Source: Streptomyces akebiae
Lineage (GTDB): Bacteria; Actinomycetota; Actinomycetes; Streptomycetales; Streptomycetaceae
Assembly: GCF_019599145.1 (NCBI RefSeq)
Contig: NZ_CP080647.1
Span: 8,494,001 to 8,558,000, forward strand
Reading direction: 5' to 3'
DNA: 64,000 nt
Of this stretch, positions 1 to 64,000 are shown one piece after another. Each line of letters begins with the position of its first letter. Position 1 is the stretch's first letter. Below the pieces are notes generated by a model. That model did no database searches and was not told where the DNA came from. It saw only the letters and a list, made by a program, of their open reading frames with translations. The position numbers and the translations under genes are program-made.

Positions 1-160
1 TCGTGTAGAGCGCCACACTGCCGACCAGGATCACACCGAGTACCGAGGCGATCACCGCGTTGCGGACTCGTGCCCTGCGCCGCGCGGACGTACGCCGCTG
101 CTGCTGCCGCAAGAACTTCTCCCGGGCGAGCTGTCGCCGCCGCTGATCCTGGCTGACCAC
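1..160 (-). CDS. Membrane-anchored protein, probable peptidylprolyl isomerase, N-terminal fragment
   Basis: Only the first 53 codons are inside the window; the gene continues past base 1. A GTG start at 160-158 follows a GAGGAGAG ribosome site. The visible part has a strongly basic, Gln/Arg-rich head (about residues 1-32) followed by one hydrophobic segment (about residues 33-53), so it is a signal-anchor with the rest probably outside the membrane. In Streptomyces the gene in this position, divergent from the MBL-hydrolase/hisS pair, is usually a cyclophilin-type peptidylprolyl isomerase. No catalytic residues are visible here, so the function rests on gene order alone. Confidence 0.6.
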   Translation of the reverse strand, partial: MVSQDQRRRQLAREKFLRQQQRRTSARRRARVRNAVIASVLGVILVGSVALYT

Positions 161-327
161 GGGGTTCTCTCCTCATGCGTCTCGTACGTCGACGGGTGCG
201 TCGCGCGTCCGTTGAGTGGACTGATTGCGTGTGACCCGTACCGTATATGGGTTCGCTGAGGAAACGGCAGCGCCGGTAGGCTCTGATCCACAGCAACCCA
301 CCCTCGTACGCCACAAGAAGGACGATC

Positions 328-1044
328 GTGCTCATTGCCGGGTTCCCCGCCGGGGCCTGGGGGACCAACTGTTATCTGGTCGCCCCCGCCGCCGGTGAGG
401 AGTGCGTGATCATCGACCCGGGCCACCAGGCCACCCAGGGTGTCGAGGAGACGCTGAAGAAGCATCGGCTCAAGCCCGTCGCCGTCGTCCTCACCCACGG
501 CCACCTCGACCACGTGGCCTCGGTCGTCCCGGTGTGCGGCGCGCACGACGTACCGGCGTGGATCCACCCCGAGGACCGGTACATGATGAGCGACCCGGAG
601 AAGGCGCTCGGCCGGTCCATCGGCATGCCGCTCATGGGCGAGCTGACCGTGGGGGAGCCGGACGACGTCAAGGAGCTGACCGACGGCGCGAAGCTGGAGC
701 TGGCCGGTCTGGAGCTGTCCGTCGCGCACGCGCCCGGCCATACCAAGGGGTCGGTGACCTTCCGGATGCCCGAGAACACGGAGATCCCCTCCGTGTTCTT
801 CTCCGGGGATCTGCTCTTCGCCGGCTCCATCGGACGCACCGACCTGCCCGGCGGTGACATGGCCGAGATGCTCGACTCGCTGGCCCGCGTGTGCCTGCCG
901 CTCGACGACTCGACCGTGGTGCTGTCCGGCCACGGCCCCCAGACGACCATCGGCCAGGAGCGCGCCACCAACCCGTATCTGCGGCAGGTGGCCGCCGGCG
1001 GCCAGGGAGAGGGTCCGACGACCCCTCCCCGACGAGGAATGTGA
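328..1044 (+). CDS. MBL-fold metallo-hydrolase (glyoxalase II-like)
   Basis: This is a 238-residue cytosolic metallo-beta-lactamase-fold hydrolase. The THGHLDH motif (residues 56-62) gives the first metal ligands, with further candidates at H134/H138 (HAPGHT), D161 (SGDLLF) and H202 (SGHGP). The size and ligand set fit the glyoxalase II/hydroxyacylglutathione hydrolase-like group. Actinomycetes use mycothiol rather than glutathione, so the true thioester substrate cannot be named. A GTG start at 328 is preceded by an AAGAAGGA ribosome site. hisS starts 13 bases downstream, so the two are almost certainly cotranscribed. Confidence 0.88.
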
Positions 1045-1057
1045 CGAGAGACCTTCC

Positions 1058-2320
1058 GTGAGCACCTTTCAGGCCCCCAAGGGCACGTACGACCTGCTGC
1101 CCCCGGACAGTGCCAGGTATCTGGCCGTCCGCGAGGCCATCGCCGCGCCGCTGCGCAACTCCGGCTACGGCTACATCGAGACCCCAGGCTTCGAGAGCGT
1201 CGAACTGTTCGCGCGCGGTGTCGGCGAGTCCACCGACATCGTGACCAAGGAGATGTACGCCTTCGAGACCAAGGGCGGCGACAGGCTCGCCCTGCGTCCC
1301 GAGGGCACCGCATCCGTCCTGCGCGCCGCGCTGGAGGCCAACCTCCACAAGGTGGGCAACCTCCCGGTCAAGCTCTGGTACTCCGGCTCGTACTACCGCT
1401 ACGAGCGCCCCCAGAAGGGCCGTTACCGCCACTTCTCCCAGGTGGGCGCCGAGGCCATCGGTGCCGAGGACCCGGCCCTGGACGCCGAGTTGATCATCCT
1501 GGCCGACCAGGCGTACCGCTCGCTGGGCCTGAGGAACTTCCGCATCCTGCTCAACAGCCTCGGCGACAAGGAGTGCCGTCCCGTCTACCGGGCCGCCCTG
1601 CAGGACTTCCTGCGCGGCCTCGACCTGGACGAGGACACGCGCCGCCGCGCGGAGATCAACCCGCTGCGGGTCCTCGACGACAAGCGCGAGTCGGTCCAGA
1701 AGCAGCTCGGGGACGCCCCGCTGCTGCGCGACCACCTCTGCGACGCCTGCAAGGCGTACCACGAGGAGGTGCGCGAGCTGATCACGGCGGCGGGCGTCGT
1801 CTTCGAGGACGACCTCAAGCTGGTGCGCGGCCTGGACTACTACACCCGCACGACCTTCGAGTTCGTCCACGACGGTCTGGGCTCGCAGTCCGCAGTGGGC
1901 GGCGGCGGCCGCTATGACGGTCTCTCCGAGATGATCGGCGGCCCCGCGCTGCCCTCGGTCGGCTGGGCGCTCGGCGTCGACCGCACGGTCCTCGCCCTGG
2001 AGGCGGAGGGCATCGAGCTCGAACTCCCCGCCGCCACCAGCGTGTTCGCCGTCCCGCTCGGCGACGAGGCCCGCCGCCTGCTGTTCACCAAGGTCACCGA
2101 ACTGCGCAAGGTGGGCATCGCGGCCGACTTCGCCTACGGCGGCAAGGGCCTGAAGGGCGCGATGAAGAACGCCAACCGCAGCGGCGCGCGCTACACGGTC
2201 GTGGCCGGCGAACGCGACCTCGCCGAGGGCGTCGTCCAGCTCAAGGACATGGAGTCCGGAGAACAGGTCGCCGTCGGCGTGAACGAGATCGTGGCCGAGC
2301 TGGAGTCCCGGCTGGGCTGA
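1058..2320 (+). CDS. hisS: Histidine-tRNA ligase
   Basis: Class II aminoacyl-tRNA synthetase that charges tRNA-His with histidine in the cytosol; 420 residues, normal for the family. It begins with the typical [12 protein letters not shown] stretch. Class II motif 2 is seen as [14 protein letters not shown], the histidine-specific signature as RGLDYYTRT, and motif 3 near GGGGRYDGL. The C-terminal anticodon-binding domain covers roughly the last 95 residues. The frame is open upstream, but the GTG at 1058 is chosen because the family N-terminus starts here and it sits 13 bases after the MBL hydrolase stop. Confidence 0.97.
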
Positions 2321-2467
2321 GTTCGAACCCCTGTCGCCCTCGTCGCCCTTTACGGGTGGCGGGGGCGACTTTTACGTCCAGCGAACAGTGCGCGCGCGAG
2401 GGTGTACGGCACAATGACCGTGCCCCAGCGGCCCCTTCGACGCTATGGAAACGACGGAATCGACGTG

Positions 2468-3106
2468 ATGAGCAAGACGACAGTCAGGGACGTCTCGACC
2501 ACCGGCCCGGAACCCACCGAGGCCCCGCGCACGGTGGGCGGGAGCCGGGCCTTCGCGATCCTGCTGCTGATCACCGGCGCGGCCGGGCTGCTCGCCTCCT
2601 GGGTCATCACGCTCGACAAGTTCAAGCTGCTCGAAGACCCCAACTTCACGCCGGGGTGCAGCCTCAACCCGGTGGTCTCCTGCGGCAACATCATGAAGAG
2701 CGACCAGGCCTCCGTCTTCGGGTTCCCCAACCCGATGCTCGGCCTCGTCGCCTACGGCATCGTCATCTGCGTCGGCGTGAGTCTGCTCGCCCGTACCACC
2801 TACCCGCGCTGGTACTGGCTGACCTTCAACGCGGGCACCGCCTTCGGTGTCGGCTTCGTGACCTGGCTGCAGTACCAGTCGCTGTACAACATCAACTCGC
2901 TCTGTCTGTGGTGCTGCCTCGCCTGGGTCGCCACGATCGTGATGTTCTGGTACGTGACGTCCTCCAACATCCGCAACGGCTTCCTGCCCGCCCCCGGCTG
3001 GCTGAAGGGCTTCTTCGGCGAGTTCACCTGGGTCCTGCCCGTGATGCACATCGGCATCATCGGCATGCTGATCCTGACCCGCTGGTGGGACTTCTGGACC
3101 AGCTGA
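2468..3106 (+). CDS. Vitamin K epoxide reductase (VKOR) family membrane protein
   Basis: A 212-residue integral membrane protein with four to five hydrophobic segments. It has the VKOR cysteine arrangement: a loop pair (C64 and C72 in [10 protein letters not shown]) and the active-site CLWC pair (C146, C149). Bacterial VKOR homologues reoxidise a DsbA-like partner and pass electrons to quinone, supporting disulfide formation outside the membrane. No DsbA gene is adjacent. The start is uncertain: ATG at 2468 (MSKTTV) is preferred because homologues begin near here; ATG at 2414 and GTG at 2402 or 2465 are alternatives in the same frame. Confidence 0.9.
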
Positions 3107-3155
3107 CCGTCCTCGGGCCCGGCATCGGCCCGGCCGGAGTGTCAGTGGCGTGACA

Positions 3156-3161
3156 TAGGGT
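3156..3161 (+). promoter_or_regulatory. Predicted -10 element for a leaderless rarA transcript
   Basis: TAGGGT at 3156-3161 ends six bases before the GTG start codon of rarA at 3168. Transcription would begin at or next to the start codon, and there is no Shine-Dalgarno sequence before it. No good -35 box is visible. Leaderless mRNAs are common in Streptomyces. Confidence 0.4.
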
Positions 3162-3167
3162 TTTCGT

Positions 3168-4523
3168 GTGGAGCCCGATCTGTTCACCGCCGCAGCCGAA
3201 GAACGCCAGGAGAAGGACCCGGCCGCCAGCCCCCTGGCCGTACGGATGCGTCCGCGCACCCTGGACGAGGTCGTGGGCCAGCAGCATCTGCTGAAGCCCG
3301 GCTCACCCCTGCGCAGACTGGTCGGTGAGTCCGGCGGCGGACCGGCCGGCCCCTCCTCGGTGATCCTCTGGGGCCCGCCCGGCACCGGCAAGACGACCCT
3401 GGCGTACGTCGTCTCCAAGGCCACCAACAAGCGCTTCGTGGAGCTCTCCGCGATCACCGCCGGGGTCAAGGAGGTCCGCGCGGTCATCGACGGCGCCCGC
3501 CGCGCCACCGGCGGCTTCGGCAAGGAGACCGTCCTCTTCCTCGACGAGATCCACCGCTTCAGCAAGGCCCAGCAGGACTCCCTCCTCCCGGCCGTCGAGA
3601 ACCGCTGGGTCACGCTGATCGCGGCGACCACGGAGAACCCGTACTTCTCGGTGATCTCCCCGCTCCTGTCCCGCTCCCTCCTCCTCACCCTCGAACCGCT
3701 CACCGACGACGACCTCCGCGGCCTGCTGAAACGCGCGCTGACCGACGAGCGCGGCCTCAAGGGCTCGGTCACCCTCCCCGAGGACACCGAGGCGCACCTC
3801 CTGCGGATCGCCGGCGGCGACGCCCGCCGCGCCCTGACCGCCCTGGAGGCCGCGGCCGGGGCCGCCCTCGACAAGGGGGAGGGCGAGATCGGTCTCCAGA
3901 CCCTGGAGGAGACCGTCGACCGCGCCGCCGTGAAGTACGACCGCGACGGCGACCAGCACTACGACGTGGCCAGCGCCCTGATCAAGTCCATCCGCGGTTC
4001 GGACGTGGACGCCGCGCTCCACTACCTGGCCCGGATGATCGAGGCCGGTGAGGACCCCCGGTTCATCGCCCGCCGCCTGATGATCTCCGCCAGCGAGGAC
4101 ATCGGCCTGGCCGATCCGAACGCCCTGCCCATCGCGGTCGCCGCCGCCCAGGCCGTCGCCATGATCGGCTTCCCCGAGGCCGCGCTCACCCTCAGCCACG
4201 CCACCATCGCCCTCGCCCTGGCCCCGAAGTCGAACGCCGCGACGACGGCCATCGGCGCCGCCATGGAGGACGTACGCAAGGGCCTGGCCGGCCCCGTGCC
4301 GGCGCACCTGCGGGACGGGCACTACAAGGGCGCGGCCAAGCTCGGGCACGCCCAGGGATACGTCTATCCGCACGACCTGCCCGAGGGCATCGCCGCCCAG
4401 CAGTACGCGCCGGACGCCATCAAGGAGCGGGAGTACTACACCCCCACCCGGCACGGCGCCGAGGCCCGGTACGCCGACGCGGTGGAGTGGACCAGGAAGA
4501 ACCTCGGTCGGAAGCAGCCCTGA
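3168..4523 (+). CDS. rarA: Replication-associated recombination protein RarA (MgsA/WRNIP1 family AAA+ ATPase)
   Basis: A 451-residue AAA+ ATPase related to clamp-loader subunits, which acts at stalled replication forks. Residues 23-45 have the family N-terminus ([16 protein letters not shown]). Walker A is GPPGTGKT (residues 69-76) and Walker B is LFLDEIHR, followed by sensor 1 (AATTENP). The C-terminal half has the MgsA tetramerisation region ([10 protein letters not shown], then [19 protein letters not shown]). Length is typical. The GTG start at 3168 has no ribosome site and lies just after a -10 element, so translation is probably leaderless. Confidence 0.95.
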
Positions 4524-4827
4524 ACCCCCTGTAGACTCCTTCACAGTGCTGCGTCCCGTGTCCGGCTCCGGTCGGCGCCTCAGGCGGGACATCCAGCCGG
4601 ATCTTCACGATCCAGGAGCGTCGCGCACCGTCGTAGGTGTCGCGGGCAGCCCACCACCACTCGGATTCCCGGGACAGGTCGGTGGGCCGTTCGTGTGCTG
4701 CACGTATGTGCCCAGACCAGGGGAGCGGCTACCCGACATGTCCCTCGCGGACCTGACGGGATTCCCCGGCTGCGGATGCGACCTCCCGTAACCCTGAGGC
4801 AGCCGAATTGAAGGAAAAGGAAAAGAA
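4524..4827 (+). promoter_or_regulatory. rpsD upstream region, probable promoter and long leader
   Basis: 304 bases without a convincing gene separate rarA from rpsD. A -10-like TAGACT lies at 4532-4537 with only a weak -35. If that is the promoter, the rpsD mRNA has a leader of about 280 bases. Ribosomal protein S4 autoregulates through its mRNA leader in several bacteria, so a regulatory structure is plausible, but no known S4 leader fold was recognised here. A purine-rich ribosome site (AAGGAAAAGGAAAAGAA) lies just before the rpsD start. An 81-codon open frame at 4546-4791 has no ribosome site and no protein-like composition. Confidence 0.4.
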
Positions 4828-5442
4828 GTGGCGAACCAGTCCCGCCCCAAGGTCAAGAAGTCGCGTGCCCTCGGCATCGCGCTGACCCCGAAGGCCGTCA
4901 AGTACTTCGAGGCCCGCCCCTACCCGCCGGGTGAGCACGGCCGCGGCCGCAAGCAGAACTCGGACTACAAGGTCCGTCTGCTCGAGAAGCAGCGTCTGCG
5001 CGCGCAGTACGACGTGTCCGAGCGTCAGCTCGTCCGCGCCTACGAGCGTGCCTCCAAGGTCCAGGGCAAGACCGGTGAGGCCCTGATCATCGAGCTCGAG
5101 CGCCGTCTCGACGCGCTGGTCCTGCGTTCGGGCATCGCCCGCACGATCTACCAGGCCCGCCAGATGGTCGTCCACGGCCACATCGAGGTCAACGGCCACA
5201 AGGTCGACAAGCCGTCCTTCCGCGTCAAGCCGGACGACGTCGTCATGGTCCGTGAGCGCAGCCGTCAGAAGCCGCTGTTCGAGGTCGCCCGCGAGGGTGG
5301 CTTCGCCGCCGACGGTGAGACCCCGCGCTACCTCCAGGTGAACCTCAAGGCCCTGGCCTTCCGCCTGGACCGCGACCCGAACCGCAAGGAGATCCCGGTC
5401 ATCTGCGACGAGCAGCTCGTCGTCGAGTACTACGCCCGTTGA
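4828..5442 (+). CDS. rpsD: 30S ribosomal protein S4
   Basis: Primary assembly protein of the small ribosomal subunit; 204 residues. The S4 RNA-binding domain spans roughly residues 92-155 ([20 protein letters not shown], then [14 protein letters not shown]). The N-terminal region contains the conserved PPGEHG stretch. There is no cysteine in the zinc-finger position, so this is the zinc-independent type. It is a single-gene unit, transcribed behind a long leader and followed by a hairpin terminator. GTG start with a strong purine-rich ribosome site. Confidence 0.98.
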
Positions 5443-5481
5443 TCCTCTTTCGACGGACGTAGTACATACGGACCGAGCGAC

Positions 5482-5526
5482 AGCCCGTCGTCCCCCCGCC
5501 CTTGCCGGCGGGCGGGACGGCGGGCT
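5482..5526 (+). terminator. Hairpin terminator after rpsD
   Basis: An imperfect GC-rich hairpin begins with AGCCCG (5482-5487), ends with CGGGCT (5521-5526), and has an inner CCGCC/GGCGG pairing. No T-run follows, which is usual for Streptomyces. It lies 40 bases after the rpsD stop. Confidence 0.6.
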
Positions 5527-5676
5527 CTCGCCTTGCTACGGCGAGTTGCCACGGCGAGATCGCGGCAGGCCGGTGGCGGTCACCGCGCTGCGTATTAATG
5601 CGGTACTGAGCGATCGCCGCGGCGCGATAGGCTCGGGACACGACTTTTCGACGTTCAGGCATGTTCCAGGGAGCGG

Positions 5677-6132
5677 GTGCAGACAGTGTCCGGTGGAGAG
5701 GTGGCCGGGATCCTGGTGGCCGTCTTCTGGGCGATCCTGGTCTCCTTCCTCGCCGTCGCGCTGGCGAGGCTGGCCCAGACGCTCAAGGCGACCACCAAGC
5801 TCGTCGCGGACGTGACCGACCAGGCCGTCCCCCTCCTCGCCGACGCGTCCACCGCCGTCCGCTCCGCACAGACCCAGATCGAGCGTGTCGACGCCATCGC
5901 GGCCGACGTCCAGGAGGTCACGTCGAACGCCTCGGCGCTCTCCACGACCGTCGCGTCCACCTTCGGCGGCCCCCTCGTGAAGGTCGCCGCCTTCGGCTAC
6001 GGCGTACGCCGCGCCATGGGCGGCCGCCGGGAGGGCGAGCCCGCCAAGGAACAGCGTCGTACCGTGATCGTGGGACGCACCGTTCCGGGCACACGACGGA
6101 GCAGGCGTGACACCCGTGGAAAGAAGGACTGA
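5677..6132 (+). CDS. DUF948 family membrane protein
   Basis: A 151-residue protein of the DUF948 group. It has one N-terminal membrane segment (about residues 10-32, VAGILVAVFWAILVSFLAVA) and then a long helical, probably coiled-coil region with evenly spaced Val/Ala/Thr (about residues 38-105). The tail is basic. A -10-like TAGGCT (5628-5633) lies about 40 bases upstream. The start is GTG at 5677 or GTG at 5686; both are in frame. It lies upstream of a DUF6167-type protein and alaS; this gene pair is conserved before alaS in Streptomyces. No biochemical function is known to me. Confidence 0.8.
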   Translation: MQTVSGGEVAGILVAVFWAILVSFLAVALARLAQTLKATTKLVADVTDQAVPLLADASTAVRSAQTQIERVDAIAADVQEVTSNASALSTTVASTFGGPLVKVAAFGYGVRRAMGGRREGEPAKEQRRTVIVGRTVPGTRRSRRDTRGKKD

Positions 6133-6139
6133 CCGAGCG

Positions 6140-6514
6140 ATGTTCCGCCGTACGTTCTGGTTCACCACAGGGGTCGCCGCCGGAGTGTGGGCCACCACCA
6201 AGGTCAACCGCAAACTGAAGCAGCTCACGCCCGAGCACCTCGCCACCCAGGCGGCCAACAAGGCGGTCGAGGCGGGCCACAGGATCAAGGACCGGGCCGT
6301 CGGTTTCGCGCTCGACGTCCGCGACAACATGGCCCAGCGGGAGGCGGAGTTGGGCGAGGCACTCGGTATCGAGGCCAACCCCGACACCTACCCGGAGCTT
6401 CCGGCCCCGAGGCGCGTCGTCGCCATCGAGAACCGCAACACCCCGAAGTACAGCAGGAATTCGAGGTACGCCGACAACTCGTCGTACCCGTACAACCGGA
6501 ATGAGGACCACTGA
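6140..6514 (+). CDS. DUF6167 family protein
   Basis: A small protein of 124 residues. It has one hydrophobic segment near the N-terminus ([20 protein letters not shown]), an amphipathic middle region (LAAQ-type repeats, then [27 protein letters not shown] in the gene, acidic and basic residues alternating) and a Tyr/Asn-rich tail. ATG at 6140 is chosen because the family starts with MFRRTFW; the frame is open a further 11 codons upstream. The stop shares one base with the alaS start, so the two are translationally coupled. Function unknown. Confidence 0.8.
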
Positions 6515-9186
6515 TGGAGTCGGCCGAGATTCGTCGCCGCTGGTTGAGCTTCTTCGAGGAGCGCGGTCACACCGTTGTCCCTTCGGCGTCGCTCATCGCG
6601 GACGACCCGACTCTGCTCCTGGTCAACGCGGGCATGGTCCCCTTCAAGCCGTACTTCCTCGGTGAGGTCAAGCCCTCCTTCGCCCGCGCCACCAGCGTGC
6701 AGAAGTGTGTGCGCACGCCGGACATCGAAGAGGTCGGCAAGACCACCCGGCACGGCACGTTCTTCCAGATGTGCGGCAACTTCTCCTTCGGCGACTACTT
6801 CAAGGAAGGCGCCATCAAGCACGCCTGGGAGCTGCTCACCAGCCCCCAGGACAAGGGTGGTTACGGCCTGGAGCCGGAGAAGCTCTGGATCACCGTCTAC
6901 AAGGACGACGACGAGGCCGAGCGCATCTGGCACGAGCAGATCGGCGTGCCCAAGGAGCGCATCCAGCGCCTCGGCATGAAGGACAACTACTGGTCCATGG
7001 GCGTCCCCGGCCCGTGCGGTCCGTGTTCCGAGATCAACTACGACCGCGGCCCGGAGTTCGGCGTCGAGGGTGGCCCGGCCGTCAACGACGAGCGGTACGT
7101 GGAGATCTGGAACCTGGTCTTCATGCAGTACGAGCGCGGCGAGGGCACCTCCAAGGAGGACTTCGAGATCCTCGGCGAGCTGCCCAGCAAGAACATCGAC
7201 ACCGGCCTCGGCCTGGAGCGCCTCGCCATGATTCTGCAGGGCGTGCAGAACATGTACGAGATCGACACCTCCATGGCGGTCATCAACAAGGCCACCGAGC
7301 TGACCGGCGTCCGCTACGGCGACGCCCACGCGTCCGACGTCTCCCTGCGCGTGGTCACCGACCACATCCGCACCGCCGTGATGCTCATCGGTGACGGCGT
7401 CACCCCCGGCAACGAGGGCCGTGGCTACGTCCTGCGCCGCATCATGCGCCGCGCCATCCGCAACATGCGCCTCCTCGGCGCCACCGGCCCGGTCGTCAAG
7501 GACCTCATCGACGTCGTCATCGGCATGATGGGGCAGCAGTACCCGGAGCTGATCACCGACCGCGAGCGCATCGAGAAGGTCGCCCTCGCCGAGGAGAACG
7601 CCTTCCTCAAGACGCTGAAGGCCGGCACCAACATCCTCGACACCGCCGTGACGGACACCAAGGCCTCCGGCGGCCAGGTCCTCGCCGGCGACAAGGCGTT
7701 CCTGCTCCACGACACCTGGGGCTTCCCCATCGACCTCACCCTGGAGATGGCCGCCGAACAGGGCCTCTCCGTGGACGAGGACGGCTTCCGCCGCCTGATG
7801 AAGGAGCAGCGGGACCGCGCCAAGGCCGACGCCCGCGCCAAGAAGACCGGCCACGCCGACCTCGGCGCGTACCGCGAGATCGCCGACACCGCCGGCGAGA
7901 CCGAGTTCATCGGCTACTCGGACACCGAGGGCGAGTCCACGGTCGTCGGCATCCTCGTCGACGGTCTCTCCTCGCCCGCCGCGACCGAGGGCGACGAGGT
8001 CGAGATCGTCCTCGACCGCACCCCGTTCTACGCCGAGGGCGGCGGCCAGATCGGTGACACCGGCCGGATCAAGGTCGATTCCGGCGCCGTCATCGAGATC
8101 CGCGACTGCCAGAAGCCGGTCCCGGGCGTGTACGTCCACAAGGGCGTCGTCCAGGTCGGCGAGGTGACCGTCGGCGCCAAGGCCCAGGCCTCGATCGACG
8201 GACGCCGCCGTACGGCCATCGCCCGCGCCCACTCGGCCACGCACCTCACCCACCAGGCCCTGCGTGAGGCCCTCGGCCCGACGGCCGCCCAGGCCGGTTC
8301 CGAGAACCAGCCCGGCCGCTTCCGCTTCGACTTCGGTTCCCCTTCCGCCGTACCGACGGCCGTGATGACCGACGTCGAGCAGAAGATCAACGAGGTGCTC
8401 GCCCGTGACCTGGACGTCCACGCGGAGATCCTGAGCCTCGACGAGGCCAAGAAGCAGGGTGCCATCGCCGAGTTCGGAGAGAAGTACGGCGAGCGCGTCC
8501 GCGTCGTCACCATCGGCGACTTCTCCAAGGAGCTGTGCGGCGGCACGCACGTCCACAACACCTCGCAGCTCGGCCTGGTCAAGCTGCTCGGCGAGTCCTC
8601 GATCGGCTCCGGTGTGCGCCGTATCGAGGCCCTGGTCGGCGTCGACGCCTACAACTTCCTCGCCCGTGAGCACACGGTCGTCGCCCAGCTCCAGGAGCTG
8701 ATCAAGGGCCGTCCGGAGGAGCTTCCGGAGAAGGTCTCCGCCATGCTCGGCAAGTTGAAGGACGCCGAGAAGGAGATCGAGAAGTTCCGCGCCGAGAAGG
8801 TGCTGCAGGCCGCCGCCGGTCTCGCCGAGTCCGCCAAGGACGTCTCCGGCGTCGCTCTCGTGACCGGACAGGTCCCGGACGGCACCACCGCCGACGACCT
8901 TCGCAAGCTCGTCCTCGACGTGCGCGGACGCATCCAGGGCGGCCGGGCCGTCGTGGTCGCCCTCTTCACCGTCGTGAACGGCAAGCCGCTGACGGTCATC
9001 GCCACCAACGAGGCCGCCCGCGAGCGCGGTCTGAAGGCCGGCGACCTGGTCCGTACGGCCGCCAAGACGCTCGGCGGCGGCGGTGGCGGCAAGCCGGACG
9101 TCGCCCAGGGTGGCGGCCAGAACGCGGCCGCTGTCGGCGAGGCCGTGGACGCGGTCGAGCGCCTGGTCGCCGAGACGGCCAAGTGA
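6514..9186 (+). CDS. alaS: Alanine-tRNA ligase
   Basis: Class II synthetase that charges tRNA-Ala; 890 residues, full length. The N-terminal aminoacylation domain starts [20 protein letters not shown]. The editing domain carries the zinc motifs HSATHLTH and CGGTHVHNT. The C-terminal C-Ala domain ends in a Gly-rich stretch ([15 protein letters not shown]) typical of the family. The ATG overlaps the preceding stop by one base, and the ruvX GTG overlaps the alaS stop by four bases, so the four genes from 5677 form one unit. Confidence 0.98.
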
Positions 9187-9689
9187 GCACGACGGATCAC
9201 ACGAGCGAAGGCGACGGTCCGGCCATGCGCCGTGGCCGTCGCCTCGCGATCGACGTCGGGGACGCCCGTATCGGGGTCGCCTCCTGCGATCCCGACGGGA
9301 TCCTCGCCACCCCGGTCGAGACGGTTCCCGGACGTGATGTCCCGGCAGCTCAGCGGCGATTGAGACAACTGGTCGACGAATACGTACCCATCGAGGTAAT
9401 CGTCGGGCTGCCACGCTCCCTCAAAGGCGGAGAAGGCCCGGCCGCAGTAAAGGTACGGGGTTTCGCCCAGGAGTTGGCCCGCATGATCGCGCCCGTTCCG
9501 GTCAGACTCATCGACGAGAGGATGACCACAGTGACGGCCGGTCAAGGGCTGCGTGCCTCGGGTGTGAAATCCAAAAAGGGCAGGTCGGTCATCGACCAGG
9601 CAGCGGCCGTGATCATCCTGCAACAGGCGCTGGAATCCGAACGCGCGTCAGGTAAAGCTCCGGGCGAGGGCGTCGAAGTGGTCATCTGA
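9183..9689 (+). CDS. ruvX: Putative pre-16S rRNA nuclease (YqgF/RuvX)
   Basis: A 168-residue RNase H-fold protein of the YqgF family, which processes the 5' end of 16S rRNA. The first strand has the conserved [13 protein letters not shown] (catalytic Asp in DVG). [12 protein letters not shown] and the [11 protein letters not shown] motif (catalytic Glu) follow, then [18 protein letters not shown] near the C-terminus. The GTG start overlaps the alaS stop by four bases. The order alaS-yqgF-mltG is conserved in many bacteria. Confidence 0.95.
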
Positions 9690-9813
9690 TCGCGATACGG
9701 TAACGTTCCGCGCGATGTGGTGGCCTTCGAACAGCCACCGCACAAAAAGAGGCGGGGACGACAGCCGAGCCACAGGCCCCGCGTGACCGCCGCCTCGCGG
9801 CTCTAGGGGATCG

Positions 9814-11625
9814 ATGACTGAGTATGGCCGGGGCCCAGGCTCCGAACCGTGGCATCCGGACGACCCGTTGTACGGGGACGGCGGATGGGACGGACAGCAG
9901 GCCCAGGGAGGCCAGCAGTCCGCCTACGGCGGCCAGCCGCAGCAGCACTACCCGGAGCAGCAGCAGTACCAGCAGCCTTACGGCCACGACAACGGCAACG
10001 GCGGCTGGGGCAACGGACATCAGGACGCCTACGCCCAGCAGCAGTACCAGCAGGAGTACGGCGACCCGGGACAGCAGTACCCCGGCCAGCAGCAGCCTCA
10101 GCACCACCAGCAGTACCCCGGACCCGGTCAACAGCAGTACGACCAGGTCAGCGGGGGCTGGAACGACGGAACACATCAGCACCCGCAGGGCACTTACGCC
10201 GGCGACCCGAACGACCCCTACGGGGGACAGCAGCAGGCGATGGCCTACGGGGGCGGCGGCCAGCAGGACTTCTACGGCACGCCCGAGGCGTATCCGCCGC
10301 CGGAGCCGCCCGCCCGCCGTCGCGCGGAGACCCCGCCCGCGCCCGCTCCGGAGCCCGAGGCCGAGAAGCCGCAGGCCCCCGAGCGGACCGACTGGGACCC
10401 CGGGCCGGACCAGGGCGAGCACGCGTTCTTCGCGGGTGGTGGCGATGACGACGACGATGACGACGAGGCGGAGGGCCGCGGCGGCCGCGGTGACCGCAAG
10501 GGCCGGGGCGGCAAGTCCGGAAAGTCGGGCAAGGGCGGCAAGAAGCGCCGCAGCGGGTGCGCCTGCCTGGTGGTCGTCATGGTCTTCGGCGGCGGTTTCG
10601 CCGGGGTGAGCTACTTCGGTTACCAGTTCTTCCAGAGCCGCTTCGGCGAGGCACCTGATTACTCGGGTAACGGCACGAACGACACTGTCACGATCACGGT
10701 CGCCAAGGGCGAATTCGGGTCGGCCATCGGGCAGAAGCTGAAGGCGGCCGGAGTCGTCAAGAGCGTGGACGCCTTCACGGCCGCGCTGGCGCAGCATCCG
10801 GAGTCCGATCAGATTCAGGCGGGTGTTTACCTTCTCAAGAAGGAGATGTCTGCTGAAAGCGCTATCGCCCTGATGCTGGATCCGAAGAGCCAGAACAACT
10901 TCACCGTCATCGAAGGTGAACGGAACAACGCGGTCTACGCAAAGATCGACACAGAGTTGGGGCTCAAGAAGGGAACCACCGAGGACGTCGCCGAGAAGAA
11001 ATGGGAATCCCTCGGCCTCCCCGAGTGGGCCAACGACAACGACGACATCAAGGATCCGCTGGAAGGATTCCTCTACCCGTCCACCTATCCGGTCGCCAAG
11101 GGCATGAAGCCCGAGGCCGTCCTGAAGGAAATGGTCGACCTCGCGAAGGCGAAGTACGAGGCATTCGACCTGGAGGGCGCGGCCAAGGGGCTGAAGCTGG
11201 AAAACCCGCTTCAGGTACTCACCGTCGCGAGCCTCGTGCAGGCCGAGGGGAACAACAAGAAGGACTACAAGAAGATCGCGCGGGTCGTCTACAACCGGCT
11301 TGAGCCCAACAACGCGGAGACGGCCGGTCTGCTCGACTTCGACTCGACGGTCAATTACCTGCGCGGTGAATCCAAGTTGGCGACCGGCTCGGTCGACTCG
11401 CTGCGACAGATCGACGACCCGTACAACACCTACAAGGTGTATGGATTGCCGCCCGGGCCGATCGACAATCCCGGCGACGAGGCGATCGAGGGTGCCCTCA
11501 AGCCGGCCAAGGGCGACTGGTACTACTTCGTGTCGATCAGCAAGGACGAGACGCTCTTCGCCGTGACCAACGAAGAACACAACAAGAACCGCAGGAAGTA
11601 CCAGGAAGCGCAGAACGCACAATGA
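9814..11625 (+). CDS. mltG: Endolytic murein transglycosylase MltG
   Basis: A 603-residue enzyme that cleaves nascent peptidoglycan glycan strands at the outer face of the membrane. The first 245 residues are cytoplasmic and low-complexity: a Gln/Tyr/Gly-rich region, then Pro/Glu, an acidic run of about eight Asp, and a Gly/Lys/Ser stretch. One membrane segment lies at about residues 247-273. The YceG domain follows, with the catalytic Glu at residue 478 (LVQAEGNN) and the conserved DSTVNYL and YNTYKVYGLPPGPI motifs. The long disordered head is an actinobacterial addition. aroE overlaps its stop by four bases. Confidence 0.95.
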   Translation: MTEYGRGPGSEPWHPDDPLYGDGGWDGQQAQGGQQSAYGGQPQQHYPEQQQYQQPYGHDNGNGGWGNGHQDAYAQQQYQQEYGDPGQQYPGQQQPQHHQQYPGPGQQQYDQVSGGWNDGTHQHPQGTYAGDPNDPYGGQQQAMAYGGGGQQDFYGTPEAYPPPEPPARRRAETPPAPAPEPEAEKPQAPERTDWDPGPDQGEHAFFAGGGDDDDDDDEAEGRGGRGDRKGRGGKSGKSGKGGKKRRSGCACLVVVMVFGGGFAGVSYFGYQFFQSRFGEAPDYSGNGTNDTVTITVAKGEFGSAIGQKLKAAGVVKSVDAFTAALAQHPESDQIQAGVYLLKKEMSAESAIALMLDPKSQNNFTVIEGERNNAVYAKIDTELGLKKGTTEDVAEKKWESLGLPEWANDNDDIKDPLEGFLYPSTYPVAKGMKPEAVLKEMVDLAKAKYEAFDLEGAAKGLKLENPLQVLTVASLVQAEGNNKKDYKKIARVVYNRLEPNNAETAGLLDFDSTVNYLRGESKLATGSVDSLRQIDDPYNTYKVYGLPPGPIDNPGDEAIEGALKPAKGDWYYFVSISKDETLFAVTNEEHNKNRRKYQEAQNAQ

Positions 11626-12461
11626 GCCGCACCGCCAGCAAGAACCGCGCCGCCGTGCTCGGTTCGCCGATCGCCCACTCGCTCTCGCCGGTGCTGCACC
11701 GGGCCGCGTACGCCGAACTCGGGCTCACCGACTGGTCGTACGACCGTTTCGAGGTCGACGAGGAGGCGCTGCCCGGGTTCGTCGAGCAGCTCGGGCCGGA
11801 GTGGGCGGGCCTCTCGCTGACGATGCCGCTCAAGCGGGCGGTCATTCCGCTGCTGGACGAGATCACCGAGACGGCCACCTCCGTCGAGGCCGTCAACACG
11901 CTGGTGTTCACCGAGGACGGACGGCGGGTCGGTGACAACACCGACATCCCCGGGATGGTCGCCGCCCTGCGGGAGCGCGGCATCGAGCAGGTGGAGTCGG
12001 CGGCCATCCTCGGCGCGGGCGCCACCGCCTCCTCCGCGCTCGCCGCGCTCGCCCGGATCTGCACCGGTGAGGTCGTGGCGTACGTCAGGAGCGAGGCGCG
12101 GGCCGCCGAGATGCGGCAGTGGGGCGAGCGGCTCGACGTCGAGGTGCGCACGGCGGACTGGGCGGAGGCCGAGCGCGGGCTGAGGGCCCCGCTGGTCGTC
12201 GCCACGACACCGGCCGGGGCGACGGACGTGCTCTCCGGTGCGGTGCCGGAGCGGCCGACGACGCTGTTCGACGTGCTGTACCACCCGTGGCCGACGGAAC
12301 TCGCCGCGCGCTGGTCGGCGTACGGCGGAGCCGTCGTCAGTGGGCTCGATCTGCTCGTCCACCAGGCGGTGCTGCAGGTCGAGCAGATGACCGGGTGCAA
12401 GACGGCGCCGGTGGCGGCGATGCGGACGGCGGGGGAGCGGGCGCTGGCCGAGCGCGGCTGA
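11622..12461 (+). CDS. aroE: Shikimate dehydrogenase
   Basis: NADPH-dependent enzyme reducing 3-dehydroshikimate to shikimate in the cytosol; 279 residues. The substrate site is seen in GSPIAHSLSPVLH and SLTMPLK (catalytic Lys). The cofactor domain has AAILGAGATASS, and GDNTDIPG precedes it. The ATG overlaps the mltG stop by four bases, so translation is coupled. In this strain a molybdenum hydroxylase pair separates aroE from aroC, aroK and aroB. Confidence 0.95.
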   Translation: MSRTASKNRAAVLGSPIAHSLSPVLHRAAYAELGLTDWSYDRFEVDEEALPGFVEQLGPEWAGLSLTMPLKRAVIPLLDEITETATSVEAVNTLVFTEDGRRVGDNTDIPGMVAALRERGIEQVESAAILGAGATASSALAALARICTGEVVAYVRSEARAAEMRQWGERLDVEVRTADWAEAERGLRAPLVVATTPAGATDVLSGAVPERPTTLFDVLYHPWPTELAARWSAYGGAVVSGLDLLVHQAVLQVEQMTGCKTAPVAAMRTAGERALAERG

Positions 12462-12578
12462 GCAGGGTCGGACGTCCCGCGTGTGCCGATCCTGTGAACC
12501 CCTTGTACCGAGGGGTAACCAGCGGCGATCATCACCGGGCGGCCCGGCGACGCAGGCGGGGCGTTGAACGGAGCCCTC

Positions 12579-14786
12579 ATGTCACGTCACTCCCGGCGCA
12601 GGTTTCTCACGTATCTGGTGGCCGCGCCCACGCTCGCGGTCGCGACCAAGATCGGCCTGGACGTCTACGAGCCCGGTAGCGCGGAGGCGGCGATCCCCAC
12701 ACTGCCCGCGCCGGCGGATCTGGTGGACCTCGGCGATCTGCTGATCCTGGCCGGGACGCCGACGGCGCACATGCTGGTGCTGAGCGTCGACGAGGAGGGT
12801 GTGGCCCACTTCCGGCTGCCTCGCGAGGAGGTCGGGCAGGGGCTCACCACCGCCGTGGCGATGTTGGTGGCGGAGGAGCTGGACACTCCGCTCGACCGGG
12901 TCAGGATCCAACTGGACGACGCACGGCCGGAGTTGCTGTTCAACCAGCTCACCGGCAGCTCCAACTCCATCCGCTCCCTCTACGATCCGGTGCGGCACAC
13001 GGCGGCAGCCGCGCGCGCCCGCCTGGTTGGCGCCGCCGCGCAACAATGGGGGCTCACAGCGAGCGAGTTGACGGTGCGTCGAGGCGTCGTCGTCGCGCCG
13101 GACGGGCGTACCGCCTCCTACGGCTCGCTGTCGGCGGCCGCCGCCTCCCTCGACCTCGGCTCACTCGCCGTCACGCCCAAGAAGGAGTCGGAGCACGCCC
13201 TCGTCGGCACACCCACCTCACGCATCGACGCCCGCGCCCTGGTCACCGGCAAACAGGCCTACACGCTCGACCTCGACGTGCCCGGGGCCAAGCCGTGCAT
13301 GGTGCGCAGGCCGCCGACGATCAACGGCACGGTGAAGGCGGTGAACAACGAGGCCGCCGTACGGGCCATGCCCGGTGTGCTGGACGTCGTCACGATCGAC
13401 ACGGGCGTGGCCGTCGTCGCGGAAACGTTCGGGCAGGCCCTCGACGGCAAGGAGGCGCTGGACGTCACCTGGGGCCCGGGCAGCATCGACACGCTCTCCG
13501 ACGACGGCATCAGGGCGAAGCTGAAGGCGGCGACGCCCTCGCTGGACGTCCTCGGGCTGCTGGTGAAGAAGGTGGAGGGGGAGTTCGACTTCGCGTTCGC
13601 CAGCCACGCTCCGCTGGAGACCAACTCGGCCGTCGCCGACGTACGGGAGGACCGGGCCGAGATCTGGTCCGGGCTCAAGTCGCCGATCGCCGCCCAGGCC
13701 GCCATCGCCAGGGCCGTCGGGCTTCCCGTGTCCAAGGTCGACGTGCATGTGGTGCAGTCGGGCGGGTCGTTCGGACGGCGCCTCTTCTTCGACGCGGCGC
13801 TGGAGGCCGCCGTCGTGTCGAAGAAGAGCGGACGGCCCGTACGGCTGATGTGGTCCCGCATCGACGACATGCGGCACGGGCGGATGCGGCCCGCCACCCA
13901 CCACCGGATCCGGGCCACCTACGCGGCCGGGCAGGTGCTCACCTTCCAGCACCAGGTGGCCGCCGTGGAGACCGACTTCCGGCACGGGCTCGGCGACGCG
14001 ATCACCGCCGCCGCGGCGAGCCTGCCCTCCGGCATCGGGAACGCGACCTTCGCTCAGACCCTGTTCCTGACCACGGTCAAGTCCCCGTACCACTTCGGCG
14101 TCACCACCCAGACGCTCACCGAGGTGCCGATCAGGATGCACACCGGGTCGTGGCGCTCGGTGTACTCGGCCAACACCCGCGGGGCCGAGGAGATCATCGT
14201 CGACGAGCTGGCGGCGAAGCTGGGCAAGGACCCCGTGGCCTTCCGGCGCGAGTTCCTCAAGACGGCGCGGCAGCGGGCCGTGCTCGACAAGGTCACGACG
14301 GAGGGCGACTGGGGGCGGAGCCTGCCGGACGGCTGGGCACAGGGCGTCGCCTTCCACGACGAGTACAAGGCCTGCACGGCGTGCCTGGTCGAGATCGACG
14401 CGACCGATCCGAGGAAGCCCCGGGTGACGAAGGCGGTCATCGCCGCCGACGTGGGCCGGGTGATCAACCCGCGCGGTCTGGAGGCCCAACTGCTCGGCGG
14501 GCTCACGGACGCCATCTCCACCACCCTGCGGGCCGGGCTCCACATCGACGAGGGGCTGCCGCTGGAAGGCAGCTACTCCCAGTTCCACTACGCCCGCCAG
14601 AAGGACTCCCCGAAGGACGTCAGGATCTTCGTGATCGAGGGGGCCGACGAACCCGGAGGCGCGGGCGAACTCGGCGTCCCGGCGGCCGTCGGCGCCGTCG
14701 CCAACGCCTACGCGCGGGCCACCGGCACCAAGCCGCGCAGCTTCCCCGTCAACTTCGACGTGGACTTCACGCCCTTTCCCCGCTGA
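12579..14786 (+). CDS. Molybdenum hydroxylase large subunit, Tat-exported (isoquinoline 1-oxidoreductase beta-like)
   Basis: A 735-residue aldehyde oxidase/xanthine dehydrogenase-family molybdopterin subunit. It starts with a twin-arginine signal (SRRRFL followed by [12 protein letters not shown]), so the folded enzyme should be exported. [13 protein letters not shown] and [18 protein letters not shown] look like cofactor-binding regions, and the [15 protein letters not shown] stretch carries the conserved catalytic Glu. The small 2Fe-2S subunit follows 28 bases later. No FAD subunit or XdhC chaperone is adjacent, as in the two-subunit IorAB type. ATG 12579 is preferred over TTG 12564 because GGAG lies five bases before it. 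An ACCCCT/AGGGGT repeat at 12498-12516 lies upstream. The substrate is unknown. Confidence 0.85.
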
Positions 14787-14814
14787 GCCGGCCGCAGAAT
14801 CCAGGAGCACATCG

Positions 14815-15273
14815 ATGCCCTCCCACACCTTCACCGTCAACGGTGAGACCGTCACCGTCGAGGCCCCCGACGACCTGCCCCTGCTGTGGGCGCTGCGCGA
14901 CCTGCTCGGCGTGCGCGGCCCCAAGTACGGCTGCGGCATCGACGTCTGCAAGGCCTGCACCAGCCACCTCGACGGCGAGGCCGTCCGGCCCTGTGTGGTG
15001 CCGGTCGCCGAGGCGGCGGGCCGCGAGGTCACCACCATCGAGGGCCTGGCCGACGGAGACGAGCTGCACCCCGTCCAGGAGGCCTGGCTGGAGCAGGACG
15101 TGGCGCAGTGCGGCTACTGCCAGCCGGGACAGATCATGGCCGCCGTCGCCCTGCTCAAACGGACCAGCGACCCCACCGACGCCGACATCGACGAGATCGC
15201 CAACGTCTGCCGCTGTGGCACGTACTTCCGCATCCGCGAGGCGATCAAGAGCGCGGCGGCGAAGATGGGGTGA
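14815..15273 (+). CDS. 2Fe-2S subunit of molybdenum hydroxylase (isoquinoline 1-oxidoreductase alpha-like)
   Basis: A 152-residue electron-transfer subunit. The N-terminal plant-ferredoxin-like cluster motif is [16 protein letters not shown] followed by a distal Cys in VRPC. The second cluster site is [11 protein letters not shown] and [11 protein letters not shown]. It lacks its own signal peptide, so export would be as a complex with the Tat-bearing large subunit. The ATG at 14815 follows GGAGCACATCG. Both cluster motifs are intact, so the enzyme should be functional if molybdenum cofactor is supplied from elsewhere. Confidence 0.92.
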
Positions 15274-15463
15274 CGCGGCGCGGTGCCCCGCCCCGCTCGC
15301 CCGGCCCGTCCGTCTGCTGGACCTGTGACCGGCTCCCGCCCCGGACGTGGGAGGATCGGAGACGGCGGGCCGGGGCCGCGCACCCGGTAGCCGTCGCCGT
15401 ACGCGAGGACGCGCGTACACGCAGGCAGGACGCAGTACCGGGCGCGAGCACTGAGGAGCACCG

Positions 15464-18251
<2,788 letters not shown>

Positions 18252-18317
18252 CGCCCACTCGGGCACCACTTGCCCCATTCGCCTTGTGGTCGTGGCCACT
18301 TGGGCACTTCGGGCTAC

Positions 18318-18347
18318 CCCCGGCCGTTCACCAATCGGCGGCCGGGG
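18318..18347 (+). terminator. Hairpin terminator after aroB
   Basis: Nine-base arms CCCCGGCCG (18318-18326) and CGGCCGGGG (18339-18347) enclose a 12-base loop. No T-run follows. Confidence 0.55.
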
Positions 18348-18366
18348 ACGGTACCGTTCGGTAAGG

Positions 18367-18386
18367 GCGGGGTCGCGAGACCCCGC
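18367..18386 (+). terminator. Second hairpin, GCGA tetraloop
   Basis: Perfect eight-base arms GCGGGGTC (18367-18374) and GACCCCGC (18379-18386) are closed by a GCGA tetraloop. It lies between the aroB terminator and the P-loop gene at 18429, so it could be a terminator or part of that gene's leader. Confidence 0.45.
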
Positions 18387-18428
18387 TCGCCAGTGTCCAT
18401 GTGACTGTACGAGACGGAGTGGCACCGG

Positions 18429-19421
18429 ATGCAGCACGCAGTGGGAGCTCCGCTGCCGCCGCCCCATCAGCCGGGGCAGGACCCGGCGGCCCCGTGGTCG
18501 CCGACCGCGAACCACCCGGGACACCCGGCACCCCCGCACCCGGGAGCGCCGGGCGCGCACCCGCCGGGGCACCCCGGTGCGGGCCACCCGGTGCCCCCGG
18601 GCACGCACCCGGGCCCCGTACCGCCGCCCCCGCCCGCACCGGCGGCCCCGCCCACGCCTGCCGCGCCGCCCGTCTCGGCGCCCCCACCCGCCCCTCCCGG
18701 CTCGGCGCCGCCCGCGCCGGGCTTCGCCGGCAGCCCGGGGCACCCGCACCCCTCCGCCCCGCAGCAGACCGGGATGCCGAGGGACACCACCGGACACGTG
18801 CAACTGCCCCCGGGCGGCCCCGTGACCATGCCGCCGCCCGCCACCGGTGCCCCCGACGTCACGACCACCACGCTCGCCGTCCTGCTCATCGGGCCCGCCG
18901 GGGCGGGCAAGACCAGCGTCGCCAAGTACTGGGCGGACCACCGCCGGGTGCCCACCGCGCACATCAGCCTGGACGACGTACGCGAGTGGGTGCGTTCGGG
19001 CTTCGCGGACCCGCAGTCCGGGTGGAACGACAACTCCGAGGCGCAGTATCGTCTCGCCCGCCGCACCTGTGGCTTCTCCGCCAGGAACTTCCTGGCCAAC
19101 GGCATCTCCTGCATCCTCGACGACGCCGTCTTCCCCGACCGCCCGGTCGTCGGCCTCGGCGGCTGGAAGCGGCACGTAGGTCCCGGCCTGCTGCCCGTGG
19201 TCCTCCTGCCGGGCCTGGAGATTGTCCTCGAACGCAACGCGGAGCGCTCGGGCAACCGCCGTCTCACCGACGAAGAGGTCGCCCGCATCCACGGCCGGAT
19301 GGCGGGCTGGTACGGCTCGGGCCTCCCGATCATCGACAACTCCCAGCTCGATGTCCCGGCCACGGCGAGGGTCCTGGACGAGGTCCTGGCACGGTCGATC
19401 GCGAGCCCCCCGAAGTGGTAG
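18429..19421 (+). CDS. P-loop ATP-binding protein with Pro/His/Gly-rich N-terminus
   Basis: A 330-residue protein of two parts. Residues 1 to about 140 are almost entirely Pro, Gly, His and Ala and look disordered. Residues 148-330 form an AAA_33/polynucleotide kinase-like P-loop domain: Walker A is GPAGAGKTS (residues 155-163), then HISLDDVREWVRSG, and Arg-rich ERNAERSGNRRLTDEEV resembling the lid of zeta-toxin and PNK-like kinases. The substrate is unknown. The gene sits between aroB and the peptidase-like gene, a position conserved in Streptomyces as I recall. ATG at 18429 follows a GAGACGGAGTGGCACCGG ribosome site. Confidence 0.8.
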   Translation: MQHAVGAPLPPPHQPGQDPAAPWSPTANHPGHPAPPHPGAPGAHPPGHPGAGHPVPPGTHPGPVPPPPPAPAAPPTPAAPPVSAPPPAPPGSAPPAPGFAGSPGHPHPSAPQQTGMPRDTTGHVQLPPGGPVTMPPPATGAPDVTTTTLAVLLIGPAGAGKTSVAKYWADHRRVPTAHISLDDVREWVRSGFADPQSGWNDNSEAQYRLARRTCGFSARNFLANGISCILDDAVFPDRPVVGLGGWKRHVGPGLLPVVLLPGLEIVLERNAERSGNRRLTDEEVARIHGRMAGWYGSGLPIIDNSQLDVPATARVLDEVLARSIASPPKW

Positions 19422-19461
19422 ACGAGCAGCGGCGACGGTCTTGGTGAGCCGGCTGGGCTGA

Positions 19462-19509
19462 GCCGGCCCCGAAGGGGCGCGGGGGACTGCGTGACGAGCC
19501 CCCACCGGC
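19462..19509. repeat. Streptomyces interspersed intergenic repeat, diverged copy
   Basis: Contains CCCCGAAGGGGCGCGGGGGA followed by CTGCGTGACGAGCCCCCACCGG. It matches in reverse orientation the GTCGCGCAGTTCCCCGCGCC core found at three other intergenic places in this window. It lies between the P-loop gene and the M24 gene. Confidence 0.6.
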
Positions 19510-19615
19510 TCGCGGACGGCAGACGTCCCCTTCCCGTACCCCCGTACCCGGCACGGTGCCCCCAGTCGGCCCCGCTCGACCGGCGGCCACCCGGCGAAAC
19601 TCATACGCTCGGCAC

Positions 19616-20722
19616 ATGTCTGAGGTCTACGCGGCCCGTCGAGCCCGGCTGAGAGAACGCTGCCAGGCCGGCGGCAGTGCCACCGCACTCGTCACGCGCC
19701 CGGCCAACATCCGGTATCTGGCGGGCGCGGCACCCGAGGGAGCCGTCCTCCTGCTGGGCCGGGGCGAGGACATCCTTGTCTGCGGGGCGCCCCCGAGAGG
19801 TGAGATCGGCGAGGGTCGGCCCGACGAGGCCGTACGCGTCCAGGTACTGCCGAGTCCCGGTGGCGACCCGGCGGTCGCCGCCGCCGATCTGGCCACGGAG
19901 CTCGGCGTCGACTCGCTCGCCGTGGAGGAACACCACCTCACCGTGGGCCGCCACCGGGCGATCCGCTCGGTCGCGCCCCGGCTGCGGCTGGCCGACCTCG
20001 GCGGCGCGGTCGAGCAGCTCAGAGTGGTCAAGGACGAGGAGGAGATCTCCTGTCTGCGGATCGGCGCGGAGATCGCCGACCAAGCCCTGGGCGAACTCCT
20101 CGAATCGATCCTCGTCGGCCGCACCGAGCGCCATCTCGCCCTCGAACTGGAGCGCCGCCTCGTCGACCACGGCGCGGACGGCCCCGCGTTCGCGACCTCC
20201 GTCGCCACCGGCCCGAACTCCGGCCGTCCCCGTCACGTCCCCACCGACCGCCGGGTCGAGGAGGGCGACTTCCTCTCCGTCTGTCTCGGCGCGACCTATC
20301 GCGGCTACCGCTGCGAGATCGGCCGTACGTTCGTGATCGGCACCTCGCCCGCCGACTGGCAGATCGAGCTGTACGACCTGGTCTTCGCAGCCCAGCGGGC
20401 CGGACGGGAGTCACTGGTACCCGGTGCGGCCTACCGCGCCGTGGACCGCGCGGCCCGCCAGGTCCTGGACTCCGCGGGGCACGGTGAGGGCCTCCCGGTG
20501 CTGATGGGGCACGGGGTCGGACTCGAAATCGACGAGGACCCGCAGTTCGCCCCCGCGGCCATGGGTAAACTGGACGCTTGCGTGCCGGTCACCGTCGAAC
20601 CGGGGGTCCACCTCCCGGGCCGGGGCGGAGTCCGGATCGATGACACGCTCGTCGTACGCCCCGAGGCGGACGGCGGACCCGAGCTACTCACCATCACGAC
20701 CAAGGAGCTGCTCGCGCTCTAG
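19616..20722 (+). CDS. M24 (Xaa-Pro peptidase) family protein with a degraded metal site
   Basis: A 368-residue pita-bread-fold protein resembling aminopeptidase P/prolidase (PepQ). The creatinase-like N-terminal domain spans about residues 1-140 and the M24 domain about 145-360. The usual di-metal ligands are largely replaced: the DFGA Asp is Cys (SVCLGA), the DxTRT Asp is Glu (CEIGRT), and the RIED Glu is Asp (RIDDT). GHGVG keeps its His and VEPG its Glu, but the His of HEDP is Asp. It is therefore probably inactive or has a changed activity. It precedes efp, as the peptidase gene does in many bacteria. ATG 19616 fits the family start. Confidence 0.85.
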
Positions 20723-20781
20723 CTCATCGGCTGGGCGCGTGGCCCGGGGTCGTCCACGTCAGTCCAGGAGATTCCGCAACC

Positions 20782-21348
20782 GTGGCTTCCACGAACGACC
20801 TCAAGAACGGCCTGGTGCTCAAGCTCGAAGGCGGCCAGCTCTGGTCCGTCGTCGAGTTCCAGCACGTCAAGCCCGGCAAGGGCCCGGCCTTCGTGCGCAC
20901 CAAGCTCAAGAACGTGCTCTCCGGCAAGGTCGTCGACAAGACGTTCAACGCCGGCGTCAAGGTCGAGACGGCCACTGTCGACAAGCGCGACATGCAGTTC
21001 TCCTACATGGACGGCGAGTACTTCGTCTTCATGGACATGGAGACCTACGACCAGCTCATGGTCGACCGCAAGGCCGTCGGCGACGCCGCCAACTTCCTGA
21101 TCGAGGGCTTCACCGCCACCGTCGCGCAGCACGAGGGCGAGGTGCTCTTCGTCGAGCTGCCGGCCGCCGTCGAGCTCGTCATCCAGGAGACCGAGCCGGG
21201 CGTCCAGGGCGACCGCTCCACCGGTGGCACCAAGCCCGCCATCCTGGAGACCGGCCACCAGATCCAGGTGCCGCTCTTCATCACCACCGGCGAGAAGATC
21301 AAGGTCGACACCCGTACGAGCGACTACCTCGGCCGGGTGAACAGCTAA
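20782..21348 (+). CDS. efp: Elongation factor P
   Basis: Translation factor that relieves ribosome stalling at polyproline; 188 residues, three beta-barrel domains. The tip loop reads [10 protein letters not shown], with Lys33 at the position modified in some bacteria. The C-terminal OB domain contains [21 protein letters not shown], the family signature. The many Pro-rich proteins nearby (mltG head, P-loop protein) are potential clients. GTG start. nusB follows after two bases. Confidence 0.97.
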
Positions 21349-21350
21349 CC

Positions 21351-21785
21351 GTGGCTGCCCGTAACACGGCCCGCAAGCGCGCCTTCCAGATCCTCTTCGA
21401 GGGCGACCAGCGCGGGGTCGACGTCGTGACCGTCCTCGCGGACTGGATCAGGCACGCCCACAACGACAACCGTCAGCCGCCGGTCAGCGAGTACACCATG
21501 CAGCTGGTCGAGGGGTACGCCGAGCGCGCCAAGCGGATCGACGAGTTGATCGCGCAGTACTCGGTGGGGTGGACGCTCGACCGGATGCCGGTGGTGGACC
21601 GCAACATCCTGCGGCTCGGCGCGTACGAGCTGATCTGGGTCGACGCCACTCCGGACGCGGTGGTGCTGGACGAGATGGTGCAGCTGGCGAAGGAGTTCTC
21701 CACGGACGACTCGCCGTCGTTCGTGAACGGGCTGCTCGGTCGGTTGAAGGACCTCAAGCCCTCGCTCCGCCGGGAAGCCGAGTAG
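21351..21785 (+). CDS. nusB: Transcription antitermination protein NusB
   Basis: RNA-binding antitermination factor used in rRNA transcription together with NusE (S10); 144 residues, all helical. It begins ARNTARKRAFQILFEGDQRG, and the C-terminal part has RNILRLGAYEL and a DEMVQLAKEFSTDDSPSFVNG signature. GTG 21351 is chosen because it starts two bases after the efp stop and gives the normal family length; the reading frame is open far upstream. Confidence 0.95.
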   Translation: MAARNTARKRAFQILFEGDQRGVDVVTVLADWIRHAHNDNRQPPVSEYTMQLVEGYAERAKRIDELIAQYSVGWTLDRMPVVDRNILRLGAYELIWVDATPDAVVLDEMVQLAKEFSTDDSPSFVNGLLGRLKDLKPSLRREAE

Positions 21786-21847
21786 AGGACGGCCGGGCGG
21801 GAAGCGCCACCGGGGGTACTGTGCGCAGCCGGCCGCGGGTGGCCCGT

Positions 21848-21885
21848 GGCTGGTCGCGCAGTTCCCCGCGCTCCTTTCGGGGCGC
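21848..21885. repeat. Streptomyces interspersed intergenic repeat
   Basis: GGCTGGTCGCGCAGTTCCCC, then GCGCTCCTTTCGGGGCGCT. The core (GTCGCGCAGTTCCCCGCGC) recurs at 48991-49036 and, inverted, at 45101-45130 and 19462-19509. It includes a short hairpin around CCTTTCGGGGCGC. It lies after nusB. Confidence 0.7.
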
Positions 21886-21931
21886 TGTCCCGCTCCTCTG
21901 CGACCATGCGCCGGACCACAAGCTGAAAAAA

Positions 21932-21975
21932 CCGCCGGGGTGACCCGAACCCATGGGTTCGGGTCACCCCGGCGG
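21932..21975 (-). terminator. 44-bp perfect palindrome, terminator of bldD (and possibly nusB)
   Basis: A perfect palindrome with 22-base arms centred on CCCATGGG lies between convergent nusB and bldD. Read on the minus strand it ends in GGCGG followed by TTTTTT, a classic intrinsic terminator for bldD. Read on the plus strand it is followed by CACGTTT, so termination of nusB would be less canonical. Confidence 0.85.
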
Positions 21976-22004
21976 CACGTTTCTGCTGGGTGTTGCGCGA
22001 GGTG

Positions 22005-22505
22005 TCAGGCGTCCTCGTGGGAGACCGCTCGGCGCGCATCCGCGTCGAGGACACCCCAGCTGATCAGCTGCTCGGTGAGGACCGAGGGGGACTGGTCGTA
22101 GATGACGGCGAGTGTGCGCAGGTCGTCCTGGCGGATCGAGAGCACCTTGCCGTTGTAGTCACCGCGCTGGGACTGGATCGTCGCCGCGTAACGCTGCAGC
22201 GGGCCCGCCTTCTCGGCCGGCACATGGGCCAGGCGCTCAAGGTCGAGAACCAGCTTCGGCGGCGGCTCGGCGGCGCCACCAGGGGTCGTACCAGGAAGCA
22301 GCTCCTGCACGGGGACCCCGTAGAAGTCCGCCAGCTCCGCGAGGCGCTGCACGGTGACGGCGCGGTCGCCGCGCTCGTACGAACCGACCACGACCGCCTT
22401 CCAGCGTCCCTGGGACTTCTCCTCGACACCGTGGAGGGAAAGGCCCTGCTGGGTGCGGATGGCCCGGAGCTTGGCCCCGAGCTGTTTGGCGTATTCGCTG
22501 GACAT
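22005..22505 (-). CDS. bldD: Developmental master regulator BldD
   Basis: A 166-residue dimeric repressor of sporulation genes that binds DNA when loaded with cyclic di-GMP. The XRE-type HTH occupies residues 8-70 (LRAIRTQQGLSLHGVEEKSQ, then VVGSYERGDRAVTV). The C-terminal domain carries the c-di-GMP signature RGD (114-116), eight residues, then RQDD (125-128), fully intact. The ATG is preceded by GGGGAG. A BldD box lies in the promoter at 22543-22557, fitting known autoregulation. The gene is divergent from the pyr operon and ends in a strong palindromic terminator. Confidence 0.98.
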   Translation of the reverse strand: MSSEYAKQLGAKLRAIRTQQGLSLHGVEEKSQGRWKAVVVGSYERGDRAVTVQRLAELADFYGVPVQELLPGTTPGGAAEPPPKLVLDLERLAHVPAEKAGPLQRYAATIQSQRGDYNGKVLSIRQDDLRTLAVIYDQSPSVLTEQLISWGVLDADARRAVSHEDA

Positions 22506-22542
22506 ATAGCTCCCCGGACGAAGGCTGGTGACTCACTGTGAG

Positions 22543-22557
22543 GTTACGCAGCGTGAC
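22543..22557. promoter_or_regulatory. BldD box in the bldD promoter
   Basis: GTTACGCAGCGTGAC matches the BldD consensus (TNAC-NC-A/T-GNGTNA) with two inverted half-sites around a central AG. It lies 38 bases upstream of the bldD start, between bldD and pyrR, so it could also influence pyrR transcription. Confidence 0.8.
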
Positions 22558-22673
22558 TCTGCCCCGTCAAGCCGGATGGTCCGGACCGACTCTTCCGTGG
22601 TAACCGCGTTCCGTTGGGCCAGGGGGGTGATCAGGGGCGTTGCGGGGCCTGATAGCGTTGACGGCGCAAATCC

Positions 22674-22715
22674 GACGTCCTTTAAGGTCCGTCCCGTGAG
22701 GCGGAGAAGGAGGTC
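22674..22715 (+). promoter_or_regulatory. PyrR-binding RNA hairpin covering the pyrR ribosome site
   Basis: GTCCCGTGAGGCGG (22691-22704) matches the conserved PyrR binding-loop pattern (RUCCNGNGAGGY). It can fold with TCCG/CGGA and CC/GG pairs around a CGTGA loop. An outer stem pairs GACGTCCTT (22674-22682) with AAGGAGGTC (22707-22715), one mismatch. The right arm contains the Shine-Dalgarno AAGGAGG of pyrR. UMP-loaded PyrR would stabilise the hairpin and block translation, as known in mycobacteria. Confidence 0.75.
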
Positions 22716-22723
22716 CGTTTCCT

Positions 22724-23317
22724 ATGGACACGCACGACCCGCAGCACCTGCCCCAGGACGCGCAGTCGTCCGATGCGAGGCCCGTTCTCGAAGGCCCCGA
22801 CATCGCGCGCGTACTGACCCGCATCGCCCACGAGATCGTCGAACGCGCCAAGGGCGCCGACGACGTGGTGCTCCTCGGCATTCCGACCCGGGGCGTCTTC
22901 CTCGCCCAGCGGCTCGCCGCCAAGCTCGCGGAGATCACCGACCGCAAGATCCCGGTCGGCTCGCTCGACATCACCATGTACCGCGACGACCTGCGCATGC
23001 ACCCGCCGCGTGCGCTGGCCCGCACCGAGATCCCCGGTGACGGCATCGACGGCCGTCTGGTCGTCCTCGTCGACGACGTGCTCTTCTCCGGCCGCACGAT
23101 CCGCGCGGCGCTCGACGCGCTGAACGACATCGGCCGCCCGCGCGCCGTCCAGCTCGCGGTCCTCGTCGACCGGGGCCACCGCGAACTGCCCATCCGCGCC
23201 GACTACGTCGGCAAGAACCTCCCCACGTCGCTGCGGGAGACGGTCAAGGTCCAGCTCGCCGAGGAAGACGGTCGGGACACCGTCCTGCTCGGTGCGAAGC
23301 GGACCGCCCAGCAGTAG
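22724..23317 (+). CDS. pyrR: Bifunctional pyr operon regulator / uracil phosphoribosyltransferase PyrR
   Basis: A 197-residue type I phosphoribosyltransferase-fold protein that senses UMP and binds pyr mRNA; it also has weak uracil phosphoribosyltransferase activity in the family. The PRPP loop is [13 protein letters not shown], preceded by [17 protein letters not shown]. Residues 1-20 are a hydrophilic extension. It opens the pyrimidine operon and has a candidate binding hairpin over its own ribosome site. pyrB follows after 89 bases. Confidence 0.96.
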
Positions 23318-23406
23318 CACGCGCGCGTGCGGCCCCGCGCCGTACGTCCCCCCGCGATGCTCCTGACTGCCCGTAATCTCCCGAACTGCCTTACGGAGCC
23401 TGAAAG

Positions 23407-24387
23407 ATGCAGCGTCATCTCATCTCGGCCGCCGACCTCACCCGTGACGACGCCGTCCTGATCCTCGACACCGCCGAGGAGATGGCCCGGGTCGCCGACC
23501 GGCCGATCAAGAAACTGCCGACCCTGCGCGGCCGCACGATCGTCAACCTCTTCTTCGAGGACTCCACCCGCACCCGGATCTCCTTCGAGGCCGCCGAGAA
23601 GCGCCTCTCCGCGGACGTCATCAACTTCACCGCCAAGGGGTCGAGCGTCTCCAAGGGCGAGTCCCTGAAGGACACCGCCCAGACGCTGGAGGCCATGGGC
23701 GTGGACGCCGTCGTCATCCGGCACGGCGCCTCGGGGGCCCCGTACCGCCTGGCGACCTCCGGCTGGATCGACGCCGCCGTGATCAACGCGGGCGACGGCA
23801 CCCACCAGCACCCCACCCAGGCCCTGCTCGACGCCTTCACCATGCGCCGCCGGCTCGTCGGCCGGGACGCCGGGCTCGGCCAGGACCTCTCCGGCAGGCG
23901 CATCACGATCGTCGGCGACGTCCTGCACAGCCGGGTCGCCCGCTCCAACGTCGACCTGCTGCACACCCTCGGCGCCGAGGTCACCCTCGTCGCCCCGCCC
24001 ACCCTGGTCCCGGTCGGCGTCGAGACCTGGCCCTGCGAGGTCTCCTACGACCTCGACAGCACGCTCGCCAAGTCCGACGCGGTGATGATGCTGCGCGTGC
24101 AGCGCGAGCGGATGAACGCCGCGTTCTTCCCCACCGAGCGCGAGTACTCACGGCGCTACGGCCTCGACGGCGACCGCATGGCGCGGATGCCCGAGCACGC
24201 CATCGTGATGCACCCCGGCCCGATGGTCCGCGGCATGGAGATCACCGCAGAGGTCGCCGACTCCGACCGCTGCACCGTCGTCGAGCAGGTCGCCAACGGC
24301 GTCTCCATCCGCATGGCCGTGCTGTATCTGCTGCTCGGCGGCAACGAGCCCGCCGTCGCCCACGCCCGCACCCCCGAGGAGAAGTAA
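23407..24387 (+). CDS. pyrB: Aspartate carbamoyltransferase catalytic subunit
   Basis: Joins carbamoyl phosphate and aspartate to give carbamoyl-aspartate, the committed step of UMP synthesis; 326 residues. Carbamoyl-phosphate binding motifs are [13 protein letters not shown] and [11 protein letters not shown]; the aspartate loop region is near [11 protein letters not shown]. No pyrI regulatory subunit is present, as usual in actinobacteria. The ATG is four bases after a GCCTGAAAG stretch. pyrC starts five bases after the stop. Confidence 0.97.
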
Positions 24388-24391
24388 GACC

Positions 24392-25678
24392 ATGAGCAAG
24401 ATCCTGATCCGCGGCGCGAAGGTGCTGGGCGGCGAGCCGCAGGACGTCCTGATCGACGGCGAGATCATCGCGCAGGTCGGTGCCGGACTCTCCGACGAGG
24501 ACGCCCTGGTCGTCGAGGCCGACGGCAAGGTGCTCCTGCCGGGCCTCGTCGACCTGCACACCCATCTGCGCGAGCCCGGCCGCGAGGACTCCGAGACCGT
24601 GCTCACCGGCACGCGCGCCGCGGCCTCCGGCGGCTACACGGCCGTCTTCGCCATGGCCAACACCTTCCCCGTCGCCGACACCGCCGGTGTGGTCGAGCAG
24701 GTCTACCGGCTCGGCCAGGAGCACGGCTACTGCGACGTGCAGCCCATCGGCGCCGTCACCGTCGGCCTGGAGGGCAAGAAGCTCGCCGAGCTGGGCGCGA
24801 TGCACGAGTCGGCCGCCGGTGTCACCGTCTTCTCGGACGACGGCAAGTGCGTCGACGACGCGGTGATGATGCGGCGCGCCCTGGAGTACGTGAAGGCCTT
24901 CGGCGGGGTCGTCGCCCAGCACGCGCAGGAGCCGCGGCTGACCGAGGGCGCCCAGATGAACGAGGGCGTCGTCTCCGCGGAGCTGGGCCTCGGCGGCTGG
25001 CCCGCGGTGGCCGAGGAATCGATCATCGCCCGGGACGTCCTGCTCGCCGAGCACGTCGGCTCCCGCGTCCACATCTGCCACCTCTCGACCGCCGGGTCCG
25101 TCGAGATCGTCCGCTGGGCCAAGTCCCGCGGCATCGACGTGACCGCCGAGGTCACCCCGCACCACCTCCTGCTCACCGACGAACTGGTGCGCACCTACAA
25201 CCCGGTCTACAAGGTCAATCCGCCGCTGCGCACCGAGCGCGACGTGCTGGCCCTGCGCGAGGCGCTCGCCGACGGCACGATCGACATCGTCGCCACCGAC
25301 CACGCCCCGCACCCCCACGAGGACAAGGACTGCGAGTGGGGCGCGGCCGCCATGGGCATGGTCGGCCTGGAGACCGCGCTGTCGGTGGTCCAGGAGACGA
25401 TGGTCACCACCGGTCTGCTCGACTGGGCGGGCGTCGCGGACCGTATGTCGTTCAAGCCCGCGAAGATCGGGCGGGCCGCCGGTCATGGACGCCCCGTCTC
25501 GGCAGGTGAGCCCGCCAACCTCACGCTCGTCGACACGGCATACCGTGGGTCGGTGGATCCCGCGGGCTTCGCCTCGCGCAGCCGCAACACCCCCTACGAG
25601 GGCCGCGAGCTGCCGGGCCGTGTCACGCACACGTGGCTGCGGGGCAAGGCCACGCTCGTCGACGGGAAGCTCACGTGA
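24392..25678 (+). CDS. pyrC: Dihydroorotase
   Basis: Zinc amidohydrolase that closes carbamoyl-aspartate to dihydroorotate; 428 residues, type I (PyrC of Gram-positives). The metal motif DLHTHLREPGRED is near residue 55. Further conserved stretches are HICHLSTAGSVEIVR and VATDHAPHPHEDKD (catalytic Asp). The stop overlaps the next gene by four bases. Confidence 0.97.
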   Translation: MSKILIRGAKVLGGEPQDVLIDGEIIAQVGAGLSDEDALVVEADGKVLLPGLVDLHTHLREPGREDSETVLTGTRAAASGGYTAVFAMANTFPVADTAGVVEQVYRLGQEHGYCDVQPIGAVTVGLEGKKLAELGAMHESAAGVTVFSDDGKCVDDAVMMRRALEYVKAFGGVVAQHAQEPRLTEGAQMNEGVVSAELGLGGWPAVAEESIIARDVLLAEHVGSRVHICHLSTAGSVEIVRWAKSRGIDVTAEVTPHHLLLTDELVRTYNPVYKVNPPLRTERDVLALREALADGTIDIVATDHAPHPHEDKDCEWGAAAMGMVGLETALSVVQETMVTTGLLDWAGVADRMSFKPAKIGRAAGHGRPVSAGEPANLTLVDTAYRGSVDPAGFASRSRNTPYEGRELPGRVTHTWLRGKATLVDGKLT

Positions 25679-26241
25679 CACCTGTAATTCTGCTGGCCGC
25701 CGAGAAGGAATCGGCCCAGGTCACCGACTGGGCCGCGCGCATCGGCTGGGTCGTCGGACTCGCCCTCTTCGTCGCGCTCGTCTACTGGCTGATGCGTGAG
25801 GGCTGGAAGTGGCGCGGCACGCTCCAGAGCGATCTTCCGGAGCTGCTCACCGCGCCGGACGAGCCGGGCGAGGCCAGACTGAGCATGAGCGGCCGCTACC
25901 ACGGCTCCACCACCGCCGGGCAGTGGCTCGACCGCATCGTGGCGCACGGCCTGGGCACCCGCAGCCGGGTCGAGCTGACGCTGACGGAGGCGGGCCTGGA
26001 CGTCGTACGCCCGGGGGCGACGGACTTCTTCGTCCCGGTCGACGCCCTCCGCGAGGCCCGGCTCGACAAGGGCATCGCCGGCAAGGTCCTCACCGAGGGC
26101 GGCCTGCTGGTCGTCACCTGGGAGCACGGCGGCAAGCTGCTCGACTCCGGGTTCCGCTCCGACCGCGCGGCCGAGCACAACGAGTGGGTCGAGACCCTGA
26201 ACCAGATGATCAACAAGACGGAAACGGAAGGCGCACGATGA
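25675..26241 (+). CDS. Membrane protein with PH-like domain, conserved in the pyr operon
   Basis: A 188-residue protein with one membrane segment at about residues 17-40 ([17 protein letters not shown]), followed by a soluble beta-rich region resembling bacterial PH-like domains ([22 protein letters not shown]). The same gene lies between pyrC and carA in other actinobacteria, including mycobacteria, where it was named an export or membrane protein. The GTG start overlaps pyrC by four bases, and carA overlaps its stop by four bases, so its expression is locked to the pathway. No enzymatic function is known to me. Confidence 0.85.
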
Positions 26242-27387
26242 CGACCTCCACTCAGGGGAACGCCTCGCAGAGGAAGGGGGCGCTTCCCGCCGTACTCGTC
26301 CTGGAGGACGGCCGGATGTTCCGCGGCCGTGCCTACGGGGCCGTGGGGGTGACCTTCGGCGAGGCCGTGTTCTCCACCGGGATGACCGGCTACCAGGAGA
26401 CCCTCACCGACCCGTCGTACCACCGCCAGGTCGTCGTCATGACCGCCCCGCACGTCGGCAACACCGGCGTCAACGACGAGGACCCCGAGTCGAAGAAGAT
26501 CTGGGTCTCCGGATACGTCGTCCGCGACCCCGCGCGCGTGCCCTCCAACTGGCGCTCCCGGCGCTCCCTGGACGACGAGCTGCGCGCCCAGGGCGTCGTC
26601 GGCATCTCCGGCATCGACACCCGCGCCCTCACCCGTCACCTCCGTGAGCGCGGCGCCATGCGCGTCGGCATCTTCTCCGGCAACGCGCTGCCCGACGCGG
26701 GCGTCATGCTCACCGAGGTCCGCGAGGCCCCCGAGATGAAGGGCGCGAACCTCTCCGCCGAGGTCGCCACCAAGGAGACGTACGTCGTCCCCGCGATCGG
26801 CACCAAGAAGTTCACCGTCGCCGCCGTCGACCTCGGCATCAAGGGCATGACCCCGCACCGCATGGCCGAGCGCGGCATCGAGGTGCACGTCCTGCCCGCC
26901 ACGGCGACGGTCGACGACGTGTACGCCGTGAACCCCGACGGTGTGTTCTTCTCCAACGGTCCGGGCGACCCGGCCACCGCCGACCACCCCGTGTCCGTCA
27001 TGCAGGCGGTCCTGGAGCGCTCCACCCCGCTCTTCGGCATCTGTTTCGGCAACCAGATCCTGGGCCGCGCGCTCGGCTTCGGCACCTACAAGCTGAAGTA
27101 CGGCCACCGGGGCATCAACCAGCCGGTGCAGGACCGTACGACCGGCAAGGTCGAGGTCACCGCGCACAACCACGGCTTCGCCGTCGACGCCCCGCTCGAC
27201 CAGGTCTCCGACACCCCCTACGGCCGCGCCGAGGTCTCGCACGTCTGTCTCAACGACAACGTCGTGGAGGGGCTCCAGCTCCTCGACCGGCCGGCCTTCA
27301 GCGTCCAGTACCACCCCGAAGCGGCAGCGGGCCCGCACGACGCCGCCTACCTGTTCGACCGCTTCGTATCCCTGATGGAGGGCCAGC

Positions 27388-27395
<8 letters not shown>
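26238..27395 (+). CDS. carA: Carbamoyl-phosphate synthase small chain
   Basis: Glutaminase subunit that supplies ammonia to CarB; 385 residues. The N-terminal domain has [20 protein letters not shown]. The class I amidotransferase domain has nucleophile Cys269 in FGICFGNQ and the His/Glu pair in [11 protein letters not shown]. The ATG overlaps the membrane-protein stop by four bases, and its own end overlaps carB by eight bases. Confidence 0.97.
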
Positions 27396-30696
<3,301 letters not shown>

Positions 30697-30701
30697 CAGC
30701 C

Positions 30702-30737
30702 GAAGAGGGGGACACCGGAAACGGTGTCCCCCTCTTC
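30702..30737 (+). terminator. 16-bp perfect hairpin with GAAA tetraloop between carB and pyrD
   Basis: Arms 30702-30717 and 30722-30737 pair perfectly around GAAA, a very stable GNRA loop. It begins six bases after the carB stop and ends 14 bases before the pyrD start, with no T-run. It could attenuate the operon, protect the carB mRNA 3' end, or both. Confidence 0.7.
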
Positions 30738-30751
30738 GTGAGGACACCACC

Positions 30752-31858
30752 ATGTACAAGCTCTTCTTCCGCCTGGTCTTCACACGGATGGACCCGGAGG
30801 AGGCCCACCACCTGGCCTTCCGCTGGATCCGTCTCGCCGTCCGCGTCCCCGTGCTGCGCACCTTCCTGGCGGCGGCCCTCGCGCCCCGCTACGAGGAACT
30901 GCGCACGGAGGCCTTCGGGCTGCGGATGCACGGCCCCTTCGGACTCGCCGCCGGCTTCGACAAGAACGCGATCGCCGTCGACGGGATGTCGATGCTCGGC
31001 TTCGACCACGTCGAGATCGGCACGGTGACGGGCGAGGGCCAGCCCGGCAACCCCAAGAAGCGGCTGTTCCGCCTGGTCGCCGACCGCGCGCTCATCAACC
31101 GCATGGGCTTCAACAACGAGGGCTCCCTCGCCGTCGCCGCCCGCCTGGCCTCCCGTACGCCCGTCTTCAGGACGGTCGTCGGCGTCAACATCGGCAAGAC
31201 GAAGGCCGTCCCGGACGAGGAGGCCGTCGGGGACTACGTGAAGTCCGCCGAGCGCCTCGCCCCGTACGCCGACTACCTCGTCGTCAACGTCTCCTCGCCC
31301 AACACGCCCGGTCTGCGCGACCTCCAGGCCACCGAGGCGCTGCGGCCCCTGCTGACGGCCGTCCGTGAGGCCGCCGACCGCACGGTCCGCACCCGGCACG
31401 TGCCGCTGCTGGTGAAGATCGCGCCGGACCTCGCCGACGAGGACATCGACGCCGTCGCCGACCTCGCCGTGGAGCTGGGCCTGGACGGGATCATCGCCAC
31501 GAACACCACCATCGCGCGCGAGGGACTCGGTCTCACCTCCGAACCGTCCCTCGTGAAGGAGACGGGCGGTCTCTCCGGCGCCCCCCTCAAGGCCCGCTCC
31601 CTGGCGGTCCTGCGCCGCCTCTACGCGCGCGTGGGCGACCGGATCACCCTGGTGGGCGTCGGCGGCATCGAGAACGCCGAGGACGCCTGGCAGCGCATCC
31701 TGGCGGGCGCCACCCTGGTCCAGGGCTACAGCGCCTTCATCTACGAGGGGCCCCTCTGGTCGCGCGCCCTGCACAAGGGCCTCGCGGCCCGCCTGCGCAC
31801 GAGCCCCTACGCCACCCTCGCCGACGCCGTCGGCGCCGACGTGAGGAAGACGGTATGA
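30752..31858 (+). CDS. pyrD: Dihydroorotate dehydrogenase (quinone), class 2
   Basis: FMN enzyme oxidising dihydroorotate to orotate with membrane quinone; 368 residues. The N-terminal helices (residues 1-45, [20 protein letters not shown]) are the membrane-docking extension that defines class 2. FMN and active-site regions are [33 protein letters not shown] (catalytic Ser) and [12 protein letters not shown]. The ATG is preceded by GTGAGGACACCACC, just past the carB hairpin. pyrF overlaps the stop by four bases. Confidence 0.97.
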
Positions 31859-32706
31859 CCGAGCCCTTCGGCGCACGCCTGCGCCGAGCCATGGACGAGC
31901 GCGGGCCGCTCTGCGTCGGCATCGACCCGCACGCCTCCCTGCTCGCCGACTGGGGCCTGAACGACGACGTCGCGGGCCTGGAGCACTTCAGCCGCACCGT
32001 CGTCGAGGCGCTGGCCGACCGGGTGGCCGTCCTCAAGCCGCAGAGCGCGTTCTTCGAGCGCTTCGGGTCGCGCGGCATCGCCGTCCTGGAGAAGTCCGTC
32101 GCGGAGGCGCGGGCGGCCGGCGCGCTGGTCGTCATGGATGCCAAGCGCGGCGACATCGGCTCCACGATGAGCGCGTACGCCGAGACCTTTCTGCACAAGG
32201 ACGCGCCCCTCTTCTCGGACGCGCTGACGGTCTCCCCCTACCTGGGCTACGGCTCGCTGAAGCCCGCCGTGGACCTGGCGCGCGAGAACGGGGCCGGACT
32301 GTTCGTGCTGGCGCTCACCTCCAATCCGGAGGGCGGCGAGGTGCAGCACGCGGTGCGCCCGGACGGCCGCGACGTCGGTGCGACCATGCTGGCGCACCTG
32401 GCGGCCGAGAACGCGGGGGAGGAGCCCCTGGGGTCCTTCGGCGCCGTCGTCGGCGCCACGCTGGGTGACCTCTCGTCGTACGACCTGAACATCAACGGAC
32501 CTCTCCTCGCGCCCGGGATCGGTGCCCAGGGCGCCACACCGGCCGATCTTCCGGCGGTCTTCGGTGCCGTCGTGCGCGATGTGGTGCCGAACGTCAGTCG
32601 GGGTGTCCTTCGTCACGGTCGCGACGTCGTCGCGCTGCGTGACGCCGCGGATCGTTTCGCGGACGAGATCCGCACCGCGACGTCGGTCGCCCGAGACCTC
32701 CGATGA
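31855..32706 (+). CDS. pyrF: Orotidine 5'-phosphate decarboxylase (type 2)
   Basis: Last step of UMP synthesis; 283 residues, the longer type 2 family found in actinobacteria. The active-site motif is [13 protein letters not shown] (Asp-Lys-Asp network). It begins [22 protein letters not shown] and ends in a basic helix. The ATG overlaps the pyrD stop by four bases. It closes the pyr cluster; sIHF follows after 254 bases. Confidence 0.96.
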
Positions 32707-32960
32707 GTGCCTGAGGGTCGGTTACCGGACGCCTTGAGTCTGAATACATTCTCAAATCCGGGGCGATATGCCGGTTATGTCCGACTCCAGGGAGGCTGAC
32801 CAGGACTTTTCCGCTGTTCTCGCTGACTCTGGCGGAGTTGGCCGCTAGTCTCCGAGCAGGGTGAACGGGCGAGCGTGTTGCTCGTGGCACCCCAGGTGTG
32901 GGGCGACTAGGTTCCTCACCGGTCCGTATCCGACAGTTCGACATCCGAGGTGACGTAGGC

Positions 32961-33284
32961 GTGGCTCTTCCGCCCCTTACCCCTGAACAGCGCGCAGCCG
33001 CGCTCGAAAAGGCCGCCGCGGCTCGCCGGGAGCGGGCCGAGGTCAAGAATCGACTCAAGCACTCCGGCGCCTCCCTGCACGAGGTCATCAAGCAGGGCCA
33101 GGAGAACGACGTCATCGGCAAGATGAAGGTCTCCGCCCTGCTCGAGTCCCTGCCGGGCGTGGGCAAGGTCCGCGCCAAGCAGATCATGGAGCGACTCGGC
33201 ATCTCCGAGAGCCGTCGTGTACGCGGCCTCGGTTCCAACCAGATCGCTTCCCTGGAGCGTGAGTTCGGCAGCACCGGTTCCTGA
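32961..33284 (+). CDS. Streptomyces integration host factor sIHF
   Basis: A 107-residue basic nucleoid protein, counterpart of mycobacterial mIHF. A long N-terminal helix rich in Ala/Arg/Glu (residues 7-35) is followed by the helix-two-turns-helix DNA-binding region LPGVGKVRAKQIMERLGI. It bends DNA and affects sporulation and antibiotic production in S. coelicolor. GTG 32961 gives exactly the known length. The upstream 254 bases hold the promoter and a small CCCCA/TGGGG hairpin at 32890-32903. gmk lies 60 bases downstream. Confidence 0.93.
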   Translation: MALPPLTPEQRAAALEKAAAARRERAEVKNRLKHSGASLHEVIKQGQENDVIGKMKVSALLESLPGVGKVRAKQIMERLGISESRRVRGLGSNQIASLEREFGSTGS

Positions 33285-33344
33285 TCCCGCCCTCTGACGG
33301 GAAGGCAGTCCCGGGCACTCCGGGATTGCTGGAATAATCGCTGC

Positions 33345-33938
33345 ATGGCTGCAACATTCCGGGGGACGACCCCCGAGCCCCCGGACGTACGTCCGCGGCT
33401 GACCGTGCTCTCCGGCCCCTCCGGGGTCGGCAAGAGCACGGTCGTCGCCCATATGCGCAAGGCGCACCCCGAGGTCTGGCTCTCGGTGTCGGCGACGACC
33501 CGCAAGCCACGCCCCGGTGAACAGCACGGAGTCCACTACTTCTTCGTCACCGACGACGAGATGGACAAGCTGATCGCCAACGGCGAGCTGCTGGAGTGGG
33601 CCGAGTTCGCCGGTAACCGCTACGGCACTCCCCGGGCCGCCGTGCTCGAACGCCTGGAGCGGGGCGAGCCCGTCCTGCTGGAGATCGACCTCCAGGGCGC
33701 ACGGCAGGTCCGCGAGACCATGCCGGACGCCCAGCTGGTCTTCCTGGCGCCTCCCTCCTGGGAGGAACTGGTGCGCAGGCTCACCGGGCGGGGCACCGAG
33801 CCGCCCGAGGTGATCGAACGCCGTCTGGAGGCGGCCAAGATCGAGCTTGCGGCCGAGCCGGAGTTCGACGTCACCCTGGTCAACACCTCCGTCGAGGACG
33901 TGGCCCGCGAGCTGCTAGCCTTGATGGATGTTGTGTGA
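33345..33938 (+). CDS. gmk: Guanylate kinase
   Basis: Phosphorylates GMP to GDP; 197 residues. The P-loop is [11 protein letters not shown], followed by [20 protein letters not shown] (GMP binding) and [14 protein letters not shown]. The first 18 residues are a short hydrophilic extension. The order sIHF-gmk-rpoZ-coaBC-metK-priA is the conserved actinobacterial arrangement. ATG start. Confidence 0.97.
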
Positions 33939-34002
33939 TCACGGCGTCTGTCCGTTTTCTGTGATCACGACCGGTCTTTTCCCATCCATCGGAAGGTAGA
34001 GC

Positions 34003-34272
34003 GTGTCCTCTTCCATCTCCGCGCCCGAGGGCATCATCAACCCGCCGATCGACGAGCTCCTCGAGGCCACCGACTCGAAGTACAGCCTCGTGATCTACGC
34101 GGCCAAGCGTGCCCGCCAGATCAACGCGTACTACTCGCAGCTCGGCGAGGGCCTCCTCGAGTACGTCGGTCCCCTCGTCGACACCCACGTCCACGAGAAG
34201 CCGCTCTCGATCGCCCTGCGCGAGATCAACGCGGGTCTGCTGACGTCCGAGGCCGTCGAGGGCCCCGCGTAA
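34003..34272 (+). CDS. rpoZ: DNA-directed RNA polymerase omega subunit
   Basis: An 89-residue subunit that helps fold and assemble beta-prime. The core signature is [20 protein letters not shown], followed by an acidic/hydrophobic tail ending in [20 protein letters not shown]. The GTG start at 34003 follows GGAAGGTAGAGC. A nested hairpin terminator lies 30 bases past the stop. Omega has been linked to antibiotic production and differentiation in Streptomyces. Confidence 0.96.
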
Positions 34273-34301
34273 GTCATATCGGCAGATCGCAGTAGGTTTT
34301 T

Positions 34302-34363
34302 CCACAGGCCCGGCAGGGGGCACCTCCCAGCGTTAGCTGGGGGAGCGACTGTCGGGCCTGTGG
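34302..34363 (+). terminator. Nested double hairpin after rpoZ
   Basis: Outer arms CCACAGGCCCG (34302-34312) and CGGGCCTGTGG (34353-34363) are perfect. Inside lies a second hairpin, CTCCCAGC-GTTA-GCTGGGGGAG (34324-34345). The inner element resembles a palindrome often seen between Streptomyces genes, as if it had inserted into an older terminator loop. Confidence 0.7.
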
Positions 34364-34417
34364 TGTGTCATTGAGGCGTCACGCAGAGGCGTACACATCC
34401 GAGTGCGGGGAGGCCCG

Positions 34418-35620
34418 GTGGGCAAGCCGAAGGTCGTTCTGGGGGTCAGCGGTGGGATCGCCGCCTACAAGGCGTGCGAGCTGCTGCGCCGACTGACCGA
34501 GTCCGGTCATGACGTACGGGTCGTGCCGACCGACTCGGCGCTGCACTTCGTCGGCGCCGCCACCTGGTCCGCGCTCTCCGGCAACCCGGTCTCCACCGAG
34601 GTCTGGGAGAGCGTCCACGAGGTGCCGCACGTACGCATCGGGCAGGAGGCCGATCTGGTCGTGGTCGCCCCGGCGACCGCCGACATGCTGGCCAAGGCCG
34701 CCCATGGCCTCGCCGACGACCTCCTCACCAACACCCTTCTCACCGCTCGCTGTCCGGTCGTCTTCGCACCCGCGATGCACACCGAGATGTGGGAACACCC
34801 GGCCACCCAGGAGAACGTGGCGACGCTCCGCCGCCGGGGCGCCCTCGTCATCGACCCCGCCGTGGGCAGGCTCACCGGCGTCGACACCGGCAAGGGCCGG
34901 CTGCCGGACCCCGCGGAGATCTTCGAGGTGTGCCGCCGGGTGCTGGCGCGGGGCGTCACGGAGCCGGATCTCGTCGGCCGGCACGTCGTGGTGACCGCCG
35001 GCGGCACCCGAGAGCCCCTCGACCCCGTCCGCTTCCTCGGCAACCGTTCCTCCGGCAAGCAGGGGTACGCCCTCGCCCGTACGGCCGCGGCGCGTGGCGC
35101 CCGGGTCACGCTGATCGAGGGCAACACCGGACTCCCGGACCCCGCCGGCGTGGACGTCGTGCGGATCGGTACGGCGGTCCAGCTGCGCGAGGCGGTGCTC
35201 AAGGCGGCTCCGGACGCGGACGTCGTGGTGATGGCGGCCGCCGTGGCGGACTTCCGCCCCGAGACCTACGCCACCGGCAAGATCAAGAAGAGGGACGGCC
35301 AGGAACCCGAGCCCATCGTCCTGGTGCGTAATCCGGACATCCTCGCGGAGATCTCCGCAGACCGTTCGCGCCCCGGCCAGATGATCGTCGGCTTCGCGGC
35401 CGAGACCGACGACGTCCTCGCCAACGGCCGCGCCAAACTGGCCCGCAAGGGGTGCGATCTGCTGGTGGTGAACGAGGTGGGGGAGCGCAAGACGTTCGGC
35501 TCCGAGGAGAACGAGGCCGTGGTGCTGGGAGCCGACGGAAGCGAGACACCGGTGCCCTACGGCCCCAAGGAAGCCCTGGCCGAAACGGTGTGGGACCTGG
35601 TGGTGAGCAGACTCGGGTGA
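34418..35620 (+). CDS. coaBC: Bifunctional phosphopantothenoylcysteine decarboxylase / phosphopantothenate-cysteine ligase
   Basis: Two steps of coenzyme A synthesis in one 400-residue protein. The N-terminal FMN decarboxylase (CoaC, residues 1-185) has VLGVSGGIAAYKACELLRRL and the PAMHTEMWEHPATQEN active-site stretch. The C-terminal ligase (CoaB) has VVTAGGTREPLDPVRFLGNR and AAAVADFRPE. GTG 34418 is chosen because a GGGGAGG ribosome site lies five bases before it; the GTG at 34403 in the same frame lacks one. Confidence 0.96.
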   Translation: MGKPKVVLGVSGGIAAYKACELLRRLTESGHDVRVVPTDSALHFVGAATWSALSGNPVSTEVWESVHEVPHVRIGQEADLVVVAPATADMLAKAAHGLADDLLTNTLLTARCPVVFAPAMHTEMWEHPATQENVATLRRRGALVIDPAVGRLTGVDTGKGRLPDPAEIFEVCRRVLARGVTEPDLVGRHVVVTAGGTREPLDPVRFLGNRSSGKQGYALARTAAARGARVTLIEGNTGLPDPAGVDVVRIGTAVQLREAVLKAAPDADVVVMAAAVADFRPETYATGKIKKRDGQEPEPIVLVRNPDILAEISADRSRPGQMIVGFAAETDDVLANGRAKLARKGCDLLVVNEVGERKTFGSEENEAVVLGADGSETPVPYGPKEALAETVWDLVVSRLG

Positions 35621-35860
35621 CAGTGGTATTCGCGTCAGGCCTCACTCGAACCACGCACATTCGGGCGTGGCGACCCTGGCGGACAGCGACGGCCATTGGG
35701 CAGAATGCACGTGCCGCAGGTCACAGGGCTCCCGAGAGGCGAGACAGGTGGGCCGGTGGCCGAGCCCGACCGATAAACTGTTCTCGGACGACGCCGGGCG
35801 CAGCCCCCGAGCACGTCCGCCAATGATCAGCCAGCAGCCGCTGCAACCCCAGGGAGCGTT

Positions 35861-37084
<1,224 letters not shown>

Positions 37085-37114
37085 GACTCCTGGCTCACCA
37101 TCTCTCCGGCTCTC

Positions 37115-37156
37115 CGACGAGGCCCGGCACCCCTCGGGGGGTGCCGGGCCTCGTCG
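37115..37156 (+). terminator. Terminator after metK with 19-bp perfect stem
   Basis: Perfect arms 37115-37133 and 37138-37156 are closed by a TCGG loop. It lies 30 bases after the metK stop; no T-run follows. This is the strongest simple hairpin in the window. Confidence 0.85.
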
Positions 37157-37263
37157 CGCTCCTCGACCCGTGACCGCAGGGCCGTCGGGTGTGCCCGGAC
37201 GGTCCGCCCCTGCCATGCTCTCGGGCGGCGTCGGCTGTCAGTGGGGTTTGGGAGGATGGGGGT

Positions 37264-39456
37264 GTGAGCAGCGAGGATGGGACGAGGGGCGGGGGCGCGG
37301 CGGGGGACGGGGAGCCGGAGCAGCTGGCTCTTGTTCGCGAGGCTGTGCGGAAGGCCAAGGTGCCGCGGGCGAAGCCGCGGACCTGGCGGGGGGCGGCGCT
37401 GGCCAAGGAGCTGCCGGTCGCTCGGGTGCTCGTCGACAAGGGTGTGCTGCATCTCGACCGGTACTTCGACTACGCGGTGCCCGAGGAGTTGGACGCGGTC
37501 GCCCAGCCGGGGGTGCGGGTGCGGGTGCGGTTCGGTGCCGGGGGGCGGAACGTTCGTGAGGGACGGCGCGAGGGCGGCTCGCTGATCGACGGGTTCCTCG
37601 TCGAGCGGGTCGCCGAGTCGGACTACTCCGGGCCCCTGGCCGCGCTCGCGCAGGTCGTCTCCCCGGAACCGGTGCTGGGGCCCGAGCTGTTGGGGCTGGC
37701 GCGGGCCGTGGCGGACCGGTACGCGGGGAGCCTCGCCGATGTGCTGCAGTTGGCGGTTCCGCCCCGGCACGGCCGGGCGGAGGCGGCCCAGACGGGTGAG
37801 CCCGCGCCCCCGCCCGTCGCGCCCGAGCCGCGGTCGTGGCTGCGGTACGGGCGCGGGGAGGAGTTTCTGCGGGCGCTGGCCGCCGGGGGCACGCCTCGGG
37901 CCGTGTGGACCGCGTTGCCGGGGCCGGAGTGGGCCGAGGAGATCGCACGGGCCGTGCAGGCGACGCTGGCGTCGGGGCGCGGGGCGATCGTCGTCGTACC
38001 GGCCGGGCGGCCCGCCGCGCGGGTCGACGAGGCGCTCGGGCAGCTGCTGGGGGAGGGGCGGCATGCGCTGCTGACCGCCGACGCGGGGCAGGAGAAGCGG
38101 TACCGGGAGTGGCTGGCCGTGCGGCGGGGGGCCGTACGGGCCGTGGTGGGGACCCGGGCGGCCATGTTCGCGCCGGTCCGGGATCTCGGGTTGGTCGTCG
38201 TCTGGGACGACGGCGACGCGAGTCACAGTGACGACAACGCCCCCTTTCCCCATGTGCGTGAGGTGCTGGAGCTACGGGCCTCCCGGGACAAGTGCGGCTT
38301 CCTGCTGGGGGGTTGGACCTGCACGGTCGAGGCCGCCCAGCTCGTCGAGAGTGGCTGGGCCGCGCCGATCGTGGCCGGCCGGGAACAGGTACGGGCCGCC
38401 GCGCCGCTGGTGCGGACGGTGGGGGACGCGGACCTCGCGCGGGACGAGGCGGCGCGGGCGGCGCGGCTGCCGAGTCTCGCCTGGCAGGTCGCGCGAGACG
38501 GGTTGCGGGACGGGCCCGTGCTCGTGCAGGTGCCCCGGCGCGGGTACGTGCCGCGGATGGCCTGCGCGCGGTGCCGTGAACCCGCGCGGTGCCGGCACTG
38601 TGCGGGACCGCTGGAGGCGCGCGACGGCACCGGAGCGCTGCGGTGCGGATGGTGCGGGCGTGAGGAGGGCGGCTGGCACTGCCCCGAGTGCGGGGGCCAC
38701 CGGCTGCGGGCACAGGTCGTGGGGGCGCGGCGGACCGCCGAGGAACTGGGGAGGGCCTTTCCCGCCGTGCCCGTGCGGACCTCCGGCCGGGAGCAGGTGC
38801 TCGACACCGTGCCGGGCACGCCCGCGCTGGTCGTGAGTACGCCCGGGGCCGAACCGGTCGCGGAGGGCGGGTACGCGGCGGCCCTGTTGCTCGACGGCTG
38901 GGCCATGCTCGGGCGGCCCGACCTGCGGGCCGGGGAGGACGCGCTGCGGCGGTGGATCGGCGCCGCGGCGCTGGTGCGCAGCCAGGGGGCCGGCGGCACG
39001 GTCGTCGTGGTCGCCGAGCCGACCCTACGGCCCGTGCAGGCGCTCGTGCGGTGGGATCCCGTGGGGCACGCGGTGCGGGAACTCGCCGAACGGGCCGAGT
39101 TGGGCTTTCCCCCGGTGTCGCGGATGGCCGCCGTGTCGGGGCCGGCCGAGGCCGTGGTCGATTTCCTGGCCGCGGTCGAACTGCCGCCGGACGCCGAGGT
39201 GTTGGGGCCCGTGCCCGTGGCCGGGCCGACGGTCCCCGGTTCTGGTGCCGGTCCTGCGGCGGGTGGGGGAAGAACTCGGCGGCCCGCGGCGCCGGTGACG
39301 GCGGAGCAGTGGGAGCGTGCGCTGATCCGGGTGCCGCCGGGCAGTGGGGCGGCGCTGGCCGGTGCGCTGAAGAGGGCGCAGGCGGCGCGGATGGCACGCG
39401 GGGTGCCTGAAGGGGCTCGCGTGCGGATCCGGATGGATCCTTCGGACATCGGGTGA
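37264..39456 (+). CDS. priA: PriA-type primosomal protein without helicase motifs
   Basis: A 730-residue actinobacterial PriA. The N-terminal 3'BD domain (VARVLVDKGVLHLDRYFDYA) and the eight zinc-binding cysteines (CARC, CRHC, CGWC, CPEC; about residues 434-480) are kept. The ATPase core is not: where Walker A should be, the sequence reads ALPGPEWAEEI, and the DEEH box is replaced by WDDGDASH. Actinobacterial PriA is already known to lack helicase signatures, so it probably acts as a fork-binding scaffold. GTG 37264 is chosen because GGGAGG precedes it and it fits the family start. It is a separate unit between two hairpins. Confidence 0.9.
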   Translation: MSSEDGTRGGGAAGDGEPEQLALVREAVRKAKVPRAKPRTWRGAALAKELPVARVLVDKGVLHLDRYFDYAVPEELDAVAQPGVRVRVRFGAGGRNVREGRREGGSLIDGFLVERVAESDYSGPLAALAQVVSPEPVLGPELLGLARAVADRYAGSLADVLQLAVPPRHGRAEAAQTGEPAPPPVAPEPRSWLRYGRGEEFLRALAAGGTPRAVWTALPGPEWAEEIARAVQATLASGRGAIVVVPAGRPAARVDEALGQLLGEGRHALLTADAGQEKRYREWLAVRRGAVRAVVGTRAAMFAPVRDLGLVVVWDDGDASHSDDNAPFPHVREVLELRASRDKCGFLLGGWTCTVEAAQLVESGWAAPIVAGREQVRAAAPLVRTVGDADLARDEAARAARLPSLAWQVARDGLRDGPVLVQVPRRGYVPRMACARCREPARCRHCAGPLEARDGTGALRCGWCGREEGGWHCPECGGHRLRAQVVGARRTAEELGRAFPAVPVRTSGREQVLDTVPGTPALVVSTPGAEPVAEGGYAAALLLDGWAMLGRPDLRAGEDALRRWIGAAALVRSQGAGGTVVVVAEPTLRPVQALVRWDPVGHAVRELAERAELGFPPVSRMAAVSGPAEAVVDFLAAVELPPDAEVLGPVPVAGPTVPGSGAGPAAGGGRTRRPAAPVTAEQWERALIRVPPGSGAALAGALKRAQAARMARGVPEGARVRIRMDPSDIG

Positions 39457-39495
39457 GCGATGCGGGCCGGGCAGCTCGCAGCACTCGCAGCAGAG

Positions 39496-39528
39496 GTCTG
39501 CCTCCCGGTCGGGGACCGGGAGGCAGAC
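39496..39528. terminator. Bidirectional terminator between priA and the HTH gene
   Basis: Perfect 15-base arms (39496-39510 and 39514-39528) around GGG lie between convergent priA and the minus-strand gene ending at 39542. It can serve both. Confidence 0.8.
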
Positions 39529-39541
39529 GTGTTCGGGCGGT

Positions 39542-40427
<886 letters not shown>

Positions 40428-41360
40428 ATGAAGCTTGTCTTCGCCGGTACCCCAGAGGTCGCTGTTCCCGCGTTGGACGCGTTGATCGCGTCGGGGAGGC
40501 ATGAGGTGGCCGCGGTCGTGACGCGGCCGGACGCGCCGGCGGGGCGGGGGCGGCACCTGGTCGCGAGCCCGGTGGCGCAGCGGGCGGAGGAGGCCGGCAT
40601 CGAGGTGCTGAAGCCCCACCGGCCCCGGGACGAGGCGTTTCTCGAGCGGCTCCGGGAGATCGCGCCCGACTGCTGTCCCGTCGTCGCCTACGGGGCCCTG
40701 CTGCCCCGGGTCGCCCTCGACGTGCCCGTCCACGGCTGGGTCAACCTGCACTTCTCCCTGCTGCCCGCCTGGCGGGGCGCCGCTCCGGTGCAGCACTCGA
40801 TCATGGCCGGGGACGAGATCACGGGAGCGTCCACCTTCCTCATCGAGGAGGGGCTCGACTCCGGGCCGGTGTACGGGACGGTCACCGAGGAGATCCGGCC
40901 GACCGACACCAGCGGGGATCTGCTGACCCGGCTCGCCTTCGCCGGCTCCGGGCTGCTCGCCGCCACGATGGACGGGATCGAGGACGGGACCCTGAAGGCC
41001 GTGCCCCAGCCCGTCGACGGGATCACGCTCGCGCCGAAGATCACCGTGGAGGACGCCCGGATCGACTGGGCCACGCCCGCGCTGCGCGTCGACCGGGTCG
41101 TGCGCGGCTGCACGCCCGCGCCGGGCGCGTGGACGACGTTCCGTGGGGAGCGGCTGAAGCTCGTCCAGGTCGTGCCGGTGCCCGAGCGGACCGAACTGGC
41201 GCCGCGCGCGCTCGAAGCCGGCAAGAACCACGTGTACGTCGGGACCGGGTCGTACGCCGTGGAACTGCTCTGGGTCCAGGCACAGGGCAAGAAGCCGATG
41301 CGGGCCGCCGACTGGGCGCGCGGGGTGCGGATCGAGTCCGGCGAGTCGGTCGGAGACTGA
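40428..41360 (+). CDS. fmt: Methionyl-tRNA formyltransferase
   Basis: Formylates initiator Met-tRNA; 310 residues. It starts [19 protein letters not shown]. The formyl-tetrahydrofolate site is [15 protein letters not shown], with the catalytic Asn-His-Asp triad region around NLHFSLLP and LDSGPVYG. The C-terminal OB domain (last 100 residues) begins at [20 protein letters not shown] 40428 fits the family; no peptide deformylase gene is adjacent. rsmB follows after 121 bases. Confidence 0.97.
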
Positions 41361-41481
41361 ACCATCCCGTTCCGATCCCCTCGCCACCTGCCCGTAGGTC
41401 CACACGGCCGACGCAGGGTGGTCCGCGCCCGCGGCGTACCCTGGCCGTGGTATCTCATCCCGTATCCGGAGCACCTTTTTC

Positions 41482-42909
41482 GTGAGTGAGCAGTCCCGTC
41501 CGCGTAAGCCGGGCAAACCGTACCGCCGTCCCCAGAAGGACCCCGTCCGTATGCTCGCCTTCGAGGCGCTCCGGGCCGTGGACGAACGGGACGCGTACGC
41601 GAACCTCGTTCTGCCGCCGCTGCTGCGCCGGGCGCGGGAGAAGGAGGGGCCCGACAAGTTCGACGGGCGGGACGCGGCGCTGGCGACCGAGCTGGTGTAC
41701 GGGACGCTGCGGCGGCAGGGGACGTACGACGCGGTCATCGCGGAGTGCGTGGACCGGCCGTTGCGCGAGGTCGACCCGCCGGTGCTCGATGTGCTGAGCC
41801 TCGGTGTGCACCAGTTGCTGGGCACGCGGATCCCGACGCACGCCGCCGTGTCCGCCTCCGTCGACCTCGCGCGCGTCGTGCTCGGCGACGGGCGGGCCAA
41901 GTTCGTGAACGCCGTGCTGCGCAAGGTCGCGCGGCACGACCTCGACGGCTGGCTGGAGCGGGTCGCGCCGCCCTACGAGGACGACCCGGAGGACCATCTC
42001 GCGGTCGTGCACTCGCATCCCCGCTGGGTCGTCTCCGCACTGTGGGACTCCCTCGGTGGCGGGCGCGCCGGGATCGAGGATCTGTTGGAGGCCGACAACG
42101 AGCGGCCCGAGGTCACCCTGGTCGCCCGGCCCGGACGATCCACCGCCGAGGAACTCCTTCGGGAGGAGGCCGCGGTGGCGGGGCGCTGGTCGCCGTACGC
42201 CGTGCGGCTCTCCGAGGGCGGGGAGCCGGGTGCCGTGGACGCCGTACGGGAAGGACGCGCGGGGGTGCAGGACGAGGGCAGCCAGCTGGTGGCCCTCGCC
42301 CTCGCCCACGCCCTGCTGGAGGGTCCCGACAAGGCGTGGCTCGACGGGTGCGCCGGGCCCGGCGGCAAGGCCGCCCTGCTCGCCGCCCTCGCCGCCGAGC
42401 GCGGGGCCGTGCTGCTCGCCTCCGAGAAGCAGCCGCACCGGGCCGGGCTCGTCGCCAAGGCGCTCGACGGCAATCCGGGGCCCTACCAGGTCATCACTGC
42501 CGACGGGACCCGCCCGCCCTGGCGGCCGGGGACGTTCGACCGGGTGCTGATGGACGTGCCCTGTACGGGGCTGGGTGCCCTGCGGCGGCGCCCCGAGGCC
42601 CGCTGGCGGCGGCGGCCCGAGGACCTGGACGGGTTCGGCCCGCTCCAGCGGGCCCTGCTGCGGACCGCGCTGGAGTCCGTGCGGGTCGGGGGAGTCGTCG
42701 GCTACGCCACCTGCTCGCCCCATCTCGCCGAGACCCGCGCGGTCGTCGACGACGTGCTGAAGCAGTACGGCGGCGCGGCCGAGCTGATCGACGCGCGGCC
42801 CCTGCTGGAGGGCGTACCGGCGCTGGGCGAGGGGCCCGACGTCCAGCTGTGGCCGCATCTGCACGGGACGGACGCCATGTATCTGGCCCTCATCCGCCGG
42901 GTCGCCTGA
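41482..42909 (+). CDS. rsmB: 16S rRNA (cytosine-967-C5)-methyltransferase RsmB
   Basis: A 475-residue rRNA methyltransferase. The N-terminal NusB-like RNA-binding domain spans about residues 15-150 (AFEALRAVDERDAYANLVL). The catalytic domain has the AdoMet loop CAGPGGKAALLAALA. The two functional cysteines lie in DVPCTGLGALRRRPEARWR and YATCSPHLAETR. The first 20 residues are basic. The fmt-rsmB pair is common. The MMPL gene is convergent 12 bases downstream. Confidence 0.95.
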   Translation: MSEQSRPRKPGKPYRRPQKDPVRMLAFEALRAVDERDAYANLVLPPLLRRAREKEGPDKFDGRDAALATELVYGTLRRQGTYDAVIAECVDRPLREVDPPVLDVLSLGVHQLLGTRIPTHAAVSASVDLARVVLGDGRAKFVNAVLRKVARHDLDGWLERVAPPYEDDPEDHLAVVHSHPRWVVSALWDSLGGGRAGIEDLLEADNERPEVTLVARPGRSTAEELLREEAAVAGRWSPYAVRLSEGGEPGAVDAVREGRAGVQDEGSQLVALALAHALLEGPDKAWLDGCAGPGGKAALLAALAAERGAVLLASEKQPHRAGLVAKALDGNPGPYQVITADGTRPPWRPGTFDRVLMDVPCTGLGALRRRPEARWRRRPEDLDGFGPLQRALLRTALESVRVGGVVGYATCSPHLAETRAVVDDVLKQYGGAAELIDARPLLEGVPALGEGPDVQLWPHLHGTDAMYLALIRRVA

Positions 42910-42921
42910 CGCTCCACCCCG

Positions 42922-45075
42922 TCAGCCGTCCGGCCCCGCGGCGCGGCCCGCCGGTTGCCTCGGTGGCGGCGGCGGTGTGCCGCCGTCCTCCCGGGCCAGT
43001 CGGTGGGGCCACCACACCTTCGGGCCGATGTCCAGGAACAGGGCCGTGACCAGCACGGAGCGGACGACGAAGGTGTCCAGGAGCACGCCCAGGGCGACCG
43101 CGAAGCCGATCTCGGCGAAGGCGACCATGGGGAGCGTGGCGAGGGCGGCGAAGGTGCCGGCGAGGACCAGGCCGGCTGAGGTGATCACCGCGCCGGTCGT
43201 CGCGAGACCCGTCACCACGGCCTTACGGGTGCCCTGGTGGGTGGCCTCCTCGCGGATGCGGGTGGTCAGGAAGATGTTGTAGTCGATGCCCAGGGCGACC
43301 AGGAACACGAAGACGAACAGCGGGAAGTCGGTCGACTCGCCCGCGTAGTCGAAGAGGTGTCTGAACGCGAGCGCGCTGATGCCCAGCGCGGCGGCGAAGG
43401 ACAGGATCACCGTCCCGATCAGCAGGAGCGGGGCGATCAGGGCGCGGAGCAGGGCACAGAGGATCAGCAGGACCACGAGCAGCACCAGCGGGATGATCAG
43501 GATGTTGTCATGGGTGGTCGCCTCGTCCATGTCCAGCAGGGCCGCCGTACCGCCGCCCACCTGGGCGTCGGCGTCCGGCACCGCGTGCACGGCGTCCCGG
43601 ACCCGCTCCACGGTCTGCTTCGCCGCCTCGCTGTCGGCCGGGTCGGACATGGTCGCCTCGAAGAGGACCCGGCCCTCGTGGGCGGGTTTCGTGCCGGGCG
43701 GCAGGCCGAGCGAGTCCGGCACGACCCCTTCCGTGTCGGCGACGACCCGACCCACCTCCCGGGCCTGCTCCTGGTTGCTGATGATCACGAGGGGATCACC
43801 GCTGCCCGCCGGGAAGTAGCGTGCGGAGACCTCCTGGCCGACGATCGAGTCCGGTTTGCCGGTGAAGGCGTCGGCGTTGCTGATGCCCTCCGCGCGCAGT
43901 TGGATCAGGCCGAGCGAGCACAGCGCGAGGGCGGCCGCCGTCGCCACCCAGACCGTGCGGGGGCGGCGGGAGAAACGGTTGCCCATCCGGGCCCACACAC
44001 CACGCTCGGTCGGGTCGGCGCTGCCGAGGTGCGGGATCACCGGCCAGAAGATCCAGCGGCCGAAGATCACCAGCAGGGCGGGGAACAGCGTCATCATCGC
44101 GACCAGCGCGATCGCGACACCGATGGCCGCCACCGGGCCCAGGCCGCTCGTGGAGTTCATCTCGGCGGCCAGCAGCACCAGCATGCTCAGCACGACCGTC
44201 GCGCCGGACGCCAGCACGGCCGGGCCCGCCCGGTGCAGGGCGAGGGCCATCGCCTCATGGCGGTCCTCGTGACGGCGCAGCTCCTCGCGGTAGCGGGCCA
44301 CGAGCAGCAGGGCGTAGTCGGTGCCCGCGCCGAACACGAGGACGGTGAGGATGCCCGCGCTCTGGCCGTTCACGGTCAAGCCGCCGTGTTCGGCGAGCAG
44401 ATAGATCAGGGCCTGGGCCGTGAACAGGGCGGCGATGACCGCGAGGAGCGGCACCAGGATGAGGGTCGGACTGCGGTAGGTGAGCAGGAGCATCACGATC
44501 ACGACGGCCATCGCCGACAGCAGCAGCGTGGAGTCGATGCCCTCGAACGCCTCGGAGAAGTCGGCTGACGTACCGCCCGGACCCGTGATGTGCACGGCGA
44601 GCCCGTCGCCGCCCTCACCCACGTCATCCCGGATCGAGTCCACTGCGGGTGCGATCCGCTCCCAGCCCTTCTCGTCCATCGTGATCGGCACGTAGACCTG
44701 GGCGGCCCTCGGGTCGACGGCGCGGTCGTAGACGGGGCCACGGGTCTGCTCACCGATGATCTTGTGGTCGGTCAGCTGTTTGAGCTCCCGTACGTCCGCC
44801 TCGATCGTCGCCCGGTCCTCGGCGGTCAGACCGCTCTCCCGGGCGTAGACGACCACGGCCGGGATCTGCTCGGGCCGGAAGCCCTCGGAGATCTCCAGGA
44901 CCTGGGTGGATTCCGCCGAGCCCGGCAGCCACGAGGCGGCGTCGTTGTCCTGTGCGTCGGTGAGCTTCGTGGCGAACGGCGCCACCACGAACAGCACCAC
45001 CAGCCACAGACCCAGCACGACCCACTTGGCGCGCCGCCCGCAGACGAGATGCCCGATGCCCCGCTTGCCTGTCAT
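42922..45075 (-). CDS. MMPL-family RND transporter
   Basis: A 717-residue integral membrane protein of the YdfJ/MmpL group, expected to export lipids or hydrophobic compounds using proton force. It has a single N-terminal membrane helix ([17 protein letters not shown]), a large outer domain, then five to six helices including [20 protein letters not shown] (the conserved Gly-x-x-x-Asp-Tyr motif). The second half repeats this plan, with [23 protein letters not shown] 45075 is chosen because GGAGG precedes it; the frame is open 41 codons further. No regulator or lipid synthase is adjacent. Confidence 0.92.
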
Positions 45076-45100
45076 GCCCACCTCCAGAGCCGCATCCCGA

Positions 45101-45130
45101 GAGGGGCGCGGGGAACTGTGCGAGCGACCA
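45101..45130. repeat. Streptomyces interspersed intergenic repeat, inverted copy
   Basis: GAGGGGCGCGGGGAACTGTG then CGAGCGACCA is the reverse complement of the GTCGCGCAGTTCCCCGCGCC core with one or two changes. It lies between the divergent MMPL gene and rpe. Confidence 0.6.
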
Positions 45131-45212
45131 CCGAGGGTCCGCGGCCGAGATACCACCGTTCCCACGCGGTACCGATGCCCGCAACCCCTGGAGGGCATGG
45201 CAGTCTTGGCCC

Positions 45213-45899
45213 ATGGCCGCGCAGATCAACCCCAGCATCCTGTCCGCCGACTTCGCCCGTCTCGCCGACGAGGCGAAGGCGGTCGAGGGAGCCGACTGGC
45301 TCCATGTAGACGTGATGGACAACCATTTCGTCCCGAACCTCACGCTCGGTGTGCCGGTCGTAGAGTCCCTGGCCCGTGCGACGGAGACGCCGCTGGACTG
45401 CCATCTGATGATCGAGGCCCCCGATCGGTGGGCGCCTCAGTACGTGGAAGCGGGTGCCGGGTCCGTCACCTTCCATGCGGAGGCGGCTGCCGCACCGGTG
45501 CGGCTCGCCCGTGAGATCCGGGCCAAGGGTGCCAGGGCCTCCATGGCGCTCAGGCCCGCGACGCCGATCGAGCCGTTCGAGGACCTGCTGCCCGAGCTCG
45601 ACATGGTGCTGATCATGACGGTCGAACCGGGCTTCGGGGGCCAGGCCTTTCTCGACATCATGCTCCCGAAGATCCGCCGGACCCGCGAGTTGATCAGCAA
45701 GCACGGCCTCGACCTGTGGCTCCAGGTCGACGGCGGCGTCGCCGAGTCCACCATCGAGCGCTGCGCCGAGGCGGGCGCGGACGTCTTCGTCGCCGGTTCC
45801 GCGGTGTACGGGGCGGAGGATCCGGCCGAGGCGGTGCGGGCGCTGCGGGCGCGGGCGGAGGCCGTGACGGCGACCGCCGGCTGGGCCTGCGGCCACTGA
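45213..45899 (+). CDS. rpe: Ribulose-phosphate 3-epimerase
   Basis: Interconverts ribulose-5-phosphate and xylulose-5-phosphate in the pentose phosphate pathway; 228 residues, TIM barrel. Signatures are [15 protein letters not shown] (start), [16 protein letters not shown] (metal ligands), [16 protein letters not shown] and [14 protein letters not shown]. It is divergent from the MMPL gene and followed by a SorC-type sugar-responsive regulator, which fits a link to pentose metabolism. Confidence 0.97.
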
Positions 45900-46060
45900 A
45901 TCACGGCGGTACGGCCGTGCGAACGCCGAGGCGGGCGGGGCACGTCGTGCGTCCAGAGGGCCAAGGAAACGTGAACGGCTTTCCTTCGGGCTGATCGAAA
46001 ACGCCGGATCTGCAAGGATGAACGGCGTATCCATGTGTGAAGAGCAGTGAGGAGATGGCC

Positions 46061-47080
46061 GTGTCGGGTATGTCGGCGGGCCGATCAGCTATGCGGATGG
46101 GACCCGCTGAGCTGGTACAGGCGGCGGCCATGGCTCGCCGCTTCTACCTCGAGGGCAAGTCCAAGATCCAGATCGCCGAGGAGTTCGGCGTGAGCCGCTT
46201 CAAGGTGGCCCGGGTCCTGGAGACCGCCCTCGAGCGGGATCTCGTACGTATCGAGATCCGCGTCCCCGCGGAACTGGACGCGGAGCGCTCCGACGCGTTG
46301 CGCGCCCGGTACGGCCTGCGGCACGCCGTGGTCGTGGAGTCCCCGGCCGACGCCGAGGAGTCGCCCGATCCGGAGAATCTCGGCGAGGTCGCCGCGGACC
46401 TGCTCGGCGAACTGGTCAACGAGGGCGATGTGCTCGGCCTCGCCTGGGGCCGCTCCACCATCCACATGGCGGCCGCTCTCGACCGGCTGCCGCCCTGCAC
46501 GGTGGTGCAGCTGACCGGGGTGTACGACGCCGGGACCGCGGAGCGCGGCTCGGTCGAGGCGGTACGGCGGGCCGCGCAGGTGTCGGGCGGCGACGCCCAC
46601 CCCATCTACGCGCCGATGCTGCTGCCGGACGCGGCCACGGCTGCCGCGCTGCGCCACCAGACCGGGATCGCGCGGGCCTTCGAGTACTTCGACAAGGTCA
46701 CCGTCGCCTGTGTCTCCATCGGCTCCTGGGAGGCCGGCATCTCCACGGTGCACGACATGCTCAGCGACGAGGAGCGGGGCCACTACGCCTCCCTCGGGGT
46801 CGCCGCCGAGATGTCGGCGCACCTCTTCGACGCCGACGGCCGCCGGGTCGGGCGCGACCTCGGCGAGCGGTGCATCACGGTCAAGGCCGACCAGCTCCGC
46901 CGGATCCCCGAGGTCGTCGCGATCGCGGGCGGGCAGCGCAAGGCGGCCGCGATCGACGCAGTCCTGCGCTCCGGGCTGGTGACCAGCCTCGTCACGGACA
47001 CCTCGGCGGCGGACTACCTGCTGACGGCCGGGCAGACGCCGCGTCCGGCACTCAACCGGGCGGACCCTGACGGACCGTAG
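46061..47080 (+). CDS. SorC/DeoR-type sugar-binding transcriptional regulator
   Basis: A regulator of about 339 residues. The N-terminal HTH (ARRFYLEGKSKIQIAEEF then GVSRFKVARVLE) is typical of the SorC family. The C-terminal two-thirds form the NagB-like effector domain, with GLAWGRSTIHMAAALD and the C-terminal DTSAADYLL signature. The family senses phosphorylated sugars or nucleosides. GTG 46061 has GGAG six bases upstream; in-frame GTG 46037, ATG 46055 and ATG 46070 are alternatives. It sits between rpe and guaB1, so pentose phosphate or nucleoside control is plausible. Confidence 0.9.
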   Translation: MSGMSAGRSAMRMGPAELVQAAAMARRFYLEGKSKIQIAEEFGVSRFKVARVLETALERDLVRIEIRVPAELDAERSDALRARYGLRHAVVVESPADAEESPDPENLGEVAADLLGELVNEGDVLGLAWGRSTIHMAAALDRLPPCTVVQLTGVYDAGTAERGSVEAVRRAAQVSGGDAHPIYAPMLLPDAATAAALRHQTGIARAFEYFDKVTVACVSIGSWEAGISTVHDMLSDEERGHYASLGVAAEMSAHLFDADGRRVGRDLGERCITVKADQLRRIPEVVAIAGGQRKAAAIDAVLRSGLVTSLVTDTSAADYLLTAGQTPRPALNRADPDGP

Positions 47081-48955
<1,875 letters not shown>

Positions 48956-48990
48956 GAGCGCCTGAGAGCTCGGGGGGACCTGTGAGTTGG

Positions 48991-49036
48991 CGGGTGCGGG
49001 TTCGTCGTGGCTTGTCGCGCAGTTCCCCGCGCCCCT
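48991..49036. repeat. Streptomyces interspersed intergenic repeat
   Basis: CGGGTGCGGGTTCGTCGTGG followed by CTTGTCGCGCAGTTCCCCGC and GCCCCT. This is the fullest of the four copies in the window and matches a motif very common between Streptomyces genes. Confidence 0.75.
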
Positions 49037-49090
49037 GGGTTCGCTGCGGTCCCCTTGCTTCGAAGGCGGACAAGAGTCTGAACCGGCCGT

Positions 49091-49185
49091 GCAACGAACC
49101 TTCGCGCACCCGCGAGTAACGCAACGATCTTGCGTCGGCGCGCAAGGTTGCCGCATTACGCTCGTGAAGCTCTGGCTCATAGGGT
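49091..49185 (+). promoter_or_regulatory. Three-part operator and promoter of the permease-lrp unit
   Basis: GCAACGA at 49091-49097 and again at 49121-49127, then GCGCAA at 49140-49145, then -35 TTACGC at 49156 and -10 TAGGGT at 49180 (18-base spacer). The second site is part of ACGCAA-CGATC-TTGCGT, a perfect inverted repeat, and the third overlaps GCAA-GG-TTGC. Nearly the same elements with the same spacing occur before davA. The adjacent Lrp/AsnC regulator is the natural candidate to bind. Confidence 0.65.
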
Positions 49186-49291
49186 CAGGCGCTGTACGTG
49201 GCGTGGCGGGGACCTCCTGCTCGGTGGCCCCCTGCTGTTCGGTGCTGTCGGTCCTCACCCGCCCTGACCGGCAGCGATGAAGGAGCCACGC

Positions 49292-50758
49292 GTGCTCGAC
49301 CAAGGCGCACCCCCGCAGCGAGAGAATCGACCCGCCCTGCCGTCCGGAGGCGTCGGGGCGCGGCTGATGCGCCGCAAACCCGTGGAACGCCTGGTCGCGG
49401 AGGGTGGCCAGGGCGAGGGAGGGTCGCTGCGGCGCTCCCTCGGGCTGTGGCAGCTGACGATGATCAGCATCGGCGCCACGCTCGGCACCGGCATCTTCGT
49501 CGTCCTCGGCGAGGCCGTCCCCAAGGCCGGTCCCGCTGTCACCCTCTCCTTCGTGATCGCCGGTCTCACCGCGCTGTTCTCCGCGCTGTCGTACGCGGAG
49601 CTGGCCGGCACCATCCCGGTCTCCGGGTCCTCGTACTCGTACGCGTACGCAACGATGGGCGAGCTGGTCGCGTGGGTCTGCGGCTGGTGTCTGGTGCTGG
49701 AGTACGGGGTGTCGGTGTCGGCGGTCGCCGTCGGCTGGGGCGAGTACCTCAACGAGCTGCTGGACGGAACCCTCGGCGTGACCATTCCGGCCGCGCTGTC
49801 CGCGCCGCCCGGCGACGGGGGCGTCTTCAACCTGCCCGCGCTGATCGTCGTCCTGCTGGCGATGGCCTTCCTGCTGGGCGGCGCCCGCGAGTCGGCCCGA
49901 GCCAACACGATCATGGTCGTGGTGAAGGTCGCCGCCCTGCTGCTCTTCTGCCTCATCGGCCTCCAGGGTTTCCGGTCCGGCAACTACGAGAACTTCATGC
50001 CGCTCGGCATGGCGGGTGTCAGCGCGGCCGGGGCCACCCTCTTCTTCTCGTACATCGGGTTCGACGCGGCCTCGACCGCCGGTGAGGAGGCGAAGGACGC
50101 GCAGCGCGACCTGCCGCGCGCGATCATGCTGTCGCTGGTCATCGTCACCGCGCTGTACGTGCTGGTCGCCGCCGTCGCGATCGGGGCGCGGCCGTGGGAG
50201 CGGTTCGGCGAGTCCGAGGCCGCGCTCGCCGGGATCATGAAGGACGTCACCGGGGACGCGTTCTGGGGCACGCTGCTGGCGGCCGGGGCCGTCATCGCCA
50301 TCGCGAGTGTGGTGCTCACCGTGCTGTACGGGCAGACCCGCATCCTGTTCGCCATGTCCCGCGACGGGCTCGTGCCCAAGGTGTTCTCGCGGGTCCACCC
50401 GAGGACCGGCACGCCGCGCGTCAACACCGTGATCGTCTCGCTGTTCTGCGGTGTCCTCGCCGCCGCGATCCCGCTTGGGCAACTCGCCGACGCCACGAGC
50501 ATCGGTACCTTGTTCGCGTTCGCGCTGGTCAACGTGGCGGTCGTGGTGCTGCGGCGGACGCGGCCCGACATGCCGAGGACCTTCCGGGTGCCGCTGTCGC
50601 CGGTGCTGCCCGCCCTGGGACTGGCGTTCTGCGTCTGGATGATGGGCAGCCTCGACACCGTGACCTGGGTCGTCTTCGGGGTCTGGATGGCCGCCGGGCT
50701 CGTGTTCTACTTCAGTTACGGCTACCGCCGTTCCCGTCTCGCGACTCCAGAGAAGTGA
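49292..50758 (+). CDS. APC-family amino acid permease (CAT type)
   Basis: A 488-residue transporter with about 12 membrane segments. The first helix has the APC signature SIGATLGTGIFVVLGEAV (GTGIF). FFSYIGFDAASTAGEEAKDA is the conserved substrate/coupling region of cationic amino acid (CAT) carriers. The first 35 residues are hydrophilic. GTG 49292 is chosen because GGAG lies six bases before it; ATG 49277 in frame lacks a site. It is followed 10 bases later by an Lrp regulator. Its operator is shared with the lysine-degrading davAB genes, so lysine or another basic amino acid is the likely substrate. Confidence 0.88.
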   Translation: MLDQGAPPQRENRPALPSGGVGARLMRRKPVERLVAEGGQGEGGSLRRSLGLWQLTMISIGATLGTGIFVVLGEAVPKAGPAVTLSFVIAGLTALFSALSYAELAGTIPVSGSSYSYAYATMGELVAWVCGWCLVLEYGVSVSAVAVGWGEYLNELLDGTLGVTIPAALSAPPGDGGVFNLPALIVVLLAMAFLLGGARESARANTIMVVVKVAALLLFCLIGLQGFRSGNYENFMPLGMAGVSAAGATLFFSYIGFDAASTAGEEAKDAQRDLPRAIMLSLVIVTALYVLVAAVAIGARPWERFGESEAALAGIMKDVTGDAFWGTLLAAGAVIAIASVVLTVLYGQTRILFAMSRDGLVPKVFSRVHPRTGTPRVNTVIVSLFCGVLAAAIPLGQLADATSIGTLFAFALVNVAVVVLRRTRPDMPRTFRVPLSPVLPALGLAFCVWMMGSLDTVTWVVFGVWMAAGLVFYFSYGYRRSRLATPEK

Positions 50759-50768
50759 TCCACCCGCA

Positions 50769-51221
50769 GTGCTGAACGATCTCGACGAACGCATCGTGCA
50801 CGCCCTCGCCGAGGACGCCCGCCGCTCCTACTCCGACATCGGCCAACTCGTGGGGCTCTCCGCGCCCGCGGTCAAGCGGCGGGTGGACCGGCTGCGGGCG
50901 ACCGGGGCGATCACCGGCTTCACCGTCCGGGTGGACCCGGCCGCGCTCGGGTGGGAGACCGAGGGGTTCGTCGAGATCTACTGCCGGCGCAACACCTCGC
51001 CGGAGACGATCCAACGGGGGCTGGAGCGGTACCAGGAGGTCGTGGCCGCGTCCACCGTCACCGGCGAGGCCGATGCCCTGGTGCAGGTCTTCGCCTCGGA
51101 CATGCGGCACTTCGAGCGGGTGTTGGAGCGGATCGCCGGGGAGCCGTTCGTGGAGCGGACGAAGTCCGTGCTCGTCCTTTCTCCTTTGCTGCGGCGGTTC
51201 TCTTCCGGGTCGCCCGCCTGA
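50769..51221 (+). CDS. Lrp/AsnC family transcriptional regulator
   Basis: A 150-residue regulator. The N-terminal HTH (DERIVHALAEDARRSYSDIG then LVGLSAPAVKRRVDRLRATG) is followed by a RAM ligand-binding domain from about residue 65 (VEIYCRRNTSPETIQ, VTGEADALVQVFASD). Family members form octamers that wrap DNA and respond to amino acids. It is 10 bases downstream of the permease and most likely controls it, and perhaps davAB, through the shared GCAACGA/GCGCAA operators. GTG start. It ends in a terminator shared with the convergent GntR gene. Confidence 0.92.
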   Translation: MLNDLDERIVHALAEDARRSYSDIGQLVGLSAPAVKRRVDRLRATGAITGFTVRVDPAALGWETEGFVEIYCRRNTSPETIQRGLERYQEVVAASTVTGEADALVQVFASDMRHFERVLERIAGEPFVERTKSVLVLSPLLRRFSSGSPA

Positions 51222-51227
51222 GAGTGC

Positions 51228-51256
51228 GGCCCCGCGCCCCTGAGCGGGCCGGGGCC
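51228..51256. terminator. Bidirectional hairpin between lrp and gntR genes
   Basis: Arms GGCCCCG (51228-51234) and CGGGGCC (51250-51256) enclose a second short CGCCC/GGGC pairing. It lies between convergent stops at 51221 and 51263. Confidence 0.65.
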
Positions 51257-51262
51257 TTCACG

Positions 51263-52003
51263 TCACTCCGCGGTCTTTCTCGCCAACGCGTTGTTGCCGA
51301 TCGAGTTGTGCACGCTGAAGCTCACCGCGTCCGGGCGGTAGCGGTCGTCGGACCACTCCACCGGGCGGCCCTCGCGGGTGGTGGTGACCCGCCGGACCCG
51401 CAGGAGGGGGCTGGTGCGGCGCACGGTGAGGAGCTCGGCGTCCCGGGCGCCGGCCGCCACGGCGTCGATGACGTGCTCCCCGTAGGCGAAGACCAGACCC
51501 GTGTCGTCGAGCAGGCGCTGGGTCACCGAGGGGCAGTCCGCCTCGATGGGCTCGACGGCCGGGGAGATCCAGTCGGCGTAGACCGTGCGCTCCAGCAGGA
51601 CGGGCTGCCCGTCGAGCCCGCGCAGCCGCAGCACGTGCAGGACCCGGGCGCCCGGGGCGAGCTGGAGGCGTACGCGGTCCTCCGCGGCGGCCGTCCGGTA
51701 CTCCTGGGCGATGACCCGGCCCGTCGCCTCGCGGCCCATCGCGCGCGCCCACTGGGCGAAGCTGCGCAGCTCCGCGAAGCTCTGGCTGCGGCGGCCGGCC
51801 AGGACCACACGGCGGGCACCCTGACGTGAACCGATGAGGCCCTCCGCGGTCAGGGTCGCCACCGCCTGGCGGACGGTGCCGCGCGAGACGCCGTAGCGGG
51901 CCGCGAGTTCGGTCTCCGGCGGCAGCAGACTGCCCACCGTGTACTCCTCACGGTCGATCGCCCGCCGCAACTCCTCGGCGATCTCCTCGTGTCGCGCCGC
52001 CAT
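51263..52003 (-). CDS. GntR-family regulator with UTRA domain (HutC subfamily)
   Basis: A 246-residue regulator. The winged HTH at residues 3-70 reads IAEELRRAIDREEYTVGSLL and ELAARYGVSRGTVRQAVATL. The UTRA effector domain follows from about residue 90 (GREATGRVIAQEYRTA, LRLRGLDGQPVLLERTVYAD) and binds a small ligand. It is divergent from an ABC importer/phosphatase operon, and a symmetric operator at 52166-52181 lies between. ATG 52003 has a GGAGGGGG site. PhnR of the phosphonate system and DasR are relatives, so a phospho-compound or sugar effector is plausible. Confidence 0.93.
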   Translation of the reverse strand: MAARHEEIAEELRRAIDREEYTVGSLLPPETELAARYGVSRGTVRQAVATLTAEGLIGSRQGARRVVLAGRRSQSFAELRSFAQWARAMGREATGRVIAQEYRTAAAEDRVRLQLAPGARVLHVLRLRGLDGQPVLLERTVYADWISPAVEPIEADCPSVTQRLLDDTGLVFAYGEHVIDAVAAGARDAELLTVRRTSPLLRVRRVTTTREGRPVEWSDDRYRPDAVSFSVHNSIGNNALARKTAE

Positions 52004-52165
52004 GGTCCCCCTCCGTTCGTCCGCTGTGTGCAGCGCGACCAGCCTAACGAGGTGGGGAAGAGGTCGCCCAACACTCCCTCCGGCCGGTGTTTGTGCGGGA
52101 AAACGTGCACGAGTATTTCGCCGCTGTTTACGCGCGTGATATGAAGCGCGGACCTAATGAGGCCA

Positions 52166-52181
52166 ACTTGTTCAGACAAGT
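52166..52181. promoter_or_regulatory. Probable GntR/UTRA operator
   Basis: ACTTGT-TCAG-ACAAGT is a symmetric 16-base site, close in form to HutC-subfamily operators such as the DasR site (ACTGGTCTAGACCAGT). A -10-like TAATGA (52155-52160) ends just before it, so bound regulator would cover the transcription start of the ABC operon. Confidence 0.7.
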
Positions 52182-52222
52182 GCTCCACCCAGATCGTCCC
52201 TGCGCGTACCCCTGGAGAGCCC

Positions 52223-53374
52223 GTGAACCTCTTCCCGCCGAGAACCGCCGTCATCGGCGGCGCCCTCGCCGCCGCAGTACTCACCCTCAGCGCCTGTGGC
52301 GCGGCACCCGAGACCACGACCACCGACGACGGCGTCAACGCGGCCACCGCGACCTCGGCGGAAGACTTCGGCGGCATGGACGCGCTGGTCGCCGCCGCCA
52401 AGCGGGAGGGCAAGCTCAACGCGATCGCCCTGCCCCGCGACTGGGCCAACTACGGCGCGCTGATCGACGGCTTCGAGAAGAAGTACGGCATCGAGATCGA
52501 GGTGGAGAACCCGGACGGCGCCAGCCAGGACGAGATCAACGCCGTCACCTCGCGCAAGGGCCAGGACCGCGCGCCCGACGTGCTCGACCTCGGCAGCTCC
52601 TTCGCCATCAGCGCCGCCCAGCAGGGGCTGCTCGCGCCGTACAAGGTGGCCGCCTTCGCCGACATCCCCGAGGGCCAGAAGGACCCGAAGGGCCAGTGGT
52701 ACAACGACTACGGCGGCTACATATCCATCGGGTGCGACGCGAAGCGGGTCAAGGAGTGCCCGGAGACCTTCGCCGACCTGCTGCGGCCGAAGTACAAGGG
52801 GCAGGTCGCGCTCAACGGCAACCCCACCAAGTCCGGTTCGGCCTTCGGCGGCGTCTGGGCGGCCTCCCTGGCGAGCGGCGGTTCGTTCGACGACATCCAG
52901 CCCGGCCTCGACTTCTTCGCCGAGCTGAAGAAGAACGGCAACTACACGCCCGTCGAGTCGACACCGGCGACCGTCGAGAAGGGCGAGACGCCCATCAGCA
53001 TCGACTGGGACTACCTGAACGCCGGGTACGCCGACGAGTTCAAGTCCAAGGGCGTCGACTGGAAGGTCGTCGTCCCGGAGGACGGCAAGTTCTCGCAGTA
53101 CTACTCCCAGGCCATCAACAAGGACGCCCCGCACCCGGCCACCGCCCGGCTCTGGCAGGAGTACCTCTACAGCGCCGAGGGCCAGAACCTGTGGCTCGCC
53201 GGCTACGCCCGCCCGGCCCTGATGCCCGCCATGGAGAAGGCCGGCACGCTGGACGAGAAGGCCGCGGCCAAGCTGCCGAAGGTGTCGGGCACCCCCGAGT
53301 TCCCGACCGAGGAGCAGCAGACCAAGGCCAAGGACGCGCTCGCGCAGGGCTGGGCCAAGGCGGTCTCCGGGTGA
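52223..53374 (+). CDS. ABC transporter substrate-binding lipoprotein
   Basis: A 383-residue lipoprotein: signal peptide with lipobox LSAC and modified Cys25, then a Thr-rich linker and a periplasmic-binding fold of the extracellular solute-binding family (iron/putrescine/2-aminoethylphosphonate-type). A stretch such as IEIEVENPDGASQDEINAV and APDVLDLGSSFAISAAQQG are typical of that group. GTG 52223 is chosen because GGAG lies before it and the signal peptide starts there. It is the first gene of the operon; permease 1 overlaps its stop by four bases. The ligand is not proven; a phosphorylated compound is suggested by the downstream phosphatase. Confidence 0.9.
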   Translation: MNLFPPRTAVIGGALAAAVLTLSACGAAPETTTTDDGVNAATATSAEDFGGMDALVAAAKREGKLNAIALPRDWANYGALIDGFEKKYGIEIEVENPDGASQDEINAVTSRKGQDRAPDVLDLGSSFAISAAQQGLLAPYKVAAFADIPEGQKDPKGQWYNDYGGYISIGCDAKRVKECPETFADLLRPKYKGQVALNGNPTKSGSAFGGVWAASLASGGSFDDIQPGLDFFAELKKNGNYTPVESTPATVEKGETPISIDWDYLNAGYADEFKSKGVDWKVVVPEDGKFSQYYSQAINKDAPHPATARLWQEYLYSAEGQNLWLAGYARPALMPAMEKAGTLDEKAAAKLPKVSGTPEFPTEEQQTKAKDALAQGWAKAVSG

Positions 53375-54273
53375 CCGCCGTCGTCACCGAGGCCGACCCG
53401 GCACTCGTGGCCGCCGCTTCCGTGAAGCGGCGGCCCCGCCGCGGCGGATGGCTCGCCGTGGTTCCGCTGCTGGCCTTCGTCGCGCTGGCCTTCGGACTGC
53501 CCGCCGTCGCCATGCTGAACGGCGCGTTCACCGTCAAGGACCCGGCCACGGGCGCCACGTCCTACACCACCGCGAACATGACGGCCTCCGTGCAGGGGGC
53601 CTACCTCACGGCCATGCTCGGCAGTGTGAAGCTGTCCGCCGTCGCGGCCGGGCTCGCGGCCGTCCTGGGGCTGCCGCTCGCCCAGGCCGTGGTGACCTCC
53701 CGCTTCCCCGCGCTGCGCGAGGCCGTGCTCACCGCCTCCGGGGTGCTCGCCAACTTCGGCGGAGTCCCGCTCGCCTTCGCGTTCGTCGCCACCCTCGGCA
53801 ACTCCGGTGTGCTGACCAGGCAGTTGGGCCTGACGGACAAGGGCTGGGACCTGTACAGCTTCTGGGGACTGGTCATCGTCTACCTGTACTTCCTGATCCC
53901 GCTGATGGTTCTCACCATCACCCCCGCCCTCGACGGACTGCGCGTCCAGTGGCGGGAGGCCGCCCAGAACAACGGCGCCACCGGCCTCCAGTACTGGCTC
54001 CACGTGGCCCTGCCCGTCCTCGCGCCTTCGCTGCTCGGCGGGCTCGTGCTGCTCTTCGGCAGCGCCTTCGCCGCGTACGCCACCGCCGCGGCCATGGTCG
54101 GCAGCTCGATCCCACTGGTCACCCTGCAGATCGCCGACGCCATCTCCGGCAACGTCCTCGTCGGCCAGGAGAACGTGGCGCTCGCCCTCAGCCTCGACAT
54201 GGTCCTGATCGCCGGGCTTGTCATGGCCGTCTACCTGCCCCTGCAACGACGGAGTGCGCGATGGCTGGCCTGA
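53371..54273 (+). CDS. ABC transporter permease (first)
   Basis: A 300-residue inner-membrane permease with about six helices and the BPD_transp_1 fold. The ATPase-docking EAA loop reads EAAQNNGATGLQYWLHVALP. The first 30 residues are hydrophilic and basic. The GTG overlaps the lipoprotein stop by four bases; its own end overlaps permease 2 by 13 bases, so all are coupled. Confidence 0.93.
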   Translation: MTAVVTEADPALVAAASVKRRPRRGGWLAVVPLLAFVALAFGLPAVAMLNGAFTVKDPATGATSYTTANMTASVQGAYLTAMLGSVKLSAVAAGLAAVLGLPLAQAVVTSRFPALREAVLTASGVLANFGGVPLAFAFVATLGNSGVLTRQLGLTDKGWDLYSFWGLVIVYLYFLIPLMVLTITPALDGLRVQWREAAQNNGATGLQYWLHVALPVLAPSLLGGLVLLFGSAFAAYATAAAMVGSSIPLVTLQIADAISGNVLVGQENVALALSLDMVLIAGLVMAVYLPLQRRSARWLA

Positions 54274-55109
54274 CCCCGGGACGCCCGGCGACGCGCCGCC
54301 CCGCTCTGTGGCGCCCGCTCGTCCTCGCCTGCGCCGGGCTGTACTTCCTCGTCCCGCTCGCCGCCTCCGTGATCTTCACGGTCGATGTGCCCGGCGAGGG
54401 CGTCACCTTCGACGCCTACAGCCAGATCCTCGGCACCGACGGCTTCGTGACCAGCCTGCTGCTCTCCCTGGAGCTGGCCGCCGCGACCATCGCCGTCGTG
54501 CTGCTGCTGATGGTGCCCGCCATGGTCGCGCTGCGGCTCGGCGCCCCCAGGCTGCGGCCCGTCGTGGAGGTGGTGTGCGCACTGCCGCTGGTGGTGCCGC
54601 CGATCGCGTTCGTCGCCGGCCTCGGCACCGTGCTCAAGTGGGGGCCCGAACACCTCTCCCGCACCCCGCTGTTCCAGACCTTCGTCGCGGTCCAGAACCC
54701 CGACTTCCCCATCGTCCTGGTCCTCGCCTACGTCGTGATGGCGCTGCCCTTCGTGCACCGGGCGCTGGACGCGGGGCTGCGCGCCATGGACGTACGCACC
54801 CTCGTGGAGGCCGCCCGCAGCTGCGGGGCGAACTGGCCGCAGGCGCTGGTGCGGGCCGTGCTGCCCAACCTGCGCGGGGCACTGCTCAACTCCGCCTTCC
54901 TCACCCTGGCGCTCGTCCTCGGCGAGTTCACCGTCGCCCAACTGCTGGGCTTCCGGCCGTTCGCCGTGTGGATCGTCAACGTCAGCGGCTCGCAGGCCCA
55001 GCTGTCCGTGGCCGTCTCGGTGCTCAGCCTGCTCGTCACCTGGGCCATGCTCCTCGCGCTCGCCTCCTTCGGCGGACGTACCCGAACCGCTTCCGCCTCC
55101 GGGGGATGA
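54261..55109 (+). CDS. ABC transporter permease (second)
   Basis: A 282-residue partner permease with about six helices. The EAA loop is EAARSCGANWPQALVRAVLP. The ATG overlaps permease 1 by 13 bases, and the ATPase gene starts three bases after its stop. Having two different permeases plus one ATPase is typical of polyamine, iron and aminoethylphosphonate importers. Confidence 0.93.
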   Translation: MAGLTPGRPATRRPALWRPLVLACAGLYFLVPLAASVIFTVDVPGEGVTFDAYSQILGTDGFVTSLLLSLELAAATIAVVLLLMVPAMVALRLGAPRLRPVVEVVCALPLVVPPIAFVAGLGTVLKWGPEHLSRTPLFQTFVAVQNPDFPIVLVLAYVVMALPFVHRALDAGLRAMDVRTLVEAARSCGANWPQALVRAVLPNLRGALLNSAFLTLALVLGEFTVAQLLGFRPFAVWIVNVSGSQAQLSVAVSVLSLLVTWAMLLALASFGGRTRTASASGG

Positions 55110-55112
55110 ACC

Positions 55113-56186
55113 ATGACCGTGCTTGAGAAGACCGCGGCCGACACCGCCGCCACCGTCGAGTTCCGTGGGCTGCGCCGGGAGTTCGGCGCCACCGTCGCCC
55201 TCGACGGCCTCGACCTGACCGTCCGTCCCGGCGAACTGCTCGCCCTGCTCGGCCCCTCCGGCTGCGGCAAGACCACCGCCCTGCGGATGCTCGCCGGCTT
55301 CGAACACCCCGACGCCGGCGAGGTGCTGGTCGACGGGGAGGACGTCACCCGCGTCCCCGCCCACCGGCGCGACGCCGGCATGGTCTTCCAGTCGTACAGC
55401 CTCTTCCCGCACCTCAGCGCCCTCGACAACGTGGCCTTCGGCCTGCGCATGCGCAAGGTGCGCACGGCCGAACGGCGGTCCCGCGCAGCCGAGTTGCTCG
55501 ACCTCGTGGGCCTCGCCGACAAGGGCGCCCAATACCCCCACCAGCTCTCCGGCGGCCAGCAGCAGCGCGTCGCGCTCGCCCGGGCGCTCGCGCTGCGCCC
55601 CCGCGTGCTGCTGCTCGACGAGCCGCTCTCCGCCCTCGACGCCAAGGTGCGGCTCACCCTCCGCGAGGAGATCCGCCGACTCCAGCAGGAGCTGGGCATC
55701 ACCACCCTCTTCGTGACGCACGACCAGGAGGAGGCCCTGTCCATGGCCGACCGGGTCGCTGTCATGCACGCCGGACGGCTCGAACAGTGCGCCACGCCCG
55801 TCGAGCTGTACGGCCGCCCGGCCACCGCCTTCGTCGCCGAGTTCGTCGGCACCATGAGCCGCATCCCGGGACGGCTGGACGGGACGACGGTCGAGGTGCT
55901 GGGCATGCGGCTGCCCGTCGACGGGACGGCGCCGACCACCCCGGAGGTCGACGTCCTCGTCCGGCCGGAGACGGTCGCCGTGCGGCCGGACGACACCGGT
56001 GACGCCCGGGTCGTCGCATCCGCGTTCCTCGGCGCCGCCACCCGCCTCACCGTACGGCTCGCCGACGGCACCGAGGTCAAGGCCGACCTGCCCACCCACG
56101 AGGCGGCGGCCCTCGGCGCCGGGAGCTCCGTGACCGTGAGCCTCCCCGCGCGGCCGGTGCTCGTCGCCGCGCGCCCCACCCGCTGA
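55113..56186 (+). CDS. ABC transporter ATP-binding protein
   Basis: A 357-residue ATPase. Walker A is GPSGCGKTT (residues 47-55), the Q-loop is MVFQSYSLFPHL, the signature is LSGGQQQRV (from residue 146), and Walker B is LLLDEPLSALD (about residue 167). A TOBE domain follows in the last 100 residues (VDVLVRPETVAVRPDD), as in the PotA/FbpC/PhnT group. All motifs are intact. A 96-base gap with direct CGGAACCGACGCC-type repeats separates it from the phosphatase fusion gene. Confidence 0.95.
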   Translation: MTVLEKTAADTAATVEFRGLRREFGATVALDGLDLTVRPGELLALLGPSGCGKTTALRMLAGFEHPDAGEVLVDGEDVTRVPAHRRDAGMVFQSYSLFPHLSALDNVAFGLRMRKVRTAERRSRAAELLDLVGLADKGAQYPHQLSGGQQQRVALARALALRPRVLLLDEPLSALDAKVRLTLREEIRRLQQELGITTLFVTHDQEEALSMADRVAVMHAGRLEQCATPVELYGRPATAFVAEFVGTMSRIPGRLDGTTVEVLGMRLPVDGTAPTTPEVDVLVRPETVAVRPDDTGDARVVASAFLGAATRLTVRLADGTEVKADLPTHEAAALGAGSSVTVSLPARPVLVAARPTR

Positions 56187-56282
56187 GACACGGCCGCCCT
56201 GCCCCCCACAACCGGGCTTCCGCCCCGACACCCACGGAACCGACGCCTCACGGAACCGACGCCCCCACGGAAAGAGGGTCCC

Positions 56283-57761
56283 TTGTCCCGATCCGCGCTC
56301 CAGGCCGCCCTGTTCGACATGGACGGCACGCTCGTCGACACCGAGCGGCTGTGGTGGGAGGCGGTGGCAGAGGTGGCCGCCGGCCTCGGACGCGCGCTGA
56401 CCGAGGCTGACCAGCCTGACGTCCTGGGCCGCCCCGTCGAGCACACCGCCGACTGGCTCGCCGCCCGCACCGGCGCCGACGGGGCCGCGCTCGCCGCCGA
56501 ACTGCACCGGGAGTTCGCCGACCGGGTCCGTACCGGGATCGTGCCCCGCCCGGGCGCCCTGGAGCTGCTGCGGGCCCTGGCCCGCGAGGGCGTCCCCACC
56601 GCCCTGGTCACCGCGTCGCCGCGCGCCGTCGCCGACACCGTCCTCGACGTCCTCGGCCGCGACCTGTTCGCCGTCTCCGTCACCGCCGACGACACCGAGC
56701 ACACCAAACCCGCCCCCGACCCCTACCTCGCCGCCTGCCGCGCCCTCGGCGTCGACCCCGCCGCCTGTGTCGCGGTCGAGGACACCACGACCGGGGTCAC
56801 CTCCGCGGAGGCCGCGGGCTGCGTGGTCCTCGCCGTTCCCTCGCTCGCCCCCATCGAGGAGGCTCCGGGGCGGACCGTACGGGAGAGCCTTCAGGCCGTG
56901 ACTCCGGCGAGCCTGCGCCGGCTGGTCGCGCCCGACGGTCCCGCCCTGCGCGTGATGACGTGGAACCTCTGGTACGGCGGCACCAAGGTGCGCGACCACC
57001 GCGCCAAGCAGCTCAAAGTGATCACCGAGACCGGTGTCGACGTGGTCGGCCTCCAGGAGACGTACGGCACCGCCGCCCAGGAACTCGCCGACGCCCTCGG
57101 CTGGCACCACCACAGGGCCGGCGACAACCTCGGCATCATCAGCCGACACCCGATCACGGCCCGCCTCGGCGACCCCGACGTCGGCTTCTACGGGGCCGCC
57201 GGCGTCCGCATCAGGACCGACTCCGGCGCCGAGGTCGACATCTGGACGGTCCACCTCGACCACCAGCCGTACGGACCCTACGAGGCCGCGTTCGACGGGC
57301 TGCCCGCCGCCGAGCTGATCGCGCACGAGGAGGTGCGGCTCGCCCAGCTGCGGGACTGCCTGCGCCGGGTCGACGACACCGTGCCCGCGGTGCCGGTCGT
57401 GCTCGTCGGTGACTTCAACAGCCCCTCGCACCTCGACCGGCCGCACGTCGACTGGCCGGTGACCAGGGCCGCCGAGGCGAGCGGCCTCCGCGACTCCTAC
57501 CGGGAGGTCCACCCCGACCCCGTACGGCAGCCCGGCCACACCTGGTCGCCCATCCACGTCGAGCACGAGGACGGCAGCGGCCGGCCCGAGCCGCAGGACC
57601 GGATCGACTTCGTCCTGCACCGGGGCCTCGCGGTCCTCGACTCCCGGACCCATGTCGGCGGCGTCCCCCGGACCTGGCCGGACGTGGCGGACAACGACTG
57701 GCCGTCGGACCACGCCGCGGTGATCACCACGTTCGCGCTGGACCCCGTGGTCCGGGAGTGA
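56283..57761 (+). CDS. Fused HAD phosphatase and endonuclease/exonuclease/phosphatase-domain hydrolase
   Basis: A 492-residue cytosolic protein of two intact hydrolases. The HAD domain (residues 1-210) has FDMDGTLVDTE (D12, D14), LVTASP, TKPAPDPY and VEDTTTGV. The EEP domain (about 220-490) has MTWNLWYGG, GLQE (E259), VHLDHQPYG, GDFN (D377, N379), RIDFVL and SDH (D476, H477). EEP enzymes cut phosphodiesters and HAD enzymes cut phosphomonoesters, so one protein could take a diester to free phosphate. It follows an ABC importer and may be the intracellular step. TTG 56283 follows GAGGG; no signal peptide. I do not know this fusion from characterised proteins. Confidence 0.88.
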   Translation: MSRSALQAALFDMDGTLVDTERLWWEAVAEVAAGLGRALTEADQPDVLGRPVEHTADWLAARTGADGAALAAELHREFADRVRTGIVPRPGALELLRALAREGVPTALVTASPRAVADTVLDVLGRDLFAVSVTADDTEHTKPAPDPYLAACRALGVDPAACVAVEDTTTGVTSAEAAGCVVLAVPSLAPIEEAPGRTVRESLQAVTPASLRRLVAPDGPALRVMTWNLWYGGTKVRDHRAKQLKVITETGVDVVGLQETYGTAAQELADALGWHHHRAGDNLGIISRHPITARLGDPDVGFYGAAGVRIRTDSGAEVDIWTVHLDHQPYGPYEAAFDGLPAAELIAHEEVRLAQLRDCLRRVDDTVPAVPVVLVGDFNSPSHLDRPHVDWPVTRAAEASGLRDSYREVHPDPVRQPGHTWSPIHVEHEDGSGRPEPQDRIDFVLHRGLAVLDSRTHVGGVPRTWPDVADNDWPSDHAAVITTFALDPVVRE

Positions 57762-57799
57762 CCCCCGAAAACCCCCTGGGCCGGGCGAGGCGGCCCGGC

Positions 57800-57805
57800 T
57801 AACAT
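57800..57805 (+). promoter_or_regulatory. Predicted -10 box for the MFS leader transcript
   Basis: TAACAT at 57800-57805 is followed by seven bases and then ATG at 57813, so transcription would start on the first base of the leader ORF. No clear -35 box lies upstream. Confidence 0.45.
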
Positions 57806-57812
57806 CGGTGCC

Positions 57813-57830
57813 ATGACCTGGCGACATTGA
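57813..57830 (+). CDS. Five-codon leader peptide (MTWRH) upstream of the MFS gene
   Basis: ATG ACC TGG CGA CAT TGA encodes Met-Thr-Trp-Arg-His. It starts seven bases after a -10 box, so it is probably translated as a leaderless mRNA. The MFS start lies 77 bases past its stop. Between them are CCGAGG-ACCG-CCTCGG (57848-57863), an overlapping GGACG/CGTCC pair (57862-57866 with 57879-57883), and a CCTT/AAGG pair (57892-57903) that includes the MFS ribosome site. This is the layout of ribosome-stalling attenuation. Confidence 0.45.
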   Translation: MTWRH

Positions 57831-57907
57831 TCCACCCGCCGCGCCTCCCGAGGACCGCCTCGGACGCCGCTTCGACGACGTCCGATTCGCTCCTTCGGGA
57901 AGGCCTC

Positions 57908-59104
57908 ATGACTCTCTCACCTGCGCGTGCGCCCGGTGCCGCGACCAGTGGTGTCCGGCGGCTCACGGCCACGCTGTACGGGTACGCGTTCCTCGACGAC
58001 TTCGTGCTGCTCTACCCGGTGTACGCGCTGCTGTTCAGCGACACCGGGCTGTCGATCTGGCAGATCTCCTCGCTGTTCGCCCTGTGGTCCGTCACCGGGA
58101 TCGTGCTGGAGGTGCCGTCCGGCGCCTGGGCCGACGCCGTCTCCCGGCGTCTGCTGCTGTGGGTGGGGCCGCTGCTGACCGCCGTCGGCTTCGCGCTGTG
58201 GCTGATCGCTCCCTCGTACTGGGCCTTCGCCCTCGGGTTCGTCCTGTGGGGGGTGCGGGGCGCCCTCGGTTCCGGTGCGCTGGAAGCGCTGGTCTACGAC
58301 GAACTCGACCGGCTGGGCGCGGCCGACCGGTACGCCCGGGTCGTCGGTCGGGCCCAAGCGGTCGGGATGGTCGCCGTGATGGCGGCGATGGCGCTGGCCG
58401 GACCGGTCCTCGACCTCGGCGGATACCCGGCCGTGGGCGCGGCGAGCGTCCTGGTCTGTGTGCTGACCTCGATGGCGGCCACGCGGTTCCCCGAACACCG
58501 GGCAGCGGTGCCGGGGCCGAAACACGCCTCGACCCTCTCCACCCTGCGGGCGGGGCTCACCGAGGTCCGCCGGGACCGTTCCGTACGCGGAGCGATGCTT
58601 CTCGTGCCGGCCGTCGGGGCCGTCTGGGGCGCGCTCGACGAGTACACGCCGTTGCTGGTCCGGGAGACCGGGGTGGCCGAACAGACCGTGCCGTATCTGC
58701 TGCTGGTGATCTGGGTGGGGCCGGCGGTCGGCAGCCTGCTGACCGGGGCGGGGGAGCGGCTGGGCACGGCCGGGCTGGGGGTGGTGCTGGCGGGCTCGGC
58801 GGTCGCACTGGCCGTGGGGGCGCTGCTGGGCACCCCGGCCGGCATCGGGCTCGTCGCCGTCGCCTTCGGGGGCTTCCAGCTGGTCAATGTGCTCGCCGAC
58901 GCGCGGTTGCAGGACCGCATCGAGGGGGCGCGGCGGGCGACGCTGACGTCCGTGGCGAGCATGGGGACCGAGACGGCGACGGTCGCCGTCTTCGCGGCCT
59001 ACGCCGCCATCGGTGCGGGGCATGCGCACGGGGTCGCGTTCGCCGTCTTCGCGGTGCCGTATCTCGTGACGGCGGGTGTGCTGGTGGCGCGGAGGGGCGC
59101 GTAA
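57908..59104 (+). CDS. MFS transporter, probable drug or metabolite exporter
   Basis: A 398-residue protein with about 12 membrane segments. The loop between helices 2 and 3 reads EVPSGAWADAVSRRLLLW, the MFS motif A-like GxxxD-RxGRR region. The middle loop is short. ATG 57908 is chosen because GGGAAGG lies five bases before it; the frame is open a further 27 codons to a TTG at 57827, which lies in the leader peptide. The upstream leader suggests induction by something that affects translation, such as a ribosome-targeting antibiotic. An IS701-like element begins seven bases after its stop. Confidence 0.88.
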   Translation: MTLSPARAPGAATSGVRRLTATLYGYAFLDDFVLLYPVYALLFSDTGLSIWQISSLFALWSVTGIVLEVPSGAWADAVSRRLLLWVGPLLTAVGFALWLIAPSYWAFALGFVLWGVRGALGSGALEALVYDELDRLGAADRYARVVGRAQAVGMVAVMAAMALAGPVLDLGGYPAVGAASVLVCVLTSMAATRFPEHRAAVPGPKHASTLSTLRAGLTEVRRDRSVRGAMLLVPAVGAVWGALDEYTPLLVRETGVAEQTVPYLLLVIWVGPAVGSLLTGAGERLGTAGLGVVLAGSAVALAVGALLGTPAGIGLVAVAFGGFQLVNVLADARLQDRIEGARRATLTSVASMGTETATVAVFAAYAAIGAGHAHGVAFAVFAVPYLVTAGVLVARRGA

Positions 59105-59110
59105 GGGCGC

Positions 59111-59114
59111 CTAG
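59111..59114. repeat. Target site duplication, left (CTAG)
   Basis: CTAG at 59111-59114 matches CTAG at 60681-60684 on the other side of the IS element. YTAR-type four-base duplications are typical of IS701 elements. Confidence 0.7.
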
Positions 59115-59231
59115 TACTCCAGCAGTACTTCGTGGCTTGACCTGGGGAAACGTCGAGCGGTGGGAGTGTAGCGGGCGGGAAGTCGTCACGGACGGCTTCT
59201 GCCCGCACGCCCCTCGAAGGAGTGCCCCCGA
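59115..59231 (+). repeat. Left terminal inverted repeat of the IS element
   Basis: 117 bases, identical to the reverse complement of 60564-60680. The two copies diverge immediately after CCCCCGA. Confidence 0.9.
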
Positions 59232-59267
59232 TGGCAAGGTCGCCCCGGGCCTGGGAAGCCTCCGGTC

Positions 59268-60609
59268 GTGATCACAGAACAGGCAGCCGAGACCTGGGAC
59301 CGCGACCTGGACCACCTCTTCACCACCATCGGGCGCCACTTCGGCCGTGTCGAACCACGCCGCCGCATGCGGGACTACGTGCGCGCACTGCTCGCCCCGG
59401 TGGCCCGAAAAACAGCTGGCAACTTGCCGAACACGCTGGCCACGCCACCCCGGACGGCCTGCAGCACCTGCTCTCCCGAGCCCGCTGGAACCCCGACGAC
59501 ATCCGCGACGACCTGCAGACCTACGTCGCCGAACACCTTGGCCGCCCCGACGGGGTACTGATCATCGACGACACCGGGTTCCTGAAGAAGGGCACTACAT
59601 CCGCCGGAGTCCAACGGCAGTACTCCGGCACCGCCGGCCGTACCGAGAACTGCCAGATCGGCGTCTTCGCCGCCTACACCAGCACAGTCGGCCGCGCCCT
59701 GGTGGACCGGGAGCTCTACCTGCCCAAGTCCTGGACGGACGACCGTGACCGATGCCGCGCCGCCAAGATCCCCGACGAGCGGGAGTTCGCCACCAAGAAC
59801 ACCCTCGCGGCAACGATCGTCCGCAGAGCTCTGGCCTCGCCACTGCCGGTCGCCTGGGTCACGGCGGACGCCGCCTACGGACAGGACAACCGCTTCCGCC
59901 GGATGCTGGAAACATCCGGCGTCGGCTACGTCCTGGCCGTCCCCAAGTCCCAGTTCTCCCTGGCCGGCCCACGCATCGACAAGGCCTTCGAGCAGGCCCC
60001 CGACCAGGCATGGGAACGCCGTTCCTGCGGCGCGGGCGCAAAGGGACAGCGCGAATACGACTGGGCAGCCGTCAAGTTGCGCCCAGTGGTCGAGTACGAC
60101 CACCAGGGCGGCGTGTTGATCCGTCGACGGTGGGCGCTGGCACGGCGCAGCTTGAGTCGGCCGGACGAGATCGCCTACTACCTCGGCTACGCACCGCTGG
60201 ATGTCGGTGTGGACGAACTGGTGCGCGTCGCTGGCGCCCGGTGGGCGATCGAAGAGTGTTTCCAGGCAGCGAAGAACGAGTGCGGCCTGGACGAGTACGA
60301 AGTCCGCCGCTACGTGGGCTGGTACCGGCACATCACCCTGGCCATGCTCGCCCACACCTTCCTCGTTGCGATGAGCGCGCGAGCAGCCGAAAAAGGGGAT
60401 CCACCGGTGAGGATGCCGCGGTCATCGAGCTCACCGTGGCAGAAGTGCGGCGACTCCTGGCAGCTCACACACCCCGAGACCTTCACACCCTCACTCACGT
60501 GTTGAGCTGGTCGCACTGGCGCCGACGACGCCAAGCGGTGGCCCGCCGCTGCCACTACCGACGTCGGGGGCACTCCTTCGAGGGGCGTGCGGGCAGAAGC
60601 CGTCCGTGA
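59268..60609 (+). pseudogene. IS701-family DDE transposase, two apparent -1 frameshifts
   Basis: Three consecutive frames together give one IS701 transposase of about 448 residues. Frame 1 (from 59268) holds the N-terminus ETWDRDLDHLFTTIGRHFGR. Frame 2 (from about 59411) holds the catalytic DDE core: IIDDTGFLKKG, WVTADAAYG and WAIEECFQAAKNECGLDEYE. Frame 3 (from about 60394) holds the C-terminus VIELTVAEVRRLLAAHTPRD. Both joins are -1 shifts at CCG followed by five A (59408-59412 and 60390-60394); one extra A at each would restore a single frame. This is a decayed gene, programmed slippage, or homopolymer undercalls. The catalytic motifs are intact. Confidence 0.8.
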
Positions 60610-60680
60610 CGACTTCCCGCCCGCTACACTCCCACCGCTCGACGTTTCCCCAGGTCAAGCCACGAAGTACTGCTGGAGTA
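60564..60680 (-). repeat. Right terminal inverted repeat of the IS element
   Basis: 117 bases, perfect inverted copy of 59115-59231. It includes the stop codon of the transposase at 60607-60609. Confidence 0.9.
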
Positions 60681-60684
60681 CTAG
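60681..60684. repeat. Target site duplication, right (CTAG)
   Basis: CTAG immediately outside the right terminal repeat, matching the left copy. Confidence 0.7.
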
Positions 60685-60706
60685 GGGGAGGGGGTGTGAG
60701 GGCCGC

Positions 60707-60803
60707 GCAACGAATCGTCGTGCGGTCCGTCCCGCACGCAACGAATCCCCCATCGGTGCGCAATGGCCGCCGCTTGTCCGGTTCGGCGCGGCGGCCGTAC
60801 CGT
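60707..60803 (+). promoter_or_regulatory. Three-part operator and promoter of davAB
   Basis: GCAACGA at 60707-60713 and 60738-60744, GCGCAA at 60758-60763, -35 TTGTCC at 60774-60779 and -10 TACCGT at 60798-60803 (18-base spacer). The order and spacing match the permease promoter at 49091-49185: 31 versus 30, 20 versus 19, then 16 and 24 in both. The IS element ends 22 bases upstream, leaving the operator whole. Confidence 0.65.
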
Positions 60804-60847
60804 CTTCCTGGCCCCCGAATCCCCCTTTGTCCCGGTGAGGAACACGC

Positions 60848-61636
60848 ATGCGTACCGCCCTGCTCCAGAGCTCCGGCCGGCCCGGCTCGGTCGTCGGGAA
60901 CCTGAAGGTGCTGGACGAGGCCGTGGGGCGGGCCGCCGAGGCGGGGGCCGGGCTGGTGGTGGCACCGGAGATGTTCCTGACGGGGTACGCGATCGGGGAC
61001 GACATCGCGCGGCTCGCCGAGGCGGCCGACGGCGACTCGGCCGACGCGGTCGCCGAGATCGCGGGGCGGCACGGGGTCGCGATCGTCTACGGATACCCGG
61101 AGCGCGCCGGTGAGGCGGTCCACAACTCGGCGCAGTTCGTCTCCGCCGACGGCGTCCGGCTGGCGAACTACCGCAAGACCCACCTCTTCGGCTGCTTCGA
61201 GCGCGACCACTTCACGCCGGGAGAGCGGAGCGTCGTCCAGGTCGAACTGGGCGGGCTCCGCGTCGGGATCCTGATCTGCTACGACGTGGAGTTCCCGGAG
61301 AACGTCCGCGCCCACGCCCTCGCCGGCACGGATCTGCTGGTGGTGCCGACGGCCCAGATGCATCCGTTCCAGTTCGTCGCCGAGTCGATGATCCCGGTGC
61401 GGGCCTTCGAGAGCCAGATGTACGTCGCGTACGTCAACCGGGTCGGCCGCGAAGGGGAGTTCGACTTCGTCGGGCTCTCCACACTGGCCGGGCCGGACGG
61501 GATCGCGCGCACCCGCGCCGGACGCGGGGAGGACTTCGTCCTCGCCGAGGTCGACCCCGCCTTCCTCGCGGCCTCCCGCGAGGCGAACCCGTATCTCCAG
61601 GACCGCCGCCCCGGGCTCTACGGCTCCCTCGTCTGA
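60848..61636 (+). CDS. davA: 5-aminovaleramide hydrolase (nitrilase superfamily), DavA
   Basis: A 262-residue carbon-nitrogen hydrolase. The catalytic Glu-Lys-Cys triad is E41 (APEMFLTGY), K110 (NYRKTHLFG) and C144 (LICYDVEFPE). It resembles Pseudomonas DavA, which hydrolyses 5-aminovaleramide to 5-aminovalerate, and the adjacent davB makes that amide from lysine. The pairing makes the assignment much firmer than the hydrolase alone would. ATG 60848 follows a GTGAGGAAC site. The unit is controlled by the three-part operator upstream. Genes for the later steps (davT, davD) are not in the window. Confidence 0.85.
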   Translation: MRTALLQSSGRPGSVVGNLKVLDEAVGRAAEAGAGLVVAPEMFLTGYAIGDDIARLAEAADGDSADAVAEIAGRHGVAIVYGYPERAGEAVHNSAQFVSADGVRLANYRKTHLFGCFERDHFTPGERSVVQVELGGLRVGILICYDVEFPENVRAHALAGTDLLVVPTAQMHPFQFVAESMIPVRAFESQMYVAYVNRVGREGEFDFVGLSTLAGPDGIARTRAGRGEDFVLAEVDPAFLAASREANPYLQDRRPGLYGSLV

Positions 61637-61685
61637 GCCCCGCCCCACTTCGCACACCCGTTTCGCCGCAAGGAGTCCGTACCCC

Positions 61686-63398
61686 ATGACGTCCACCGTG
61701 CCCAACGCCGTCGAGCACGCAGACGAGCAGCAGCCGCCGATCACCATGTTCGGCCCGGACTTCCCGTACGCGTACGACGACTTCCTGGCCCACCCGGCCG
61801 GTCTGGGCCAGATACCGGCCACCGAGCACGGCTGTGAGGTCGCGGTCATCGGTGGTGGACTGTCCGGCATCGTGGCGGCGTACGAGCTGATGAAGATGGG
61901 GCTCAAGCCGGTTGTCTACGAGGCCGACCGGATCGGCGGGCGCCTGCGGACGGTCGGGTTCGACGGGTGCGATCCCTCGCTCACCGCCGAGATGGGGGCG
62001 ATGCGCTTCCCGCCGTCCTCCACGGCTCTGCAGCACTACATCGACCTGGCGGGTCTGGAGACCCGTCCGTTCCCCAACCCCCTCGCGGAGGCCACGCCGT
62101 CGACCGTCGTCGACCTCAAGGGCGAGTCCCACTACGCCGAGACCATCGACGACCTGCCGCAGGTCTACCGGGACGTGGCCGCCGCCTGGAAGGCCTGCCT
62201 CGAAGAGGGCGCCGACTTCTCCGACATGAACCGGGCGCTGCGTGAGCGGGACCTGCCGCGCATCCGGGAGATCTGGGCGAAGCTCGTCGAACGGCTCGAC
62301 AACCAGACCTTCTACGGCTTCCTCTGCGACTCCGAGGCCTTCAAGTCCTTCCGGCACCGCGAGATCTTCGGCCAGGTCGGCTTCGGCACCGGCGGCTGGG
62401 ACACCGACTTCCCCAACTCCATCCTGGAGATCCTGCGCGTCGTCTACACCGAGGCCGACGACCACCACCGCGGCATCGTCGGCGGCAGCCAGCAACTCCC
62501 GCTGCGGCTCTGGGAGCGTGAGCCCGAGAAGATCGTGCACTGGCCGTACGGCACCTCGCTGAGGTCCCTGCACGCCGCGGGGGAGCCGCGGCCCGCCGTG
62601 ACCCGGCTCCAGCGGACCGCCGGCAACCGGATCACCGTGACGGACGCGAACGGTGACATCCGTACGTACCGGGCGGCGATCTTCACCGCCCAGTCCTGGA
62701 TGCTGCTGTCGAAGATCGCCTGCGACGACTCGCTCTTCCCGATCGACCACTGGACGGCCATCGAGCGGACGCACTACATGGAGTCCAGCAAGCTCTTCGT
62801 GCCCGTCGACCGGCCGTTCTGGCTCGACAAGGCCGTCGACGACCAGGGGAATCCGACGGGCCGTGACGTCATGTCGATGACGCTCACCGACCGTATGACG
62901 CGCGGCACCTACCTCCTCGACGACGGCCCGGACAGGCCCGCCGTCATCTGCCTCTCCTACACCTGGTGCGACGACAGCCTGAAGTGGCTGCCGCTGTCGG
63001 CGAACGAGCGGATGGAGGTCATGCTGAAGTCGCTCGGCGAGATCTACCCGAACGTCGACATCCGCAGCCATGTCATCGGCAACCCGGTGACCGTCTCCTG
63101 GGAGAACGAGCCCTACTTCATGGGCGCGTTCAAGGCGAACCTGCCCGGCCACTACCGCTACCAGCGGCGCCTGTTCACCCACTTCATGCAGGACCGGCTG
63201 CCCGACGACAAGCGGGGCATCTTCCTCGCAGGCGACGACATCTCCTGGACGGCAGGCTGGGCGGAGGGCGCGATCCAGACCGCGCTCAACGCGGTCTGGG
63301 GGGTCATGCACCACTTCGGCGGCACCACGGACGCGACCAACCCCGGTCCGGGAGACGTCTACGACACGATCGCCCCCGTCGAACTCCCGGAGGACTGA
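61686..63398 (+). CDS. davB: L-lysine 2-monooxygenase (FAD), DavB
   Basis: A 570-residue flavin amine oxidase-fold monooxygenase that turns lysine into 5-aminovaleramide. The FAD dinucleotide motif (VAVIGGGLSGIVAAYELM) lies at about residues 53-72, followed by VVYEADRIGGRLR. The N-terminal FGPDFPYAYDDFLAHPAGLG and the FGQVGFGTGGWDTDFPNS stretch closely resemble the Pseudomonas putida enzyme. The C-terminus has IFLAGDDISWTAGWAEGAIQ, the flavin-closing motif. ATG follows an AAGGAG site 49 bases after davA. Phenylalanine or tryptophan monooxygenase are less likely relatives. Confidence 0.85.
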   Translation: MTSTVPNAVEHADEQQPPITMFGPDFPYAYDDFLAHPAGLGQIPATEHGCEVAVIGGGLSGIVAAYELMKMGLKPVVYEADRIGGRLRTVGFDGCDPSLTAEMGAMRFPPSSTALQHYIDLAGLETRPFPNPLAEATPSTVVDLKGESHYAETIDDLPQVYRDVAAAWKACLEEGADFSDMNRALRERDLPRIREIWAKLVERLDNQTFYGFLCDSEAFKSFRHREIFGQVGFGTGGWDTDFPNSILEILRVVYTEADDHHRGIVGGSQQLPLRLWEREPEKIVHWPYGTSLRSLHAAGEPRPAVTRLQRTAGNRITVTDANGDIRTYRAAIFTAQSWMLLSKIACDDSLFPIDHWTAIERTHYMESSKLFVPVDRPFWLDKAVDDQGNPTGRDVMSMTLTDRMTRGTYLLDDGPDRPAVICLSYTWCDDSLKWLPLSANERMEVMLKSLGEIYPNVDIRSHVIGNPVTVSWENEPYFMGAFKANLPGHYRYQRRLFTHFMQDRLPDDKRGIFLAGDDISWTAGWAEGAIQTALNAVWGVMHHFGGTTDATNPGPGDVYDTIAPVELPED

Positions 63399-63435
63399 GG
63401 CGTTTCCGATGCCGTACCGCCGCATGTTCCCCAGT

Positions 63436-63450
63436 CGAACGTATGACGTT
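63436..63450. terminator. Short hairpin at the end of davAB
   Basis: GAACGT-ATG-ACGTTC is a six-base perfect stem between davB and the convergent DUF5995 gene; its right arm reaches the stop codon of the latter. It is a weak terminator candidate. Confidence 0.3.
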
Positions 63451-64000
63451 CACATGAGAGAGCGGCAGTCGGCCCTCTCGGGCATCGGGGTCAGCAGCAT
63501 GCGGCCCGCGAGGCCCACCGCCGCGTCCAGTCGGTGGGCGAACTCCTCGGCCAGATCGGGCAGCGCGCGCAGCGCCCACAGCGCGCGGGCTGCCGACCAG
63601 CTGGCCTCGCGCGCGCGTTCCAGGCTCCACGCGCCGAGCAGATGGGTGAGCGGATCCGCGATCTGGAGAAGATCGGGACCCGGCATCAGCTCCTCGCGGA
63701 TACGTTCCTCCAGCGAGACGAGGACATCGCCCACCTGCTCGAACTCGTCCTCCAGATCGGCTGGTTCGCAGCCGAGCGTACGACAGGTGTCCACGACGGC
63801 CAGCGCGAGATCGTGCCCGATGTGCGCGTTGATGCCGCAGAGGGCGAACTGCAGCGGCTGTACCCCGGGATGGCGCCGGAACTGCAGCAGCGGCCGCCAG
63901 CACGCGGGTGCGCGGCCGCCCTCGGCGACCCTCAGATACCGCTCGGCGAAGAGCACGTCCAGGGTGATCGCGGCCTCGGCGTCCGGGAAGTGCCCCGTGT
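63450..64000 (-). CDS. DUF5995 family protein, C-terminal part
   Basis: The frame is open to the end of the window, so the start lies beyond base 64000; about 183 codons are visible. It is rich in Leu, Ala and Arg and looks all-helical. The stretch FALCGINAHIGHDLALAVVD is the family's most conserved motif, with two His and one Asp that could bind a metal. VSLEERIREELMPG follows. I know no experimentally proven function. It is convergent with davB. Confidence 0.75.
   Translation of the reverse strand, partial: TGHFPDAEAAITLDVLFAERYLRVAEGGRAPACWRPLLQFRRHPGVQPLQFALCGINAHIGHDLALAVVDTCRTLGCEPADLEDEFEQVGDVLVSLEERIREELMPGPDLLQIADPLTHLLGAWSLERAREASWSAARALWALRALPDLAEEFAHRLDAAVGLAGRMLLTPMPERADCRSLM

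Follow-up and report, generated by a model that had tools for sequence, protein, structure and literature searches.

In Pseudomonas, lysine is broken down by DavB and DavA, through the same two steps that are predicted for the davB and davA products of Streptomyces. Excerpts of PMC12478604 describe AstR of Acinetobacter as an AsnC-family activator of ornithine catabolism that works through a region 100–135 bases upstream of the start codon. In Mycobacterium tuberculosis, according to excerpts of PMC4569260, the roc cluster was induced by arginine and the adjacent regulator gene was itself 6-fold up; this regulator, Rv2324, is assigned to the AsnC family in an excerpt of PMC4866775. A search of the open-licence literature, covering titles and the opening lines of abstracts among the matches listed, returned no report of Lrp control of davBA, and neither the operator array nor the possible effector switch described below was found in print in the same search.

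The DNA analysed here, hereafter the window, is a stretch of 64,000 nucleotides from Streptomyces akebiae (NCBI RefSeq assembly GCF_019599145.1, contig NZ_CP080647.1, positions 8,494,001 to 8,558,000). An earlier note on this DNA had proposed a local lysine regulon in which a permease and the davA gene share an operator bound by an Lrp/AsnC-family regulator.

Genes of the window

The relevant genes lie in the order guaB1, permease, lrp, GntR/UTRA gene, phosphonate-type ABC transporter, MFS gene, IS701 copy and davA-davB:

47147–48955, guaB1
49277–50758, plus strand, APC-family amino acid permease
50769–51221, plus strand, Lrp/AsnC-family regulator (GTG start)
51263–52003, GntR/UTRA gene, PhnF-like, adjoining a phosphonate-type transporter
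60848–61636, plus strand, davA-like carbon-nitrogen hydrolase, predicted 5-aminovaleramidase
61686–63398, plus strand, davB-like L-lysine oxidase/monooxygenase

The permease scored 613.6 bits against the general model TIGR00909 (cut-off 556.8), the sole one of 25 models listed for which it exceeded the model's own cut-off; against the cationic subfamily TIGR00906 it reached 316.7 bits (cut-off 681.7) and thus fell outside that subfamily. Its nearest solved relatives were 5oqt and CAT1. Lysine may be its substrate, which would fit the presence in family f3 (L387, L389) of a 61–62% identical permease directly before davB without an Lrp. As the earlier note had it, the regulator gene is downstream of the permease; it starts 10 bases after the permease end, and the two genes are probably in one transcript. 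Its product contains both an AsnC-type helix-turn-helix (PF13404, 57.9 bits) and an AsnC/RAM effector domain (PF01037, 53.4 bits), each above cut-off. The region between lrp and davA includes, at 51263–55109, the GntR gene and the phosphonate-type ABC transporter; in some relatives lrp and davA are almost adjacent.

The davA product was recognized as a carbon-nitrogen hydrolase (PF00795, 170 bits) and matched no NCBIfam equivalog above cut-off; its predicted role as 5-aminovaleramidase is drawn from the adjoining davB. DavB aligned over nearly its full length (residues 11–567 of 570, 777.7 bits) with the solved L-amino acid oxidase/monooxygenase 3we0, the substrate of which we take to be lysine.

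A phased array at two promoters

Upstream of the permease and of davA the following elements were located:

49091–49147, plus strand, permease-lrp operator array, GCAA-type half-sites at 49091, 49121 and 49142 (spacing 30/21)
49129–49146, strandless, perfect inverted repeat CTTGCG-N6-CGCAAG in the sequence, taking in the third half-site
49156–49185, plus strand, putative permease promoter, -35 TTACGC 49156–49161 and -10 TAGGGT 49180–49185
60707–60765, plus strand, davA operator array, half-sites at 60707, 60738 and 60760 (spacing 31/22)
60774–60803, plus strand, davA promoter, -35 TTGTCC 60774–60779 and -10 TACCGT 60798–60803

The earlier note had described five elements kept in register at two loci about 11 kb apart, and every coordinate proved exact. 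At the permease these are GCAACGA at 49091 and again at 49121 (+30), GCGCAA at 49140 (+19), the weak -35 TTACGC at 49156 (+16) and TAGGGT at 49180 (+40); at davA they are GCAACGA at 60707 and 60738 (+31), GCGCAA at 60758 (+20), TTGTCC at 60774 (+16) and TACCGT at 60798 (+40). The distance from the last GCAA to the -10 element is 38 bases at both promoters alike. Half-site spacings of 21–22 and 30–31 bases correspond to about two and three helical turns, which would put the half-sites on the same side of the helix. The right arm of the inverted repeat and the 49140 element overlap.

On its own GCAACGA was ruled out as a signal, being present 10 times in the window against 8.0 expected, and so was a looser in-register GCAA triple in the source genome (5 occurrences, 6 in the reversed control). 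The strict pair of GCAACGA heptamers separated by 22–25 bases has just two occurrences in the genome of 10.5 Mb, at the permease and davA promoters, and none in the reversed control, which bears out the earlier view that chance is an unlikely explanation. A matrix trained on davA arrays found two sites above zero in the window, 60706 (54.0), which belonged to the training set, and 49090 (29.7), which did not; the next site scored -5.5.

An IS701-family element at 59111–60684 stops 22 bases upstream of the davA array, which is undisturbed by it. The terminal inverted repeats of the element are perfect over 121 bases, and its transposase scores 411 bits against NF033540. This element is absent at davA of the closest relative fetched (G108, 92% DavA identity); 37 plasmid records contain related copies, and 36 of these records are from Streptomyces.

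Conservation of the array in Streptomyces

In a sample of 150 Streptomyces genomes, the source genome among them, DavA (E up to 1e-70) was found in 139 and a match to the Lrp (E up to 1e-35) in 147, the best match being at paralogue level only (~1e-45) in G028, G120 and G121. From 100 of these genomes 100 loci were fetched, 93 of them chosen for a dav-clade Lrp near davA; davA was found in 94 (window included) and the permease in 69. Whether the elements are conserved in front of permease and davA orthologues had been set beforehand as the point on which the proposal could fail, and they were conserved: anchoring on both heptamers aligned 91 of 94 davA promoters and 60 of 69 permease promoters. 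The davA promoter consensus reads CGCAACGAATCgCCG-N16-CGCAACGAA...gCGCAACgg...CTTGTC...CGTACCgTC, in which the first half-site is a 15-base near-palindrome. A perfect 15-base palindrome resembling this half-site, GCAACGGATCGTTGC, is located outside any array elsewhere in the source genome, at 1446908 (G000:C1; L312:2909-2923). Among the best 80 of at least 585 named records, which are partly the same strains so that the two samples overlap, the pattern was present at 73 of 80 davA and 35 of 40 permease promoters. The strict triple pattern was found in 133 of the 150 genomes, with 14 matches overall in the reversed control (counted from the table).

The register relative to the promoter was close to fixed. 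Counted from the last GCAA, TTG was at +14 in 93 and TAnnnT at +38 in 90 of the 94 davA arrays; permease arrays had TAnnnT at +38 in 61 of 64 and a -35 without TTG. Recent copying of the promoter region is disfavoured, as only the half-sites and the register are shared and each site has its own sequence conserved throughout the genus.

Scanning other Streptomyces with a matrix had been put forward as a check. With a matrix built from 91 davA arrays, 149 sites above 10 were found on the two strands of the 100 loci (696,574 bases): 92 before davA, which are the training set, 55 before the permease, which lie outside it, one before davB and one initially unclassified, which with the help of locus L307 was placed before davB of G059. 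All therefore precede davA, the permease or davB. With the davA promoter left out, the permease array was the top-scoring site of its locus in 62 of 65 cases. Where davA and the Lrp were in the same fetched stretch, the davA site scored above zero in 158 of 161, training rows counted, and the array preceded davB in five Streptomyces genomes that had no davA match. Of 1498 random 400-base stretches, two scored above zero; the maximum, 54.2, equals that of the array before davB in G059, and the set was not taken as a clean null.

Twenty-six davA loci had no Lrp in the fetched stretch. Seventeen of these came from named Streptomyces, had short flanks or reached a contig end, and were not scored as unlinked; the array was present in 16 of them, the exception being S. 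chattanoogensis (L290), with no array in 596 bases upstream of davA. A davA locus of Nocardiopsis (L302) had no clear array, and one of Haloechinothrix (L304), for which the sequence retrieved included no Lrp, scored 15.8. G012 and G023 have the Lrp on the same contig as davA, at a long distance from it; G012 retains the GCAACGA pair before davA and paired GCAAC before the permease. At 32 loci where lrp had no permease match (one of them incomplete), no GCAACGA was found upstream of lrp, so autoregulation would not be general and would occur only where the permease precedes lrp.

The array and the Lrp clade in other families

A related Lrp (E up to 1e-40) was detected in 88 of 296 genomes of a class-wide sample. 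The set from other families comprised 30 loci in 8 families, with Lrps 51–70% identical. In 28 of the 30 the Lrp was near ddaH (dimethylargininase; five of the proteins were checked against family models), and rocD (ornithine aminotransferase) was present in 27. A matrix trained only on Streptomyces davA, applied to both strands, found the best site of the whole locus before ddaH, at a distance of up to 400 bases, for 25 of the 28; these successes span 7 families and the misses were L334, L338 and L344. Column-permuted matrices ranked ddaH best in a mean of 0.9 and a maximum of 6 of 28 loci (200 trials). With shifted spacings ddaH remained the top hit at between 10 and 24 of the 28 loci, as it did at 20 when only the first half-site was used; the median margin was 40 bits at the true spacing and at most 21.6 at shifted spacings. 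The half-sites thus carry most of the ranking and the spacing shows in the margin. Of the 24 ddaH arrays scoring at least 5, 14 had TAnnnT at +37 or +38 and 10 had TTG at +14. In family f13 (L321, L322, L332) a gene for a VanW/peptidoglycan-binding protein directly precedes the Lrp gene, and ddaH lies 0.3 to 1 kb past it.

The converse was seen at davB. None of nine davB loci without a clade Lrp nearby had an array, the best site per locus scoring between -8.4 and -22.8; they comprise seven genomes without a clade Lrp match, G390, and a second davB copy in Streptomyces G434. In G390 the Lrp-ddaH locus carries the array and davBA lacks one. The second davB copy of G434 (L390, G434:C10:142457-144094) is 60–62% identical, and the sequence fetched around it contains neither an array nor a clade Lrp. 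The analysis took in every one of the 17 davB-bearing genomes outside Streptomyces, one of which (L341) had no davA in reach. In family f17, where the Lrp is beside davB (on a different contig in L382), the best site was before davA in seven of eight davA loci; five of the eight scored above zero, and of the three below zero one was not top-ranked. At the level of sequence, the array follows the Lrp clade and not the enzymes. The tie between this Lrp and the array, as supposed in the earlier note, is thereby strengthened from both sides, the array tracking the clade across families even beside ddaH-rocD and being missing where davB has no clade Lrp nearby.

Phylogeny of the regulator and residue 106

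The root of the regulator tree was set by an outgroup of ten further Lrps encoded in the source genome (L398, too short, and L405, L407, L408 and L409 were left out); the outgroup branches are long and the deeper forks are without resolution. Array-linked Lrps, those linked to ddaH included, formed one clade (support 95/93). The Streptomyces lysine-linked Lrps formed a group (100/95) sister to a ddaH-linked group (95/93), and the two davB-linked Lrps of family f17 in the tree formed a separate clade (100/100). The window Lrp has the array upstream and lies near davA-davB, not in linkage with ddaH-rocD. It is more likely, from this pattern, that the array was inherited with the regulator than that it was copied once from permease to davA.

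The recognition helix LSAPAVKRRVDRL was found in 22 of 22 Streptomyces lysine-linked and 23 of 28 ddaH-linked Lrps, in neither of the two from f17, in one of three Streptomyces ddaH-linked paralogues and in none of ten other Lrps of the genome. The looser form LS..AVKRR was present in 27 of 28 ddaH-linked Lrps, both f17 proteins and all three Streptomyces paralogues, and again in none of the other ten. The genome has 17 AsnC-domain matches, one being a 56% identical paralogue of the same clade, and cross-binding is therefore possible. This paralogue (8802181–8802600) stands in line with ddaH and rocD (L314:964-3604; G000:C1:8799963-8802603).

Position 106 differed between the lysine- and ddaH-linked proteins, the counts coming from related rows and not from independent events. 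The Streptomyces dav clade had Gln106 without exception, in 167 rows representing 143 distinct sequences (the rows include 5 repeat loci, some strains twice and some genes away from davA), and so did all eight davB-linked Lrps of family f17. His106 was present in 29 of 30 ddaH-linked Lrps (Arg in L344) and in all three Streptomyces ddaH-linked paralogues, 32 of 33 overall. Position 84 behaved similarly across these related rows, with Gly in 136 of 143 Streptomyces lysine-clade sequences, 8 of 8 from f17 and 0 of 33 ddaH-linked proteins. The tree suggests that the Gln/His106 change happened twice, in two lineages. In a predicted structure of the Lrp (mean pLDDT 80.3, pTM 0.55), residue 106 is on the strand formed by residues 103–109 of the effector domain. 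We offer tentatively, at somewhat less than even confidence, the reading that the clade kept its recognition helix and three-site operator and swapped its effector pocket, two lineages having become tied to davBA and Gln106 instead of ddaH-rocD and His106; residue 106 would then be a marker, and perhaps a determinant, of the amino acid sensed.

Discussion

We consider it probable, judging from sequence comparisons, that the locus is a local Lrp regulon, in which the window Lrp binds the three-site operator at both promoters and most likely activates them with a basic amino acid, most likely lysine, using an operator retained from the ddaH-rocD clade. Binding, activation, lysine as effector and the permease substrate are here inferred. 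The Lrp (50769–51221) would sit as an oligomer on the three phased half-sites just upstream of the -35, bridging them and contacting RNA polymerase from there. Its targets would be the permease-lrp promoter, for uptake and autoregulation, and the davA-davB promoter, for conversion of lysine to 5-aminovalerate, so that with plentiful lysine it would activate uptake, its own gene and breakdown. The Streptomyces copy would have kept the DNA-binding helix and the operator, and its target genes and, probably, its effector would have changed.

In the opposite sense of regulation the Lrp would keep both promoters shut until lysine or a product released it. Several Lrp/AsnC proteins do repress neighbouring genes (examples cited in an excerpt of PMC11033246), but we regard repression as unlikely here. 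The array is wholly upstream of the -35 and in near-fixed register, nearly always 38 bases before the -10 and not over the promoter, for which reason activation is the likelier mode. The related mycobacterial roc cluster, by analogy, is induced by arginine along with its adjacent regulator gene (excerpt of PMC4569260), and AstR acts as an activator from its upstream region (excerpt of PMC12478604).

Less probable still is that the array is read mainly by the ddaH-rocD-linked paralogue (8802181–8802600), or by both Lrps, lysine and arginine breakdown being co-regulated. The paralogue is of the same clade with the near-identical recognition helix LSATAVKRRVDRL, the davA-array matrix finds ddaH arrays in other families, and the dav-clade Lrp does not adjoin davA in G012 and G023. 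Against this, the array at the promoter of the paralogue itself has diverged, its half-sites being mostly of CGCAG type, most of the Streptomyces sampled have the dav-clade Lrp close to davA (the 93 loci were fetched on that criterion), and the five davA-less genomes retain a dav-clade Lrp as well as the array beside davB. It is highly improbable that a different regulator uses the elements, for instance the GntR/UTRA protein encoded between lrp and davA in the window, or that they are an Lrp-independent promoter feature: the array is retained where the lrp-davA gap of about 200–300 bases has no room for a GntR gene (e.g. L121, L128), for which the GntR protein was rejected as its reader, it occurs beside the Lrp in other families and is missing at the nine davB loci without a clade Lrp nearby, and the protein itself resembles PhnF (under that model's cut-off) and adjoins a phosphonate-type transporter.

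The local Lrp regulon proposed here would provide lysine breakdown in Streptomyces with a regulator, its operator and its signal. It would also represent a natural experiment in the change of a regulator's pathway, with operator and helix kept and the target genes and one effector-domain residue altered, and the Gln/His106 prediction could yield lysine or arginine biosensors.

Comparison with known systems

Solved Lrp/AsnC proteins (2w25/2qz8, AsnC 2cg4 and Lrp 2gqq) belong to the same sequence family as the window Lrp (E-values 3.6e-17 to 7.6e-10) but are distant from it, and the recognition helix differs in the four aligned rows. A point of difference from Pseudomonas DavB/DavA would be the Lrp of the ddaH-rocD clade as regulator in Streptomyces. 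The mycobacterial roc cluster resembles the other-family loci found here in its order of ddaH-rocD-Lrp type, with the regulator Rv2324 beside a permease, Rv2323c and rocD; it concerns arginine and ornithine whereas the present locus concerns lysine, the likeness of Rv2324 to the clade is one of gene order, and no operator appears in the excerpted text of PMC4569260. AstR is proteobacterial and controls other enzymes, but, as far as the excerpt of PMC12478604 describes it, it is an AsnC-family local activator of an adjoining operon for catabolism of a basic amino acid, the role proposed here for the window Lrp.
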